Origin: Streptomyces sp. NBC_01451
GTDB taxonomy: Bacteria > Actinomycetota > Actinomycetes > Streptomycetales > Streptomycetaceae
Reading direction: 5' to 3'
NCBI RefSeq assembly: GCF_036227485.1
Contig: NZ_CP109479.1
Location: forward strand, 992,001-1,056,000
DNA: 64,000 nt
Shown: piece after piece, positions 1 to 64,000 of the stretch
Layout: every line of letters starts with the position of its first letter
How positions within the stretch are numbered: the first letter of the stretch is position 1
The notes under the pieces: generated by a model
What the model saw: only the letters and a program-made list of their open reading frames with translations
Databases searched by the model: none
Told to the model about the DNA's origin: nothing
Translations under genes and position numbers: made by a program

Positions 1-1048
1 GCTCGATGCCGGCGGTGACCGCGAGGCCCGCGATGACGATGGAGAACTCGCCGCGGGCGACGAGCGCGCCGCCCGCCCGCCAGCGGCCCTTGACCGAGAT
101 TCCGGCGCGGCGGGCCGCCCAGTGGCCGGTGGCGATCTTCGTGCCCGCCGTGACGACGGCCAGGGCGAGGGCCGGCAGCAGCACGGGCGGGATGCTGGCC
201 GGGTCGGTGTGCAGCCCGAAGAAGACGAAGAAGATGGCCGCGAACAGGTCCCTGAGCGGGCTGAGCAGCGTGTGCGCACCCTCCGCGACCTCACCCGACA
301 GCGCGATCCCGACGAGGAACGCCCCCACGGCGGCGGAGACCTGGAGCTCCTGGGCGATGCCCGCGACGAGGATGGTCAGACCGAGGACGACCAGCAGCAG
401 TTTCTCGGGGTCGTCGCTGGAGACGAACCGGGAGATGACCCGGCCGAAGCGGACCGCCACGAACAGCACCAGGCCGGCGGCCCCGAGCGCGATCGCCAGC
501 GTCACGCTGCCGGCGGCGAGCGAGACCCCGGCCACCAGCGCGGTGACGATCGGCAGGTAGACCGCCATCGCCAGGTCCTCCAGCACCAGGATGCTGAGGA
601 TCACGGGGGTTTCGCGGTTGCCGACCCGGCCCAGGTCGCCCAGCACCTTGGCGATGACACCGGACGACGAGATCCAGGTGACCCCGGCGAGCACGACGGC
701 GGCGACCGGGCCCCAGCCGAGCAGCAGGGCGGCGGCGGCCCCCGGGAGCGCGTTCAGGGTGAAGTCCACCAGGCCCGAGGGGTAGTGGGACTTGAGGTTG
801 GAGACGAGATCGCTGGCCGTGTATTCGAGCCCGAGCATCAACAGCAGCAGGATGACGCCGATCTCGGCACCGGTGGCGATGAACTCCTCGCTCGCGCCGA
901 GTGGCAGCAGTCCGCCTTTGCCGAAGGCGAGACCGGCGAGCAGGTAGAGGGGTATCGGGGAGAAGCTCAGCCGGGCGGCCATCCGGCCGAGCAGCCCGAG
1001 CGCGAGGATGATGGAGCCGAACTCGATCAGCAGAACCTGGGAGTGCAT
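1..1048 (-). CDS. Cation:proton antiporter, CPA2/Kef family (3' end outside window)
   Basis: Integral membrane antiporter, most likely exchanging K+ or Na+ for H+. About 349 residues are visible from the ATG at 1046-1048; the C-terminus runs off the window. The protein is a series of hydrophobic helices from the first residues (MHSQVLLIEFGSIILALGLL), followed by LLLLMLGLEY, the SSSGVIAKVL stretch typical of the CPA2 core, and FLVGIALSG and FAAIFFVFFGL as in KefB/KhtU proteins. It starts 7 nt after the stop of the RCK_C gene, so the two form an operon like khtT-khtU. The family is clear; the ion and regulator are inferred. Confidence 0.85.
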   Translation of the reverse strand, partial: MHSQVLLIEFGSIILALGLLGRMAARLSFSPIPLYLLAGLAFGKGGLLPLGASEEFIATGAEIGVILLLLMLGLEYTASDLVSNLKSHYPSGLVDFTLNALPGAAAALLLGWGPVAAVVLAGVTWISSSGVIAKVLGDLGRVGNRETPVILSILVLEDLAMAVYLPIVTALVAGVSLAAGSVTLAIALGAAGLVLFVAVRFGRVISRFVSSDDPEKLLLVVLGLTILVAGIAQELQVSAAVGAFLVGIALSGEVAEGAHTLLSPLRDLFAAIFFVFFGLHTDPASIPPVLLPALALAVVTAGTKIATGHWAARRAGISVKGRWRAGGALVARGEFSIVIAGLAVTAGIE

Positions 1049-1055
1049 GGCGCTG

Positions 1056-1541
1056 TCACTCCCGTCCGAGTATCGCCGCGGCGGCGTCGACGCCCTCGCG
1101 GGTGCCGATCACGATGATGACGTCCCCGCCGGCCAGCCGGAAGGCGGGCGTCGGGGAGGGGATCGCCTCGGCCCGGCGCAGCACGGCGACCACGGACGCA
1201 CCGGTCTCCGTCCGCATCCGCGTCTCCCCGAGCACCCGCCCGTTCCAGCGCGAGCCCGCGGCCACCTCGATCCGCTCCGCCACCAGCCCCAGCGGCGTCG
1301 TGGACAGCAGACTGGAGCTGTGGTGCGAGGGGCTCAGCGCGTCGATCAGCGAGGCGGCCTCGGGCGCGGTGAGCCGCAGCGACTGGGCGCACGAGTCCGG
1401 ATCGTCGTCCCGGTACAGGCTGACGGTACGGCCGCCGTCGCGGTGGGCGATCACCGACAGATGCCGTTGCTCACGCGTGACGAGGTCGTACTGAACTCCT
1501 ATACCCGGCAGCGGAGTGGCCCGCAGGCGTGGCGCAGACAC
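1056..1541 (-). CDS. TrkA-C (RCK_C) regulatory subunit of the antiporter
   Basis: A 161-residue soluble protein starting at GTG, with an AAGGGGA ribosome site 8 nt upstream. The C-terminal half, about residues 85-160, has the RCK_C pattern (LVAERIEVAAGSRWNGRVLG ... VVAVLRR ... GDVIIVIGTREGVD). In this family that fold binds a nucleotide such as c-di-AMP or senses ions or pH and gates the partner transporter. The N-terminal half resembles the AMMECR/KhtT-type accessory region and has no membrane segment. It directly precedes the antiporter gene, which supports a KhtT-like role on the cytoplasmic face. The ligand cannot be read from the sequence. Confidence 0.8.
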   Translation of the reverse strand: MSAPRLRATPLPGIGVQYDLVTREQRHLSVIAHRDGGRTVSLYRDDDPDSCAQSLRLTAPEAASLIDALSPSHHSSSLLSTTPLGLVAERIEVAAGSRWNGRVLGETRMRTETGASVVAVLRRAEAIPSPTPAFRLAGGDVIIVIGTREGVDAAAAILGRE

Positions 1542-1586
1542 GTTGGATCCCCTTACTGATTGGTTGACTTGGACCGTTGCCGGAGC

Positions 1587-2117
1587 TCAGGCCCCCGTGG
1601 CACCGTCGACGAGTTCGCGCAGGAGGTCGGCGTGGCCGTTGTGGCGTGCGTACTCCTCGATCATGTGCACCATGATCCAGCGCAGCGAGAGCCCCTGGGT
1701 ACCGGCCAGAGCCGCTTCCGCCTCGGACAGGCGTCCGGACTCGTCCAGTGAGGCAGCGGCGGCGACCAGCTCCCGGCTCCGCGCGATCTCCGCCCGCCAG
1801 ACGGCCAGCGCCTCGTCGAGCCCGCGCCCGGGGACCAGGGTGAAACCGTCACCCTTGCCCTCCGGGTGGACGACGGGCACGTCGAGGCCCGCGAACACCC
1901 GCTGGAACCAGTTCCGTTCGACCTCGGCCAGGTGCTGGACGAGCCCGAGCAGCGTCATCTCCGAGGGCGCCGCAGAGGCGAGCCTCACCTGCCTGTCGTC
2001 GAGTCCCTCGCACTTGAGGGCGAGGGTGGCGCGGTGGAAGTCGAGCCAGGCGCTCAGCATGGCGCGTTCGTCGGCGTTCGCGGGAGGGATGGGGCGGCCG
2101 TCCGGTGTAGTCGACAT
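1587..2117 (-). CDS. DinB-superfamily (DUF664) protein
   Basis: 176 residues from the ATG at 2115-2117. The sequence follows the four-helix DinB/DUF664 pattern: an early [19 protein letters not shown] helix, [19 protein letters not shown] with a conserved His, and a C-terminal [18 protein letters not shown] with the spaced His residues that bind a divalent metal. In actinobacteria such proteins are often mycothiol-dependent transferases or detoxification enzymes, but no substrate can be assigned here. It is divergent from the flavin oxidoreductase gene and lies 45 nt ahead of the RCK_C gene on the same strand. Confidence 0.8.
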
Positions 2118-2214
2118 GTACTGCACCCTCGCACAGGTGCCCGGAGGGCCGCGAGGAATACGTGCGGCCGGAAGATCGCTGACACGGACACACCCGAGGA
2201 CCTCCGGAGCCGTC

Positions 2215-3378
2215 ATGCCGAACCCAGCAGACCGATCGGAGCGGCAGCGGCCCGGACCGGGACCGGGGCTGTCCGCGATCCGGTTCTCCGTGCTCGACCG
2301 GTCCCGTACCCGGGAGGGCCACCCGGATGCCGAGGCCCTGCGGGACACCGTCGCGCTGGCCCGGGAGGCGGAACGGCTCGGCTTCCACCGGTTCTGGGTC
2401 TCCGAGCACCACGGAGTGCCCGGGGTCGCCGGTTCCGCGCCCACCGTGCTGGCCGCGGCCGTGGCAGCAGCGACCCGTACGATCCGGGTCGGCACCGGCG
2501 GCGTCATGCTGCCGAATCACCAGCCCCTGGTGGTGGCCGAGCAGTTCGGTGTCCTGGAGTCCCTGTTCCCGGGCCGGATCGACATGGGCCTCGGCCGTTC
2601 GGTCGGCTTCACCGACGGGGTACGCCGGGCGCTGGGCCGCGACAAGGACGTGGCCGGGGACTTCGCGGCCCAGCTCGACGAACTGCTCGGCTGGTTCGAC
2701 GGCACCTCCCCGACGGGGGTGCGCGCCCGCCCCGCCACCCGTGCCTCCGGGGGGATCTCCGTGCCTCCCTTCGTGCTCGCCATGGGCGAGGGCGCCGAGA
2801 TCGCCGCCCGGGCGGGCCTGCCCATGGTGATCGGCGACCTGCGCTCCCGCGAGCGGATGCTGCGCGGCATCGACACCTACCGTGCCGCTTTCCGGCCCTC
2901 GGCCTGGGCGGGCGAGCCGTACGTCGTCGTCTCGGGGACGGTCGCGGTGGCCGCCACCGCGGAGGAGGCCCGGCGGCTTCTGATCCCCGAGGCCTGGTCG
3001 ATGGCGTACTCCCGCACGCACGGCACGTTCCCGCCGCTGCCGCCCGCCGAGCGGGTCGGGTCCCGGACGATGACCGCCAAGGAGCGCGGCTTCTACGAGT
3101 CCGGGCTCGGCGGGCACATCGCCGGCACCGAGGAGCAGGTCGCCCACGAGCTGGAGACCGTGCTGAAGGAGACGGGGGCACAGGAACTGCTGGTCACCAC
3201 CAGCACCTACGACCGGGCGGCGCTGCTGGACTCGTACCGGCGGCTCGCCCGGATCACCGGCCTGGTGGCGCCCCGCTCCACGTGGCCCGCCGGCGGGGGC
3301 GGTCTCAGAACAGCGCCGTCACGGCCTGCTGCACGGCGGTCGCCGCACCCGCCAGAGCCGCCACGGACCGGCCCATGA
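2215..3378 (+). CDS. LLM-class (luciferase-like) flavin-dependent oxidoreductase
   Basis: 387 residues from ATG at 2215, with GGAG six nt upstream. The bacterial-luciferase-like fold is shown by [18 protein letters not shown], the RFWVSEHHG motif near residue 60, [22 protein letters not shown] and [11 protein letters not shown]. Such enzymes use FMN or F420 in oxidation or monooxygenation of small substrates in the cytoplasm. The last ~45 residues, after [15 protein letters not shown], are Pro/Arg-rich and run 74 nt into the end of the convergent gene at 3305. This tail is probably non-conserved. A natural substrate cannot be proposed. Confidence 0.85.
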
Positions 3379-3712
3379 GACCGATCGTGTCGGCCGCGCC
3401 CTCAAGGGTGTCGCGCCGGTCCGCGGGGTTGTCGAGAGCGCCCTCGATGCGGGCGGCCGCGCGCAGCCCGGCATCCCGGTCCTCGCCGGCGCCGAGCCGG
3501 GACAGGGCGTCCCGGAACTCCCTGAGGCTCGCCCGGACCTCCGCGACCGCCCGGTCGTCCCCCGGGAGTGACACCGTTTGGCTGACCCCGCTCACGTCTC
3601 CTCCCGCGACTGTCGACTGGATGGTGTTGTTGTTGCCCGCCTTCACGTTCGACTCGACCTGTCGCCGGCCTTCGCCGCTCCTCCAGCCGCCCTCGCGCCG
3701 AAATCGGTTCAT
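3305..3712 (-). CDS. Small helical protein with N-terminal amyloid-like NN-IQ-AGGD motif
   Basis: 135 residues. The ATG overlaps the stop of the upstream gene (ATGA, 3709-3712) and has its own AAGGGGGA ribosome site, so the two are translationally coupled. Residues 25-45 read AGNNNTIQSTVAGGDVSGVSQ, which matches the C-terminal motif of the upstream membrane protein (AG-NN-IQ--V-AG-D--G-SQ). The rest, residues 55-135, is predicted alpha-helical and ends in an Ala/Val-rich helix ([20 protein letters not shown]). No known domain was recognised. The shared low-complexity Asn/Gln/Gly motif recalls RHIM-like or bacterial amyloid signalling motifs that let paired proteins co-assemble; that is an inference. 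It overlaps the end of the convergent oxidoreductase gene. Confidence 0.6.
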   Translation of the reverse strand: MNRFRREGGWRSGEGRRQVESNVKAGNNNTIQSTVAGGDVSGVSQTVSLPGDDRAVAEVRASLREFRDALSRLGAGEDRDAGLRAAARIEGALDNPADRRDTLEGAADTIGLMGRSVAALAGAATAVQQAVTALF

Positions 3713-5601
3713 TTCTCGTCCCCCTTCTCTGTCGCCCTGCCGCTCTGGTCCCGGTCCGCGGGGCGGCTCGGCTGCCGGTCCTGCGAAGTGTCCGGGCCCT
3801 GACTCGTGCCGTGTGCGTCCCGGCCCGCCGTCACCGCCTGGATGATGTTGTTGTCGCCGGCGTGGATCACCGTCATGATCTTCTGCACCTGGCTCTTGAA
3901 CTCCGTGATGTCGACTCCCTTGTGGTCGAGGAATTCCTCGACCGTGGAGAACATGGACGACTGAACGATCGTCACATGCCTCACGGCGTCCTCGGCTACG
4001 TGCATGTCTCCTGTGTAGACGGGCGAGTAGCGCTCTCTCAGGCTTGTGGGCATCGGCCGCTTCGGGACTTCCGCCAGCTGCTCGCCCGGCCCCGTCCCCT
4101 CCCTCTCGCGTGCCCACCACCTGAGGAAGTGCCACCAGCCGAGCACCAGGACGGCGAGATCGCCCACGGCCTGAACGGGGATCTGCGCGAAGGTGCTGAT
4201 TCTGCGCAGTACCTCGGGATCCACGGCCTCCTCGACATCGTCGAAGAGCGGCGGCAGGACATGGGGACGCACGACGAAGTGCAGTTCCTGCCCCTCGATC
4301 ACCGCCGACGCCAGCACAGTGATGACCAACTGACCGGACCACGTGCGGACTTGCGCGGACAGGTACTCGCGGACGACGGTCCCGGAATCACTCTCGTCCG
4401 GTGCCCGCCCCCACAGGGCGTGCTCGTCGGCGTCGGCACCGGAGTGATTCCTCGGCAGGCGGGCCCAGTGCCGGGACGGCCCGCCCCGGACGTACCGGAC
4501 ATCGCATTCGAGCGGGCGGAAGGGCGGCTCGGCGATCCGCAGATCCTCCAGGTCCTCGCTCACGGCCGAGAGCAGCTCGTCGGTGTCGAAGGCAACGAAG
4601 TCCTTGCGGATCTCCTCGTCCTCGTCGTCCTTCTCGCCCTGCAGCTTGATACTGATCGTGGACCGGTGCCAGAGGGCGTTGCCGGCTCCGATGAAACGCC
4701 AGTAGCCCGCGTGGAGTTCGTAGGGAAGGGCGTCGCCGGACTGCGCGCGTCCGATCGCGGCGATCCGGCCGCGCAGCCTCGGTCCCGTCCACGGATCGCG
4801 GCCACCCCGGTCGCAGACCAGGGCGTAGACGACCGCGACGAGCCGGTCCATGACCCGCACACCCAGGTAGGCCAGCGCGGACAGTTCAACCGCCGCCAGG
4901 GCCTCCCCGGCCACCCGGCTCATGGGACGGAGCGTCATCACCAGCACGGGAAGCAGGACCACGACGAGGGCGCCGGCCCATGCCGGGCTGAACCTGCGTC
5001 GCCTTGGTCCGGTACGCCACAGCGTGCGCCGAGGGGGGCGGGCGACCAGCATCGCGAGCGCGGCCGTGGAAGCCCACAGAGCCACACCGAGCGGGAAGCG
5101 GTACGCGATCCAGCCCAGGACGACCGCGAGCACCACGCGGCGCACCCGCCACTGCCGGCGTGCGGCGAGGCAGTGCGCGAGGACAGGGCCGAGATCGAAG
5201 CCGTAGGAGGGCACCACGCGTAGTCGCGACAGGAGAATCTGCCCGATCGCCCACCTGGCGAGCGGCTCGCCCAGCGGAGGGCAGGTCGTGTCCTCCGGCT
5301 CCCATCGGGGACGTCGGGCGGCCAGGAGCGCACGCACCGAGGCGAGACCCCACCCATGAGTCGCGATGTGCCGCGATGCCGCTCTGACCGGCTCCAGCCG
5401 ATCGGGACGACTGTGCGCGGCGGCACACAGTCGCCTGGTCGCCTCGGTGGGCGGAGTGCGCTGTGCCTTCTTCGCCACCGGTTCGGCTCTGGGCGCATCG
5501 GACTCCGTTACCGGTGTGGCCGCCGCGGCCGGTGCGGCGCCCGCGCGGAGCGAGATGGCTTGGAAATAGCGTTCTCGCCGTTGCTGCGTGGAAGTTCCCA
5601 C
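3709..5601 (-). CDS. Membrane protein of unknown function with C-terminal amyloid-like motif
   Basis: 630 residues from the GTG at 5599-5601, chosen because GGGGGAGGA lies six to seven nt upstream. An in-frame GTG at 5676 would add 25 residues but lacks a ribosome site. Residues 1-150 are Ala/Arg-rich and soluble. Several hydrophobic segments follow (VVLAVVLGWIAYRFPLGVAL, LWASTAALAMLVA, AGALVVVLLPVLVMTL, LSALAYLGVRVMDRLVAVVYAL). A long soluble middle region and another short hydrophobic stretch near QAVGDLAVLVLGWWHFLRWW come next. Residues about 580-602 (HAGDNNIIQAVTAGRDAHG) repeat the motif of the following gene. It probably acts at the inner membrane with that partner. No enzymatic motif was recognised. 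Confidence 0.6.
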   Translation of the reverse strand: MGTSTQQRRERYFQAISLRAGAAPAAAATPVTESDAPRAEPVAKKAQRTPPTEATRRLCAAAHSRPDRLEPVRAASRHIATHGWGLASVRALLAARRPRWEPEDTTCPPLGEPLARWAIGQILLSRLRVVPSYGFDLGPVLAHCLAARRQWRVRRVVLAVVLGWIAYRFPLGVALWASTAALAMLVARPPRRTLWRTGPRRRRFSPAWAGALVVVLLPVLVMTLRPMSRVAGEALAAVELSALAYLGVRVMDRLVAVVYALVCDRGGRDPWTGPRLRGRIAAIGRAQSGDALPYELHAGYWRFIGAGNALWHRSTISIKLQGEKDDEDEEIRKDFVAFDTDELLSAVSEDLEDLRIAEPPFRPLECDVRYVRGGPSRHWARLPRNHSGADADEHALWGRAPDESDSGTVVREYLSAQVRTWSGQLVITVLASAVIEGQELHFVVRPHVLPPLFDDVEEAVDPEVLRRISTFAQIPVQAVGDLAVLVLGWWHFLRWWAREREGTGPGEQLAEVPKRPMPTSLRERYSPVYTGDMHVAEDAVRHVTIVQSSMFSTVEEFLDHKGVDITEFKSQVQKIMTVIHAGDNNIIQAVTAGRDAHGTSQGPDTSQDRQPSRPADRDQSGRATEKGDEK

Positions 5602-5707
5602 CCGACGTCCTCCCCCGAGAACGTGCCGTGACGTGCGCAGGCGGTTCTCCGCGACGCTGCTCGGCACCGGATCCACAGAATCCCGGCTGAGTCACGTCCA
5701 CACAGCA

Positions 5708-6604
5708 TCAAATCCGGCCGATGTGAAAATCGGCCGGAAGGCCGGCTCCACGACTCTGCCGTCTCGGCGCCGAGGAGCGCGGCGCGGGCCACCGCGGCGT
5801 CGGCGGAGCACTTCGCCACGGCTGGTGCGGCCCCGGCTGCGGCGGCTGGGCCGCCCGGGCCAGTGCTCTCCGGTCCGGGTGGCTTCCCGGCGCTATGGCG
5901 TCCCGTACCTCGACCTCGGCCACCAGCCCACGGGCCGACACCACGCGCCACACCGACCTGAGCAGGGAGTCCTCGCCGACGAAGGCGGGCGCCGTGCTGG
6001 CCGCGCCCCCGGCGATCCGGTAGTGCAGGTGCACCGGCTGGACGGGGACGCCGGCGTCCAGCGCGGCCTGGAACACCGCCCGGCGGAAGCGGCCCTGGGC
6101 CTTGCCGCACCAGGTGCTGCCCTCGGGGAAGGCGACGACCGCCGTACCCTCGCGCAGCGCGTCGGCGATCCTGGCGACGGTCTGCGGCAGTGCCCGCAGC
6201 CGGTCGCGCTCGATGAACAGCGCTCCGCTGCTCGCGGTCAGCGCGCCCGCCACCGGCCATCCCCGGATCTCGGCCTTGGCCAGCATCCTCGCCGGCCGTA
6301 CGGCGGCCAGCAGCGGGATGTCCAGCCACGAGATGTGGTTGGCGACCAGCAGCACACCCCCGGTGGGCGCGGTGGGGCCGCTCACCCGGAGCCCGACCCC
6401 CGCGGCCCGCACGATGGTGCGGGCCCAGCGCCGTACCCACCCGGCGGGGATCCTCCTGCGGAGCGGGCACAGCATGATCCCCGCGAGCAGGACGACCAGG
6501 ACGGTCACCAGTCGCAGCACGGCCAGGGGTGCGGCCGTCGTGGAACCCGTCGTCTCCACGCACGTCCTCGGGGTGCAGGGCGCGCTGGGCAGCCAGACGC
6601 TCAT
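5708..6604 (-). CDS. olsA: Lysophospholipid/lyso-ornithine-lipid O-acyltransferase (PlsC family)
   Basis: 298 residues. A membrane anchor (LRLVTVLVVLLAGIMLCPL, about residues 30-48) precedes the acyltransferase core with the HX4D motif NHISWLD near residue 90 and the FPEGST motif near residue 160. The ATG overlaps the stop of the upstream OlsB-like gene by one base (TGATG). In known pathways OlsB acylates ornithine to lyso-ornithine lipid and OlsA adds the second acyl group, giving phosphate-free ornithine lipids at the membrane. The last ~45 residues (Pro/Arg/Ala-rich, ending LPADFHIGRI) look unlike the family and are encoded partly by a terminator hairpin. A 3' frameshift or loose C-terminus is possible. 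Confidence 0.8.
   Translation of the reverse strand: MSVWLPSAPCTPRTCVETTGSTTAAPLAVLRLVTVLVVLLAGIMLCPLRRRIPAGWVRRWARTIVRAAGVGLRVSGPTAPTGGVLLVANHISWLDIPLLAAVRPARMLAKAEIRGWPVAGALTASSGALFIERDRLRALPQTVARIADALREGTAVVAFPEGSTWCGKAQGRFRRAVFQAALDAGVPVQPVHLHYRIAGGAASTAPAFVGEDSLLRSVWRVVSARGLVAEVEVRDAIAPGSHPDRRALARAAQPPQPGPHQPWRSAPPTPRWPAPRSSAPRRQSRGAGLPADFHIGRI
5713..5738 (-). terminator. Hairpin at the end of olsA
   Basis: A perfect 10-bp stem (TCCGGCCGAT / ATCGGCCGGA) with a 6-nt loop, followed on the minus strand by TTTGATG. It sits inside the last codons of olsA, just before its stop at 5708-5710. It probably ends olsBA transcription and insulates the motif-bearing pair downstream. Confidence 0.6.
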
Positions 6605-7377
6605 CAGGCGGGGACGAGGGAGAGGAAGTGCCGCAGATAGCGCTGGTTGATCCGGCGCATCGACAGCAGCACGTACAGGTCGGCGACCCCGAAGTCCGGG
6701 TCGTGGGCGGGCTCCCCGCAGACCCAGGCGCCGAGGCGGACGTAGCCGCGCAGCAGCGGGGGCAGTTCGGTGCGGCCGGCGGGCCGGGCCACGCCCTCGG
6801 CGGACCAGGGCAGCAGCGGGCGTACCCGGAACTCCTCCGGCGCCAGGTGCCTGTCCCGGACGCGGTCCCAGGTACCGGCGGCGAGGGTGCCTCCGTCGGA
6901 GAGCGGGATGGAGCAGCAGCCGGCGAGCCAGTCGTGGCCGCGGTCGACCATGTAGCGGGCGATCCCGGCCCAGATGAGGCCGATGACGGCGCCGTCCCGG
7001 TGGTCGGGGTGGACGCAGGAGCGGCCGACCTCGACGAGGCCGGGGCGGATCGTGTCGAGCGGCGAGATGTCGAACTCGCCCTCGGAGTAGAGGCGTCCGG
7101 CGATCGCGGCCCGCTCGGGGGGCAGCAGCCGGTAGGTGCCGACGACCTGGCCGGTGAGCGTGTCGCGGACCAGCAGGTGGTCGCAGTACGAGTCGAAGGG
7201 GTCGATGTCGAGGCCGGGCTGCGGGGAGGACAGCAGGGCGCCGAGCTCTCCGGCGAAGACGTCGTGCCGCAGGCGCTGCGCGGCTCGTACGTCGTCCTCG
7301 TCGCGGGCGAGCGTGACGGTGTAGCGGGTGGGTGCGGCGGGGAGCGGGGGACGTTCGATGGTGGAAACGCCGGTCAT
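6604..7377 (-). CDS. olsB: Ornithine N-acyltransferase, OlsB-like (hemolysin-like GNAT fold)
   Basis: 257 residues from ATG with AGGAGAG just upstream. It has the OlsB/Acetyltransf_5 pattern: AAQRLRHDVFAGELGA near residue 33, FDSYCDHLLVRD, VGTYRLLPPE, and LVEVGRSCVHPDHRDGAVIGLIWAGI, a GNAT-type acyl-donor site. The C-terminal RINQRYLRHFLSL matches the family end. It would transfer a 3-hydroxyacyl group from ACP to ornithine, the first step to ornithine lipids. The adjoining olsA gene with overlapping codons completes the pathway. Ornithine lipids often replace phospholipids under phosphate limitation, but no PHO box was identified upstream. Confidence 0.82.
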   Translation of the reverse strand: MTGVSTIERPPLPAAPTRYTVTLARDEDDVRAAQRLRHDVFAGELGALLSSPQPGLDIDPFDSYCDHLLVRDTLTGQVVGTYRLLPPERAAIAGRLYSEGEFDISPLDTIRPGLVEVGRSCVHPDHRDGAVIGLIWAGIARYMVDRGHDWLAGCCSIPLSDGGTLAAGTWDRVRDRHLAPEEFRVRPLLPWSAEGVARPAGRTELPPLLRGYVRLGAWVCGEPAHDPDFGVADLYVLLSMRRINQRYLRHFLSLVPA

Positions 7378-7594
7378 GGCTCTCTCCTGGTCACGGGCCG
7401 GGGACGGCTAGGGGTGAGCTGGCCGGTCCCGTTACGTCCGGCCGCATCAGTTCTTCCGACCGCGGCTGTCCGGCGTGTGACTCTCGCAGAGAGGTGGGGT
7501 GTGGGCTTGTTGAATGCCAGGGGTGCCTGGCGGGACCGGCAATGAGCACCACTCCCGGTCCCGCCCGTCCGCACCTTGCCGGCGAACGGTCACT

Positions 7595-7678
7595 GAGGCG
7601 CCCCGAAGGGGCGCGGGGCTGTGACATTCACGGCTCCGCCGGGTGGGCGCGACCAGCCACAACGGTCGCGCACCCGGC
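7595..7678 (+). repeat. Dispersed intergenic repeat, copy 1 (with hairpin)
   Basis: A GGGGCGCGGGG core, followed by GGCTCCGCCGGGTGGGCGCG and GACCAGCC, recurs in divergent form at 12101-12160, 46492-46560 and 59831-59880. The start holds a perfect 7-bp hairpin (GCGCCCC GAA GGGGCGC, 7599-7615). It lies 70 nt beyond the sdhB stop, so it probably serves as the terminator of sdhCAB. The rest of the 7378-7685 gap shows no gene. Confidence 0.65.
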
Positions 7679-7685
7679 ATCGGTC

Positions 7686-8431
7686 CTATCGCTTCGCCAC
7701 TCCCCGAGCAGCTCGCAGCCACTCCTTGTTCATCCCCGTGATGGAGACGAGGGGGATGCCCTTCGGGCAGGCGGTGGCGCACTCCCCGGCGAGGGTGCAG
7801 CCGCCGAAGCCCTCCTCGTCCATCTGCGCGACCATGTCGAGGACGCGGGTCTCCCGCTCGGGCGCGCCCTGCGGCAGCACGTTCAGGTGGTTGACCTTGG
7901 CGGAGGTGAAGAGCATCGCCGCCCCGTTCGGGCAGGCGGCCACGCAGGCCCCGCAGCCGATGCACTCGGCGTGCTCGAAGGCGAAGTCGGCGTCCGGTTT
8001 CGGTACGGGGGTGGCGTGCGCCTCGGGGGCGGCGCCGGTGGGGGCGGTGACGTAGCCGCCGGCCTGGATGATCCGGTCGAAGGCGGACCGGTCGACGACG
8101 AGATCCTTCACCACCGGGAAGGCGGCGGCACGCCACGGCTCGACGTCGATCGTGTCGCCGTCGGCGAAGGACCGCATGTGGAGCTGGCAGGTGGTGGTGC
8201 GCTCGGGTCCGTGCGCGTCGCCGTTGATGACGAGCGAGCACGCGCCGCAGATGCCCTCGCGGCAGTCGTGGTCGAAGGCGACCGGGTCGTCGCCCTTGAG
8301 GATGAGCTCCTCGTTGAGGGTGTCGAGCATCTCCAGGAAGGACATGTCGGCCGAGATGCCGTCCACCTCGTACGTGGACATGGCGCCCTCGGTGTCGGCG
8401 TTGCGCTGCCGCCAGACGCGCAGGGTGAGCT

Positions 8432-8435
<4 letters not shown>
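7686..8435 (-). CDS. sdhB: Succinate dehydrogenase/fumarate reductase iron-sulfur subunit
   Basis: 249 residues. The [2Fe-2S] cysteines are C58, C63, C66 (CREGICGAC) and C83. The C-terminal half carries [14 protein letters not shown] and [16 protein letters not shown], the ligands for the [4Fe-4S] and [3Fe-4S] clusters. It passes electrons from the flavoprotein to quinone through the membrane subunit. The ATG overlaps the sdhA stop by four bases (ATGA, 8432-8435). The order sdhC-sdhA-sdhB with a single large cytochrome b subunit is that of menaquinone-type, Bacillus-like enzymes; whether it runs mainly as SQR or QFR cannot be told. Confidence 0.93.
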
Positions 8436-10384
<1,949 letters not shown>

Positions 10385-10385
10385 T

Positions 10386-11093
10386 TCAGCTCACCACTCC
10401 GGTCATGACGCCCACGGGGACGGCGAGGAAACCGGCCGTGAGCAGCAGCGCGAGGACGTTCGCGACGGTCTTGAGGGCGCGGTCGCGGGTGCGGCTGCCG
10501 ACGCCGAGGGTCTGGGCGGCGCTCCAGAAGCCGTGCCGGACGTGCAGGCCGAGGGCGAGCATCGCGACGATGTAGACGACGTTGCCGTACCAGGTGGAGA
10601 AGGTGTCGACGACGTTCTGGTAGGGGTGGCCCGGCTGGAAGCCGCCCGAGTGGACCGTGCCGGTGGTCAGGTCGAGGACGTGCCAGACGATGAAGAGGCC
10701 GAGGATGATCCCGCCCCAGCGCATGGTGCGTGTCGCGTAGCTCGTCCGCGCCTTCCTGTGCACGTACTTGCCCGGCCGGGCCCGGATGTCGCGGCGGCTG
10801 AGCTGGTAGGCGGAGGTGGCGTGGCCGAAGACGGCGACCACGAGGACGATCCGGATGAGCCAGAGCGTCCACTCGTAGTGCATGAAGGGCTCGCCGACCG
10901 TGCGCAGCCAGTGGGCGTAGTGGTTGAACTCGCCGGGCCCGAAGAAGATCTTCAGGTTGCCGATCATGTGGACGACGAGATACAGCAGCATGATCAGGCC
11001 GCTCACGGCCATCACGGTCTTCTTGCCGACGGAGCTGTCCCACACCGTGCGTGCCATGGACGGCCGTCGGTCCGTCCGTGTTGCCAGAGCCAT
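10386..11093 (-). CDS. sdhC: Succinate dehydrogenase cytochrome b subunit
   Basis: 235 residues from the ATG at 11091-11093. Internal ATG 11055-11057 ([13 protein letters not shown]) is an alternative start, and an upstream ATG at 11130-11132 is less likely. Five hydrophobic segments are seen: [76 protein letters not shown] and [18 protein letters not shown]. They include His residues spaced as haem ligands. This is the single-polypeptide di-haem anchor that reduces menaquinone. It is the first gene of sdhCAB and is transcribed divergently from the LysR gene across a 95-nt gap. Confidence 0.9.
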
Positions 11094-11152
11094 GGGACAA
11101 GACGCTAAGGCGGGGAAACCCGATCGGTCCAAGACATGGTCCGGCTCGTTTC

Positions 11153-11169
11153 CATAGTCAGTGCCTATG
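11153..11169. promoter_or_regulatory. LysR-type operator dyad
   Basis: CATAG-N7-CTATG, perfect 5-bp arms with the T-N11-A core expected for LysR regulators. It lies 20 nt upstream of the LysR start codon and 60 nt upstream of the sdhC start, so it could serve autoregulation and control of sdhCAB. Confidence 0.6.
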
Positions 11170-11188
11170 CACGACCTATCCTGGACGC

Positions 11189-12073
11189 ATGCAGTTCCAG
11201 CAGCTCCAGTACTTCGTGGCGGTCGCCGAGACCCGGCACTTCACCCGCGCCGCCGATCTCGTCCATGTCGCACAGCCGTCGCTCTCCCAGCAGATCAAGT
11301 CGCTGGAAAGGGAGTTGGGGGCCGAACTGTTCCTGCGGGCACGCGGCAACATCACCCTCACGGACGCCGGCGAGGCGCTCCTCCCGCTGGCCCGGCGCAT
11401 CCTGGCCGACGCGGACACCGCCCGGCACGAGGTGCAGGAACTGGTCCAGCTGCGGTCGGGGCGGATCCGGCTGGGCGCGACGCCGAGCCTGTGCACGGGC
11501 CTGCTGCCGGACGTGCTGCGCGCCTTCCACGACCGCTATCCCGGCATCCGGCTGCTGATCGAGGAGGGCGGCTCGCACGACCTCGTACGCGAGCTGGCGC
11601 GCGGCGCCCTGGACCTGGCCCTGGTCGTCCTCCCGCTGCCGACCCCGTCCCCGGCGCTGACCACGGTGGAGGTCCTGCGCGAGGACCTGGTGGTGGTGTC
11701 GTCCCCGGAGGCACCCGCACCCGGCCGGGGCCGGCGGACCGTCCGCGTCGCCGACCTGGAGGGCGAGCGCCTGGTGATGTTCCGGCACGGCTACGACCTG
11801 CGCGAGCTGACCGTGGCCGCGTGCCGCTCCGCCGGGTTCGAGCCGGAGTTCGCGGTGGAGGGCGGGGAGATGGACGCGGTGCTGGGCTTCGTGCGGGCAG
11901 GGCTGGGCGTGGCCGTCGTACCGCGCATGGTGGCGAGCCGGTCGGGCCACGACCTGCGGGTGACGCCCCTGGCCCGGCCGGGGCTGTTCCGGGCGATCGC
12001 GCTGGCCCACCGCAGCGATGTGGCTCCGCCCCGGGCGGCTCGCGAGTTGCAGCGGATGCTGCTTGAGCGGTGA
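11189..12073 (+). CDS. LysR-family transcriptional regulator
   Basis: 294 residues from ATG 11189. The N-terminal winged helix-turn-helix is canonical (MQFQQLQYFVAVAETRHFTR, then AADLVHVAQPSLSQQIKSLE and ELGAELFLR). The effector-binding periplasmic-binding-protein fold begins near residue 90 (IRLGATPSLCTGLLPDVLRAF) and includes GEMDAVLGFVRAGLGVAVVP. It is divergent from sdhCAB and sits next to a T-N11-A dyad, so it is a good candidate to control the succinate dehydrogenase operon. The inducer is unknown. Confidence 0.92.
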   Translation: MQFQQLQYFVAVAETRHFTRAADLVHVAQPSLSQQIKSLERELGAELFLRARGNITLTDAGEALLPLARRILADADTARHEVQELVQLRSGRIRLGATPSLCTGLLPDVLRAFHDRYPGIRLLIEEGGSHDLVRELARGALDLALVVLPLPTPSPALTTVEVLREDLVVVSSPEAPAPGRGRRTVRVADLEGERLVMFRHGYDLRELTVAACRSAGFEPEFAVEGGEMDAVLGFVRAGLGVAVVPRMVASRSGHDLRVTPLARPGLFRAIALAHRSDVAPPRAARELQRMLLER

Positions 12074-12100
12074 GCCGTGAGGGCGGGGTCGGGGACACAG

Positions 12101-12160
12101 CGCGGGTGGTGTGCGGCTGGTCGCGCGGTTCCCCGCGCCCCTTCAGGGCGCCTCCGCCGG
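12101..12160 (-). repeat. Dispersed intergenic repeat, copy 2 (with hairpin)
   Basis: On the minus strand this reads as a variant of the repeat at 7595: GGGGCGCGGGG, then GCGCGACCAGCC. A hairpin GCGCCC-CTTCA-GGGCGC spans 12135-12151. It lies between the convergent ends of the LysR gene and the GGDEF/EAL gene and can act as a terminator for both. Confidence 0.6.
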
Positions 12161-12175
12161 AGCACGAGCCAGGTC

Positions 12176-14320
12176 TCACCCCGTCGCGTCCGCCAGAACC
12201 AGGTCGTGCAGGCGGTCCGGAGGGCCGGGGCGGGCGTAGTACCAGCCCTGGGCCGTGTCGCAGCCGAGTATGCGGAGCTGCTCGGCCTGGGCGCCCGTCT
12301 CCACGCCCTCGACCGTGACCGTGAGGTTCAGGCTGTGGGCGAGGGAGACGATCCCCTCGACGATCTTGAGGTCGACGGGGTCCGCCGGGAACTGCTGCAT
12401 CCCCTGGGTGAAGGAGCGGTCGAGCTTGAGGATGCTCACCGGGAGGCGGCGCAGGTTGGCGAGGTTCGAGTAGCCGGTGCCGAAGTCGTCCAGGGCGATG
12501 TCGACGCCCATCTCGGCGAGGCGGCGCAGCGGTTTGAGGAGGTCGTCGTCGGCGCCGATCAACGCCGACTCCGTCACCTCCAGGCACAGGGCCTCGGGTT
12601 CCAGGCCCGCGCGTTCCAGGATGTCGACGGTGTCCTGCACCAGGCCGGGGTGGGTGAGCTGGCACGGGGACAGGTTGACGTTGATGCGCAGCGGGCCCCC
12701 GGCCGGGTGTCCCCCGTACTGTTCCTGCCAGTCCCGGGCCTGGCGCACCGACTGTTCCAGGACCCAGCGGCCCAGCGGGACGATCAGGCCGGTGTGTTCG
12801 GCGAGCGGGATGAAGCGGTCGGGGCCGAGGACACCGTGCTGCGGATGCAGCCAGCGCACCAGGGCCTCGGCGCCGCGGACGCTGCCGTCACCGAGGTGGA
12901 CCAGCGGCTGGTACTCGATGAAGAACTCGTTCCGGTCCAGGGCGGCCGGCAGCGCGGTGGTCAGCCCATGGCGGGTGATCGCCCTCAAGTCGGCCTCGGG
13001 ATCGGCCAGTTCGAAGCGATTGCCGCCCGCCGACTTCGCCCGGTACATGGTGATGTCGGCGCTGCGCAGCACTTCCGCGGGGCCGCGCTCCCCCGCCGGG
13101 CCCTCGACGATGCCGATGCTCCCGCGCACGGTCAGCTCACGGCCGTCGACACTGACCGGCGCGATCATGGCGTTCATGATGCGGGCGGCGAGTTCGTCGA
13201 CCTCGCGTTCGGTGTCGGGGCCGGTGGTCAGCGCCACGAACTCGTCGCCGCCCAGCCGGGCCACCATCTCGCCCGGCGCGGTCGCGCAGGACTGCAGCCG
13301 GTCGGCGACCTCGACGAGCAGCCGGTCGCCGGCCGCGTGGCCGAGGCTGTCGTTGATGGTCTTGAAGCCGTCGAGGTCGAGATAGCACAGGCCGAAGCGC
13401 TGGCCCTCGCCCGCCGACACCGCCTTCTCCAGTCGTTCGAAGAACAGGGTGCGGTTGGGCAGCCCGGTGAGCGCGTCGTGCGTGGCCTCGTACCGTAGCC
13501 GCAGGTTGAGGAGCCTGCGCTCGGTGGTGTCCTCCATCAGCGCCAGCTGGTACTGCGGCCGGCCGTCGGCGTCGCGCAGCAGGGAGACCGTGAGGTTGGT
13601 CCACAGGACCGTTCCGTCGGGGCGGTAGAACGCCTTCTCGACGTGGTAGTGCTCCCGGTCCCCGCGGACGAGTTCGTCGTACAGCCGCCAGACCTGCGGG
13701 GCGTCGTCCGGGTGGGTCCAGTCCGTGACCCTGCGGCCTCGTACGGTCTGCTCCGAACCGCCGAACATGCGTTGCAGCGCGCCGTTGATCTGGAGGATGT
13801 TCCCGTCGAGGTCGGCGATGCCGATCCCTATGGCCGCGCCCTCGAAGACCGCCCGGAAGCGGGCCTCGCTGTCGTGCAGCGCCTCGGCGACCGCGCTGCG
13901 CGCGCTCTGCGCGGCCCACGCGATCGCCTCCTGCTCGGCCAGTGTCCGGTCCCGCAGCGCGGTGGCGTATCCGGCGGCCATGGCGTGCTGGAGTCGCGAC
14001 GAACGGGCGCGCAGGTCCTCCTGCGGGCCGTCCGCGCCGCAGTACAGCACCAGATAGGCGTCCACGCAGTCGAGCGAGCGGCTGAGCGCCTCGGGGTCGG
14101 TGCAGTGCGCGGTGACCAGCGCGGCGCCGACGGCCCTGCCTTCCTCGGCGTCGAAGGTCCTGGCCAGCAGAGCCTGGCTCAACCGCTCGGCGAGCGGCAG
14201 GAGTTGCTCCTCGAACTCCACCCGGGTGAGTGACGTGGAGGTCACCTGGTAGACCGCCCGGCTCCAGATGGTCGCGAACCTGCGGAGTCTGTCCTGAGGG
14301 CCGTCCGGCTCGGCCGTCAC
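12176..14320 (-). CDS. rmdA: PAS-GGDEF-EAL cyclic-di-GMP turnover protein (RmdA-like)
   Basis: 714 residues from GTG 14318-14320, which overlaps the upstream stop (GTGA). An N-terminal helical region (residues 1-140) is followed by PAS/PAC (about 150-265, FRAVFEGAAIGIGIADLDGN), GGDEF (278-437) with intact RLGGDEFVAL at 355-364, and EAL (450-705) with intact GAEALVRWL and DDFGTGYSNL. Both catalytic signatures look complete, so diguanylate cyclase and phosphodiesterase activities are both plausible. No membrane helix was seen. Domain order and its position near sdh/ols genes match RmdA of S. coelicolor, which affects development through c-di-GMP. The symbol rests on that recalled synteny. Confidence 0.75.
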   Translation of the reverse strand: MTAEPDGPQDRLRRFATIWSRAVYQVTSTSLTRVEFEEQLLPLAERLSQALLARTFDAEEGRAVGAALVTAHCTDPEALSRSLDCVDAYLVLYCGADGPQEDLRARSSRLQHAMAAGYATALRDRTLAEQEAIAWAAQSARSAVAEALHDSEARFRAVFEGAAIGIGIADLDGNILQINGALQRMFGGSEQTVRGRRVTDWTHPDDAPQVWRLYDELVRGDREHYHVEKAFYRPDGTVLWTNLTVSLLRDADGRPQYQLALMEDTTERRLLNLRLRYEATHDALTGLPNRTLFFERLEKAVSAGEGQRFGLCYLDLDGFKTINDSLGHAAGDRLLVEVADRLQSCATAPGEMVARLGGDEFVALTTGPDTEREVDELAARIMNAMIAPVSVDGRELTVRGSIGIVEGPAGERGPAEVLRSADITMYRAKSAGGNRFELADPEADLRAITRHGLTTALPAALDRNEFFIEYQPLVHLGDGSVRGAEALVRWLHPQHGVLGPDRFIPLAEHTGLIVPLGRWVLEQSVRQARDWQEQYGGHPAGGPLRINVNLSPCQLTHPGLVQDTVDILERAGLEPEALCLEVTESALIGADDDLLKPLRRLAEMGVDIALDDFGTGYSNLANLRRLPVSILKLDRSFTQGMQQFPADPVDLKIVEGIVSLAHSLNLTVTVEGVETGAQAEQLRILGCDTAQGWYYARPGPPDRLHDLVLADATG

Positions 14321-15129
14321 GCCTTGCGCCCCACGCCGGCGAATCCGGAGAAGGAGTACGCGTCCTCGTCCTCCGGTGCAGTCTCCGGCCGCCACTGCGG
14401 CATGGGCACCAGTCCCGGTTCCACCATGTCGTACCCCTCGAAGAACCGCGCGATCGCCTCGCGCGAGCGCATGACCAGCGGATTGCGAATGCCCTTGTAT
14501 ACGTCGACCGCACCCTCGGCCCGCTCCGACGGCAGCGGGATTCCCTCGTACGAGGCATGCGTCAGGACGAGCAGGCTGCCGGGAGCGAGCGCGTCGCGCA
14601 GCTCGGCGACCGCCGTGTACGGGTCGTCCATGTCTTCCACGAAATGCAGTATGGCAACGAGAAGCAGGGCCACTGGCCGGTTCTGATCGATCAGGGCCCG
14701 CACCTGGGGGCTGTCCAGGATCTCCCGGGGCTTGCGCAGATCGGCGGCGAGGACGTCCGCGTGCTCGTCGCCGGCCAGGACCGCCTGGCTGTGTGCGACG
14801 GCAACCGGGTCGTGGTCGACGTACATCACCCGCGCCTCGGGGCGGACCGCCCGGGCCACTTCGTGGACGCTGCCGAAGGTGGGGATGCCGGAGCCGATGT
14901 CGAGGAACTGGGTGATGCCCTCGTCGGCGGCGAAGCGGACGGCCCGGCGCATGAACGCGCGGTTCGCCTGCATGATCTTCGGAAGTCCCGGCATGAACTC
15001 CAGGGCCCTGCGGGCCGCTTCCCGGTCGACCTCGAAGTTGTGCGAACCGCCCAGGTAGAAGTCATAGATCCGGGAAACGCTCGGCACCGAGATGTCGATG
15101 CCCCGGGGGGCCCAGGCAGGACGCTCCAT
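14317..15129 (-). CDS. SAM-dependent methyltransferase, DUF574 family
   Basis: 270 residues. The DUF574 hallmarks are the N-terminal SVSRIYDFYLGGSHNFEVDR, the SAM-binding loop ITQFLDIGSGIPTFGSVHEVA near residue 75, and VMYVDHDPVAVAHSQ. This family is greatly expanded in Streptomyces and some members are called developmental or antibiotic methyltransferases, but substrates are mostly unknown. Its stop overlaps the GTG start of the c-di-GMP gene, so the two proteins are made in a coupled way. No promoter was identified in the ~300 nt upstream. Confidence 0.82.
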   Translation of the reverse strand: MERPAWAPRGIDISVPSVSRIYDFYLGGSHNFEVDREAARRALEFMPGLPKIMQANRAFMRRAVRFAADEGITQFLDIGSGIPTFGSVHEVARAVRPEARVMYVDHDPVAVAHSQAVLAGDEHADVLAADLRKPREILDSPQVRALIDQNRPVALLLVAILHFVEDMDDPYTAVAELRDALAPGSLLVLTHASYEGIPLPSERAEGAVDVYKGIRNPLVMRSREAIARFFEGYDMVEPGLVPMPQWRPETAPEDEDAYSFSGFAGVGRKA

Positions 15130-15425
15130 CTATCTCTCTCCCAGGAGTTGGCAGGCGTGGCGCTCCAGTGTTCGAGCTGAGGTTACTGATCGCCTGCCAA
15201 AGGGGCGAGCCTAAACGGAAATTGACCATCCGTTCCCGGTCACTGCCTGCGGCACGTGCCGAATTGACGTATCGCGAACTTCATCCGAAAAGTATCCGGA
15301 GCATTCCAAAGAGTTCTCAAGGGTTACGAAGTACCGCCACGGACTCCTGGTCGGAATACGGCGGGTCAGGGACGATTCACCGGCAAATCGCCCTGCCCAC
15401 CGACGAGTTCCGGACATGCCGAAGC

Positions 15426-15476
15426 GGCCTGCTCGCTCCGTCCCGCACGGACTGTGCGGGACGGAGCGAGCAGGCC
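15426..15476 (-). terminator. Long bidirectional terminator hairpin
   Basis: A perfect 23-bp stem with a GGACT loop (left arm 15426-15448, right arm 15454-15476). It sits 37 nt beyond the stop of the lipoprotein gene, so it ends that transcript. The remaining gap 15130-15425 shows no gene or clear signal. Confidence 0.8.
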
Positions 15477-15512
15477 CGGAGAAGTCGCTTTCCCCTGTCG
15501 CCCGTTCGGCTG

Positions 15513-16493
15513 TTACTGGTTCGGCGCGCCGACCAGCTTGCCGTCGGGTGCCACGGCGTACCAGGTGCCGCCGACGCCCTGGCCGTTGGTGTCGCCGGCC
15601 TTCTTGTCGTTGATGAAGGTGTAGATGGGCGAGCAGTTGAGCGTCTGCTGCTCGGCACCGTCGGGCCGGGTGAAGTTCATGTAGCCCTTCTCCTTGATGC
15701 CCTTCGTGTCCTTGAAGGCGACCGGCTCGACGACCGGCCACTTGTCCAGGCAGGCACCGACGCAGGCGGACACCGGCTTCGGCCAGGCCTCGTCCTTCAG
15801 GAAGCGGTAGACCGTCATGCCGTTCTTGTCGACGACGATCGTCCCGAGCTTCGGGTCGTTGCGGGTGGACAGACCGGGCAGCGAGGCCAGCGTGGCCTTC
15901 TTGCCGTCGGGCGCGAGGCCGTACCACTTACCGCCCACACCCTGGCCCTTGATGTCGCCGGGCGAGGTGTCCTTGGCGTAGTAGTAGGCGGCCCAGCCGC
16001 CGACGGTGAGCTGCTTGGTGCCGTCGGAACGGGTCACCTCGCCGAGCAGCGCGGCATCGATACCGGCACCGGCCGTGACATCGTCCGCCGGAACCGGCGG
16101 CCAGGCGGTGGCGCAGTCGCCGTCACAGTTGGACTTCGGCGGTTCGGCCGTGTCCTGGTCGAACCGGTAGAGCGTACGACCGCTGTTGCTGGCCAGCACC
16201 TTGCCGATCGAAGCATTGGTGACCACGTTCAACTGGCCCGCGGCGGCCGAGTTGCCCGCGGCGGCCTGCTCTCCGTTGGCCTCCGTACCGGTGTCGGTAC
16301 CCGTGTCCGTACCCGTACCAGTGCCCGCCGTGCCCGTGCCGGCCACGGATCCGTATCCACCGGCGGCCGGTGCCGCCGCGCCGACGTTCTGGCTGCTCGC
16401 GTCGGCCGCCTTGTCCTGACCGCACGCCGTCGTCAGCGCCAGCACGGCCGCAGCTGACGCTACGAGTGAGGCGCTCCGCCAGGAGGTCTTCAT
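15513..16493 (-). CDS. Secreted lipoprotein with two COG4315 (lipoprotein_15) repeats
   Basis: 326 residues from ATG 16491-16493. A lipoprotein signal ends in the lipobox LTTAC near residue 24. A Gly/Thr-rich linker with GTGTG/TDTG repeats follows, then two to three copies of the COG4315 module ([10 protein letters not shown] ... [12 protein letters not shown], and [10 protein letters not shown] ... [12 protein letters not shown]), each with a Cys pair, and [19 protein letters not shown] segments. The protein should be anchored to the outer face of the membrane. It resembles the S. coelicolor lipoprotein SCO0930 in architecture; the function of these repeats is not established. It is a single gene with a long terminator. 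Confidence 0.8.
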
Positions 16494-16763
16494 TACGTAC
16501 TCCCCGTAATCATTAGGGTGTTGCGACGCCCTGCTGGGCCGCCGCACGGTCCTAGGTACGGGCGGGGATGGTCACTGTGTTCAACCACCGCACAAAATTC
16601 TTTCCGAACCCTGTGGCCACACCCGTCCCACGCATCCCATCTCGCACACGAAGACGATCACCAGCCACTCCTGGAACAGGTGATCCAAACCGCTGCACGA
16701 CATATGTCACTCGTTCGGGGCAATCTCCTCGCGCTCCCGCGCGCGCGGGAGCGGCCACCACAC

Positions 16764-17513
16764 ATGATCTTCGTCGTGCATGGACCCACACGGACCCGAT
16801 TCGCCCTCGCCACAAGGTTGTTGGCGCTGCTGGCCCTGACCTGGCTGCTCGTCGGCGCACCGGTCGGCACGGCCGACGCGACGACCTGCGTCTCCGTCTC
16901 CACCGGCTCGGGCAACGGCACCTCGGTGACGGTCACCGGGCCCGGCGCCACGGTCACGGTCGGCACCGGTCTCCCGGTCGCCACCGGAGACGGCTGGTCG
17001 GTCGGCACGGGCAACGATGGAACCGCCGTCGCCGGAAACGGCACGGCGGTCGTCGTCGGCACCGGCTCCTGGTGCCCGAGCCCGACACCACCGCCCCCCT
17101 GCCCCACCCCGACGCCCACACCTGCTCCGACTCCCACGCCGACCCCGACACCCACACCCACACCCACACCGGAGCCGCCACCGAAGCCGAGGCCCACCCC
17201 GACCCCTGAGCCCACTCCCCCGCAGAAGCCGACCCCGGCACCGGAGCCGAAGCCACCGGCCGCTCCGCCCGCCCCGACCCCGAGTCCGCCGCCGCCTCCT
17301 GCGCCCGCACCCGCACCCGTGCACACACCGACGCGCGCCACGAAGCCGAGCCCGAGCCCGACCGCGTCACCTCTTCCGGCTCCGGTGAGTTATCCGCCGT
17401 ACCACGTGTCCGCCCGCAAACGGACCGTCCGCAGCGGCCCTTCGCTGGTCTCGTTCACCCTGCTCGTCACCCTGCCCGCCGTGATCGCCGTCGCCGCACT
17501 GCGTCCGCGCTGA
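16764..17513 (+). CDS. Secreted Pro/Thr-rich protein with C-terminal membrane anchor
   Basis: 249 residues from the ATG at 16764; an in-frame ATG at 16704 is possible but would place charged residues before the signal. A signal peptide ([23 protein letters not shown]) is followed by a Gly/Thr/Val-rich beta-repeat region with [18 protein letters not shown] units. A long linker of PTPTP and PEPKP repeats (about residues 105-195) comes next. The C-terminus has [10 protein letters not shown], then one hydrophobic helix ([19 protein letters not shown]) and RPR. The linker could span the cell wall. No LPXTG is present. It lies 18 nt ahead of the DUF4239 gene, with which it probably forms an operon. 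Confidence 0.65.
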
Positions 17514-17531
17514 CCCCTTGGAGGCATCCCC

Positions 17532-18296
17532 TTGTCGGAATGGCTTGTTCTCGCCGTCGCGATCGCGGCCGCGTGCGCGGTCGTCATCCTCATCACCTTC
17601 GTACGGGACCGAAGGGCCCCGGAGGACGAGGATCCGTCCGACACCCCGGACGTGATCGAGTACATGACGATGTGGATCGGCGTGGTGTACGCCATCGTGC
17701 TGGGTCTGGCCATCGCGGGCGTCTGGGAGGCGCGCGGTGTCGCCCAGGACCATGTCGGGACCGAGGCCCACGCGCTGCACGAGATCTCGGAGCGGGTCCG
17801 GGTCTATCCGCCGGACGTCCGTGACCGGATTCGGGACGACGTCAACGCCTATGTCGGACACGTCGTCAACACCGAATGGCACGAGATGGCGGACAACGGC
17901 CGGGTCACCAAGCGCGGCGACCAGCTGCTGCAACGCATCCGCGTCGACGTCACCGACTACGAGCCGACCACGGACTTCCAGGCGCAGGCCTACCAGCCGC
18001 TCCTCGACCAGGTCACCGCGGCGGACCAGGCACGCACGGCCCGCGCCGACTCGACCGGGCCGACCATGCCCGGCGTCGTGTGGTTCGGCCTGATCGCGGG
18101 GGCCATGATCACGGTCGGCATGATCTTCGCCCTCCAGATCCGCCGCACGCCCCGCGAACTGATCCTGGCCGGGCTCTTCTCGACCCTGATCGCCTTCCTG
18201 CTCTTCCTGATCTGGGACTTCGACGCGCCCTACAGCCGTGGCATCACGGCCACGGCGGATCCGTTCCTGACGCTCTTTCCGGGCGTGGGCCGCTGA
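17532..18296 (+). CDS. DUF4239 (bestrophin-like domain) membrane protein
   Basis: 254 residues. The start is a TTG with GGAGG eight nt upstream. Four hydrophobic segments are seen: LVLAVAIAAACAVVILITFV at the N-terminus, WIGVVYAIVLGLAIAGVW near residue 50, VVWFGLIAGAMITVGMIFAL near 180 and ILAGLFSTLIAFLLFLIWDF near 215. A large soluble loop lies between the second and third. This is the DUF4239 pattern, distantly related to bestrophin channels; transport activity is not shown. Its tight spacing behind the anchored Pro/Thr-rich protein suggests joint function at the envelope. Confidence 0.75.
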   Translation: MSEWLVLAVAIAAACAVVILITFVRDRRAPEDEDPSDTPDVIEYMTMWIGVVYAIVLGLAIAGVWEARGVAQDHVGTEAHALHEISERVRVYPPDVRDRIRDDVNAYVGHVVNTEWHEMADNGRVTKRGDQLLQRIRVDVTDYEPTTDFQAQAYQPLLDQVTAADQARTARADSTGPTMPGVVWFGLIAGAMITVGMIFALQIRRTPRELILAGLFSTLIAFLLFLIWDFDAPYSRGITATADPFLTLFPGVGR

Positions 18297-18347
18297 CGGC
18301 GCACGGTCCGGCGGGAACCGGCTGACGGTTCCTCACCGGACGCGTCC

Positions 18348-18386
18348 GCCGGGGGACACCCGCGCCACGCGCGCGTGTCCCCCGGC
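18348..18386 (+). terminator. Terminator after the DUF4239 gene
   Basis: A 12-bp perfect stem (GCCGGGGGACAC / GTGTCCCCCGGC) with a GC-rich inner arm CGCG-CCACG-CGCG, 52 nt after the DUF4239 stop. It separates this unit from the next surface gene. Confidence 0.75.
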
Positions 18387-18561
18387 TCGCTCAACGAGAT
18401 CCCCTGAGCGGCCCACACCCGTGCCCCATTCGCACGACACCGATCGCGCGTACGCACGTGTGTTCCTAGCGTTTCGGTCATCGAGGTGCATTTCTGGCGC
18501 GACCGGTACGGCGCGAGCGGAAAAGGTCCGCAGCTGCTCCTCGGGGACCCGGAGGACTCAT

Positions 18562-19086
18562 ATGCACGCGATACGCGTCGCCTCGGCCGCTCTGCTGGGC
18601 GTCACCGCCCTCACCTTCACCGCGCCCGCCGCCGGAGCGGCCGTCACGGAGAACAGCGTCACGTCGTTCGGCTTCAGTGTGGTGCCCTCGACCATCGCGG
18701 CGGGCGGACAGGTAAGCCTGCACGTGGACAGCTGCAACGACGACACCCGGGTGTCCTCCGGTGTCTTCGATCCGGTCACCATTCCCAAGGGGCACTCGTC
18801 GGCGACGGCGAAGGTCGACTGGGACGCCAAGCCGGGGGCCGCCTACCGGGTGACGTTCACGTGCGGCGGCGAGAGCGGTCACACCGACCTCACTATCGCC
18901 GGCGGACACCCCAGCGACCCGACGCACTACCCCCTCCCCGTCCAGCGGGGTGTGCACGCGGGCGAGGGCGGCAGCGTCGCCGGCTTCGACCTCAAGGAGA
19001 TCGGCCTCGGAGCCGCGCTCATCGCGGGGTCACTGGCGGTGGCGTACCACTATTCGCGTCGTCGCCCGGGCGACGACAACGCCTGA
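18562..19086 (+). CDS. Secreted Ig-like protein with C-terminal anchor (paralogue A)
   Basis: 174 residues from ATG 18562 with GGAGGA just upstream. It has a signal peptide (VASAALLGVTALTFTAPAAGA) and a beta-rich domain with two Cys (VDSCNDDTR and VTFTCGGES) that can form a disulphide. The segment STIAAGGQVSLHV matches SVIAPGGQLVLTA of the convergent gene. The C-terminus is one membrane helix (IGLGAALIAGSLAVAYHY) followed by SRRRPGDDNA. This is the layout of a wall- or membrane-anchored surface protein, but there is no LPXTG-type motif before the helix. Function is unknown; a sortase gene lies 0.9 kb downstream. Confidence 0.7.
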   Translation: MHAIRVASAALLGVTALTFTAPAAGAAVTENSVTSFGFSVVPSTIAAGGQVSLHVDSCNDDTRVSSGVFDPVTIPKGHSSATAKVDWDAKPGAAYRVTFTCGGESGHTDLTIAGGHPSDPTHYPLPVQRGVHAGEGGSVAGFDLKEIGLGAALIAGSLAVAYHYSRRRPGDDNA

Positions 19087-19101
19087 CCCGGCAGGACCCG
19101 C

Positions 19102-19148
19102 ACAGCCCTTCGCCCCGGACCCTGACGGGTTCCGGGGCGAAGGGCTGT
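19102..19148. terminator. Bidirectional terminator between the convergent paralogues
   Basis: An 18-bp perfect stem (arms 19102-19119 and 19131-19148) with an 11-nt loop, placed 16 nt after the stop of paralogue A and 34 nt beyond the stop of paralogue B. Confidence 0.85.
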
Positions 19149-19181
19149 ACACGTGCGGTCCGCGCTCCGAAGGGGTGGGCG

Positions 19182-19670
19182 TCAGATCCGGCTCTCGGAC
19201 CGGCGGCGCATCCAGAACACACCGCCGCCGACGAGCGCGGCGGCCACCAGCCCGCCCCCGATCGCCATGTCGGTCGGGGTGGCCCCGGTGGAACTGCTGC
19301 CGCCGAGACCGCCCCTGACACCGCCGATCACCGTGAACACGCTGGTGAAGGACCTGGTGTGGTTCTCACAGTTGGTGGTGACGCTGTACGAACCCGCCGT
19401 GGCGTTCGAGTTGACGGTCACCGTCGCCGTCGCCGTGCTGCCGCCCATCGACTTGAACTTGGTCGTCGGGAAGGCGTTGGAACTGACGGTGCTGCCGCTC
19501 ACCGTGCAGGCCGAGCCGTTGGCCGTGAGCACCAGCTGTCCGCCCGGCGCGATGACGCTGGGGGCGGCGGTGACGCTGGACGGCTGGTCCCAGGCCGAGG
19601 CCGCCGGGGCGGCGAGCCCCACCGCGGCAGCCGTGGCGGCAGACACCACCAGGGCACGAGTAGTACGCAT
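19182..19670 (-). CDS. Secreted Ig-like protein with C-terminal anchor (paralogue B)
   Basis: 162 residues from ATG 19668-19670 with GGAGG upstream. A signal peptide (RALVVSAATAAAVGLAAPAASA) precedes an Ig-like beta domain with PSVIAPGGQLVLTANGSACT and YSVTTNCENHTRSF, again with two Cys. A Gly/Ser/Thr linker (GGLGGSSSTGATPT) leads to one helix (MAIGGGLVAAALVGGGVFWM) and the tail RRRSESRI. It is convergent with, and similar in plan to, the gene at 18562, so the two probably arose by duplication. Cell-surface location is well supported; function is unknown. Confidence 0.7.
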   Translation of the reverse strand: MRTTRALVVSAATAAAVGLAAPAASAWDQPSSVTAAPSVIAPGGQLVLTANGSACTVSGSTVSSNAFPTTKFKSMGGSTATATVTVNSNATAGSYSVTTNCENHTRSFTSVFTVIGGVRGGLGGSSSTGATPTDMAIGGGLVAAALVGGGVFWMRRRSESRI

Positions 19671-20001
19671 GTGAACCTCCGCGGAAGGCGCCCCGGGACC
19701 CGTCCCCGGTCGATCGGCGAGAAAACGCCTCCCAGACGAACCCTCAGATGCCTTGCGCGCAGCCGCATTTCGGGAATGGTCCGTCCTGGTGAGAGGACAC
19801 GCCGACGGAAGACCGCACAATCAGATATTGCCGCAGGTCACGGACCGTCAGAAAAATACTTTCGGCGCCGACTCGGATGGCTCAGAAACGAAATGACCAC
19901 CACCCGTTCGCCGCTGCCCCGTCGCCGCTTTCACGCCGGGCACTTAGCGTTCTCGTATGCGCGATTGACCCGGCGACGGCCGGGTCGAGAGGGGATGACG
20001 A
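19671..20001. other. Divergent promoter region without a recognised element
   Basis: This 331-nt gap separates the start of paralogue B (minus strand) from the sortase start (plus strand). It is less GC-rich around 19800-19870 and must hold two divergent promoters. No gene, dyad or known operator was recognised. Confidence 0.5.
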
Positions 20002-20664
20002 ATGTCTGCGTCCGAGCTGGCGGAAGAAGAGGAGCGGCGGAAGAAGCGCGCTCCGTGGGGCGTGATAGCGCTTGTTCTGCTGACCGGCCTCGCTCTCATT
20101 CGGAACGGTTCCGGAGAGTTCGACGTGGGTCCGCCACAGCCCGCTTCGGCGGCGGCGGCGGACAGCCGCCTCCCGGGGGGCACGTTCTCCAGCGCCCCGG
20201 CCGCGCTGCCGTACTCCGTGGTCGACCGGGTGCGGATCCCGGCGATCCAGGTGGACGCGCCGGTGCTGCCGGTGGGCCTGGACGCGGCCGGGTGGGTGGA
20301 CGCCCCGCCGCCGGAGGACCCGAACCTGGCCGGCTGGTTCACCGGTGCCGTGTCGCCCGGCGAGAAGGGCACCGCGGTGATCGTCGGCCACGTCGACAAC
20401 AAACAGGGCCCCGCCGTGTTCTACGGACTCGGGGCCCTCAAGAAGGGATATCGCGTCGAGGTCGGGCGCCAGGACGGAAAGACCGCCGTTTTCGAGATCT
20501 ACGGCATCGAGGTCTTCGCGAAGGACAACTTTCCCGGAGACCGCGTCTACGGCAGCAGGAACACTCCCGAATTGCGGGTCATCACCTGCGGGGGCGGTTT
20601 CTCCAAGCAGAACGGCTACAACGGAAACGTGGTGGTGTTCGCCCGCCTGATCGAGGTTCGCTGA
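20002..20664 (+). CDS. Class F sortase
   Basis: 220 residues. A charged N-terminus (EEEERRKKR) precedes one signal-anchor helix (VIALVLLTGLALI, residues 21-33). The sortase domain starts near residue 70. The catalytic residues are visible: H130 in VIVGHVDN, C196 in VITCGGGF and R215 in NVVVFARL. It is a membrane-bound transpeptidase facing outward that would attach proteins to the wall. It is short and lacks the longer loops of class E housekeeping sortases, which fits class F. Three anchored surface proteins lie within 4 kb, but none shows a standard LPXTG or LAXTG signal. Confidence 0.85.
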   Translation: MSASELAEEEERRKKRAPWGVIALVLLTGLALIRNGSGEFDVGPPQPASAAAADSRLPGGTFSSAPAALPYSVVDRVRIPAIQVDAPVLPVGLDAAGWVDAPPPEDPNLAGWFTGAVSPGEKGTAVIVGHVDNKQGPAVFYGLGALKKGYRVEVGRQDGKTAVFEIYGIEVFAKDNFPGDRVYGSRNTPELRVITCGGGFSKQNGYNGNVVVFARLIEVR

Positions 20665-20709
20665 ACGTTCCCCGACCGGGCGGGCGAAAGCCCGTGGCAG
20701 ACGATTCGG

Positions 20710-21555
20710 TTACGTGTAATGCCGGGTCGGCACGGTGATGCGGTAGCCGGAGTCCAGCAGTTCCGGCAGATACTCGCGCAGTGCCCGCACACTCTGCGAG
20801 CGGTCGCCGCCCGCGTCGTGGGAGAGCACCACGACACCCGGGGCGGCGCCGCGCTCGACCCGGTCGGCGATGGTGCGGACACCGGGGGTCATCCAGTCGA
20901 GGGTGTCGACGGTCCAGGCGAGGGGCTCCATGCCGAGGTCGGCGCCGAGCTGGAAGGCGGCACGGTTCCAGGCGCCGTAGGGAGCGCGGAACCAGACGGG
21001 CGGCTCGCCGCAGGCGTCCTCGACGACCTCGCTGGTGCGTTCCATCTGGGAGCGGATCTCGGAGCGCGTGAGGCGGGTGAGCAGCGGGTGGGACCAGGTG
21101 TGGTTGCCGACGACGTGTCCGTCCTCGGTCATCTCGGCGAGCAGGTCCTTGTTGTCGACCGCCATCTCCCCGCACACGAAGAACATCGCGCGGACGTCGT
21201 GCTCGCGCAGGGTCCGCAGGATGTCGGGGGTGTAGCGGGGGTCCGGGCCGTCGTCGAAGGTCAGCACCATGGTGCGGCCCCGTCCGGACACGCGCAGCAG
21301 CGGCTCCCGGCGGACCAGGGTGCGACCGTGGGCAGCCGCGCGCGGCGGGCCGTAGCCGGTGAGGGGTTCGAGGCGGTACGCGGAGGGCTTGAGCGCGCGG
21401 TGCGCCGGAGGGCCCGCGGCGGGGGCGGCGGGCCGGGCGGCCGGGGTCGTGTCCTGGCCGGCGGTGAGCAGCGCGGCCGTACCGGCCGCTCCCACGGCGG
21501 CGGCTCCGCCGATCATCAACGCCCGGCGCCGTGTGAGCAACTGATCCTTCGTCAT
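20710..21555 (-). CDS. Tat-exported polysaccharide deacetylase (NodB domain)
   Basis: 281 residues. The N-terminus has a twin-arginine signal (LLTRRRALMIGGAAAVGAAG). The NodB/CE4 domain runs from about residue 90 with motif 1 TFDDGPD, motif 2 HTWSH (metal ligands), motif 3 RAPYG, motif 4 WTVDTLDW and the C-terminal LSHDAGG. It would remove N- or O-acetyl groups from peptidoglycan or another polymer outside the membrane. It converges on the sortase gene with a 45-nt gap that contains a short CGGGC-GAAA-GCCCG hairpin. Confidence 0.9.
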   Translation of the reverse strand: MTKDQLLTRRRALMIGGAAAVGAAGTAALLTAGQDTTPAARPAAPAAGPPAHRALKPSAYRLEPLTGYGPPRAAAHGRTLVRREPLLRVSGRGRTMVLTFDDGPDPRYTPDILRTLREHDVRAMFFVCGEMAVDNKDLLAEMTEDGHVVGNHTWSHPLLTRLTRSEIRSQMERTSEVVEDACGEPPVWFRAPYGAWNRAAFQLGADLGMEPLAWTVDTLDWMTPGVRTIADRVERGAAPGVVVLSHDAGGDRSQSVRALREYLPELLDSGYRITVPTRHYT

Positions 21556-21746
21556 GACTCATCAGTCGCCCCGTCCGGTCCGGACGCCCCGCATCGACAC
21601 CGGTGCGGCGGCAGGAAAGCACCCGTTGGGACCAGTACGCGCCCATGCCTCCCAGTGGCCGGCGGCGGCTGGTTCCCGGCGCCCGGGTGCTGGTCACGCC
21701 CGCCCCGCGTGCCGTGCGGACCTCCTGCTCCCGATAGCCTCGGAGT

Positions 21747-22223
21747 GTGACGGAACACCAGCACTCACCCCGGGACGAGCATCGGTTCGAGCGGGGCACG
21801 GACGGTCCGAGGGTCATCGTGGTCGGCGTCGACGGCTCCGACTCCTCGCTCCGTGCCGCCGCCTACGCCGCAGGGCTGGCCCGGCGCCAGCACGCGCTGC
21901 TCGCCCTGGTGTACGTACAGCCGGTGCTGACGGCGGGCGCCGCGTTCGGGGCGCCCGTGGCGGAGGCGACGGACGGCATCGCGAAGGACCTCATCGCGCA
22001 GATCCGGGAGTCGGCCGAGCAGGTCAAGGGGATATTCGATGTCCGCTGGGAGTTCCACACCCTCCGCGGGGACCCGTACACGGGCCTGGTGAAGGCCGCC
22101 GACGACCTCAAGGCGGACGCGGTGGTCGTCGGCACGTCCGAGCAGGCGGGCCACCGGATCATCGGTTCGGTCGCGGTCCGGCTGGTGAAGGCGGGCCGCT
22201 GGCCGGTCACGGTCGTGCCGTAG
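21747..22223 (+). CDS. Universal stress protein, UspA family
   Basis: 158 residues from GTG 21747 with GGAG upstream. The Usp fold is shown by VIVVGVDGSDSSLRAAAYAA near residue 20, LLALVYVQPVL, and the C-terminal ADAVVVGTSEQAGHRIIGSVAVRLVKAG, which approximates the ATP-binding pattern G-2X-G-9X-G-S. It ends VTVVP as many Usp proteins do. It is a single domain and stands alone. A role in stress or dormancy is inferred from the family. Confidence 0.88.
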   Translation: MTEHQHSPRDEHRFERGTDGPRVIVVGVDGSDSSLRAAAYAAGLARRQHALLALVYVQPVLTAGAAFGAPVAEATDGIAKDLIAQIRESAEQVKGIFDVRWEFHTLRGDPYTGLVKAADDLKADAVVVGTSEQAGHRIIGSVAVRLVKAGRWPVTVVP

Positions 22224-22229
22224 CGGCTC

Positions 22230-23402
22230 CTACCGGCCCATCGTCAGGCCGTCCTGGCCCGCGCCCCGGCTCAGGACCACATCCCGGATCCGGTCGCGCA
22301 CGGCAACCGGCAGGCTGTTCCGCCGGGGGTCCGCGGGTCCCGCCCCGGGCGAACGCAGCACCACCCGGCCCGCGTCCACGTCGTACCCCTGGGGCACGAA
22401 CTCGGCGCGGGTCACCTCCCAGCGGTCGCCCTCACGGGCCGGCGGGGCGAAGGTGAAGCGGCCGAGGGTGCCCTGGTTGCCGCGCGGGTCGCTCAGGCCC
22501 TCGTGGTTGGTCATCGTGCCCGCGATCTGGTCGCCCATGCCGTAGATCACCCAGGTGCCGTTGACCTTCTCGTAGGCCTGCGGGACGTGGGCGTGGGTGC
22601 CGAGGATCAGATCGACGTCGGGACGGCCGTCGTCGGCGCGGGAGGCGGTGAGCCGGTCGGCCAGGCCGAGTTGGGTCTCGTCGGGCTCGTCCTGCCATTC
22701 GGTGCCCCAGTGCAGGGACACGGCCACGACGTCGGCGCCGGCCCGGCGGGCGGCCCGGGCGTCGGCGACGATCCGGTTCTCGTCGATGAGGTCGACCGCC
22801 CAGGGCTGCCCGGCGGGCATCGGGTAGCCGTTGGTGTCATAGGTGTAGGAGAGGTGGGCGACCTGGGCGCCGCCCGCGCGCAGCAGCGTGACCGCGCCCG
22901 CCTCGTCCGCCGTGCGCGCCGATCCCGCGTGCCGTACGCCGGCCCGGTCGAGGGCGTCCAGGGTGCGGTGGATGCCGCCCGCGCCGTCGTCCAGGGTGTG
23001 GTTGGAGGCGGTGGAGCAGCCGTCGTAGCCGGTGTCCGCGAGGGCCTGGGCGATCTGGGGCGGGGACTTGAAGGCCGGGTAGCCGCTGTAGTCGCCGTCG
23101 GCCCCGTACACGGTCTCCATGTGGCAGAGCGCGAGGTCGGCGCGGGAGACGACCGGGGCGACGCCGGCCAGCATCGGGCGGAAGTCGTGGCCGGTGCCGC
23201 CCGCGTCGGCGTTCGCGCGGGCGATGACCGAGTCGTGCGGCAGGACGTCGCCGGACGCGACGAGCGTGAAGCCGCGGGCGGGCGGGGGCGCCGCGGGGCG
23301 TCCGGTCGCGCCCGGTGGCTGTCCGCCCTGGCAGGCGGCGGTGGCCGCGACGAGCAGGGCCGCCGCCAGTCCCCTGGTCGCCGGTCGGCTGCGCATGATC
23401 AT
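22230..23402 (-). CDS. CapA-family lipoprotein (PGA_cap metallophosphatase-like)
   Basis: 390 residues from the ATG at 23400-23402 with GGTGAG upstream. A lipobox signal ends in VAATAAC. The PGA_cap domain has ASGDVLPHDSV, the HMETVYG and GCSTASNHTLDDGAGG metal-site motifs, VAVSLHWGTEW and LILGTHAHVPQAYEKVNG. These resemble poly-gamma-glutamate capsule protein CapA/PgsA and calcineurin-like phosphoesterases. No other capsule gene is nearby, so its substrate is unknown. It ends 6 nt from the convergent usp gene. Confidence 0.85.
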   Translation of the reverse strand: MIMRSRPATRGLAAALLVAATAACQGGQPPGATGRPAAPPPARGFTLVASGDVLPHDSVIARANADAGGTGHDFRPMLAGVAPVVSRADLALCHMETVYGADGDYSGYPAFKSPPQIAQALADTGYDGCSTASNHTLDDGAGGIHRTLDALDRAGVRHAGSARTADEAGAVTLLRAGGAQVAHLSYTYDTNGYPMPAGQPWAVDLIDENRIVADARAARRAGADVVAVSLHWGTEWQDEPDETQLGLADRLTASRADDGRPDVDLILGTHAHVPQAYEKVNGTWVIYGMGDQIAGTMTNHEGLSDPRGNQGTLGRFTFAPPAREGDRWEVTRAEFVPQGYDVDAGRVVLRSPGAGPADPRRNSLPVAVRDRIRDVVLSRGAGQDGLTMGR

Positions 23403-23601
23403 CGACTCACCCCGTTGCGGTCGTATCCACATGTTCATCTGTACGAATCCGCACACCGACTCAAACGGGGAAGCGGCCGTTCAGACGAGGAACCCGCCGT
23501 TCGGACCGTTCGTCGCACCGTTCGTCGACGGGTCCGACCGTCCGCCGCACACTCCGGTCCACGGTCTGTCCCGAATCGGGACCCTGCGATGCCATACGGC
23601 C

Positions 23602-24150
23602 ATGACGGCCGGAACCACCATCACCCACGGGACGACGACCGCCGAGCACGAGCTGGCCGCGCTTCAGCGCGAGCACGGCCGACCGCTCTTCGCCCTGCTG
23701 CTGCGCCTGTGCGACGGCGACCGGCAGCGCGCCGAGGATCTGGCGCAGGAGACCCTCGTACGCGCCTGGCAGCACCCCGAGGCGCTGCGCGCCGACGACT
23801 TCGACTCCGTACGGCCGTGGCTGCTGACCGTCGGACGGCGGCTCGCCATCGACGCGCGCCGGGCCCGTCAGGCGCGGCCCGCCGAGGTCGGGGACGCGGT
23901 CCTGGAGAACGCGCGGGTGTGCGCCGATCACGCGGAACGGTCCGCGGCGACACTCGATGTGCGGGAGGCTGTGAAGACACTCACTCCCGAGCACCGTGAA
24001 GTCCTGGTGCTGGTGTATTTCCAGGGGGCGAGTGTGGCGGAGGCCGCCGCGGCACTGGGTATCCCGCCCGGTACGGTGAAATCTCGCGCGTACTACGCGC
24101 TGCGCGCCCTGCGCCGGGTCCTTCCGGGTTATGCGGCCGACCTGCGGTGA
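23602..24150 (+). CDS. ECF RNA polymerase sigma factor
   Basis: 182 residues from ATG 23602. Region 2 covers about residues 20-95 (LFALLLRLCDGDRQRAEDLAQETLVRAWQHPE, PWLLTVGRRLAIDARRARQ). Region 4 covers about 118-175 (LTPEHREVLVLVYFQGASVAEAAAALGIPPGTVKSRAYYALRALR), an intact helix-turn-helix. An anti-sigma-like gene follows at 24953, with one unknown gene between, so it is probably held inactive until a signal arrives. Target promoters are unknown. A 12-bp tandem repeat lies 75-97 nt upstream. Confidence 0.92.
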   Translation: MTAGTTITHGTTTAEHELAALQREHGRPLFALLLRLCDGDRQRAEDLAQETLVRAWQHPEALRADDFDSVRPWLLTVGRRLAIDARRARQARPAEVGDAVLENARVCADHAERSAATLDVREAVKTLTPEHREVLVLVYFQGASVAEAAAALGIPPGTVKSRAYYALRALRRVLPGYAADLR

Positions 24151-24297
24151 AACCAATGGTCGGGTCAAACCTCGGTAAAGTGCCTTGCTGAGGACCATGG
24201 TTGGGCAATCAGCTGTCTTCATCGGTGTCCGAACCGGGCGAAATCCCGGAGGCCCGGGCTCGGGCGACGCGCACGCACCGGAGGAAGGCAGGAAGGG

Positions 24298-24813
24298 ATG
24301 CTGCACAGAGGTCAAGAGAGCACGGACGGCACCGGCGGGGGCGAACTCACCGTCCCCATGGCCTGGTTGTACGCCGAGTACATCGCCGACGAACTGCTGC
24401 GGACGGGCGACCTGATGCCGCCCACGTCCTTCGAGTTCCGCGCGGGCCGGGACGCGCTGGCCCTCACCATCTTCCTGTCCGACACCAGCGGCGAACTCTC
24501 GGGCATCCGCGTCATCACCCAACTGGAGAAGTGGCTTTCGCTGACGGCGTACGACCAGCCCTGGCAGGACTGGGTCCGGACACGTATTTCAAGGTTGGCG
24601 GCCGACGCACTCGAATCGAGGGCGCCGGCGCCGGACTTGGACCTGGCCGCCGCCGCCTGGCGCTGGCTGGAGGAGACCGAGCTGCTCGCCCCGGACCTGG
24701 ACGCCGTACCGGGTGGCGGGCCCGTGCCCGGTGAGGACGACGGACCGAAGGTGTGGACCCCGGCCTGGCGGCTGGGACTGCCTCTCGGGCATCTGGCGAT
24801 CCATCTTTTTTAG
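24298..24813 (+). CDS. Unknown actinobacterial protein between sigma and anti-sigma genes
   Basis: 171 residues from ATG 24298 with GGAAGG upstream. It is acidic and soluble, with VPMAWLYAEYIADELLRTG, TSFEFRAGRDALALTIFLSD, a helical LDLAAAAWRWLEETELL and a final GLPLGHLAIHLF. No signal peptide, membrane segment, metal motif or known domain was recognised. Its position in the same orientation between the ECF sigma gene and the zinc-finger anti-sigma gene suggests a part in that regulatory unit. Co-transcription across the 147-nt and 139-nt gaps is not certain. Confidence 0.55.
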   Translation: MLHRGQESTDGTGGGELTVPMAWLYAEYIADELLRTGDLMPPTSFEFRAGRDALALTIFLSDTSGELSGIRVITQLEKWLSLTAYDQPWQDWVRTRISRLAADALESRAPAPDLDLAAAAWRWLEETELLAPDLDAVPGGGPVPGEDDGPKVWTPAWRLGLPLGHLAIHLF

Positions 24814-24952
24814 AATCCGACCAATCCGCGGTCCCCTCCGCTCCGAACACCTTTGGTCTCGATTCGGTATGGGGCTTGAGTGATTCCGCGGTCCGGTGCG
24901 TACCGGTGGTAGCAACACCACCCCACCCGTACCATCGGCACGAGGATTCGGC

Positions 24953-25606
24953 ATGAGGTCCCTGGAACGGCATCGCGACGTCGGCGCATACGCGCTCGGC
25001 GTGCTCGACGAGGCGGACGCTTTCCGCTTCGAGGACCACCTCATGGAGTGCCCCGAGTGCGCGGTCCATGTGACCGAATTCGGTCCCGCCACACGGCAGT
25101 TGCTGCTGTACCGGCGAGCCACGCCGCGCTCCGTGCACCCCATGGCCCAACCCGGCCCCCGGCTTCTGGACCGGCTGCTCGGCGAAGTCGCGAACCGGCA
25201 GCGGGCCGACCGTCGGCGCTGGCTGTACGCCGTGGCCGCCTCGGTGGTCTTCGCCGTGGCCGGGCCCGGCATCGCCATCATGGCGAGCGGCGACACGGAC
25301 CGGACGCAGCAGGTCACCGCGACCGACGAGCGGTCGGGCGTCTGGGCACAGGTCACCAGTGAGAACACGGTCTGGGGCAGCCAGATCGAACTGAAGGTCA
25401 AGGACGGCGCCGGCCCCCGCGCGTGCCATCTCGTCGCCGTCGCGGACGACGGCACGGAGGAGACGCTGACCAACTGGAACGTGCCCGAGCACGACGCCCG
25501 CGAGAGCACGATGATGGGCGCCTCGACCTTCCACCCGGACCAGATCGACAAGTACGAACTGCGCACCACCGACGGCCTGCACCTGGTCACGCTGGACGCC
25601 CCCTGA
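24953..25606 (+). CDS. Membrane anti-sigma factor with zinc-finger (ZAS-type) domain
   Basis: 217 residues from ATG 24953 with GAGGA upstream. The N-terminal domain has the H-x3-C-x2-C signature (H in DHLMECPEC near residue 30) and an upstream His in ERHRDVGAYALG, as in zinc-associated anti-sigma proteins. One membrane helix (WLYAVAASVVFAVAGPGIAIMA, about residues 87-108) is followed by a ~110-residue extracytoplasmic domain (ERSGVWAQVTSENTVWGSQIELKVK). This is an RskA-like layout that would sequester the ECF factor encoded at 23602. How release occurs is unknown. Confidence 0.85.
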   Translation: MRSLERHRDVGAYALGVLDEADAFRFEDHLMECPECAVHVTEFGPATRQLLLYRRATPRSVHPMAQPGPRLLDRLLGEVANRQRADRRRWLYAVAASVVFAVAGPGIAIMASGDTDRTQQVTATDERSGVWAQVTSENTVWGSQIELKVKDGAGPRACHLVAVADDGTEETLTNWNVPEHDARESTMMGASTFHPDQIDKYELRTTDGLHLVTLDAP

Positions 25607-25638
25607 CCCGAACCGGCCTTCAGGGGCCGCCCGTTCGG

Positions 25639-26502
25639 CTACTTCAGCAGGCGTGACATACGGCGGTCGGCGAGCGGTCTGCCGCCCGTCTGGCAGGTGG
25701 GGCAGTACTGGAGCGAGGAGTCGCTGAAGGAGACCTCGCGGACAGTGTCGCCGCAGACCGGGCAGGGTTCGCCGGTCCGGCCGTGCACCCTCAGGCCGCT
25801 CTTCTTCTCCGCCTTCAGGCGTCCGGCCGCGAGGCCCCGGGAGCGCTCGACCGCCTCGGTGAGCGTCGCGCGCAGTGCCTCGTACAGCCGCCGGTTCTCC
25901 TCCGGCGTGAGCGAGGCGGCGAGCTTGAACGGGGACATCCGCGCGGCGTGCAGGATCTCGTCGCTGTAGGCGTTGCCCACTCCCGCGATCAGGCTCTGGT
26001 CACGCAGCGCCCCCTTCAGCTGTCGCCGCTCCCCCGCCAGCAGACCGGCGAGGCGCGCCTCGTCGAAGTCGTCGGCGAGCGGGTCCGGACCGAGGCGGGC
26101 CACGCCGGGCACCTCCTGCGGATCGTGTACGACGTACACCGCGAGCCGCTTCTGGGTGCCGGCCTCGGTGAGGTCGAAACCCTCGCCCGTCTCCAGGGCG
26201 ACACGCAGCGCGAGCGGGCTCTTCCCGGGTCTCGGCGGACCGTCGGGGAGGCGGTCGCGCCAGTGCAGCCAGCCCGCGCGGGCCAGGTGGGTCACGAAGT
26301 GCAGGCCGCCGTCCGCCGCAAGGTCGAGGAACTTGCCGTGCCGGTGCACGGCGGTGACCTCGCGGCCCTCAAGAGCGGTGACGGGTGGGTCGTACGTCTT
26401 CAGGACGCTGATCGCGACGGGCAGCACGCGGACCATCTCGTGGCCCACGAGCCGGTCGGTCAGGAAGTCCCTGAGCGCTTCGACCTCGGGAAGTTCCGGC
26501 AT
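25639..26502 (-). CDS. Fpg/Nei-family DNA glycosylase/AP lyase
   Basis: 287 residues from ATG 26500-26502. It opens with MPELPEVEALRDFL, so after Met removal Pro is the catalytic N-terminus followed by Glu. The H2TH region is KGALRDQSLIAGVGNAYSDEILHAARMSP. The C-terminal zinc finger is CPVCGDTV ... YCPTCQ. It removes oxidised bases and cuts the abasic site in base-excision repair. The AEKKSGLRVHGRTGEPCPVC segment is more Nei2-like than the main MutM. It converges on the anti-sigma gene 32 nt away. Confidence 0.9.
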   Translation of the reverse strand: MPELPEVEALRDFLTDRLVGHEMVRVLPVAISVLKTYDPPVTALEGREVTAVHRHGKFLDLAADGGLHFVTHLARAGWLHWRDRLPDGPPRPGKSPLALRVALETGEGFDLTEAGTQKRLAVYVVHDPQEVPGVARLGPDPLADDFDEARLAGLLAGERRQLKGALRDQSLIAGVGNAYSDEILHAARMSPFKLAASLTPEENRRLYEALRATLTEAVERSRGLAAGRLKAEKKSGLRVHGRTGEPCPVCGDTVREVSFSDSSLQYCPTCQTGGRPLADRRMSRLLK

Positions 26503-26533
26503 ACGTCCAGAGTGCCACCGCGCGCCCCGGCGC

Positions 26534-28621
26534 TCAGCTCGTGGGCGGCACCACGAACTCGCACCACACGGCCTTGCCGCCGCCGCGCGCCTCGACGCCC
26601 CAGTCGTCCGTGAGGAGGTCGACCAGGAGCAGGCCGCGCCCGGAGACCCCGGACTCCCCCGCCTCCCGGCGGCGCGGCAGCGCGCTGGAGGAGTCCTCGA
26701 CCTCGACACGCAGCCGGCGTTCGGCGCCGCTCAGCACCCGCAGGGTGACGACCGCCGCTCCCTCGGTGTGCATCAGCGCGTTGGTGATCAGCTCGTCGGC
26801 CACCAGTTCGACCTCGTCGGCGCGCTCGTGGGCGCCCCAGGCCCGGACCGCCGCGCCGATCATGTGCCGGGCCTCGCTCAGCGCGTCGGGGTCGGCCTGC
26901 GCGACATGCTGCTGGAGCCGGCCGCCGGACCGTACGGCGGCCAGGCCCCGGCGGCGCAGGAGCAGAAGGGCCACGTCGTCGTCCCCGCTTCGCTCGTCGG
27001 CCACCTCGATGAGGCAGTCGGCGAGTTCCCAGACGCTCTCCGGGCCGGCGGTGATGAGCGCCCGCAGGGTCCGCAGCCCGTCGTCGAGGTCGGCACCGGG
27101 CTGCTCGATGAGCCCGTCGGTGCACAGCACCAGGGTCTCGCCGGGGTCGAGTTCGAGGGTGGCCACCGGGTAGGTGAGGCGCCCGAACTCGGCGGAGAGG
27201 CCGAGCGGCAGGCCGCCGTCGGCGGGGACGCGGCGGCAGGTGCCGTCGGCGCGCCGTACCAGTGGGTCGAGGTGGCCGGCGCGGACCACCTGGACCACCC
27301 CGGTGGACAGGTCGGCCTCCGCGTACAGACAGGTCGCGAAGCGGTCGGTGTCGAGTTCGTGCAGGAAGACGGAGGCGCGGGCCATCACCGTGGCGGGCGG
27401 GTGTCCCTCGGCCGCGTAGGCCTTCAGGACGATCCGCAGCTGGCCCATGACGGCCGCCGCGTGCGTGTCGTGGCCCTGTACGTCCCCGATGACCGCGCCG
27501 ACCCGGCCGCCCGGCAGCGGGATCACGTCGTACCAGTCGCCGCCGATGTCCCGGCCGAGCTGGCCGCCGGAGGAGGCGGCGCGGTAGCGGACGGCGATGT
27601 CGGCGCCGGGCACGGAGGGAATGCTGCGGGGCAGCATGGCCTGCTGGAGGCTCTGGGCGAGGTCCTTCTCCTGCTCGTAGAGCATGGCCCGCTGGAGGCT
27701 CTGCGCGATGCTGGTGCCGAGCGCGACGAGCACGGCCCGGTCCTCCGCCGAGAAGCCGTACCGGTCGTTGTAGAGCAGGCCCATCGCGCCGATCGGCCGG
27801 GCCTGCGCGATGAGCGGCAGATAGGCGGCCGAGGTGATCTTCAGGTCGGTGAGGTGCGGCCACAGGATCGGGTACCCGTCCGCGAACTCCTCGGGCGACT
27901 CGATGAAACGCGGGCTGAGGGTCCGTACGACGTCGCCCATCGGGTAGGGCTCGTCGATACGGGTGATGCGGGTGCCGGGCACGGAGGCGCCCGCCGGGCC
28001 CTCGGCGACCAGCCGGATGCGGCCGGCCTCCACCAGGCCCATGACCAGGCTGGCCGCCCCGAGGTGGGGGACGCCGTGGGATTCGGTGAGGACGTCGATG
28101 ACGTCCTCCACGGTGCGGGCGTGTGCGAGGGCCGCCGTGATGACCTGTACGACGTTGGTCTGCCGGCGCCGGACCTCGTCCTGGGCGGCCTGTTCGGTAC
28201 GGGCCTGGCTGTCCCGCAGCTCCTGCGTGGCGTCGCGGACGATGCCGATGACCCGGCGCGGGCGGCCCGTCCCGTCGCGGCGGATGTAGCCCTGCGTATG
28301 GGTCCATTGCAGGACGCCGTCGCGGCGGCGGAGGCGGAAGTAGGCGCCGTAGTTCTCGCTGCCGTCCTTCATGGCCTCGGCGACGACGGAGTCGAGCCTC
28401 AGCCCTTCCATCCGGGGCACCCGCACGCCCAGGCTCTCGGGGTGGCCGTCGTACTCGTCGGGGCGCAGATCGAAGATCTCGTGTGCCAGGGCGTCCATGT
28501 GGAACAGACCTGCGTCCAGATCCCAGTCGAACGTCCCCATGCGGTTGAGCGCCAGAACCGGGTCCGGGTGGGCGGGCCATTCGTTCGGAAGTGACAGGGC
28601 GCTCGCTGCCCGATCAGCCAT
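26534..28621 (-). CDS. PAS-GAF-PP2C (SpoIIE/RsbU) phosphatase with C-terminal HATPase domain
   Basis: 695 residues from ATG 28619-28621 with AGGGTGG upstream. In order: PAS (about 15-135, GTFDWDLDAGLFHMD), GAF (about 165-305), PP2C (about 335-550) with RYRAASSGGQLGRDIGGDWYD, VGAVIGDVQGHDTHAAAVMG and RSGDDDVALLLLRR metal sites, and an RsbW-type ATPase domain (about 570-690) with LVADELITNALMHTEG and GVSGRGLLLVDLL. Such proteins switch partner anti-sigma antagonists by dephosphorylation and may also act as kinases. The input signal and partners are not encoded next to it. Confidence 0.9.
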   Translation of the reverse strand: MADRAASALSLPNEWPAHPDPVLALNRMGTFDWDLDAGLFHMDALAHEIFDLRPDEYDGHPESLGVRVPRMEGLRLDSVVAEAMKDGSENYGAYFRLRRRDGVLQWTHTQGYIRRDGTGRPRRVIGIVRDATQELRDSQARTEQAAQDEVRRRQTNVVQVITAALAHARTVEDVIDVLTESHGVPHLGAASLVMGLVEAGRIRLVAEGPAGASVPGTRITRIDEPYPMGDVVRTLSPRFIESPEEFADGYPILWPHLTDLKITSAAYLPLIAQARPIGAMGLLYNDRYGFSAEDRAVLVALGTSIAQSLQRAMLYEQEKDLAQSLQQAMLPRSIPSVPGADIAVRYRAASSGGQLGRDIGGDWYDVIPLPGGRVGAVIGDVQGHDTHAAAVMGQLRIVLKAYAAEGHPPATVMARASVFLHELDTDRFATCLYAEADLSTGVVQVVRAGHLDPLVRRADGTCRRVPADGGLPLGLSAEFGRLTYPVATLELDPGETLVLCTDGLIEQPGADLDDGLRTLRALITAGPESVWELADCLIEVADERSGDDDVALLLLRRRGLAAVRSGGRLQQHVAQADPDALSEARHMIGAAVRAWGAHERADEVELVADELITNALMHTEGAAVVTLRVLSGAERRLRVEVEDSSSALPRRREAGESGVSGRGLLLVDLLTDDWGVEARGGGKAVWCEFVVPPTS

Positions 28622-28685
28622 GGGCCCACCCTGCCAGTTTTTGGCTGATTCTTCGACTTGTCCGACACCTTTCGCCGCACCACTC

Positions 28686-28949
28686 TCACTCGCCGAAGCC
28701 CTCGCAGGGGTCGTACGGGACATAGGAGCCGTACGCGGTGGTGTTCTCGTCGGGAATCAGGCCGCCACCGTCGGGGAGGTCGGGGATCTCCGGGACCCTG
28801 TCGGGGCCGATGTCGCTGCAGAGGTCCTGGGCCGTGCCCGGTCCGACGTCGTCCGGGGACACGGCGTCCTCGCCCGGCGGGTCGCCGTCCCAGCCGCCGA
28901 CGAGCAGAGTCGCACAGAGTGCGCAGGCCGTGACAAGGGTTCGGTGCAT
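28686..28949 (-). CDS. Small secreted acidic protein
   Basis: 87 residues from ATG 28947-28949 with GGGGA upstream. A signal peptide (RTLVTACALCATLLVGG) precedes a very acidic, Pro/Gly/Asp-rich mature part with two Cys (DLCSDIG and YDPCEGFGE). No domain is recognised. It lies 64 nt upstream of the phosphatase gene on the same strand and may share its transcript. Secretion is the only supported statement; the gene may be lineage-specific. Confidence 0.55.
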   Translation of the reverse strand: MHRTLVTACALCATLLVGGWDGDPPGEDAVSPDDVGPGTAQDLCSDIGPDRVPEIPDLPDGGGLIPDENTTAYGSYVPYDPCEGFGE

Positions 28950-29077
28950 TCCCCATTGTCTGCGTCGCCCGCTCGGCGTACGCAAGCCGAGAACGGTCAC
29001 CCACGGTCACAATGGAGGGAAAGGCGGCGGGAGGGAAAGGGCGGGAAGAGAAGGGTAGGCAGAGAGGAGCGGGCGGC

Positions 29078-30502
29078 GTGGCGTGGTTCACCGCACCCGA
29101 GTACTGGCTGAGCCGTCTGCTCCTCCAGCGGGGTCTGGCCTGCGTCTACCTCGTCGCGTTTCTGGGCGCGGCCCTCCAGTTCCGGGCGCTCATCGGCGAG
29201 CGGGGCATGCTTCCGGTACCCCGTCTGGTCGCCCGTGTGTCTTTCGGACAGGCACCGAGCGTGTTCCAACTCCACTACTCCGACCGCTTCTTCGCCGTCT
29301 GGTCCTGGTCCGGCTGCGCGGTGTCGGCGGCTCTGCTGGCGGGCCTGGACTCGCGACTCCCCCTCTGGGTCGGGATGCTGGTGTGGCTGCTGCCGTGGGC
29401 GATGTACCTGTCGATCGTCAACGTCGGGCAGACCTGGTACGGCTTCGGCTGGGAGTCGCTGCTCCTGGAGGTCGGCTTCCTCGCCGTGTTCCTGGGCAAC
29501 GACGAGGTCGCACCGCCGGTCCTGGTGCTGTTCCTGCTGCGCTGGACCCTGTTCCGTGTCGAGTTCGGCGCCGGCCTGATCAAGATGCGCGGTGACGCGT
29601 GCTGGCGGAAGCTGACCTGCCTCGACTTCCACCACGAGACCCAGCCGATGCCGGGCCCGCTGAGCCGGTACTTCCACCATCTCCCGAAGCCGGTGCACCG
29701 GATCGAGACGGCCGCCAACCACCTCACCCAACTCGCCGTCCCCGTACTGCTGTTCACCCCCCAGCCGGTGGCGACGGCCGCCGCGTCCCTGATGATCGTC
29801 ACCCAGCTGTGGCTGGTCCTGTCCGGCAACTTCGCCTGGCTGAACTGGCTCACGATCGTGCTGGCACTGTCGGCGGTCCGCCTCCCGGACACGGCTCCGA
29901 CGCCCGCCCCGGCCGCCCCTCTCTGGTACGAGATCGTGGTCCTTGCCGTCGCCACGGCACTGGTCGCCCTCAGCCGTCGCCCCGTCCACAACCTGCTCTC
30001 GCGCCGCCAGGTCATGAACCGCTCCTACGACCCGCTCCATCTGGTCAACAGCTACGGCGCGTTCGGCGGCGTCAGCCGCGTCCGGTACGAGGTGATCGTC
30101 GAGGGCACCGCCGACGACGTGCCCCGCGAGGGGTCCGACTGGCGGGAGTACGACTTCAAGGGCAAGCCGGGTGATCCCCGGCGCCGGCCACGCCAGTTCG
30201 CGCCCTACCATCTGCGGCTCGACTGGATGATGTGGTTCGCCGCGCTGTCGCCCGCGTACGCCGGATCGTGGTTCGGCGCGCTGGTCGAACGGCTCCTGGA
30301 GAACGACCGCGACACACTCCGGCTGCTGCGCCACTCCCCCTTCCCGCCGGACACACCCCCACGCCATGTCCGCGCCCGCCTCTTCCGCTACCGCTGCACG
30401 ACCCGGCGGGAGCTGCGGGCGACGGGTGCGTACTGGGAGCGGGTGTACGTACGGGAGTTCATGCCGCCGACCCGGCTCGCCGGGCCGGGTCAGAGGCCGT
30501 AG
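29078..30502 (+). CDS. Lipase maturation factor family (LMF1-like) membrane protein
   Basis: 474 residues from GTG 29078 with GAGGAG nine nt upstream; an ATG at 29012 has no ribosome site. It is polytopic, with LLLQRGLACVYLVAFLGAAL, WVGMLVWLLPWAMYLSIV, LLLEVGFLAVFLG, LAVPVLLFTPQ and LWYEIVVLAVATALVALS. LMF1-family motifs are WYGFGWESLLLE, FRVEFGAGLIKMRGD, CWRKLTCLDFHHETQPMP and the soluble YDPLHLVNSYGAFG and APYHLRLDWMMWFAAL segments. In animals LMF1 helps lipases fold in the ER; the bacterial role is unknown. It converges on the fuconolactonase gene with a 13-nt overlap. Confidence 0.85.
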   Translation: MAWFTAPEYWLSRLLLQRGLACVYLVAFLGAALQFRALIGERGMLPVPRLVARVSFGQAPSVFQLHYSDRFFAVWSWSGCAVSAALLAGLDSRLPLWVGMLVWLLPWAMYLSIVNVGQTWYGFGWESLLLEVGFLAVFLGNDEVAPPVLVLFLLRWTLFRVEFGAGLIKMRGDACWRKLTCLDFHHETQPMPGPLSRYFHHLPKPVHRIETAANHLTQLAVPVLLFTPQPVATAAASLMIVTQLWLVLSGNFAWLNWLTIVLALSAVRLPDTAPTPAPAAPLWYEIVVLAVATALVALSRRPVHNLLSRRQVMNRSYDPLHLVNSYGAFGGVSRVRYEVIVEGTADDVPREGSDWREYDFKGKPGDPRRRPRQFAPYHLRLDWMMWFAALSPAYAGSWFGALVERLLENDRDTLRLLRHSPFPPDTPPRHVRARLFRYRCTTRRELRATGAYWERVYVREFMPPTRLAGPGQRP

Positions 30503-31326
30503 ACGCGGGTCGCGGTGCCCGTGAAGACCTGTTCGCGTTCGCTCTTGTCCAGGGAGGCGGTCAACTCCTCGGCCAGAGACACCACTTGGCCGTAGGACGC
30601 GGCGAGCGTGCACACCGGCCAGTCCGAGCCGAACATCAGGCGGCCGGGGCCGAAGGCGTCCAGGACCGTGTCGGCGTACGGGCGCAGGTCATCCAGGGTC
30701 CAGCTCGCGGGGTCGGCCTCGGTGACCAGGCCGGAGAGCTTGCAGACCGTGTTGGGGAACGCGGCGAGCGTACGCACGGCGGTCGCCCAGGGTTCGAGGC
30801 GGGCGCCGGCGACCGGCGGCTTGCCCAGGTGGTCCAGGGCGAAGGTGAGGTGCGGCAGCGCCTCGGCCGCCCTGACGCACGCGGGCAGTTGGTGCGGGAG
30901 GACGACCAGGTCGTACACCAGGTCCGCTTCGGCCACGGCGGCAAGGCCACGGCGTACGTCGGGGCGCAGCAGCCACTCGGGGTCCGGCTCGCCCTGGACC
31001 TGGTGGCGGATGCCCTTCAGGTACTGCCCGCCGGGGAGCTCACGCAGTCCGGCGAGCTCGTCGGCGATGTCGGTGCGGGTCAGGTCGGTCCAGCCGACGA
31101 CGCCCGCGATCAGTTCCTGCTCCGCCGCGAGCGCCAGGAACTCCGGGGTCTCCTCCGGCACGGTGATCGTCTGGACGAGGATCGTGCGGTCGACTCCCGC
31201 CGCGCGGGCCTCGGGCCGGAGGTCCTCCAAGGTGAAGTCCCGGCGCAGTGGACTGTCCTCGGCGATCCAGTCCTGGTCCCGGACCGACAGGTCCCACACG
31301 TGGTGGTGGGCGTCCACGATCGTCAC
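30490..31326 (-). CDS. L-fuconolactonase-type amidohydrolase
   Basis: 278 residues from GTG 31324-31326, whose GTGA overlaps the mutarotase stop. The COG3618 amidohydrolase motifs are VDAHHHVWDLS at residue 4 (the H-x-H metal site), LKGIRHQVQGEPD, FALDHLGKPP and MFGSDWPVCTL near residue 235. Members hydrolyse sugar lactones such as L-fucono-1,5-lactone, L-rhamnono-lactone or 4-sulfomuconolactone. As the last gene of an operon with fuconate dehydratase and mutarotase, hydrolysis of the lactone to L-fuconate is the best fit. Expected location is the cytoplasm. Confidence 0.82.
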   Translation of the reverse strand: MTIVDAHHHVWDLSVRDQDWIAEDSPLRRDFTLEDLRPEARAAGVDRTILVQTITVPEETPEFLALAAEQELIAGVVGWTDLTRTDIADELAGLRELPGGQYLKGIRHQVQGEPDPEWLLRPDVRRGLAAVAEADLVYDLVVLPHQLPACVRAAEALPHLTFALDHLGKPPVAGARLEPWATAVRTLAAFPNTVCKLSGLVTEADPASWTLDDLRPYADTVLDAFGPGRLMFGSDWPVCTLAASYGQVVSLAEELTASLDKSEREQVFTGTATRVYGL

Positions 31327-31637
31327 GGCAGCTCCCAGACGACCGGCAGGCCCGCGTCCGCGCCTTCGTCGGAGTAGTCGTGCACCACGTCGAGGAGTTC
31401 GGCCATCCGGGCCTGCCAGGCCACGTTGACCGGCAGTTTCTCCAGTTCGGCGAGGAGACGGGCATAGTCCTCGCACTCCAGGACGTGGAAGAGGTCGGTG
31501 CCGCTGCGCCAGATCGTCCAGGAGGTGGCTCCGGCGGCGCGGATCGCGTCGGTCAGCTCGACGGGAACCTCCCGGTGGGCCGCGTCGTACTCGGCGACGC
31601 GGTCGGCGCGGACCTTGGTGTGCAGGGCCACTCTCAT
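31323..31637 (-). CDS. L-fucose/L-rhamnose mutarotase (RhaM family)
   Basis: 104 residues, the usual size of the RhaM/FucU-like ferredoxin-fold mutarotases (PF05336). Motifs: MRVALHTKVRADRVAEYDAAHREVP with the catalytic His, TSWTIWRSGTDLFHVLECEDY, and NVAWQARMAELLDVVHDYS. It interconverts alpha and beta anomers of a 6-deoxyhexose so that the dehydrogenase gets its preferred form. The ATG overlaps the aldo/keto reductase stop (ATGA). Fucose is favoured over rhamnose by the neighbouring fuconate dehydratase and fucosidase. Confidence 0.88.
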   Translation of the reverse strand: MRVALHTKVRADRVAEYDAAHREVPVELTDAIRAAGATSWTIWRSGTDLFHVLECEDYARLLAELEKLPVNVAWQARMAELLDVVHDYSDEGADAGLPVVWELP

Positions 31638-32671
31638 GACGGCTCCTCCGCCGGCCTCTGGGGGGACAGCAGACCGGTGTCCCTCAGCTCCTGCCAGAGG
31701 GCCTCGGGCACGGGGGTGGCGAACTGCTCGGCGCAGTCACGGACTTCGGCGGGCGAACGGGTGCCGACGAGGACTCCCGCGACAGCCGGGTGGGCCGCGC
31801 AGAAGGCGAGCGCGGCGGCCCGCAGGGTGATGCCGTGTCGGTCGGCGACAGCCTTCATGCGCAGGGCGCGGTCCAGCAACTCGCCCGATGCAGTGGCGTA
31901 GTCGTACGTCGCCCCGGGCCTCGGGTCCGCCAGCAGACCGGAGTTGAAGGCGCCGCCGATCACGACGGACGTACCGCGTTCGACGGCGGCGGGCAGGAGA
32001 CCGGTGAGCGCGCTCTGGTCGAGGAGTGTGTAGCGGCCTGCGCACAGGACCACGTCGACGTCCGTGTCCCGGACGAAGCGGGTCAGCATCTCCGCCTGGT
32101 TCATGCCCGCGCCGATCGCCCGCACGACTCCTTCCGAACGGAGCTTCTCCAGCGCCGGGTAGGCCTCGCGGAAGGCCGCCTCGGCGTGGTCGTCGGGGTC
32201 GTGGAGGTAGACGACGTCGACGTGGTCGACGCCGAGCCGCTCCAGGCTCGCCTCCAGGGTGCGGCGTACGCCGTCCGCGCTGAAGTCCCAGACACGGTGG
32301 TGGGTGGCGGGGACCGCGAAGCCGTCGGCGAGGTCGTCGCCGTCCGGGACCTCGGACGGTTCCAGGCGGCGGCCGACCTTCGTGGAGATCGTGTACGCCG
32401 AGCGCGGGTGCTCGCGCAGGGCCGCGCCGAGGCGGCGTTCGGAGAGGCCGATGCCGTAGTGCGGCGCGGTGTCGAAGTACCGGATGCCCGCGTCCCAGGC
32501 GGCGGACACGGCTTCGTGCGCCTGCTCCTCGGTGACCTCGGTGAAGAGGTTGCCGATGGCGGCGGCGCCGAAGCCCAGGCCGGTGATCTCGACTCCGCTG
32601 CGGCCGAGCGCGTGCACCGGCATGGGCACGGGGACGGGAGTGCTCCCCGGGGTGTTGTCCGGCGTGTTCAC
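31634..32671 (-). CDS. Aldo/keto reductase, probable L-fucose dehydrogenase
   Basis: 345 residues from GTG 32669-32671, which overlaps the SDR stop (GTGA). The AKR fold is shown by GRSGVEITGLGFGAAAIGNL, the catalytic region GIRYFDTAPHYGIGLSERRLG (Asp and Tyr), STKVGR, VDVVYLHDPDDH and VLVGTRSPAEV. AKRs of this group oxidise L-fucose or D-threo-aldoses with NAD(P)+ to the 1,5-lactone, as known for a Pseudomonas L-fucose dehydrogenase. Given the adjacent SDR, which could do either the first or the later oxidation, the division of labour is inferred. Confidence 0.8.
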   Translation of the reverse strand: MNTPDNTPGSTPVPVPMPVHALGRSGVEITGLGFGAAAIGNLFTEVTEEQAHEAVSAAWDAGIRYFDTAPHYGIGLSERRLGAALREHPRSAYTISTKVGRRLEPSEVPDGDDLADGFAVPATHHRVWDFSADGVRRTLEASLERLGVDHVDVVYLHDPDDHAEAAFREAYPALEKLRSEGVVRAIGAGMNQAEMLTRFVRDTDVDVVLCAGRYTLLDQSALTGLLPAAVERGTSVVIGGAFNSGLLADPRPGATYDYATASGELLDRALRMKAVADRHGITLRAAALAFCAAHPAVAGVLVGTRSPAEVRDCAEQFATPVPEALWQELRDTGLLSPQRPAEEPS

Positions 32672-33423
32672 CGGGCCGCCGGGCGCAGTCGCAGGCCCTG
32701 CATTCCGCCGTCGACGGCGAGTGAGGTGCCGGTGGTGGCGCCGGACAGGGGGCTCGCCAAGTAGGCGATGGCGCCCGCGACCTCGGCTGCCGAGACCAGG
32801 CGGCCGGTGGGCTGGCGGGCCTCCAGCGCGGCGCGTTCTGCGGCCGGGTCGGCGGCCGAGTCGAGGAGGCGGCCGACCCACGGGGTGTCGGCCGTGCCCG
32901 GGTTGACGCAGTTCACGCGGACGCCCTCCCGGATGTGGTCGGCGGCCATCGCCAGGGTCAGCGAGTACACGGCGCCCTTGGTGGCGCTGTACAGGGCGCG
33001 TTGCGGCAGACCCGCCGTGGCCGCGATCGAGCAGGTGTTCACGATCGCGGCGTGCTCGGAGTTCCGCAGGTGCGGCAGGGCGGCGCGGGCCGTACGGACC
33101 ATGCCGAGCACGTTGACGTCGAACACGCGGCGCCATTCGTCGTCGTCGTTGTCCTCGACGCTGCCCTGGGCGCCGATCCCGGCGTTGTTGACGACGATGT
33201 CGAGTCCGCCGAGGTCGGCGACGGCCGCGGCCACCGCCTCCCGTACGGACGCGTCGTCGGTGACGTCGGCCCGGTAGCCGCGCAGCGGTTTCTCGACCGA
33301 CGACGGGTCCAGGTCGAGGACGGCGACCTGGGCGCCGCGCGCCGCCAGCAGTTCCGCGGTGGCCCGGCCGATGCCGGAAGCGCCGCCCGTGACCAGCGCC
33401 TTGAGACCCTCGAAGTCGGTCAT
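32668..33423 (-). CDS. SDR oxidoreductase, probable 2-keto-3-deoxy-L-fuconate dehydrogenase
   Basis: 251 residues. It is a classical SDR: NAD motif [16 protein letters not shown] near residue 10, an acidic residue after the second strand ([10 protein letters not shown]) that favours NAD+, NNAGIG, and a catalytic Ser in [10 protein letters not shown] with YSATKGAVY (Tyr and Lys). In the oxidative fucose pathway an SDR oxidises 2-keto-3-deoxy-L-fuconate to the 2,4-diketo acid. L-fucose dehydrogenase is an alternative role. The ATG overlaps the fuconate dehydratase stop (ATGA). Confidence 0.85.
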
Positions 33424-34769
33424 GCGGCCTGCCCCTTCTCCTGCGCCAGGTCGGCGGCCCAGAAGCTGCCGCCGGGGAACGTGAACTCCGCGATGGACTC
33501 CGGCCGCATGGTCGCGGAGAAGCCCGGCGCGGTCGGTGCCAGGTAATGACCTTGCCTGATCACCACGGGGTCGAGGAAGTGGCCGTGCAGATGATCGACG
33601 TACTCGATGACCCGGTTCTCGGTCGTGCCGGCCAGGGCGACGTAGTCGAACATCGACAGGTGCTGGACGAGTTCGCACAGGCCGACGCCGCCCGCGTGCG
33701 GGCAGACGGGGACGCCGAACTTGGCCGCGAGCAGCAGGATGGCGAGGTTCTCGTTGACGCCGCCGACACGGGCCGCGTCGATCTGCACGATGTCGATGGC
33801 GTCGGCCTGCAGGAGCTGCTTGAAGACGACACGGTTCTGGACGTGCTCGCCGGTGGCGACCTTGACGGGGGCCACGGCACGGCGGATCGCCGCGTGGCCG
33901 AGGATGTCGTCGGGGCTGGTGGGCTCCTCGATCCAGTAGGGGTCGAACTCGGCGAGCGCCTTGGTCCAGCGGATCGCCTCGTCGACGTCCCAGCGCTGGT
34001 TGGCGTCGATGGCCATACGGATGTCGGGGCCGACGACGCCGCGGGCGACCCGGCAGCGGCGGATGTCGTCCTCCAGGTCCGCTCCGACCTTGAGCTTGAT
34101 CTGCGTGAAGCCGTCGGCGACGGCCTCGGCGGCGAGCCGGGCGAGCTTCTCGTCGTCGTAGCCGAGCCAGCCGGCGGAGGTGGTGTAGGCGGGGAAGCCG
34201 TTCGCGAGCAGGCCGGCCGTGCGGTCGGCGGCGCCCTCGCGGCCCCGGCGCAGCAGGTCGAGGGCCTCCTCGGGGGTGAGCGCGTCGCTGATGTAGCGGA
34301 AGTCGATCTGCCGGACGAGCCACTCGGGCTCGGCTTCCGAGAGCAGCCGCCACAGGGGCTGACCGGCTCGTTTCGCGGCGAGATCCCATACGGCGTTGAC
34401 GACCGCGCCGATCGCCATGTGCATCACGCCCTTCTCGGGTCCGAGCCAGCGCAGCTGGCTGTCGCCGATCAGGTCGCGGTTCAGGGTGCCCGGGTCCGCG
34501 CACAGCTCGTCGACGGACCGGCCGACCACATGCCCGCGCAGCGCGTCGATCGCGGCGACCTGGACCTCGTTTCCCCGCCCGATGGTGAAGGTGAATCCGT
34601 GCCCCTCGTGCCCGTCGGCCGCGTCGGTGCGCAGCACGACGTAGGCCGCCGAGTAGTCGGGGTCGGGATTCATCGCGTCGGAGCCGTCGAGCTCACGCGA
34701 GGTGGGAAACCGGATGTCGTAGGTGTCGAGCGCGATTACCCGAAGGTGGGCGCCGGAGGTCGGTGACAC
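33420..34769 (-). CDS. L-fuconate dehydratase (enolase superfamily)
   Basis: 449 residues from GTG 34767-34769 with AAAGG upstream. It has the mandelate-racemase/FucD architecture: a capping domain ([29 protein letters not shown], the FucD/ENOSF1 N-terminal signature), then the barrel with [10 protein letters not shown] (KxK), [30 protein letters not shown] and CPHAGGVGL (catalytic His). It dehydrates L-fuconate to 2-keto-3-deoxy-L-fuconate with Mg2+. This is the most specific marker that the operon handles L-fucose rather than rhamnose. It is separated from the permease gene by 26 nt. Confidence 0.88.
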
Positions 34770-34795
34770 GGAGTGCCTTTCGGTCGGTTGTGGGG

Positions 34796-35821
34796 TCAGT
34801 CCTGGGCGCGGCCCGTGGTCAGACGGGCGATCATGAGGGCGAACAGGATGATTCCGCCATAGATGGCCTGAATCCAGTACGGCTCCACCTGCGCGAGGGT
34901 GAGCATGTTGTCGACGGTGCCGAGCAGCAGTACGCCGGTCAGGGCGCCGAACATGGTGCCCTTGCCGCCGTCGAGGCTGATGCCGCCGATCACCGCGGCG
35001 GCGAACACGGTGAAGATCATGTTCTGGCCCTGGTTGGCGTTGATGGCCCCGACGTAGCCGGTCTTCATGATGCCGCCGACCGCCGCGAGCAGACCCGCGG
35101 TGACGAACACACCGAGCATCACGCGCTCCACGCGGATGCCGGCCGCGCGCGCCGCGTCGGCGTTGCCGCCGATCGCGTAGAGCGCGCGTCCCAGGTGGTG
35201 GTAGCGGAGGAACCCGCCCACGACGGCGAAGGAGAGGCCGGCCACCCACGCCGAGACCGGGATGCCCAGGAAGGTGGTGGTGGCCATGGAGAAGAACGCG
35301 TCCGGCATGTCGAAGAGCGTCTTGCCCTTCGTCGCGCCGACCAGGACACCGCGCAGAATGATCAGCATCGCGAGCGTGACGATGAAGGCGTTGAGCTTCA
35401 GCTTCACCACGAGCAGCCCGTTGAACAGGCCGACCGCGGCGCCGACCAGCAGGATGGCCACCATGGCCAGGCCCGTGGGCAGTTCGGTTCCGAAGCCCGC
35501 CTTCGCCGCCGGGAGAACGAGCAGCGCGCCGATCGCGGGTGCGATGCCGACCACCGACTCCAGGGACAGGTCGAACTTGCCCGTGATCAGTACGAGCGCC
35601 TCGGCGAGCACCACCATGGCCAGCGCGGCCGACGACCCGAGGATCGAGATGATGTTGTTCTCGGTGAGGAACGAGTCGTTGACGAACGCGCCGATCACCA
35701 CGACCACCAACAGGGCGGGCACGAGGGCGAGTTCGCGGGCCCGGCGCAACAGCACGGTCTTCGCCGACCGGGTGCTGGGCACGCTCGCCGGCCGCACCGG
35801 CGGAGCCTTCGTATCAGCCAT
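34796..35821 (-). CDS. Sugar ABC transporter permease (RbsC family)
   Basis: 341 residues. It contains nine to ten hydrophobic segments, starting with [18 protein letters not shown], then [30 protein letters not shown] (the BPD_transp_2 signature) and [20 protein letters not shown], and [21 protein letters not shown], the cytoplasmic loop that meets the ATPase. It is likely to act as a homodimer in the membrane. The ATG overlaps the ATPase stop region by 8 nt. Fucose import is inferred from the operon. Confidence 0.92.
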
Positions 35822-37340
35822 GGTCCACTCCTTCGATGGAGGCGATCAGCTCGTGGTCGCGCCAGCCCGCCGGATGCTCGGCGACGACACGGCCGTGGAA
35901 GAGGACGAGGACGCGGTCGCAGCGGCGCAGGTCGTCGAGTTCGTCGGAGACGACCAGGACGGCGGTGCCGTCCTCGCGGGCGCTGTCCATGCGGGCGAGG
36001 AGGGACTCCTTGGACTTCACGTCGACACCCGCGGTGGGGTTGATGAGGACGAGCAGTCTGGGGTCGGAGGCGAGGGCGCGGGCCATGACGACCTTCTGGG
36101 CGTTGCCGCCGGACAGGTCGGAGACGGGTTGTTCGGGGCCCTCGGTGTGGATGTCGAGGCGTTCGACGAGCGCGGCGGCGAAGCCTCGCTTGCGGTCGCC
36201 GGAGACGAATCCGTACCGCCCCAGCCGGCGCAGGACGCTCATGGTGGCGTTGTCGCCGACGGTCATGCCGGGGACCAGTCCCTGTTCGTGCCGGTCGCGC
36301 GGCACACAGGCGACGCCCGCCGCCAGCGCGGCCTGGACGTCCCCGAACGGCAGCCGCCCACCGTCGAGTCGGGCCGTTCCGCCGGTCGGTCTGTGCAGTC
36401 CGGCGAAGGACTCGGCCAGCTCGATCTTGCCGCTGCCGCTGGACCCGGCGAGTCCGACGACCTCACCGCGGCGAACGGTCAGGTCGATGTTCTCGTACGC
36501 CGGTGAGGTGAGCCCCTCGGCCGTCAGCAGCACCGGCTGCCCGGGCTCGACTCCTCTGGGGGTGACGGCCTGTTCGGTGATGGACTCCCCGGCCATGGCC
36601 TCGATCAGGGCCTGGCGCGGCAGGTCTGCGACGGGGGCGGTGGTGATCCAGCGGGCGTCGCGCAGGACGGTCACCGTCTGGCACACCTCGTACACCTCCT
36701 GGAGGTGGTGCGAGATGAACAGGAAGGTGACGCCGGAGTCCTGGAGTGCCCGCATCCGGGTGAAGAGCCGCTCGATCTCCCGGCTGTCGAGCTGGGCGGT
36801 CGGTTCGTCGAGGACGATGAAGCGGGCGCCGAAGCTCAACGCCCTTGCGATCTCCACCATTTGGCGGTCCTCGACCTTGAGGTCGGCGGTGCGGGCCTCC
36901 GGGTCGACGTGCACGTCCCAGGTGTCGAGGAGTTCGGCGGCCTCGGTGCGCAGCCGCCGCCAGCTGATCATTCCGCCGCGACCGGTGGGCTGCCGGTTGA
37001 TGAAGAGGTTCTCGGCGACGGTCAACTCGGGGACGACGGTGGGCTTCTGGTAGACGCAGGCCACCTTGGAGCGCCAGGCGTCGCGGTCGGCCAGCGGGGG
37101 CGCGGGCTCGCCGTCGAAGCGGACCGAGCCCTCGTCGGGTGCCTGGAGACCGGTGAGGATGGTGACCAGCGTGGACTTTCCGGCGCCGTTGCGGCCGACG
37201 AGGGCGTGCGACTCACCAGGCAGGACGGTGAGTTGACCGTCCTTGAGTGCGGTGGTGGGACCGTACCGCTTGGTGATGCCGCGCGCCTCGACGAGAGGAA
37301 CGAGGGATCCGGCCGGGTTCTCCCGTGATTGGCTGCTCAT
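35814..37340 (-). CDS. Sugar ABC transporter ATP-binding protein (two-domain, RbsA-like)
   Basis: 508 residues with two nucleotide-binding domains. Domain 1 (about 15-240) has Walker A GRNGAGKST, Walker B FIVLDEPTAQLD and an H-loop ISHHL; its signature motif is degenerate (KVEDRQMVEIARAL). Domain 2 (about 255-500) has SSGSGKIEL in place of the usual Walker A, a good signature LSGGNAQKV, and LVLINPTAGVD, where Asn-Pro replaces Asp-Glu of Walker B. One functional and one degenerate site is common in this sugar importer class. The ATG overlaps the binding-protein stop (TGATG). Confidence 0.92.
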   Translation of the reverse strand: MSSQSRENPAGSLVPLVEARGITKRYGPTTALKDGQLTVLPGESHALVGRNGAGKSTLVTILTGLQAPDEGSVRFDGEPAPPLADRDAWRSKVACVYQKPTVVPELTVAENLFINRQPTGRGGMISWRRLRTEAAELLDTWDVHVDPEARTADLKVEDRQMVEIARALSFGARFIVLDEPTAQLDSREIERLFTRMRALQDSGVTFLFISHHLQEVYEVCQTVTVLRDARWITTAPVADLPRQALIEAMAGESITEQAVTPRGVEPGQPVLLTAEGLTSPAYENIDLTVRRGEVVGLAGSSGSGKIELAESFAGLHRPTGGTARLDGGRLPFGDVQAALAAGVACVPRDRHEQGLVPGMTVGDNATMSVLRRLGRYGFVSGDRKRGFAAALVERLDIHTEGPEQPVSDLSGGNAQKVVMARALASDPRLLVLINPTAGVDVKSKESLLARMDSAREDGTAVLVVSDELDDLRRCDRVLVLFHGRVVAEHPAGWRDHELIASIEGVDHG

Positions 37341-38416
37341 CAGGCCGAGTTGCCCCAGAGCGCGGCGTCGTCGACGTTGTCCTTGGTGACCAGGGGTGCG
37401 GGGAGCTGGTCCTCGAGGATGCCGCTGGGCAGCTTGACGATCTCGGAGTCGTGGTCGGTGGGCCCCACCTTGAACGTCTTCCCGGCCATCGCCGCCTTGA
37501 TGTAGTACATCCCGTACTTGGCGTAGAGGTCGGCGGGCTGCGAGACGGTCGCGTCGATCTCGCCCTTGCGGATGGCGTCGAACTCCTGGGAGATGCCGTC
37601 GTTGGAGACGATCGTGATGTGACCGGCCTCGCCGGTCTTCTTCAGCATCCCCTTGGACTTCAGGGTCTGGAGCGTGGGTGCGAGGTAGACGCCGCCGGCC
37701 TGCATGTAGATGCCCTTGATGTCCGGGTTGGCGTTGAGGAGCGTGTCGAGCTTGGAGGCCGCGGCGTCCGACTCCCACTTGGCCGGGATCTCCAGCACCT
37801 TGAGCTTCGGGAACTTCTCCTTCACACAGGCCCGGAACGCCTCCGACCGGTCACGCCCGTTCACGGACGCGAGATCGCCCATGATCTGCACGACCTTGCC
37901 CGAGGTGATGTGCTCGCCGAGGTACTGGCAGGCCTTCTCGCCGTACGCGACGTTGTTGGCGCGTACGACCATGGCGACCTTGCCCTTCTCGGGCGCCACG
38001 TCGACGGCCACGACGGGCACGCCCTTGCGCTCGGCCTGGTCGAGGCCGGCCTCGATGGCGGCGCTGTCCAGCGGCGCGACCACCAGGCCCTTCACGCCCT
38101 GGTTGAGCTGGTTGTTGATGTCGGTGATCTGCTGCGAGGGGTCGCTGTTGGAGTTGACGGTCTTCAGCGCGTCGACCCCCTCGGACTTCGCCATCTTCGG
38201 TACGTAGTCGTTGTACGCCTGCCAGAACGGCGAGGTCAGCAGCGGCAGGATCACCCCGACCTTGCCCGTCCCGTCGCCGTCACCGCCCGAGGCGACGGTG
38301 TCCTTGGTGCTGCCGCAGGCGCTGAGCACCAGGCCGGTACAGGCGGCCAGGGCCACCGCACCGAGGCTCCGCGCTCTTGAGCGCTTCTTCGGCGTCCCCA
38401 CTGTTCGGTCGAGCAT
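37340..38416 (-). CDS. Sugar-binding lipoprotein of the ABC transporter
   Basis: 358 residues from ATG 38414-38416 with GAGGAG upstream. The lipobox LVLSAC places the acylated Cys at residue 34. The type-1 periplasmic binding fold (Peripla_BP_4) begins KVGVILPLLTSPFWQAYNDYVPK, with DPSQQITDINNQLNQGVKGLVVAPLDSAA and VPVVAVDVAPE, typical of ribose/rhamnose/fucose receptors. It is the first gene of the fucose operon and lies next to the operator bound by the divergent FadR-type regulator. L-fucose is the inferred ligand. Confidence 0.9.
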   Translation of the reverse strand: MLDRTVGTPKKRSRARSLGAVALAACTGLVLSACGSTKDTVASGGDGDGTGKVGVILPLLTSPFWQAYNDYVPKMAKSEGVDALKTVNSNSDPSQQITDINNQLNQGVKGLVVAPLDSAAIEAGLDQAERKGVPVVAVDVAPEKGKVAMVVRANNVAYGEKACQYLGEHITSGKVVQIMGDLASVNGRDRSEAFRACVKEKFPKLKVLEIPAKWESDAAASKLDTLLNANPDIKGIYMQAGGVYLAPTLQTLKSKGMLKKTGEAGHITIVSNDGISQEFDAIRKGEIDATVSQPADLYAKYGMYYIKAAMAGKTFKVGPTDHDSEIVKLPSGILEDQLPAPLVTKDNVDDAALWGNSA

Positions 38417-38459
38417 CTGATAGCTCCTCGTTGAGCGTGATCGAGCGGATGGCGAATAT

Positions 38460-38470
38460 TTATCAGACCA
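38460..38470. promoter_or_regulatory. Second, imperfect FadR-type operator
   Basis: TTATCAGACCA differs at one position from TNGTNNNACNA. It lies 54 nt after the perfect site's left edge on the operon side, upstream of the binding-lipoprotein gene. Weaker evidence than the site at 38524. Confidence 0.35.
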
Positions 38471-38523
38471 CTTCCGGGTTGGAACACCCCGCAGAGCCAA
38501 ATTTACCTAGATTCGGACAGTAG

Positions 38524-38534
38524 TGGTCCGACCA
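38524..38534. promoter_or_regulatory. FadR-subfamily operator for the fucose regulon
   Basis: TGGTCCGACCA is a perfect TGGTC-C-GACCA palindrome and fits the FadR/GntR consensus TNGTNNNACNA. It lies between the divergent operon and regulator, 47 nt before the regulator start. A nested AACC-CTCT-GGTT inverted repeat overlaps its right edge (38534-38545). Confidence 0.65.
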
Positions 38535-38580
38535 ACCCTCTGGTTAGACTGCGGCGGACCCGGCGACAGGAGGACACGGC

Positions 38581-39309
38581 GTGGACGAGATCCCGGCCAG
38601 GAACGGCGAGGCCGCCCCGCAGAAGGGCACCGTGACGCAGCGCGCCATCGAGCAGATCAAGGCGCTGATCGGCGAGGGCCGGCTGGAACCGGGTGAGCGG
38701 CTGCCCACCGAGCGCGATCTCGCCGCCCGGCTGGGTATCTCGCGCAGCTCGATGCGGGAGGCGATCAGGGCGCTCACCGTGATGGGCGTGCTGGAGGCCC
38801 GGCACGGCTCCGGCATCTACGTGACCCAACTGGAGGCCGGTGACCTGCTGGAGACCTTCGGTGTGGTCGCGGACCTCTCGCGGGGCCCTCAGCTGGCCGA
38901 GCTGCTGGAGGTCCGGCGCATCCTGGAGTCGACGGCGACCGCGCTGGCCGCCGCCCGGATCACCCCGGACCAGCTCGCGCAGGTGGAGAAACACCTCACG
39001 GCGATGAACGCCACCGACGATCCCGAGGAGATCCTTTCCCACGACCTGGCATTCCATCGCGAGATCACGGCCGCGGCGGGCAACGACAGTATGGCGGCGA
39101 TCCTGGAGGGCCTCTCCTCACGCACCTTCCGCGCCCGCGTGTGGCGCGCCTACCAGGAGGAGGGCGCCTTCACCCGTACCCGCCGCGAGCACGCGGCGAT
39201 CCACCGCGCGCTCGTCGCCCACGACCCGGAGGCGGCCCGGGCGGCAGCCGCGGCCCATGTCGGCGAGGTGGAACAGTGGCTCCGGGGCCAGCCCGACGAT
39301 CCGCGGTAG
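38581..39309 (+). CDS. FadR/GntR-family regulator of the fucose operon
   Basis: 242 residues from GTG 38581 with AGGAGGA upstream. The N-terminal winged helix is canonical (AIEQIKALIGEGRLEPGERL, PTERDLAARLGISRSSMREA, LEARHGSGIYV). The C-terminal FCD domain (about residues 95-235) has the metal or ligand His/Asp pattern LSHDLAFHREITAAAGN and a later His in HRALVAHDPEAARAA. It is divergent from the transport and catabolic genes and next to a perfect operator, so it is the likely repressor. Fuconate or a related acid is the probable inducer (inference). Confidence 0.88.
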   Translation: MDEIPARNGEAAPQKGTVTQRAIEQIKALIGEGRLEPGERLPTERDLAARLGISRSSMREAIRALTVMGVLEARHGSGIYVTQLEAGDLLETFGVVADLSRGPQLAELLEVRRILESTATALAAARITPDQLAQVEKHLTAMNATDDPEEILSHDLAFHREITAAAGNDSMAAILEGLSSRTFRARVWRAYQEEGAFTRTRREHAAIHRALVAHDPEAARAAAAAHVGEVEQWLRGQPDDPR

Positions 39310-39379
39310 GGCCGCGATTCGACTGCCGGCCGGTGCGGGCGGGTCGCGCCCACGCCCGCACGCGCCGTCCCCTGACCTG

Positions 39380-40939
39380 TCAGCCCACCGCCGACCGGTA
39401 CAGCCCGAACTCCGCGATCGGCACCTCCGCACGGGTCCTGGTCACCCGGACCCGCCACCGCCGGGCCCGAACGGGCGCCGCCAGCAGCAGAATCCGGCTC
39501 GCACCGATCGTGCCCGCCCCCGCCACCCGGGTCCAGCGGCCCCCGGTGAACGTCTCGACGACGAAGGCCTCGACCTGCTGGCCGAGCCGGACGTCCTCCG
39601 CGAGCCGGACCCGGTCCACCTCGCGCTCCCTGCCGAGGTCGACGGTGACGGCACCCGGAGTCCGGGTCACCGCGGCCCCGGTCGCCAGGTCGGCCGGCAG
39701 CTCCCGGTCGACGCGCTCCCGGAACTCCCGCAGCCGGGTGACGTCGGAGGCGGCGAGGAGACCGTCCGTGTCCGGCGGGACATTGAGGAGGAGTACGGCG
39801 TTGCGGCCGACCGAGCCGAAGTAGATCTCGGTCAACTGGTCGACGGACTTGGGCTGTTGGTCCGCGTGGTAGAACCAGCCGTCCCGGATCGACACATCGC
39901 ACTCGGCGGGCCACCACTGCACGTAGTCGGCGACCCCGCCGGCCGCGAGAAGCGCCTCCCTGCCGCCCATGTCCGCCGCGTCGTAGGAGAGCGCGAAGTC
40001 GGTCCGCCCGTAGTCCTTCTCGATGACCGGTACGACGCTCCACTCGTTCTCGCGCGCCAGCCCGCCCTCGTTGCCGACCCAGCGGACATCGGGGCCGGAG
40101 ACGGCGATCGTGGCGTCCGGGGCGAGGGTGCGGACCAGGGTGTACCAGCTGTCCCAGTCGTACTTCTCGACCTTGTCCGGCGGGATGCGCCCCTGGGCGC
40201 CGTCGAACCAGACCTCGTCGACGGGGCCGTACTCGGTGAGCACCTCGTAGAGCTGGTCGAGCATATGGGCACCGTAGTCGGTGGCGGGGAGAGTGAACGC
40301 CGGGCCGTCGGGGCGGTCGTCGTTCGCGACCGGGGTCGGGATGGTGTGCTCGGTGCGCGCGCTGCCGTTGGCGTAGACGCCGTGGAGGTACTGGTTCTCG
40401 TCGGCCGGGGAGATGTACACGCCGACCTTCAGCCCGTACCGCCGCATGGAGTCGGCGAAGGAACGCAGTACGTCGCCCTGCCCGCCGCGCCAACTGCTCG
40501 ATGCCACCGAGTGACTGGTGTAGCGGGAGGGGTAGAGGACGAAGCCGTCGTGGTGCTTGACGGTGAGGATGGCGAGCCGGAAGCCGCCGTCGCGCAGTGC
40601 CCGCGCCCACTGGTCGGTGTCGAGGCCGGCCGGCTGGAAGACCTCCGGATCCTCGTCGCCGGTGCCCCATTCGAGTCCGGTGAAGGTGTTGACGCCGAAG
40701 TGCAGGAAAGCGGTCCTCTCCAGCCGCTGCCAGGCGATCTGCCGTGCGGTGGGCCGGACTTGGGAGGCCTTGCGGACCAGCGTCTCCGCGGAGTCGGTGG
40801 AGCTGACAGGGATACGGAAGGCCGACTCATCGGCGATCGGAGCAGTGGCCCGGCCCGGGGCGGCCAGGGCGAGCGAGGTGCCCCTGGAGGCGACGATCGC
40901 GGCGGCTGCCGTGACGAAGAGGCGTCTGGAGACTGTCAT
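39380..40939 (-). CDS. Tat-exported alpha-L-fucosidase (GH29)
   Basis: 519 residues. The N-terminus has twin arginines and a hydrophobic stretch (TVSRRLFVTAAAAIVASRG), a Tat signal. The GH29 barrel follows: FLHFGVNTFTGLEWGTGDEDP, LAILTVKHHDGFVLYPSRYT, and EVWFDGAQG near residue 230 with the nucleophile Asp. The C-terminal ~110 residues (ADLATGAAVTRTPGAVTVDLG onward) form a discoidin/F5-8-type beta-sandwich. It would release L-fucose from oligosaccharides outside the cell, supplying the adjacent importer. It converges on the regulator gene 70 nt away. Confidence 0.9.
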   Translation of the reverse strand: MTVSRRLFVTAAAAIVASRGTSLALAAPGRATAPIADESAFRIPVSSTDSAETLVRKASQVRPTARQIAWQRLERTAFLHFGVNTFTGLEWGTGDEDPEVFQPAGLDTDQWARALRDGGFRLAILTVKHHDGFVLYPSRYTSHSVASSSWRGGQGDVLRSFADSMRRYGLKVGVYISPADENQYLHGVYANGSARTEHTIPTPVANDDRPDGPAFTLPATDYGAHMLDQLYEVLTEYGPVDEVWFDGAQGRIPPDKVEKYDWDSWYTLVRTLAPDATIAVSGPDVRWVGNEGGLARENEWSVVPVIEKDYGRTDFALSYDAADMGGREALLAAGGVADYVQWWPAECDVSIRDGWFYHADQQPKSVDQLTEIYFGSVGRNAVLLLNVPPDTDGLLAASDVTRLREFRERVDRELPADLATGAAVTRTPGAVTVDLGREREVDRVRLAEDVRLGQQVEAFVVETFTGGRWTRVAGAGTIGASRILLLAAPVRARRWRVRVTRTRAEVPIAEFGLYRSAVG

Positions 40940-40995
40940 GGGGAACGGACTCCTCGGTTCGGATCGGTCTCGGTGCGGATCGGTTTCGGTGGGGA

Positions 40996-42843
40996 TCAGT
41001 GGATGGTGGTCAAGTGCCAGTCAGCGGGCGGGCGCTGGTCCGGCGGGTACTGGACGAGGCGACCGTCGCCGGTGACGGCCACGGCCATCCGGGTGATCGC
41101 GTTGACGAGCCTGAAACCGCCCCCGGACTGTGCCAACTCCCAGCGCTGCACGGTGTTTCCGGCATCGCAGGTCTGCGCGGTGAGCTCGACGCCCGGCTGG
41201 AGCGGGGTGTTGAGCGTGAGCTTCCCGCCGCGCACCTCCAGGCACCCGTCCGCGGTGCGCAGGGTGACGTATCCGTCGGGTGTGCGCCGCACCTCGGCGG
41301 TGAGGGAGACGGCGCCCGCCCGCAGGGTGTACGTCCCGTCCGCGACCGGTACCCGGGTCAGATCCCGCAGGCCGGGCGCGCGCCCGACGGCCGTCCCCCG
41401 CGCGGTGAACCCGGCGTAGGTGGCGTCGGGATGCGGATCGCCCCAGGTCGCCTGTGCGAGGTGCCGCAGCGCGGGGCCGGTGTCGACGGCGACCTCGTTC
41501 TCGGTCTCTCCGCGCCCGTTGTCCGGCCAGAGGCTGATCTTCGCGCCGGTGATGCCCCGGCCGGAGTCGAGTTTCTCGCCCTCGAAGCTGCGCGGGTCCC
41601 AACTCTGTTCGTACAGGCTCTTGGTGTCGCTGTGGAAGCCGCCCCGGATGAGGTACAGCGCATAGGCCGCGTTCATCAACGAGTAGCCCTGGGCGCGCAG
41701 TCGGCTCGGTTTCACGGCCACGTTCAGCCAGTGCTCGACCGTCGTGCCCGCGGTCACCGGGACGGTGTTGGCGCCGGTGAGCCCGTCGTTCCAGATGCGC
41801 AGCTTCTTCCCCCTGGCGGCCAGATGGGCCTGGACCCGGTTGACGAAGTCGATGAAGGCGTCCTGGGGCGTGGCGTCCGCCCCGTACTTCTCCTGGGCGT
41901 ACCGGAGCATCTGCGGGTACCTGGCGAAGTCGGAGCCGAGCATGTACTCGTCGGCGCCCATGTGCCAGGAGCCGCCGGTGAACACCTGCGCGTACTCGTC
42001 GATCAGGCTCGTGTAGTAGTCGAAGGCGGCCGGCTGGGTGATGTCGAGTCTGCTGGGCTGCTTGTTGCCGTCGGAGTCGGTGAGCTGGAGGTCCGGGCGG
42101 TTCTCGATCCAGGGGTCCATGTGGCCCGGGGAGTTGATCTCCGGAACGATCTCCACGTGGTACTTGTCGCCGAGGGAGACGAGCCGCCGCATCTCGTCCT
42201 TGGTGTAGTAGCCCCAGGTGTTGGCCTCGGGGTGGACGTCGCTCTTCACCTTGAGTTCCAGGAGCAGCTGATTGAGCTTGTGGTACGCCATCTCGCGTAC
42301 GAGGTTCTCCAGCCACGGTGTCGAGATGTGGATGTAGCAGGCGCACACGCCGACGCTCCGTTCGGCGTACCGGGGCACGTCGACCGTGCGTCCGGCGGGG
42401 ATCCAGTCGCCCTGGGCGAGGAGTTGGAGGAGGGTGCGGGTGCCGTAGAAGGCGCCTGACTCGGTGGCGCCGGTGACCGACAGCCGGGCGCCCGCCCGGA
42501 GTTCGTATCCTTCGGCGCCGAGTGCGGCCCGCTCCGGAGCCACGTCGATAACGATGTCACCGGCCCGCGCGCCACCGCTCACCACGGCGACGGTGCCGTG
42601 GCCGGCGTCGCGCAGATCGTCGGCGAGGGTGTCCGCGACCCTGCGTTCGGGCGCGGAGTCGGCGACCAGTCGGGCGGAGCCGACGAACTTGTAACTCCCC
42701 TGCTCCGGGGTCCAGTTGGTGAGGGCGGGAACGGTGACGGGGACGCTCGCCGCCGCTGTGCGCGCGACGGCCGGGACCGGCGCGGCCAGCAGCAGGAGGG
42801 TCACCAGCGCACCCAGAAGCCGTCGTCTTGGATACCTGCTCAT
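40996..42843 (-). CDS. Secreted GH20 glycosidase with C-terminal ricin-like domain
   Basis: 615 residues from ATG 42841-42843 with GGGAG eight nt upstream. It has a signal peptide (RRRLLGALVTLLLLAAPVPAVA). A GH20b domain (about 40-150) precedes the GH20 barrel with EIVPEINSPGHMDPW and the catalytic pair in HMGADEYM near residue 305. The last ~100 residues resemble a ricin-type lectin repeat (GCLEVRGGKLTLNTPLQPG, TCDAGNTVQRWEL). GH20 covers beta-N-acetylhexosaminidase and lacto-N-biosidase. The HMGADEY form and the fucosidase neighbour make lacto-N-biosidase a real option. It precedes the fucosidase gene by 56 nt, with a 16-bp direct repeat between. Confidence 0.82.
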   Translation of the reverse strand: MSRYPRRRLLGALVTLLLLAAPVPAVARTAAASVPVTVPALTNWTPEQGSYKFVGSARLVADSAPERRVADTLADDLRDAGHGTVAVVSGGARAGDIVIDVAPERAALGAEGYELRAGARLSVTGATESGAFYGTRTLLQLLAQGDWIPAGRTVDVPRYAERSVGVCACYIHISTPWLENLVREMAYHKLNQLLLELKVKSDVHPEANTWGYYTKDEMRRLVSLGDKYHVEIVPEINSPGHMDPWIENRPDLQLTDSDGNKQPSRLDITQPAAFDYYTSLIDEYAQVFTGGSWHMGADEYMLGSDFARYPQMLRYAQEKYGADATPQDAFIDFVNRVQAHLAARGKKLRIWNDGLTGANTVPVTAGTTVEHWLNVAVKPSRLRAQGYSLMNAAYALYLIRGGFHSDTKSLYEQSWDPRSFEGEKLDSGRGITGAKISLWPDNGRGETENEVAVDTGPALRHLAQATWGDPHPDATYAGFTARGTAVGRAPGLRDLTRVPVADGTYTLRAGAVSLTAEVRRTPDGYVTLRTADGCLEVRGGKLTLNTPLQPGVELTAQTCDAGNTVQRWELAQSGGGFRLVNAITRMAVAVTGDGRLVQYPPDQRPPADWHLTTIH

Positions 42844-43014
42844 CCGGAAGCTCCCATTCATCGGATGTGTGATGATCGAGCGTGCCCCAGAGACTGTCAA
42901 TGGGGCCCGGATCAAGGCGAGTTCGGCCAGTGATCGGATGACCAGCGACTCTGTGGCGGGAACCGGATGGTCCTTCACCAGAAAAGCCCAAGAGGCACGG
43001 GCCGAATGTCCAAG

Positions 43015-43060
43015 CTCGACGACACTCGACGACACTCGACGCCCCTCCGTACTCGCGAGT
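43015..43060. promoter_or_regulatory. 10-bp tandem repeat and palindrome upstream of the amidase
   Basis: CTCGACGACA occurs 2.7 times in tandem at 43015-43041, a spacing of one helical turn, followed by the palindrome ACTCGCGAGT at 43051-43060, 56 nt before the amidase start. It may be an operator. Confidence 0.4.
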
Positions 43061-43115
43061 AGCCTCATCGCCTCACGCGTTGCACGATGTGTCGTATCCA
43101 CCCCGAGGAGCCGCC

Positions 43116-44459
43116 GTGACCAGCTGGGTCGGCCGTACCGCCGTCGAGATCGCCGCCGCCGTCCGCGAGAAGCGTGTCACCCCGCGTGAAGTAGTGGCCG
43201 AGCATCTCGCGCGCATCGAACTGCTGGACGCCCGGGTCGGGGCGTTCCGCCGGCTGAGGGCGCGGGAGGCGCTGGCCGAGGCGGACGAGGTGGCGGGCCG
43301 GGCAGACCTGGCGGACCTTCCGCTCGCGGGCGTGCCCATCGCGGTGAAGGACAACCTGGCCGTGCGCGGCGAGTCGACCCGGCACGGCTCCACCGCCACA
43401 CCGGACAGTCCCGCCGAGGACGACCACATCACCGTGGCCCGGCTCCGCGCGGCGGGCGCGATCGTCGTCGGGGTCACCAATGTGCCCGAACTCTGTATCT
43501 GGGGCACCACGGAGGGCCCTCTCGGCACGGCCCGCAACCCGTGGGACACCACCCGCACGGCGGGCGGTTCCTCCGGTGGCAGCGCCGCGGCCGTCGGCGC
43601 CGGGATGGTGCCCGTCGCGCTCGGCAACGACGGCATGGGCTCGCTGCGCATCCCCGCCGCCAACTGCGGTGTCGTCACCATCAAGCCGGGCCTCGGGGTC
43701 GTCCCGGCGGGCATCGGCAACGGTGACTGGTTCGGCATGTCGGAGAACGGTCCGCTGGCGACGACGGTCGAGGACGCCCGCCTGATGCTGTCGGTCCTCG
43801 CGGACACCCCGTTCCCACGGTCGGACACGCACACCGGCCGCAGGATCGCCCTCTCCGTTCGCAGCCCCATCACCGGCGTCACCATCGGCAGGCCGTACAC
43901 CTCCGCCGCGCGCGAGGCCGCCGCGCTGCTGGACGGCGCCGGTCACGAGGTGCGGCCCGCCGATCCGCCGTACCCGCTGTCGATCGGCGTGACCTCGTTC
44001 ACCCACTGGACGGCGGGCACGGCACGGGACGCGGAGGGCTTCGACCGGAGCGGGCTGACCCGGCGCACCCGGGTCCACGCGGCCGTCGGGCGCCGGTTCG
44101 TCGGCTACGTCGAACGGGGGCAGCACAAGGAACAGCTGCGGCGGCGCCTGGAACCGTTCTTCGCCGAGCACGACGTGCTGCTCACTCCGGCACTCGCCCG
44201 GCGCTCACCCGCCGCCGTGGCCTGGCACGAGCGGGGCTGGCTGCGCAACGTCCTCGCCAACACCAACTACTCGCCGATGACTCCCCCGTGGAACCTGACG
44301 GGCTGGCCGGCGATGGCGGTGCCGTTCGGGACCCTGCCCTCGGGTGCGCCCTGCGCGGTACAGCTGGTGGGCCGCCCGGGCTCGGAGGCTGTACTCCTCG
44401 ACGTGGCGGAGCAGTTGGAGGAACTGCACCCCTGGCAGCGGACGGCTCCGCTCGCCTGA
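43116..44459 (+). CDS. Amidase-signature-family hydrolase
   Basis: 447 residues from GTG 43116 with GAGGAG upstream. The Ser-cisSer-Lys triad is visible: K78 in IAVKDN, S152 in GGSSGGS and S176 in GMGSLRIPAA, at the usual spacing. The C-terminal PWNLTGWPAMAVPFG is a family motif. It has no signal peptide, so it acts in the cytoplasm, splitting an amide of unknown nature. The lack of gatB or gatC neighbours argues against a role in tRNA amidation. It is a single gene ended by a strong hairpin. Confidence 0.9.
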   Translation: MTSWVGRTAVEIAAAVREKRVTPREVVAEHLARIELLDARVGAFRRLRAREALAEADEVAGRADLADLPLAGVPIAVKDNLAVRGESTRHGSTATPDSPAEDDHITVARLRAAGAIVVGVTNVPELCIWGTTEGPLGTARNPWDTTRTAGGSSGGSAAAVGAGMVPVALGNDGMGSLRIPAANCGVVTIKPGLGVVPAGIGNGDWFGMSENGPLATTVEDARLMLSVLADTPFPRSDTHTGRRIALSVRSPITGVTIGRPYTSAAREAAALLDGAGHEVRPADPPYPLSIGVTSFTHWTAGTARDAEGFDRSGLTRRTRVHAAVGRRFVGYVERGQHKEQLRRRLEPFFAEHDVLLTPALARRSPAAVAWHERGWLRNVLANTNYSPMTPPWNLTGWPAMAVPFGTLPSGAPCAVQLVGRPGSEAVLLDVAEQLEELHPWQRTAPLA

Positions 44460-44500
44460 CGGCGGCCGGTCTCCGGTCACGGCTCGCCGCGGTTCCTTCA

Positions 44501-44535
44501 TCGGCACGGGCGTGGGTCCGGCACGCCCGTGCCGA
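44501..44535. terminator. Bidirectional terminator between amidase and small gene
   Basis: A 14-bp perfect stem (TCGGCACGGGCGTG / CACGCCCGTGCCGA) with a 7-nt loop. It lies 41 nt after the amidase stop and 29 nt beyond the stop of the minus-strand gene at 44565. Confidence 0.8.
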
Positions 44536-44564
44536 CGACGGTCTCGACAGGTCCTGTCGGGGCG

Positions 44565-44738
44565 TCAGTCGACGCTGGGCAGGATGTGGGGCTCGGCGAG
44601 GTCGTCCTCGTAGCCCGCCAGCCGGATCGGGGCCGACCGGGCCCACACGTCGAGGCTGCCGAGCCGGTCGCTTCGGTCGACCGGGGCCGCCGTACGTTCT
44701 TCAGGGCCTTGTTCGAGATTCGTCTTCTCCGGTGTCAC
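44565..44738 (-). CDS. 57-residue protein of unknown function
   Basis: A short gene from GTG 44736-44738 with a near-ideal AAGGAG six nt upstream, ending TGA at 44565-44567 just before a terminator. The product is acidic: TPEKTNLEQGPEERTAAPV, then SLDVWARSAPIRLAGYEDD and a C-terminal AEPHILPSVD. The polar first half and the distinct Trp/Tyr-containing second half recall leader-core layouts of ribosomal peptides, but no modifying enzyme lies nearby and no family was recognised. It could equally be a small partner protein. It has no signal peptide. Confidence 0.55.
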   Translation of the reverse strand: MTPEKTNLEQGPEERTAAPVDRSDRLGSLDVWARSAPIRLAGYEDDLAEPHILPSVD

Positions 44739-45178
44739 CGCGCACTCCTTATGTGTCGGGTCACCCTCAGGACATTCGGGACCAGTCTGATGCCGGCCGC
44801 TCTACGTCCACTCGGGTCTGGGTCAAGAGCAGTAAGGACGCGGTGGCGCCGGTAACGGACCGTGGGTGTGGGTGGAACCCAGTCGTGCTGCCCGTCCGCT
44901 CCAGTATTAACCAAATGAGCGGGCGCCCGCTCGATGGGGTGAAAACAAGGAGTAAAGAACTCAAGTCGCTCAGTGTTCATTCAGCCATAATCTGCGGTTG
45001 TTCGTGAGGTTGAGAGCGGTTTGCGCATCACCCGTACGGCTCAATCGGCGCACCCGCGTACGCCCTTGCCGGAACAGGTTCGGCAGTTCAGCTCCCGTTG
45101 GTCCGCGCGCAAGTCGGCCATGGTCTGCTGGCCGACGGCAACGGCTGGTCCCGCGGCAGGACTCGGGAGGACTGACGT
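44739..45178. other. Gap with relatively AT-rich stretch and palindrome
   Basis: This 440-nt gap is divergent between the 57-codon gene and the HD-like gene. Around 44900-45010 it is clearly less GC-rich than its surroundings. It contains the palindrome at 44917-44932 and a 30-codon reading frame (44915-45007) without a ribosome site, which is not called as a gene. Confidence 0.5.
44917..44932. promoter_or_regulatory. 16-bp perfect palindrome
   Basis: GAGCGGGCGCCCGCTC is a perfect palindrome in an otherwise AT-richer stretch, 179 nt upstream of the 57-codon gene and 247 nt upstream of the HD-like gene. It is a candidate repressor site; the protein is unknown. Confidence 0.4.
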
Positions 45179-45637
45179 ATGGAGCTGCGCGGCGTCGAGG
45201 AGCTGATGGATCTGCTGCACGCCTGCCGGGGCACCCCCGAGCACGGCGGCGGCCCGGCCGGTCCGGTCGATCTTCACCAGCACGCCCTCCAGACGGCGGC
45301 CCTGCTGCGCCGAAGTCGCCCCGCCGACAAGGAACTCCAGGTGGCCGGCCTGGTCCACGTCGTCGGTCGGCTCCTGGCACCCGGCGCCCCCACCCGGCAC
45401 GCCCGGGTCGCCGCGGACGCAGTCCGGCACCTGCTCGGCGAACGGGTCGCCCGCCTCGTACACGACAGCCCCTACGCCACGGACCTGGATCCGTACGTGG
45501 ACGTCGACGCAGCGGCCCTGCGTCAGGCGGACGAGGCCGGCCGGGTCCCGGGCTTCGACGCGGGCGTCCTGGAGGACTGGCGCACCCTGCTGGAACTGGT
45601 CGCGCGGCAGCACTCCCGGCTGGGCGCCGTCGACTGA
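45179..45637 (+). CDS. HD-domain-like protein with altered HD motif
   Basis: 152 residues from ATG 45179 with GGAGGA upstream. The pattern DLHQHALQTAALLRRSRPADKELQVAGLVH resembles PhnZ-like HD enzymes (QHALQTA, then AALLHDIG). At the place of the HD pair this protein has VHVVG, so the Asp ligand is replaced by Val. A later segment (ARVAADAVRHLLGERVARLV) keeps the helical pattern. It may be a non-catalytic relative or may bind metal differently. It precedes the SDR gene at 45693 by 55 nt on the same strand. Confidence 0.65.
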   Translation: MELRGVEELMDLLHACRGTPEHGGGPAGPVDLHQHALQTAALLRRSRPADKELQVAGLVHVVGRLLAPGAPTRHARVAADAVRHLLGERVARLVHDSPYATDLDPYVDVDAAALRQADEAGRVPGFDAGVLEDWRTLLELVARQHSRLGAVD

Positions 45638-45692
45638 ACCCCCTTGCGTCCAGGGGCTGTTGGCTGACGGTTCGTCATGAGACGGTACGCGG

Positions 45693-46493
45693 ATGACGTC
45701 GCCGTACGGACTCGACGGGCGGGTCGCCCTGGTCACCGGGGGCACGCGCGGGATCGGGCTGGCCGTCGCCGGGGCGCTCGTGCGGGCGGGGGCGAGGGTG
45801 TGTGTGACGGCTCGTGACCCAGAGGGGGTGCGGCAGGCCGCCGAGACGCTCGGCGGGGTCGGACTGGCGGGCAGTGTCGCCGATCCGGCACATCTGTCGG
45901 CGTTGACCGAGTTCACACTCGACGCGTTCGGGCGGCTCGACATCGTTGTGAACAACGCGGCGACCAACCAGCCCTACGGCCCGCTCATGGACGCCGACCC
46001 GGCCGCCTGGCGCGAGGCGTTCACGATGAACGTCGAGGCTCCGCTGCGACTGACGCAGTGCGCGTGGCGGGCGTGGATGCGCGACCACGGCGGCACGGTG
46101 ATCAACATCTGCACGGAGGGCGCCACGCACGTCGGCCCCAACATCGGCGCGTACGGCACCAGCAAGGCGGCCCTGCTCCACCTGACGCAACAGCTCGCGG
46201 GCGAACTGGCCCCGAGGGTACGGGTCAACTCGGTCTCCCCCGGCCTCGTCCGGACAGAGCTGGCCCGCTTCGTCTGGGAGCACGGCGAGGACGAGGTCGC
46301 GGGCGGCCTACCACTCGGCCGTATCGGCGAGCCCGAGGACATCGCCCGCGCGGTTCTCTGGCTGGCGTCGGACGCGGCGGAATGGGTGACGGGGACAGAC
46401 CTGTTGGTGGACGGCGGAACCCGCGTCCGCCCAGCACAACCGGCAACGGCATACGCGGTTCATGAACACCTACGGCAGCACAGGCCCACCTAG
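45693..46493 (+). CDS. SDR family oxidoreductase
   Basis: 266 residues. Cofactor motif VALVTGGTRGIGLAVAGAL near residue 12, with VCVTARDPEG after the second strand (Arg suggests NADP). NNAATN follows, then AYGTSKAALLHL with catalytic Tyr and Lys. The usual catalytic Ser region reads NICTEGATHVG, so Thr or a neighbour may substitute. The C-terminal WVTGTDLLVDGGTRV is classical. The substrate is unknown. It probably shares a transcript with the HD-like gene upstream. Confidence 0.88.
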   Translation: MTSPYGLDGRVALVTGGTRGIGLAVAGALVRAGARVCVTARDPEGVRQAAETLGGVGLAGSVADPAHLSALTEFTLDAFGRLDIVVNNAATNQPYGPLMDADPAAWREAFTMNVEAPLRLTQCAWRAWMRDHGGTVINICTEGATHVGPNIGAYGTSKAALLHLTQQLAGELAPRVRVNSVSPGLVRTELARFVWEHGEDEVAGGLPLGRIGEPEDIARAVLWLASDAAEWVTGTDLLVDGGTRVRPAQPATAYAVHEHLRQHRPT

Positions 46494-46560
46494 GGGCGCG
46501 GGGCTGTGTCGATAGCGACTCCGCCGCGTGGGCGCGACCAGCCCCCACCAGCCCCCAGGC
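46492..46560 (+). repeat. Dispersed intergenic repeat, copy 3
   Basis: AGGGGCGCGGGGCTGTG, then CTCCGCCGCGTGGGCGCG and ACCAGCC, closely matches the copy at 7595 but has lost the hairpin arm. It overlaps the stop of the SDR gene and lies before the convergent zinc-ribbon SDR. Confidence 0.6.
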
Positions 46561-46578
46561 GCACGACCCGACCCCCGC

Positions 46579-48090
46579 CTACCACTTACCGGGCGCGTAG
46601 TCCTTCATGAAGACCCCGTACAGATCCTCCCCCGCCTCGCCCCGCACGATCGGGTCGTACACCCGAGCCGCACCGTCCACGAGGTCGAGCGGCGCGTGGA
46701 ACCCCTCGTCGGCCAGCCGCAGTTTGTCGTAGTGCGGGCGCTCATCGGTGATCCAGCCGGTGTCGACCGAGGTCATGAGGATCCCGTCGGTCTGGAACAT
46801 CTCCTGCGCGCTGGTCCGCGTCACCATGTTCATCGCGGCCTTCGCGGCGTTCGTGTTCGGGTGGCCCGCCCCCTTGTACCCGCGCCCGAACACCCCCTCC
46901 ATCGCCGAGACGTTGACGACGTACGCCCGCTTGCTGACCGCGTCGCGCGCCGCCCCGGCCATCGCCGGCCGCAGCTTGCTGATCAGGATGAACGGCGCCG
47001 TGTAGTTGCACAGCTGGGTCTCGAGGAGTTCCACCGGGGAGATCTGCTCGATGGTCTGCACCCAGGTGTTGGTGTCGACGACGTCGGGGAGGAGGCCGCC
47101 CGCGTCGATGGCGGTGCCGTCGAGGTGCCGGGCGACGCTGGCGTTGCCCGCGACCAGGGCGAGATCGGCGACCTTCTGGGCGTCGAGGCCGCTGATCCCG
47201 ACGGGCAGCGCGGCCAGTCCGTCGACCGCGCCGGAGTTGAAGGCGCCGATGACGTGGTGCGCGGGCAGCTCACCGGCCGGCAGCGGGGCGCTCTCCGCGT
47301 CGACCAGCGCGGCGTACGCGGAGGGCAGTCGGCGTACCGTCTGGGTCGCGTTGTTGATGAGGATGTCGAGCGGGCCCTGCTCGGCGATCCGGTCGGCCAG
47401 GGCCACGACCTGTGCCGGGTCGCGCAGGTCGGTGCCGACGACCTCCAGGCGGTGGAGCCAGTCCGCCGAGTCGTCCATCGCCTTGAAGCGGCGGATGGCG
47501 TCCTTGGGGAAGCGGGTGGTGATCGTGGTGTGCGCGCCGTCGCGCAGCAGCCGCAGCGCGATGTACATGCCGATCTTGGCCCGGCCACCGGTGAGCAGGG
47601 CGCGCTTGCCGGTGAGGTCGGTGCGGGCGTCGCGGCGGGCTCGGTTCTCGGCGGCGCAGCTCTGGCAGAGCTGGTGGTAGAAGTAGTCGACCTCCACGTA
47701 GCGCGCCTTGCAGGTGTAGCAGGAGCGCGGGCGCTGGAGTATCCCCGCGATCTGCCCCTCCTCGGTCACCGACGACGGCAGAATGCCCTCGGTCTCGTCG
47801 TCGATGCGCTGGGCGGAGCCGGTCGCCGTGGACTCGGTGACCGCCTTGTCGTGGGCGGTCTTGGAGGCCCGTCGCTCCTGCCTGCGGCGCTGTTTGACCG
47901 TGCGGTAGACACCGGCGGTGGCGCGGCGCACGGCGATGGCGTCGGGGTGGTCGACGTCCAGCTTGTCGAGCTCTTCGAGCACGCTGAGGCAGACGGCCAT
48001 GCGTTCGGGGTCGATGCCGGGACCGTAGGAGACGTCTGCCACGTCGTCCAGGCCGTCCGCGGCCGTCGGGCCGTCCTCTGTCACCGTCAT
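46579..48090 (-). CDS. SDR oxidoreductase with N-terminal helical and zinc-ribbon extension
   Basis: 503 residues from ATG 48088-48090. Residues 1-115 are polar and helical (KQRRRQERRASKTAHDKAV). A CxxC-x16-CxxC zinc ribbon follows (RSCYTCKARYVEVDYFYHQLCQSC, about 122-145). The SDR domain begins near residue 155 (LTGKRALLTGGRAKIGMYIALRLLRDG), with INNATQ, NVSAMEG and HPNTNAAKAAMNM in place of the usual YxxxK, so the catalytic Tyr is replaced. This fused form recurs in actinobacteria. It may act as a carrier or repair dehydrogenase, but the reaction is unknown. Confidence 0.8.
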   Translation of the reverse strand: MTVTEDGPTAADGLDDVADVSYGPGIDPERMAVCLSVLEELDKLDVDHPDAIAVRRATAGVYRTVKQRRRQERRASKTAHDKAVTESTATGSAQRIDDETEGILPSSVTEEGQIAGILQRPRSCYTCKARYVEVDYFYHQLCQSCAAENRARRDARTDLTGKRALLTGGRAKIGMYIALRLLRDGAHTTITTRFPKDAIRRFKAMDDSADWLHRLEVVGTDLRDPAQVVALADRIAEQGPLDILINNATQTVRRLPSAYAALVDAESAPLPAGELPAHHVIGAFNSGAVDGLAALPVGISGLDAQKVADLALVAGNASVARHLDGTAIDAGGLLPDVVDTNTWVQTIEQISPVELLETQLCNYTAPFILISKLRPAMAGAARDAVSKRAYVVNVSAMEGVFGRGYKGAGHPNTNAAKAAMNMVTRTSAQEMFQTDGILMTSVDTGWITDERPHYDKLRLADEGFHAPLDLVDGAARVYDPIVRGEAGEDLYGVFMKDYAPGKW

Positions 48091-48193
48091 CGCGCTGCCG
48101 TTCCCTGGGTCGCCTTCGCGGCGCTCAGACCGCGCCCGCTCTCGAACAGGCGATTTTACGGAAGCCCGGGCCCAGTCACCAAACCCGTGACGA

Positions 48194-49552
48194 TCATGGG
48201 GCCGCGCAGGGGGCGCAGGCGGCGACCAGCGTCTCCACCTCCGCCGACAGCGCGGCGGCGAACCGGTCGAGGTCCGGGACGGCTTCCGCGTCCGCGACGA
48301 GCCCGAAGTGGACCTGCCCGCGGTAGGTCGAGATGGCGACCGCCAGCGACTGCCCCTGGGCGAGCGGGGCGAAGGGGTAGACCTCGGTGAGCGGGTTGCC
48401 GCCGAGCCGGAGGCCGAGGCTGGGCAGCGGCACGCTGGTGACGAGGATGTCGAACCAGAGCCGGGCGGCCTGCTTGACCAGCGGTCCGCCGAACCGGTGC
48501 CCGAGCGGCGGCACATGGTCGGCGAGCAGCGCGACCGCGCCCGCTCCCCGCCCGGGGCCGGCGTCCTTGTTGCGGTCCATGGCCCGGCGTACGGAGTCGA
48601 GGCGCCGGAGCGGGTCCGGGTCGTCGACGGGGAGCCGCATCAGGTATCCGGAGAGCCGGTTGCCCTGCGGATGCGCGGTGCGCGGACGTCGTTTGGAGAC
48701 GGGGATGAGCGCGCGCGGGGTGACTCCCTCGCTCCCGTCGCCGCGCTCGTCGAGCCAGCGGCGCAGAGCCCCCGCGACGACGGCGATGAGTACGTCGTTC
48801 ACGGTGCCGCCGACGGTCTTGCGGACGCGGTGCACCTCGTCGAGGTCGACGGCGACTCCGGCGGTGCGGCGGGTGCCGGTCGGTTCCGCGACGAGTGCGG
48901 CCGACGAGCGGTTGGTGAGGTTGTCGAGGCCCGAGCGGGCGACCGAGGCGCCGATGTCCAGGGCGCGGCCCACGTCGGAGAGGGCGCCGCGTACCAGCCC
49001 GGGCAGCCTGCGGACGTCCGGGAAGAGTCCGGTGGCCGGCTGTTCGGGGCGGGGGCGCGGTTTGGGCAGGTCGAGGGGGTCCATGACGCCGGCGGCGAGG
49101 GTCAGTGCGCGCAGTCCGTCGGCCAGGGCGTGGTGGAACTTGAAGAGCACGGCGAAGGAGGTGCCGTCCTCGCCGGGCAGGACGTGTGCCTCCCAGGGCG
49201 GCCGGCCGCGCTCCAGCGAGCGTTCCATGAGGCGTCCGGCCTCGGCGTGGAAGTCGGCGGTCGGGGCGTGCAGCCGGACGTGGTCGAGCGGGTCGAAGTC
49301 CGGTGCGGTCTCGCGGGTGGCGCCGCCGAAGGCCAGCGGGAGGAGGGGCTGCCAGACGTCCCGGATGCGCATCCGCAGTCCGGGTACGGCGACGGCGCGG
49401 GCGGCGAGCAGGTCGGCCGCGTGGGCTCCGGCGGTGGGTGAGTGGGCCGAGAAGACACCGAGGGCGCCCAGGTGCATGGGGTGCAGGTCGGAGTCGATGT
49501 GCCAGAAAGCCAGGTCGAGGGGGGCGAGCAGGTCCGAGGTCTCAGAGGTCAA
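48194..49552 (-). CDS. Wax ester synthase/diacylglycerol acyltransferase (WS/DGAT)
   Basis: 452 residues if it begins at TTG 49550-49552; a longer in-frame ATG at 49645 would read through a terminator hairpin. The N-terminal SDLLAPLDLAFWHIDSDLHPMHLGALG is the family start. The catalytic HHxxxDG motif is FKFHHALADGLRAL near residue 135. VNDVLIAVVAGALRRWL and NRLSGYLMRLPVDDPDP are further signatures. It esterifies diacylglycerol or fatty alcohol with acyl-CoA at the membrane or lipid body, making storage triacylglycerol or wax. It is probably monocistronic. Confidence 0.88.
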   Translation of the reverse strand: MTSETSDLLAPLDLAFWHIDSDLHPMHLGALGVFSAHSPTAGAHAADLLAARAVAVPGLRMRIRDVWQPLLPLAFGGATRETAPDFDPLDHVRLHAPTADFHAEAGRLMERSLERGRPPWEAHVLPGEDGTSFAVLFKFHHALADGLRALTLAAGVMDPLDLPKPRPRPEQPATGLFPDVRRLPGLVRGALSDVGRALDIGASVARSGLDNLTNRSSAALVAEPTGTRRTAGVAVDLDEVHRVRKTVGGTVNDVLIAVVAGALRRWLDERGDGSEGVTPRALIPVSKRRPRTAHPQGNRLSGYLMRLPVDDPDPLRRLDSVRRAMDRNKDAGPGRGAGAVALLADHVPPLGHRFGGPLVKQAARLWFDILVTSVPLPSLGLRLGGNPLTEVYPFAPLAQGQSLAVAISTYRGQVHFGLVADAEAVPDLDRFAAALSAEVETLVAACAPCAAP

Positions 49553-49591
49553 GGGATCGCTCTCGCGTCGACGACGGGTGAACCAGCAGTC

Positions 49592-49609
49592 AATCGCTAG
49601 TGCGCGATT
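49592..49609. promoter_or_regulatory. Inverted repeat upstream of the WS/DGAT gene
   Basis: AATCGC-N6-GCGATT, perfect 6-bp arms, 40 nt before the TTG start and within an AT-richer promoter stretch that also has TCAAG direct repeats. A dimeric repressor site is plausible. Confidence 0.45.
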
Positions 49610-49649
49610 ACGGTCAAGTACGATCAAGCTACGCTCAGTTAACATCGGA

Positions 49650-49684
49650 TTAAGTCCCACCGCTGCGGAAGCGGTGGGACTTAA
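49650..49684 (-). terminator. Terminator after the GH92 gene
   Basis: A perfect 15-bp stem (TTAAGTCCCACCGCT / AGCGGTGGGACTTAA) with a 5-nt loop, 35 nt beyond the GH92 stop and followed by TCCGATG on the minus strand. Confidence 0.8.
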
Positions 49685-49718
49685 GTGATTTATGAGCTTA
49701 CGTCAGGATGCGAGGGAG

Positions 49719-52031
49719 CTATTTCAGGGCGGGCGGCGCCGCGTCCGGGCCCGTCCCCCAGTCCGACGGCTCCGGCCCGACCGTGAAGTCGAGCGAGCGG
49801 GCACCCCGCAACGTCCCGCTCGTCACATACGTACGGCTGTACGACGACCCGCCGACGGCCACCGACTGGACGTACCGTCGGCTGTCCGACGTACCCGGTG
49901 CCGTGATCGTGAGGGCGCCGAGCGGGTAGTAGCGGGGGTCGAGGGTGAGGTCGACCCGGTCGAAGACCGGAGTGGACAGGCCCCAGGTGTCGTAGCCGGG
50001 CTGCACCGGGAAGATCCCGAGCGCGGACAGGACGTGCCAGGCGGACATGGTGCCCATGTCGTCGTTGCCGGTCATCCCGGTCGGGCCGTCCGTGTAGAGG
50101 GTCAGCGCGGCGTGCACGACCTCGGTCGTCTTCCAGGGCTGGCCGGTGGAGAGATAGGTGTAGGGGGCGGTGAGGTCGACCTCGTTCTGCGGGTTGTACT
50201 TGTCCGCGTTGTAGTAGGCGTACGGGCCGTTCACCCACACCTCGCGGGCCGTCCCGGCCGGGTCCGCCTTCATCCGGTCGTAGGCGAAGAAGGCGTCGAG
50301 CCGGTCATTGGCCGCCTGTCTGCCGCCGAGCAGGTCCACCAGACCCGGCAGATCCTGCGGGACCAGCCACTGGTACTGCCAGGCCGTGCCCTCGTGGAAC
50401 CCCTCGCCCTTCGCCGGATCGGGGTCGCCCGCGAAGGCGCCCGAGCCGTCCCGGGGCCGGAAGAAGCCGGTCGATGGATCGAAGACCTCGCGGTAGCTCT
50501 GGGACCTGGCCGCGTAACGGTCGGCGTCGGCCTCATGGCCCAGCTCACGTGCCATCCGGGCGAGCATCGCGTCGGACAGGGCGTACTCAAGGGTGACGGA
50601 CGCGCCCCAGTGGTAGTCCGAATCGCCGAGCTTGGTGCGCGGGCGGCCCTTGAGATAGGGCGCGAAGCCGTTCTCGATGTACTCCCGGTTGGCCTCGCGC
50701 CCCAGCATGGGCAGCGCGGCGGGCGGCACACCGTCGGCGTTCTTCCGCAGGGCCCGGTACGCCCGCTCCTCGTGCCCGTGCAGCAGGCCCTGCTGGTAGG
50801 CGTGGGTGAGGAACGGGGTGACCGGGTCGCCGGTCATGATGTTGGTCTCGACCGTGCCGTAGCCCCACTTGGGCAGCCAGCCGCCCTCCTCGTCGATCTT
50901 CAGCACCGACAGCGCCATGTCCCGGGCCTCGCGGGGCGCGAGCAGCGACAGGAGCTGCGCCTGGGTGCGGTAGGTGTCCCACAGGGACCAGTTCTGGTAG
51001 TACGTGAAGTCCCGCGCGCGGTGGACCTTCAGGTCCCAGCCGGTGTAGCGGCCGTCGGCATCGCTGCCGATGTTGGGGGCGAGGAAACTGCGGTAGAGGG
51101 ACGAGTAGAAGGTCCGGCGCAGCGTGTCCGAGCCGCCCGTCGTGCCGACGTCGTCGAGGCGCGCCTCCCAGGCTTCCCGGGCCGCCTCCCGTACCTCATC
51201 GAACGGACGTCCGCCCTCGGCGCGCAGGTTGCCGGCCGCGCCGTCCGCGTCGACGTACGACAGGGCGGTGGTCGCCTCGACGGTGCGGTCCCCCTCCGTC
51301 GTGTCGAAGCGGACGTAGGCGCCGTCGGCCCCGGTCCGGGAGCCGCCGGTGACCGTGGTGCCGTCCCAGGTGCCGTACGCCGTGAAGGGCCGGTCGAAGC
51401 GGGTGACCGTGTGGACGGTGTACTGCTTGGTGCCCCGGCAGAAACCGGAGCCGGTGATCGTCGTGCGGACGGTCCGGTCGTCGAGGATCTCGACCCGGTT
51501 CGCCACCTTCGTGTGCAGCGACTGGCCCGCGTTGAGCAGCACGTTGGCCTTCGTGGTCGCCGGGAAGGTGTAGCGCTGCACGCCGGTGCGGGCGGTCGCC
51601 GTCAGCTCGGCGGCGATGCCCGATGCCAGGCCGACCTTGTAGTAGCCGGGGTTCGCCGCTTCGCCCTCGTGGCCGAACTCGGCGGCGTAGGACGCGTAGT
51701 CGGTGCTCGTGATGTCGCCGGTCGTGGGCAGGACCGGCAGGTCGCCGCCGATCCGGCAGCCGACGCCGGAGAGGTGGACGAGGGAGAAGCCCCGGATGCG
51801 GGTCTGGGAGTAGCGGTAGCCGGTCTTGTGCCCGGTGTCGGGCGACAGCTGCACCATGCCGAAGGGCACGGTCGCGCCGGGGAAGGTGTTGCCCTCGTTC
51901 TCCGTACCGATGAACGGGTTGACGAGGTCGGTGAGCCGCTCGTCAAGGGCCTGGGCGGCCGGGGCGGCGAGCGCGCCGGCGAACAGGGCGGCGGCCGTCA
52001 CCGCCCCCGCTGTGCGCAGCGTCCATCTCAC
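49719..52031 (-). CDS. Secreted GH92 alpha-mannosidase
   Basis: 770 residues from GTG 52029-52031 with GGAGG eight nt upstream. It has a signal peptide (RTAGAVTAAALFAGALAAPAAQA). The GH92 pattern starts at VNPFIGTENEGNTFPGATVPFGM and includes YQNWSLWDTYRTQAQLL, KWGYGTVETNIMTGDPVTPF, EGTAWQYQWLVPQD and GNDDMGTMSAWHVLSALG, which carry the catalytic acid and base carboxylates and the Ca2+ site. It is an exo-acting, calcium-dependent alpha-mannosidase outside the cell. With GH29 and GH20 nearby it fits degradation of N-glycans. It is a single gene between two terminators. Confidence 0.9.
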   Translation of the reverse strand: MRWTLRTAGAVTAAALFAGALAAPAAQALDERLTDLVNPFIGTENEGNTFPGATVPFGMVQLSPDTGHKTGYRYSQTRIRGFSLVHLSGVGCRIGGDLPVLPTTGDITSTDYASYAAEFGHEGEAANPGYYKVGLASGIAAELTATARTGVQRYTFPATTKANVLLNAGQSLHTKVANRVEILDDRTVRTTITGSGFCRGTKQYTVHTVTRFDRPFTAYGTWDGTTVTGGSRTGADGAYVRFDTTEGDRTVEATTALSYVDADGAAGNLRAEGGRPFDEVREAAREAWEARLDDVGTTGGSDTLRRTFYSSLYRSFLAPNIGSDADGRYTGWDLKVHRARDFTYYQNWSLWDTYRTQAQLLSLLAPREARDMALSVLKIDEEGGWLPKWGYGTVETNIMTGDPVTPFLTHAYQQGLLHGHEERAYRALRKNADGVPPAALPMLGREANREYIENGFAPYLKGRPRTKLGDSDYHWGASVTLEYALSDAMLARMARELGHEADADRYAARSQSYREVFDPSTGFFRPRDGSGAFAGDPDPAKGEGFHEGTAWQYQWLVPQDLPGLVDLLGGRQAANDRLDAFFAYDRMKADPAGTAREVWVNGPYAYYNADKYNPQNEVDLTAPYTYLSTGQPWKTTEVVHAALTLYTDGPTGMTGNDDMGTMSAWHVLSALGIFPVQPGYDTWGLSTPVFDRVDLTLDPRYYPLGALTITAPGTSDSRRYVQSVAVGGSSYSRTYVTSGTLRGARSLDFTVGPEPSDWGTGPDAAPPALK

Positions 52032-52200
52032 AGGGAAGACCTCCGTCGGCTCGGGCAGATGTCGGGCGGCCCCCGGGAGGCACCCGGGTCCGTGTTCCGG
52101 ATCCGTTCCTCGCCGGGCGTCCCGATCCGCGCCGCGCCCGGCACGGTCACCTCGCGGCCGTACCGCAACAGCCCGTTCGGCTCACTCTCCGGGCCCCGGA

Positions 52201-52248
52201 CACGCGGACGGCCCCGGTGAGCACGGGCTCACCGAGGCCGTCCGCGTG
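52201..52248 (-). terminator. Terminator after glgC
   Basis: Stem of 13 bp (CACGCGGACGGCC / GGCCGTCCGCGTG), one C/A mismatch, then 8 bp (CGGTGAGC / GCTCACCG) with an ACGG loop, 12 nt beyond the glgC stop. The rest of 52032-52200 has no recognised gene. Confidence 0.8.
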
Positions 52249-52260
52249 GATGCATCTGCC

Positions 52261-53481
52261 CTACGACACCTGCTGGCCCTTCCCGAGACCGATCACGCCG
52301 CCCTTGGAGACGGTGTACAGGTCGGCGTCCCGCTCCGGGTTGACGCCGATCGTCGCGCCCGGCGGGACCTCGACGTTCTTGTCCAGGACGGCCCCGCGCA
52401 CGATCGCGCCCCGCCCGATGCGCACGTTGTCGTGCAGGATCGACCCCTGCACGACGGCACCCGGGTCCACCCGGACACCGGGCGAGAGCACGGAGCGTGT
52501 GACCTGGCCCCGGATGAGGCACCCGGCGCTGATGATCGACTCGCTGGCGATGCCGCCGGCGTTGAAGCGGGCGGGCGACAACTGGCCGGAGTGGGTGTAG
52601 ACGGGCCAGCTGCGGTTGTAGAGGTTGAAGGCGGGCCGCTCGGCGATCAGGTCCATGTGGGCGTCGTAGTACGCGTCGAGCGTGCCCACGTCCCGCCAGT
52701 AGCCCTGGTCGCGGGTGGTCTCGCCGGGCACGTGGTTCTGGCTGAAGTCGTAGAGCTGGGCCTCACCCCGGTCGGTGAGCGCGGGCAGGATCGAGCCGCC
52801 CATGTCGTGCACGGAGTCGCCGTCCTCGGCGTCCCGCTGAAGGGCCTCGATGAGGGCCTTGGTGGTGAAGATGTAGTTGCCCATCGAGGCGAACACGCAC
52901 CCGGGGTCGCCGGGCAGGCCGGGCGGGTCGGCGGGCTTCTCCAGGAAGCCCTGCACGGTCTGGCCGTCCGAGCCGGGACTGATCACGCCGAAGGACGACG
53001 ACTCGGCGCGCGGCACCCGGATGCCCGCGACGGTGACCCCCGCGCCGCTGTCGATGTGCTGGTTGAGCATCTGGCGGGGGTCCATGCGGTAGACGTGGTC
53101 GGCACCGAACACGGCGACGTAGTCGGGCTGCTCGTCGTGCACGAGGTTGAGGGACTGGAGGATGGCGTCGGCACTGCCCAGGTACCAGCGCGGGCCCAGG
53201 CGCTGCTGGGCGGGGACCGGGGTGACGTAGTTGCCGAGCAGACTGGACATCCGCCAGGTGGTGGTGATGTGCCGGTCCAGCGAGTGCGACTTGTACTGCG
53301 TGAGCACGCAGATGCGCATGATGTCACCGTTGACGAGGTTGGACAGGACGAAGTCGACCAGGCGATACGTTCCGCCGAAGGTCACCGCTGGTTTCGCGCG
53401 GTCCGCGGTCAAGGGCATCAGGCGTTTGCCCTCTCCGCCCGCCAGCACGATCCCGAGCACAGAAGGCCCACCACGACGCAT
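52261..53481 (-). CDS. glgC: Glucose-1-phosphate adenylyltransferase (ADP-glucose pyrophosphorylase)
   Basis: 406 residues from ATG 53479-53481 with GGGGAG six nt upstream. The catalytic nucleotidyltransferase domain has [42 protein letters not shown] and the [14 protein letters not shown]g2+ site. [19 protein letters not shown] and the left-handed beta-helix repeats (about 290-400, [16 protein letters not shown]) follow. It makes ADP-glucose for glycogen or maltose-1-phosphate. It lies 53 nt behind the glycosyltransferase gene on the same strand. Confidence 0.94.
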
Positions 53482-53534
53482 CGCCGCTCCCCTCACCGTG
53501 GTTGTGCACGATGCTTTCCCGTACGCCGGACGGG

Positions 53535-54704
53535 CTAAGCCTGTTGACCTTGTTTGAGGATCTCCTCATAGAGCCCTACCGTCCGTCTGGCCACGGCGTC
53601 CCAGCCGAACTCCTCCACCGCGCGCTCCCGTCCGGCGTCTCCCATGCGGCGCGCGGTCTCCGGATCGCCGATGACGGAGTCCAGGGCTCGCGCGAGGTCC
53701 GCCTCGAAGATCGCCGAGTCGTCGTTCAGGGACACCAGTACCCCGGTTCTCCCGTCCTCCACCACCTCGGGGATGCCGCCGACCCGCGAGGCAACCACGG
53801 GGGTTCCGCAGGCCATCGCCTCAAGGTTGACGATACCCAGGGGCTCGTACACGGAAGGGCAGACGAAGACGGTGGCGTGCGTGAGGAGCTGGATGACGTC
53901 CGGGCGCGGCAGCATCTGCGGGATCCAGAAGACGCCCTCGCGTACGGCGCTCAGCTCCTGGAAGAGTTCGCGGAACTCCCGGTCGATCTCCGGCGTGTCC
54001 GGGGCGCCCGCGCACAGCACCACCTGGGCCGCCGGGTCGATGTCCCGCACCGCGCGCAGCAGGTGGGGCACACCCTTCTGGCGGGTGATGCGGCCGACGA
54101 ACAGGACGTACGGCCGGTCGGGGTCGACGCCGATCCGGGTGAGGGCGTCCGTGCCGTGGTCGGGGCGGTAGAGGCTGGTGTCGATGCCGTTGTGGACGAC
54201 ATGGACGGTGGCCGGATCGAGGGCCGGGTAGCAGGCGAGGATGTCCTCGCGCATGGCCCCGGACACGGCGATCACGGCGTCGGCGGCCTCGACGGCGGTG
54301 CGCTCGGCCCAGCTCGACAGGGCGTATCCGCCACCGAGCTGCTCGGCCTTCCACGGGCGCAGGGGCTCCAGGGAGTGCGCGGTCATCACGTGCGGGACGC
54401 CGTACAGGAGCTTGGCGAAGTGCCCGGCGAGGTTGGCGTACCAGGTGTGGGAGTGGACGAGGTCGCGGCCTTCGAGGGCGGCGGCGATGGAGAGGTCGGT
54501 GGAGAAGGTGCGCAGCGCGTCGTTGCTCCCGTCGAGCGCCGGCCAGGACCGGTGCCGGACGACGCCGACGCCGCGGCCCTCGCCCCAGCAGTGCACCTCC
54601 AGGTCGGTGAGGGCGCCCAGCTCCCGGGCGAGGAACTCGACATGGACGCCCGCGCCGCCGTACACATCCGGCGGATACTCCCGGGTCAGCAGGCCCACAC
54701 GCAC
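53535..54704 (-). CDS. glgA: GlgA/GlgM-type glycosyltransferase (GT4)
   Basis: 389 residues from GTG 54702-54704 with AGGGAG six nt upstream. Start [26 protein letters not shown] contains the donor/acceptor loop. [20 protein letters not shown] follows, then [20 protein letters not shown] and [21 protein letters not shown] near residue 310, with the EPLGIVNLE catalytic EX7E motif. It is shorter than the E. coli GT5 enzyme and belongs to the actinobacterial GT4 group. The mycobacterial member is now GlgM, which joins ADP-glucose to glucose-1-phosphate to make alpha-maltose-1-phosphate. The glgC neighbour supports this donor. Confidence 0.85.
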
Positions 54705-54741
54705 CCAAAACTCCCTGTCTCGGCGGTTGGTCCCCACATGG

Positions 54742-55545
54742 TCACCCAGATGCGGCGTTCGGGGAAGACCATGGGGCCCTGGTGAAGCAGCAGTCTCCGC
54801 AGATCCCGCCGCCGGGCACCCTGTAGTAGAGGCAGCAGCTGCGCCGCCGGAAGGCACCGCCGGTGAGGGTGCCGGACGGGGCGAGGCGGGGGTGGGTGAA
54901 CAGTTCGGCGGCGAGGGCCAGGGCGCGTGCTCCCGCGTCCGCACCCGCGCCGTGCGGCCCGCGCGCCCAGCGGTCGAGCTCGCGGGCCGCGCCGGCCAGC
55001 GCCGAACCCGCGTTGCCCCACAGCAGGCCCTCGGCGACGCCGTAGCGGGCATGCAGGGCGGCTGTGAGGGGCTCCAGATGCCCTCGTACGACGAGATCCG
55101 TGATCGTCGCCGGGTCGGCCGGGCGGGGGCGCACCTCCGTCGCCCACAGGTCGTCGGGGGCGCTCGCGGCGGCGTCCCAGCGGAGCAGGCGGGGATCGAG
55201 GTCGGGAACGCTGCCGTAGAGGACGGCGCAGCCGAGGGCGACGGACCACAGCCGGGCCGCGAGCGCCTGCTGGGCGATCGACGCGGAAACCCGCAGCTCA
55301 GAGGCGTGGATACGGTCCGCGACGGTTTGGACACGAAAAGTTATGGAATCCGCGTAAACATCCTCCCCGCGGTGCGCGTACGCCTGCGCGAGTGTCGGCG
55401 GCGGATCGGCGGGGGCTCCGGCCGTGCGTAGTACGAAGAAGGCGCCGAGCGGTCGGAGCGCGACGAGATCGGGGTCGAGGTCCACGAGAGGCAGTAGTAC
55501 CAGGTCGGGCAGTAGCCGAGAGCAGCAGCACCTCCCCCGCGTCAC
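54742..55545 (-). CDS. FhuF-like [2Fe-2S] protein, ferric-siderophore reductase candidate
   Basis: 267 residues from GTG 55543-55545; a weak AGGGTGG precedes it. The C-terminus has the FhuF iron-sulfur motif CCLYYRVPGGGICGDCC (C-C-x10-C-x2-C). The middle is helical (RVSASIAQQALAARLWSVALGCAVLYG; LLWGNAGSALAGAARELDRW). FhuF proteins reduce Fe(III) bound to siderophores in the cytoplasm. The extra Cys cluster at the very N-terminus (RGRCCCSR) suggests the true start may lie later. No siderophore gene is adjacent. Confidence 0.75.
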   Translation of the reverse strand: MTRGRCCCSRLLPDLVLLPLVDLDPDLVALRPLGAFFVLRTAGAPADPPPTLAQAYAHRGEDVYADSITFRVQTVADRIHASELRVSASIAQQALAARLWSVALGCAVLYGSVPDLDPRLLRWDAAASAPDDLWATEVRPRPADPATITDLVVRGHLEPLTAALHARYGVAEGLLWGNAGSALAGAARELDRWARGPHGAGADAGARALALAAELFTHPRLAPSGTLTGGAFRRRSCCLYYRVPGGGICGDCCFTRAPWSSPNAASG

Positions 55546-55712
55546 CCACCCTGGGGAGGACGTCGGGCCGGGCGTACTCCATCGGCAGTAGGACCCAATG
55601 GATGCTCTGGTACGACGCGAAGACGCCCGCGAGGGGGGATCGTAGTCACCATGGAAGCCGATCGTTCGCCGCGCCGGGCCCCGCGCCCCCGCTGCACGCA
55701 GAGGAGTTGCTC

Positions 55713-58337
<2,625 letters not shown>

Positions 58338-59777
58338 ATGAGCAACTCAGCCCAGATCGGCGTCACGGGACTCGCGGTGATGGGCCGCAACCTCGCCCGC
58401 AACTTCGCGCGCAACGGCTACACGGTCGCGCTGCACAACCGGACGGCGGCGCGTACGCACGCTCTGGTCGAGGAGTTCGGGACCGAGGGCGACTTCATCG
58501 CGGCCGACACCGCCAAGGAGTTCGTGGCCGCGCTGGAACGGCCGCGCCGCCTGGTCGTCATGGTGAAGGCCGGTGAGCCGACCGACGCGGTGATCCAGGA
58601 GTTCGCCCCGCTCCTGGAGCCCGGCGACATGATCATCGACGGCGGCAACGCGCACTTCGCGGACACCCGGCGCCGGGAGCGCGACCTGCGCGAGCAGGGC
58701 ATCCACTTCGTCGGCATGGGCGTCTCGGGCGGCGAGGAGGGCGCGCTGCTCGGCCCGAGCATCATGCCGGGCGGCCCGGTCGAGTCGTACGACTCCCTCG
58801 GTCCGATGCTGGAGAAGATCTCCGCGAAGGCGGAGGACGGCACCCCCTGTGTCTCGCACGTGGGTCCGGACGGCGCCGGGCACTTCGTGAAGATGGTCCA
58901 CAACGGCATCGAGTACGCCGACATGCAGCTCATCGGCGAGGCGTACCAGCTGCTGCGCGATGTCGCCGGGTACTCCCCCGCGCAGATCGCCGACATCTTC
59001 CGCACCTGGAACACGGGCCGTCTCGACTCCTACCTGATCGAGATCACCGCCGAGGTGCTGTCGCACGTGGACGCGGCGACCGGCAAGCCGTTCGTGGACG
59101 TGGTGGTGGACCAGGCCGAGCAGAAGGGCACCGGCCGCTGGACCGTGCAGATCGCCCTCGACCTGGGCGTCCCGGTGTCGGGCATCGCCGAGGCCGTGTT
59201 CGCCCGCTCCCTCTCCGGGCACGCGGCACTGCGCGAGGCCTCGCGCGATCTGGCCGGCCCGAAGGCGACCCCGCTGGGCGAGTCGGAGGCGGCGGCCTTC
59301 GCCGACCGTGTCGAGCAGGCGCTGTACGCGTCGAAGATCGTGTCGTACACGCAGGGCTTCCACGAGATCGCGGCGGGCGGCGCCGAGTACGACTGGGACA
59401 TCGACCTCGGTGCCGTGTCCGCCCTCTGGCGCGGCGGCTGCATCATCCGGGCGGCCTTCCTGGACCGTATCCGCGCCGCGTACGACACGCGGGCGGACCT
59501 GCCGAGCCTGCTGTCCGACGACACGTTCGCGCAGGAGATCGCGGCGGCGCAGGACGACTGGCGCGAGGTGCTGGTCGCGGCAACCCGTCAGGGTGTCCCG
59601 ACGCCGGGCTTCGCAGCGGCCCTCGCGTACTACGACGCCCTGCGCGCGGAGCGCCTCCCGGCCGCGCTGACCCAGGGCCAGCGGGACTTCTTCGGCGCCC
59701 ACACCTACCGCCGCACGGACCGCGAGGGCGCGTTCCACACCCTGTGGGGCGGCGACCGGTCCGAGGTCACCGGCTGA
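58338..59777 (+). CDS. gnd: 6-phosphogluconate dehydrogenase, decarboxylating
   Basis: 479 residues, normal for the NADP-type enzyme. NADP fold VTGLAVMGRNLARNFARNGYTVALHNRT, substrate site VSGGEEGALLGPSIMPGG and HVGPDGAGHFVKMVHNGIEYADMQ with the catalytic Lys, and the signature VVDQAEQKGTGRWTVQ near residue 255. It oxidises 6-phosphogluconate to ribulose-5-phosphate and CO2 in the pentose phosphate pathway. A single gene with an AGGAGCC ribosome site and a downstream hairpin. Confidence 0.96.
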   Translation: MSNSAQIGVTGLAVMGRNLARNFARNGYTVALHNRTAARTHALVEEFGTEGDFIAADTAKEFVAALERPRRLVVMVKAGEPTDAVIQEFAPLLEPGDMIIDGGNAHFADTRRRERDLREQGIHFVGMGVSGGEEGALLGPSIMPGGPVESYDSLGPMLEKISAKAEDGTPCVSHVGPDGAGHFVKMVHNGIEYADMQLIGEAYQLLRDVAGYSPAQIADIFRTWNTGRLDSYLIEITAEVLSHVDAATGKPFVDVVVDQAEQKGTGRWTVQIALDLGVPVSGIAEAVFARSLSGHAALREASRDLAGPKATPLGESEAAAFADRVEQALYASKIVSYTQGFHEIAAGGAEYDWDIDLGAVSALWRGGCIIRAAFLDRIRAAYDTRADLPSLLSDDTFAQEIAAAQDDWREVLVAATRQGVPTPGFAAALAYYDALRAERLPAALTQGQRDFFGAHTYRRTDREGAFHTLWGGDRSEVTG

Positions 59778-59830
59778 GGGTCGCTCCGCGAGATCGGCGG
59801 TTCTCTGGATCGGCGGCTCTTTGGCCGCGG

Positions 59831-59880
59831 AGGCGTGGGGGCTGGTCGCGCAGTTCCCCGCGCCCCTCAAGGGGCGCGGT
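59831..59880 (-). repeat. Dispersed intergenic repeat, copy 4 (gnd terminator)
   Basis: On the minus strand it reads GGGGCGCGGGG, then GCGCGACCAGCC, matching copy 2. A perfect 9-bp hairpin (CCGCGCCCC-TCAA-GGGGCGCGG, 59858-59879) lies 81 nt after the gnd stop, and probably ends that transcript. Confidence 0.65.
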
Positions 59881-59951
59881 TCCGCACCTGGTGTGATGGT
59901 GGGCGGCCGGGGTTTCCGGCCGCCCACCTGATGTTTCCGGCTTGCCTCGGC

Positions 59952-60167
59952 TCAGGACAGCGGCGGGCCCGGTTCGGGGTCGGGGACCGGCTCGGGGCCC
60001 GGGGGCTGTGGGATGGGGGACGGGTCGGGGCCCGGTGGTGTCGGAGTCGGCCCGGGGACGGGCGGTTCCGGGTCGGGGCCCGGCGGGGGACCCGGTGTCG
60101 GGTCCGGGAAGGGGCCGGGGGTGGGGCCCGGCGGTACGGGGTGGGGATACGGGTCCGGTTGCGTCAC
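59952..60167 (-). CDS. 71-residue X-Pro repeat protein
   Basis: 71 residues from GTG 60165-60167 with GGAGG upstream. From residue 4 to 69 nearly every second residue is Pro (37 of 71), with Gly, Asp, Glu, Thr in between (TQPDPYPHPVPPG; PGPDPEPPVPGP). There is no signal peptide, so a cytoplasmic, disordered, extended chain is expected. Such a chain would depend on EF-P for translation. It is compositionally biased DNA and could be a spurious frame, but the ribosome site and clean ends support a gene. Function is unknown. Confidence 0.5.
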   Translation of the reverse strand: MTQPDPYPHPVPPGPTPGPFPDPTPGPPPGPDPEPPVPGPTPTPPGPDPSPIPQPPGPEPVPDPEPGPPLS

Positions 60168-60278
60168 GGTGTCCTCCAGCCTGGGGGTTCGTCGGCTTCG
60201 GCTCTGGACTTCTCCCCGCGTACCCGGCGCACGCGCCCCCACTCACTCCGTCGCGCTACCCGCGCGGGACCAGGTGGG

Positions 60279-60938
60279 TCACCCTCTGCCGGTCGTGGCT
60301 GCCCGTGCAGCCGCCGCGCCCGCCGCCAGTCCCGGCCGGGGACTGGACAGCACCGGCACCGTGGTCGTCGCCAGCGCCTGCGCCGGGGTCGTGGAGGCCT
60401 GGGCGAGGATGATCGCATCGGCGCTGTCGCCGGGGATCGAGTCCACCGCGTCGGTCACCGAACGGACGTAGCCCTCCGAGTCGCCCGCCCGGAAGAGGGC
60501 CCAGGCGCCGTCCACGAACAGCTTCCGCACCTCGGCGGGAAGTCCGGCGCGGCGCGCCTCCTCCTCGACGAGGGCCACCGTGGGTCCGAACGTGCTCTCC
60601 GAGGTCGCGACGACGACCACCCTCGGGCCGATGGCCACCGCGGCGGCGGCCATCGGACGGTCGACCCGCAGCACGGGCACCCCGACCTCCACGGCGACCG
60701 CCTCCGCGACACCGCCGATGGAGGAGCAGGTGCAGAGCACGGCGCCCGCGCCGTCGGCGACGGCCCGTTCCAGGACGGCCCGGACGTCACCCGCCACCGC
60801 GTCGGGCCCTTCGGCCCGGGCCCTGGTCAGCAGGTCCTCGTGGACGAAGTGGGCGAGTTCCAGACCCTGGTGGTCCTCGTCGCGCAGGGCGTCGAACACC
60901 GGGACGTGCAGGGGCGAGGTGTGCAGCAGGGCGAGCAC
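60279..60938 (-). CDS. Aspartate/glutamate racemase-superfamily protein
   Basis: 219 residues if it begins at GTG 60936-60938; AAGGGGA lies about 12 nt upstream. Start LALLHTSPLHVPVFDALRDE, then GAGAVLCTCSSIGGVAEAVA near residue 80 with the first catalytic Cys, VLRVDRPMAAAAVAIGPRVVVVATSESTFGP, and DAIILAQASTTPAQALA near residue 185. The usual second catalytic Cys of racemases is absent in that last motif (ILAQAS). It may be a decarboxylase-like or one-base member. The substrate is unknown. It is next to GNAT and panD genes on the same strand. Confidence 0.78.
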   Translation of the reverse strand: MLALLHTSPLHVPVFDALRDEDHQGLELAHFVHEDLLTRARAEGPDAVAGDVRAVLERAVADGAGAVLCTCSSIGGVAEAVAVEVGVPVLRVDRPMAAAAVAIGPRVVVVATSESTFGPTVALVEEEARRAGLPAEVRKLFVDGAWALFRAGDSEGYVRSVTDAVDSIPGDSADAIILAQASTTPAQALATTTVPVLSSPRPGLAAGAAAARAATTGRG

Positions 60939-60997
60939 GGCGCGGAGAGTCCCCTTGTCAGGCTGTCGGGTCGTCGGGTCGTGGGACTGTCGGGACG

Positions 60998-61342
60998 TCA
61001 GAAGCGGTCGGGGTTCGCCACAAGCCACTCCTTGGCGGCACGGATCAACTGGGGGTCCGCCGCCGGGGCCTCGTCGGGGTGGCGCTCGGCCCACTTCACG
61101 ACGTACGGGCAGAGGGGGGCCACGACGATGCCCTCGCGGGCGGCCATGAGGTAGAGCTCGCGGGCCAGTGAGCCCGCGATGCCCTTTCCCTCGTGCGCCG
61201 GCTCGACGATCGTATGGACCGGGACCAGTGCGCGCCCTCGTGCGGCCAGCACGAAGTACGCGATGTGGCCCACGACCTCCCCCTCCGCCACCGCCTCCAG
61301 GCGGCCTGCCGTCCGGTCGTCGCGGATCTCGATGTCGCTCAT
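60998..61342 (-). CDS. GNAT-fold N-acetyltransferase (YjdJ-like)
   Basis: 114 residues from ATG 61340-61342 with GAGGAG upstream. It belongs to the short GNAT type (PF14542): EAVAEGEVVGHIAYFVLAARGRALVPVHTIVEPAHEGKGIAGSLARE, with the acetyl-CoA loop EGKGIAG, and the C-terminal VVAPLCPYVVKWAERHPD. It is probably a cytoplasmic acetyltransferase of unknown target. It lies 67 nt after panD on the same strand; a link to pantothenate synthesis is not shown. Confidence 0.85.
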   Translation of the reverse strand: MSDIEIRDDRTAGRLEAVAEGEVVGHIAYFVLAARGRALVPVHTIVEPAHEGKGIAGSLARELYLMAAREGIVVAPLCPYVVKWAERHPDEAPAADPQLIRAAKEWLVANPDRF

Positions 61343-61409
61343 GGACACACTCCTCGTGGGGTCCTCGGGTCCTCGGATCGCCGACCGGGCGCGCCGGCTC
61401 ACCGGACGG

Positions 61410-61829
61410 TCAGGCCGTGACCGCCTGCGGGCTGCGCGCCTGGTCCGAACCCGGCACCGGCTCAGCCGGGTCGGCGCCCAGCGCCACGACACGGTTGCCG
61501 TGGTCCACGTGGACAACCGCCGGCCGCAACGCCCGCGCCTCGGCGTCGGTCACCTGAGCGTAACTGATGATGATCACCAGATCTCCGGGATGGACGAGGT
61601 GGGCCGCCGCCCCGTTGATCCCCACGACGCCGGACCCCCGCTCGCCCTCGATGACGTACGTCTCCAGCCGGGCGCCGTTGGTGATGTCGACGATGTGCAC
61701 GAGCTCGCCGGGCAGCAGGTCGGCGGCGTCGAGGAGGTCGGCGTCGATGGTCACGGAGCCGACGTAGTGCAGGTCGGCCTGGGTGACGGTGGCTCGGTGG
61801 ATCTTGGACTTGAACATGGTGCGCAGCAT
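61410..61829 (-). CDS. panD: Aspartate 1-decarboxylase
   Basis: 139 residues from ATG with GGGAG upstream. The pyruvoyl cleavage site is G24-S25 ([10 protein letters not shown]), as in all PanD proenzymes. [20 protein letters not shown] opens it, and [22 protein letters not shown] and [24 protein letters not shown] follow. It makes beta-alanine for pantothenate and CoA. The last ~22 residues extend beyond E. coli PanD and are non-conserved. Confidence 0.95.
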
Positions 61830-62134
61830 GGAGGACTCCCGGACCTAGGCTCCCTGCCTGCGTCTTCGCAGGTCAAGGGCTGTTTCCTTACCTTACGACG
61901 AGTCGCGGGCCCGGTCGTCGTCCGCGGGGTTCCCGAGGACTCGCACCGACCGGACGCCGACCTTCTCGCACATCGTCAGGCCGCGCCCCGGGTCCGTCGC
62001 ACTCCCCGGGCGTGCCGCCGCAACGACGGCGACCAGCCTACGCACCGGCCTTCACCGGCCTCCGTGACCTTCGCCACTGCCGACGACCCGTCCCGGGCTC
62101 CGTAGGCGCGGCCTCCCCGGGGACGGTGGTCCGG
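61830..62134. other. Gap upstream of panD, nothing firmly recognised
   Basis: This 305-nt stretch has a small hairpin CCTGCG-TCTT-CGCAGG at 61857-61872 in the panD leader and TTCCTTACCTTACGA near 61884. No gene was recognised; it may contain decayed sequence next to the rearranged HxlR locus. Confidence 0.4.
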
Positions 62135-62392
62135 TCAGCGCGCGTCCGCCGCGTCCGAGCGCTCCCGGTGCTGACGGATCTCGTCGTGGTGGTCGGCCGC
62201 CCAGCCGATCAGGGAGGCCACGATGTCGTTGAGGCTGGCGCCGAGGGAGGTGAGCGCGTACTCCACGCGTGGCGGCAACTCGGCGTAGGCGGTCCTGGTG
62301 ACCAGGCCGTCGCGGTGGAGCTGGGAGAGGGTGCGCGACAGCATGCGCTGGGAGATGCCGGGGATGTCGCGCTGAAGTTCGGTGTAGCGCAA
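62135..62392 (-). pseudogene. HxlR-type regulator, N-terminus missing
   Basis: About 85 codons: RYTELQRDIPGISQRMLSRTL and RDGLVTRTAYAELPPRVEYALTSLG are the second half of an HxlR winged helix, followed by a normal C-terminus. The first ~30 residues of the fold, with the Cys and the DxIGDKW motif, are absent. Reading upstream in frame (LKGG-LLRYTEL) meets a TGA within about eight codons. A TTG at 62390-62392 could allow translation of the fragment. It is best treated as a truncated regulator whose target gene is also broken. Confidence 0.75.
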
Positions 62393-62409
62393 CAGACCGC
62401 CCTTCAGGG

Positions 62410-62520
62410 GCGAGCGCCCACCTCTTCACCGTGCCGCTCTACAACCGCTCGATGCCCTCGGTGTTCCAGGCATGGCTCGACCAGGTCATCGTCGACCGTC
62501 GCACCATCAACTACGGGCCC
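62410..62520 (+). pseudogene. Azoreductase/NAD(P)H quinone reductase fragment
   Basis: Translating from 62410 gives ASAHLFTVPLYNRSMPSVFQ and AWLDQVIVDRRTINYGP, the active-site region of AcpD/AzoR-type FMN-dependent NADH reductases (usually PMYNWSIPSTFKAWLDQV). The N-terminal flavodoxin half and the C-terminal part are missing; after the GP the frame becomes unrelated. It abuts the truncated HxlR gene, the type of regulator that usually controls such reductases. Confidence 0.65.
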
Positions 62521-62590
62521 CGCCGAGGCGAACCGCTTCTTCAGGACGGGTGCTTGGCACGGACCGGGATCTCCTGGGTCTCCGAAGGCG

Positions 62591-63271
62591 TCAGAGGTCC
62601 CGGACGGCGGGGCGTACGAGGCCGGTCTGGTAGGCGATGACGACGAGTTGGGCGCGGTCACGGGCGCCGAGTTTGGTCAGGGCACGCTGGATGTGGGTGC
62701 GGACGGTCAGGACGCTCAGGACCAGGTCCTCGGCGATGTCGGCGTTCGACTTGCCCTGGGCCGCGAGGGCGGTGACCTCGCGTTCGCGGGGCGTGAGGTC
62801 GGCCAGGCGTTCCGGGGGTGCGAGGAGGCCGCCGGGGGCCGGGGCGGTGAGGAAGCGGGTGATGAGGGCGCGGGTGGCGCCGGGTGAGAGGAGTGCCTCG
62901 CCGGAGGCGACCGTGCGGATGCCGGTGAGGAGGGTGTCGGTGGTGACGTACTTGCCGAGGAAGCCGCTGGCGCCGACGCGCAGTGCCTTGGCCACGTACT
63001 CGTCGGTCTCGAACATGGTGAGGATGAGGACGCGGGTGCCGGCCAGGGCGGGGTCGGCGCAGATGGCTTCGGTGGCGGCGAGACCGTCCGAGCCGGGCAT
63101 CCGGATGTCCATGAGGACGACGTCGGGGTGGTGGGTGCGGGCGAGGTCTGCCGCCTCGTCGCCGTTGACCGCCTCGCCGACCACCTCCATGTCGGCGCAG
63201 GAGTCGATCAGCAGCCGGAACGTGCCCCGCAGCAGGGCCTGGTCGTCGGCGAGCAAGACACGGATGGTCAC
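62591..63271 (-). CDS. NarL/LuxR-family response regulator
   Basis: 226 residues from GTG 63269-63271, which overlaps the kinase stop (GTGA). Receiver domain: VLLADDQALLRGTFRLLID with the acidic pair, VVLMDIRMPGSDG with the phosphorylated Asp near residue 54, and LTMFETDEYVAKALRVGASGFLGK. The C-terminal GerE helix-turn-helix is LTPREREVTALAAQGKSNADIAEDLVLSVLTVRTHIQRALTKLG. Genes it controls are unknown. Confidence 0.93.
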   Translation of the reverse strand: MTIRVLLADDQALLRGTFRLLIDSCADMEVVGEAVNGDEAADLARTHHPDVVLMDIRMPGSDGLAATEAICADPALAGTRVLILTMFETDEYVAKALRVGASGFLGKYVTTDTLLTGIRTVASGEALLSPGATRALITRFLTAPAPGGLLAPPERLADLTPREREVTALAAQGKSNADIAEDLVLSVLTVRTHIQRALTKLGARDRAQLVVIAYQTGLVRPAVRDL

Positions 63272-64000
63272 GCGGTTGCCTCGTCTTCTTGCCGGGCTGC
63301 CTCCGGTGGCCGGGCTGCCTCCGGTTTCCGGTCTTCCTCTTTGCGGTCTTCTTCTTCGAGGGCTTCCTGCGGGGCCCGCAGGTGCGGATCGTCCTCCGCG
63401 GCGAGGGGGTGCAGCGGGAGTGCGGTGGCGACCTCGAAGCCGCCGCCGGGGCGGGGGCCCGCGTGCAGGTCGCCGCCGACGGAGTGGGCCCGCTCACGCA
63501 TGCCCATCAGGCCGTAGCCGCCGCCCGGGACCGACGGAGGGGCGGTGGCCGCGTCGTTGGTGACCGAGATGAGCAGCCGGGAGTCGGAGTACGTGAGCCG
63601 GATGGTCGCACCCTTGCCCGCGCCGTGCTTCGTGACGTTGGTGAGGGCTTCCTGGATGATCCGGTACGCCGTCAGGTCGACGCCCGGTGACAGGTTCCGC
63701 GGTTCTCCCTCGGTGGAGACGGTGACCTCGATGCCTGCGGTCTCGCAGGTCGCGATCAGCTCGGGGAGGCGGTCGAGGCCGGGGGCGGGTTCCAGTGAAT
63801 CGGCCTCGGAGTCGCCGGTCTGGCGCAACACCCCTACGGTGGCGCGGAGTTCGAGCAGCGCGGAGGACGTTGTGGCAGTCAGCTCGTCGAGCAGCCGCAT
63901 CGCCTGTTCCGGGTGGGTGGGCGCGAGGTGGCGGGCGGTGCCGGCCTGGGCGTTGGCGACGGCCATGTGATGGGCGACCACGTCGTGGAGTTCGCGGGCG
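63268..64000 (-). CDS. Sensor histidine kinase, HisKA_3 family (5' end outside window)
   Basis: The visible 3' part encodes the dimerisation helix ARELHDVVAHHMAVANAQAG with the phosphorylated His, then LLELRATVGVLRQ, the HATPase domain (DLTAYRIIQEALTNVTKHG with the N box, GGGYGLMGMRERAHSVGGDL) and an atypical ~45-residue charged tail with a PEAARP-PEAARQ hexapeptide repeat (17-nt units at 63291 and 63309). The sensor half lies outside. It is coupled to the response regulator by a 4-nt overlap. Confidence 0.9.
   Translation of the reverse strand, partial: ARELHDVVAHHMAVANAQAGTARHLAPTHPEQAMRLLDELTATTSSALLELRATVGVLRQTGDSEADSLEPAPGLDRLPELIATCETAGIEVTVSTEGEPRNLSPGVDLTAYRIIQEALTNVTKHGAGKGATIRLTYSDSRLLISVTNDAATAPPSVPGGGYGLMGMRERAHSVGGDLHAGPRPGGGFEVATALPLHPLAAEDDPHLRAPQEALEEEDRKEEDRKPEAARPPEAARQEDEATA

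Follow-up and report, generated by a model that had tools for sequence, protein, structure and literature searches.

A short co-evolving motif appears to couple membrane proteins with the proteins encoded next to them in a family of Streptomyces gene pairs

Two overlapping genes in the window (the whole 64,000-nucleotide stretch of Streptomyces sp. NBC_01451 that was analysed) represent a family of Streptomyces gene pairs that is large and apparently undescribed. Comparison across the family supports the view that a short co-evolving motif couples the membrane protein encoded by the first gene to the product of the second. It also establishes, as far as sequence can, the pairing of the genes, their coupling, the matched divergence of the motifs, and the swapping of effectors. 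The pairs are read as an NLR-free, membrane-anchored relative of the bacterial amyloid-signalling pairs, and for them we infer sensing, templating, a cross-beta fold, and killing. The initial annotation had put forward a single pair as a candidate for an undescribed system. The observation is confirmed, and the pair proves to be one of many that make up a diverse family. A search of open-licence PMC papers, itself weak evidence of absence, found no published account of such pairs, in keeping with the suggestion that the system is undescribed.

Both genes lie on the same strand and are coupled through an ATGA stop/start overlap, as had been proposed (Table 1). The large gene begins with a GTG after GGGGGAGG, and its reading frame is open up to 5676. 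Hydropathy, with a threshold of 1.4 for membrane segments, confirms that the proposed membrane segments are real but leaves their number uncertain. Beyond the chief hydrophobic part, further stretches at residues 450-469 and 493-514 (655-aa numbering) make the topology uncertain. The small protein runs from an N-terminal motif through a middle region, which is probably helical, to a hydrophobic C-terminus. No Pfam family matched the large protein of the window, and no ligand-sensing domain was recognised in it. The HET-s, sigma, PP, and RHIM Pfam families were not listed for either window protein at a limit of E 10, under which HMMER filters discard most matches above about 0.1. DUF5955 (PF19380) was rejected as the family of the small protein, which scored 14.5 bits against a cut-off of 27.1 and aligned with the core DUF5955 at an hhalign probability of 4%. 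A VirD1-like NCBIfam match, with 18.1 bits where the cut-off stands at 173, was disregarded.

Table 1. Positions in the window of the two genes and of the features of their products.
Feature	Position	Strand	Details
Large gene	5601-3709	-	630 aa from GTG at 5601; motif near C-terminus
Large protein layout	3709..5601	-	N-terminal region, hydrophobic segments, long C-terminal region, motif (family alignment)
Predicted transmembrane region	4828..5139	-	Chief hydrophobic part of large protein; residues 180-283 (655-aa numbering)
Motif copy, large protein	3799..3861	-	AGDNNIIQAVTAGRDAHGTSQ; residues 581-601
ATGA stop/start overlap of large and small genes	3709-3712	-	Four-base overlap
Small gene	3712-3305	-	135 aa; partner of large protein
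Motif copy, small protein	3578..3640	-	AGNNNTIQSTVAGGDVSGVSQ; residues 25-45
Hydrophobic C-terminal stretch, small protein	3308..3364	-	Residues 117-135 (hydropathy)

The motif shared by the two window proteins is real. It had first been written as AG-NN-IQ--V-AG-D--G-SQ; the length of 21 residues stands, with 12 identities between the C-terminus of the large protein and the N-terminus of the small one, but the V does not align, leaving AG-NN-IQ---AG-D--G-SQ. The local alignment scores 63; shuffling the whole large protein gave at least this value in 2 of 2000 trials, and shuffling its tail never did so in 20,000. Because whole-protein shuffles do reach this score, the window pair alone is suggestive but not conclusive. 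Comparison of the family's sequences makes the motif decisive, beyond the single pair.

Close relatives were sought in 101 Streptomyces genomes, the pair's own included, with scoring confined to the top candidates per genome. A large protein like that of the window (E ≤ 1e-30) is present in seven of them. The distribution of the window subtype is patchy. In every one of the seven, own genome included, an adjacent partner with a matching motif was read by eye. The motif is thus kept in both partners and the pair kept together in 7/7 close relatives; loss of either had been named beforehand as grounds against the proposal.

The large protein is a member of a multicopy Streptomyces membrane family, across which tails and heads match pair by pair. 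In 100 cassettes, the tail of a large protein scores a mean of 74.2 against the head of its own partner, compared with 32.1 ± 1.2 after permutation (maximum 37.5 in 20,000 permutations), and in 83 of the 100 the own partner outscores all partners that belong to large proteins of less than 50% identity. Matching extends to clusters of similar large proteins (25 clusters at 50% identity), within which 86 cassettes average 74.8 versus 56.5 ± 1.5 (maximum 63.7 of 10,000). With one cassette taken per cluster, the own partner ranks first in 21/25. Among 818 non-independent related pairs, the cognate combination exceeds the swapped one 760 times. Alignment of whole proteins places the best match between the tail and the N-terminal end of the partner in 94/100 cassettes. 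None of 300 tail shuffles reached the own score in 93 of the 100 automatically paired cassettes. The match is weaker by this measure in L056 (26/300), L061 (61/300), L063 (1/300), L068 (1/300), and L104 (2/300), and is visible by eye in each of these. The automatically chosen partners of L066 and L162 (2/100) lack a common motif.

Automatic pairing took the first start lying between -60 and +130 bases from the stop of the large gene, so counts of gaps are conditional and approximate; with starts chosen in this way, a four-base overlap occurs in 33/100 cassettes, the window pair included. The rule is non-specific, since it also accepts some ORF behind 6 of 10 motif-less (core) paralogues. None of these ORFs is partner-like by eye, and no matching partner was seen by eye beside any of the ten. 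An automatic partner is missing for seven other, non-core large genes. By eye, a matching one was read beside L107 and L136; L009 is a fusion; and none was seen for L062, L087, L101, or L161, the match of the last beginning 360 bases from a contig end. A second fused relative, P0017, also occurs, and the unfused relatives L165-L168 are found alongside the fusions. The internal match of P0017 was set aside as stand-alone proof, being too weak alone (172/5000 shuffles). The genome of the window holds three cassettes, the window pair and two more, with three different internally matched motifs.

Several partner proteins carry recognisable domains. At E ≤ 0.01, the 101 partners include ten matches to CAP12-PCTIR_TIR (PF10137; best 4.5e-28), five to the nucleosidase-like PNP_UDP_1, 22 to DUF5955, and two to EAD1, which is present as cargo. 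Two TIR partners exceed the PF10137 cut-off, with 90.4 and 96.8 bits. The HGRD-or-Glu pattern is found in ten partners, the same number as the Pfam TIR matches, and all of them carry HGRD and NVLIELG, the latter of which we take to be the catalytic-Glu region. In PADLOC, too, the TIR and nucleosidase partners have matches, to effector or candidate defence models. One nucleosidase partner matches MTA/SAH nucleosidases (5.7e-6), and one TIR partner gave no PDB match at E ≤ 0.01. A paralogue in the genome of the window, P0033, reaches DUF5955 with 28.8 bits; DUF5955 was discarded as a cassette finder because most matches over its cut-off are a separate gene. Neither NACHT nor NB-ARC is among the nine families listed for the 101 partners or the six listed for 31 large proteins of the family (E ≤ 0.01), and EAD1 was found in 0/31 of these large proteins. 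EACC1, a family present in Pfam, and caspase families were not listed for the window pair, the 101 partners, or the 31 large proteins. Against known structures, the profile of the large family gave weak matches only, the strongest (E 0.0067) to a designed coiled coil, and that of the small family matched helical and designed proteins, the best (2.5e-5) an SH3KBP1 chain, presumably a coiled coil; the matches of the small family were read as composition.

Once the TIR and nucleosidase partners are set aside, 85 partners remain among the 100 cassettes; 56 of these, that of the window included, have a hydrophobic C-terminal end (shuffle mean 5.4, maximum 11), compared with 0/10 TIR and 0/5 nucleosidase partners. 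In line with the proposal that the small protein is an effector or adaptor, the second protein occupies the place of one.

It is reasonably probable that actinobacteria have a large family of signalling modules, each made of two genes and working by tag-templated effector activation, and that the window pair is one such cassette. Since some second proteins are immune-type enzymes, the tag probably lets the membrane protein activate its own effector. The membrane protein encoded by the first gene probably senses a disturbance. Its C-terminal region closes with a short Gly/Asn-rich tag, and the partner starts with the cognate one. In a triggered membrane protein, clustered tags would nucleate those of the partner, which would thus be gathered and activated at the membrane; the likeliest means is cross-beta templating, known from HET-s, RHIM, and BASS systems. 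Activation of a TIR or nucleosidase partner would destroy NAD or nucleotides; a small partner with a hydrophobic C-terminus, such as that of the window, may insert into or disturb the membrane, or serve as an adaptor. With tags that vary from cassette to cassette but agree inside each, parallel modules in one cell would be kept from cross-triggering. The broader reading, on which the balance is about even, is that filamentous actinobacteria possess an NLR-free membrane signalosome network in which a prion-like tag templates its own effector (a TIR, a nucleosidase, or a membrane-active peptide), with several insulated tags per genome.

The tag could instead be a short folded docking element, such as a beta zipper or solenoid rung, that joins the neighbours in a defined hetero-complex with no amyloid or templating. 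This is possible but doubtful. The sequence evidence speaks for specific pairing and says nothing on fibres, and the RHIM tetrad, (I/V)Q(V/I/L/C)G, is found in 0/100 tails and 1/100 heads and is absent from both window motifs, all of which suits docking. However, the length and make-up of the motif fit amyloid signalling motifs: the aligned length has a median of 27 (range 7-57), and the residues are 18.7% Gly and 10.6% Asn, with Leu, Arg, Glu, and Pro rarer than in the protein body. Seven partners carry a second copy, much as the HET-s effector of fungi has two repeats, r1 and r2. The pattern G.GD.N.[VI] occurs in 11/100 tails and 4/100 heads, in cassettes partly related to each other (shuffled tails: mean 0.04, maximum 1), and resembles the fungal GDQN pattern that PMC12261475 gives.

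Other explanations concern what the pair is for and how the likeness arose. Family members at E ≤ 1e-5 occur in 139/150 genomes of the genus, a count that takes in motif-less paralogues, and most partners are small, with no recognised enzyme domain. Such features would suit a module of development or membrane organisation, not of immunity, with the small protein as a structural or regulatory subunit. We consider this unlikely, as TIR, nucleosidase, or EAD1 proteins replace the small partner in some cassettes, the enzymes match the PADLOC models, and the window subtype is patchy. It is extremely improbable that neighbouring genes acquired the motif likeness through DNA duplication or gene conversion and keep it as a functionless remnant. 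The copies are indeed adjacent, fused relatives occur, and same-codon use exceeds the 0.546 expected from codon usage both in own motif pairs (0.661) and in mismatched related motifs (0.639), so some shared DNA ancestry may remain. However, own pairs stand barely above mismatched ones, and recent gene conversion is therefore not the main cause of the match; moreover, the matched divergence holds across 25 clusters, and the tag is retained while partner domains swap.

If templated activation through the tag is true, bacterial amyloid-type signalling is not bound to NLRs, a membrane family can act as its receptor, and some of its effectors are recognisable immune enzymes. The pairs would also open a way into Streptomyces protein families that are widespread but lack an assigned function. 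They offer some two dozen clusters of naturally occurring cognate tags, with at least three in one genome, and would so allow a direct test of how short signalling motifs keep their specificity where one cell has several.

The arrangement had at first been likened to those of RHIM, HET-s, and BASS systems. The likeness holds for the matched motif in coupled genes, a short homotypic motif joining receptor to effector in RHIM and HET-s systems, but the missing tetrad rules out a RHIM reading and the NLR of BASS systems is lacking. As outlined in PMC7889193 and PMC8086366, BASS motifs link Bell effectors to NLRs (Dyrka et al., 2020). Shared with these are adjacent or overlapping genes, a matched motif C-terminal in one protein type and N-terminal in the other, several motif families, occurrence in actinobacteria, and the presence of TIR proteins. 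In the pairs described here, however, no NLR (NTPase plus repeats) was found carrying the N-terminal motif. It sits instead on a small protein or on a TIR or nucleosidase protein, the putative effector, and the roles appear reversed. The C-terminal motif belongs to a multi-pass membrane protein, in the window one of 630 aa with no Pfam match; Bell, by comparison, is a small domain. The comparison with BASS systems is one of arrangement.

The effector-associated domains (EADs), small and mostly helical as described in PMC7159879 (Kaur et al., 2020), offer a further parallel. The linker here differs in being a Gly/Asn-rich motif of ~20-30 residues, and EAD1 turned up only as cargo of partners (2/101). 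EACC1 (System 4 in the same paper) has one TM helix and frequently a caspase partner, in contrast to the several hydrophobic segments found here, but it shares two genes with the membrane component first, occurrence in actinobacteria, and variable effectors. With EADs in general, the pairs have in common that a core component and the effector encoded next to it carry a homotypic adaptor, that the cargo types are the same (TIR and nucleoside phosphorylase), and that adjacent copies are the most alike.

The window's pair comprises a gene for a large membrane protein and, directly downstream, one for a small partner. The GTG start of the large gene was picked from homologues and from GGGGGAGG upstream.

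Features of the window's gene pair
Feature	Position	Strand	Remarks
Large gene	5601-3709	-	630 aa; GTG start
Small gene	3712-3305	-	135 residues; ATGA joins large gene
Large protein, main hydrophobic region	residues 180-283 (655-aa numbering)		hydropathy
Large protein, further hydrophobic stretches	residues 450-469 and 493-514 (655-aa numbering)		hydropathy

Because the window's large protein has several separate hydrophobic segments, its topology is uncertain. The initial annotation placed a shared Asn/Gln/Gly motif in the tail (C-terminus) of this protein and the head (N-terminus) of its partner. Its coordinates were correct, with 12 of 21 positions common to large-protein residues 581-601 and small-protein residues 25-45, but the V of the proposed pattern fails to align. 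Shuffling the entire large protein reached the match score in 2/2000 cases, and shuffling its tail alone in 0/20,000. On its own, this similarity is suggestive.

Protein searches (E≤0.001; for the large query, the best 8000 candidates were scored) returned at least 16 matches to the large query and at least 14 to the small one, each count including the protein from the window itself. By eye, among the matches listed, the window's motif form is kept in 12 of the 15 other large proteins, the exceptions being P0006 (motif disrupted), P0017 (variant), and P0018 (different tail). A recognisable form is likewise present in 12 of the 13 other small proteins listed, also judged by eye; the remaining one, P0030, starts downstream of the motif. 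At E≤1e-30, a large protein like the window's occurs in 7/101 Streptomyces genomes (own included), and in 7/7 of these the next gene is, by eye, a partner with a matching motif. Four public contigs (L005-L008) have the same gene order. In Streptomyces lycii (L009) and in P0017 (Streptomyces sp. NPDC048845), both genes form a single reading frame; the motif match within P0017 is weak taken singly (reached by 172/5000 shuffles). Four unfused relatives of the fused subtype (L165-L168) have separate genes with matching motifs.

A broader set of cassettes (large gene plus partner) was assembled by searching paralogue P0032 in 150 Streptomyces genomes, 139 of which had matches at E≤1e-5, motif-less paralogues counted in. 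Sixty regions were taken from these genomes, namely 59 diverse-looking places among the matches listed and the unrelated L129. Matches at five listed places contained an in-frame stop and were left out. Public contigs and class-wide and phylum-wide searches supplied further loci. Family matches were found in 14/118 genomes and 6/72 genera class-wide and in 10/198 genomes and 3/147 genera phylum-wide, counts that take in Streptomyces itself and its motif-less paralogues. Removal of L129, which lacks a family member, and 10 duplicates from 128 loci left 117 distinct large genes: 10 motif-less core paralogues and 107 others, 100 of them with a downstream partner. Partners were chosen by an automatic, imperfect rule that relied on position (starts from -60 to +130) and codon GC and took no account of the motif. 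Within that range, the intergenic gap is -3 in 33/100 cassettes and at most 20 bases in 83/100. The rule accepted no partner for seven non-core genes. Of these, L009 is a fusion, L107 and L136 have a matching partner on visual inspection, L062, L087, and L101 show no matching partner, and L161 is close to the end of its contig.

The first 80 residues of each partner were scored against the tail of the large protein. Own pairs averaged 74.2, compared with 32.1 ± 1.2 (maximum 37.5) over 20,000 permutations of the partners. Shuffling only among similar large proteins (86 cassettes, 10,000 permutations) gave 56.5 ± 1.5 (maximum 63.7) versus 74.8. The own partner outscored all partners of large proteins below 50% identity in 83/100 cassettes, ranking first overall in 43/100 and in the top five in 83/100. 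With one cassette per cluster it was top in 21/25 (exceptions L063, L066, L139, and L162). For bodies 40-85% identical, the cognate sum exceeded the swapped sum in 760/818 pairs, which are not independent. No tail shuffle out of 300 reached the own score in 93/100 cassettes; the motif match is absent by this test in L066 and L162, weaker in L056 (26/300) and L061 (61/300), and L063, L068, and L104 were reached by 1, 1, and 2 shuffles. The best whole-protein alignment falls in tail plus head in 94/100. At L066, an exception to the rule, the large family member is followed by a 354-aa membrane protein without a matching motif.

The window's genome holds two more pairs of the family. One (L010/L041, G000:C1, ~5.017 Mb) has large tail NQGLIQQGGTSIIGNQAIGPGSSA and partner head NNGLVINGGTHYVGNQAIGHRAQA; the other (L115, ~3.502 Mb) has DNSTFAVGSHATA and HSTFAIGSHARA, respectively. 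This genome thus carries three pairs with three different motifs, each internally matched, and a fourth family member without the motif (L158, ~8.124 Mb). The core paralogues L124, L125, L142-L144, L148-L150, L152, and L158 end in KAD(V/S/T)YDA without the motif, and no matching partner was seen by eye downstream of these ten.

Recent duplication or conversion does not account for the cognate match: identical residues use the same codon at a frequency of 0.661 within pairs versus 0.639 in well-aligned mismatched related pairs. Large-gene codon usage predicts 0.546, and since both figures exceed it, the tag (motif) copies may share some old ancestry at the DNA level.

Partners differ in what follows the tag. 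The 100 partners and that of L136 were scanned against Pfam (E≤0.01) and PADLOC (E≤0.001). Among these 101, Pfam assigned DUF5955 (22), CAP12/Pycsar TIR (10), PNP_UDP_1 (5), and EAD1 (2), and PADLOC assigned PDC-S35 (10), PDC-M14B (9), PDC-M60C (5), and a PN-superfamily effector model (5). Ten partners picked by an HGRD or Glu pattern, equal to the Pfam TIR count, all contain HGRD and NVLIELG, the latter presumably the catalytic region. A hydrophobic end is present in 56/85 non-TIR, non-nucleosidase partners, a set that may include EAD1 proteins (shuffles: mean 5.4, maximum 11), and in 0/10 TIR and 0/5 nucleosidase partners. The 56 include the small protein of the window, which falls short of the DUF5955 cut-off. 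Seven partners (L065, L071, L076, L083, L110, L133, and L139) have a second motif copy, and both copies resemble the one tail of the large protein. The partner at L136:1006-1494 (-), from a different genus in the same class, bears a matching tag followed by an EAD1 domain (E 1e-13), through which the cassette would connect to the EAD network. Separately, most genomes of the genus have a highly conserved, high-scoring DUF5955 gene (DUF5955 match in 134/150 at E≤0.01); the ORFs of one such locus, L002, included neither a large partner nor a motif. At the sequence level, the cassettes display coupling, matched tags, and swapped cargo.

The large protein occupies the position of a membrane sensor, with a variable N-terminus, hydrophobic segments (the last a median of 377 residues from the C-terminus, n=100 cassettes), a long C-terminal region, and the tag. 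Among 31 large proteins scanned, N-terminal matches comprised a single FHA domain (E 2.3e-13), attributed by eye to L058, and a single zinc ribbon (E 0.0015), attributed likewise to L050; these may be input domains. Its partner is placed like an effector and consists of the tag followed by a TIR, nucleosidase, EAD1, or small protein, the last often ending in a hydrophobic stretch. From this arrangement we infer a trigger, a cross-beta state, and an outcome. The trigger would cluster the membrane protein's tags, which would then template or recruit those of the partner. Enzyme partners would act next, causing NAD or nucleotide loss, and small partners would insert into the membrane. The motif (median aligned length 27) contains 18.7% Gly and 10.6% Asn, with few Leu, Arg, Glu, or Pro, and 11/100 tails have the pattern G.GD.N.[VI], close to the fungal GDQN pattern given in PMC12261475. 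Composition, length, and pattern are compatible with an amyloid signalling motif, a fit rather than proof.

BASS pairs share the two-gene plan with the motif at two ends, but their N-terminal motif sits on an NLR (PMC7889193, PMC8086366). Pfam matches of the 101 partners and 31 large proteins included no NLR family. EADs have coupling logic and cargo in common with the cassettes, although they are small, mostly helical domains, and the EACC1 two-gene system differs in having a single TM helix and, in many cases, a caspase (PMC7159879). RHIM identity was ruled out by the tetrad test. Given these differences and the RHIM exclusion, the cassettes would represent motif-coupled effector signalling, a known kind of system, outside EAD, EACC1, and RHIM and probably outside BASS.
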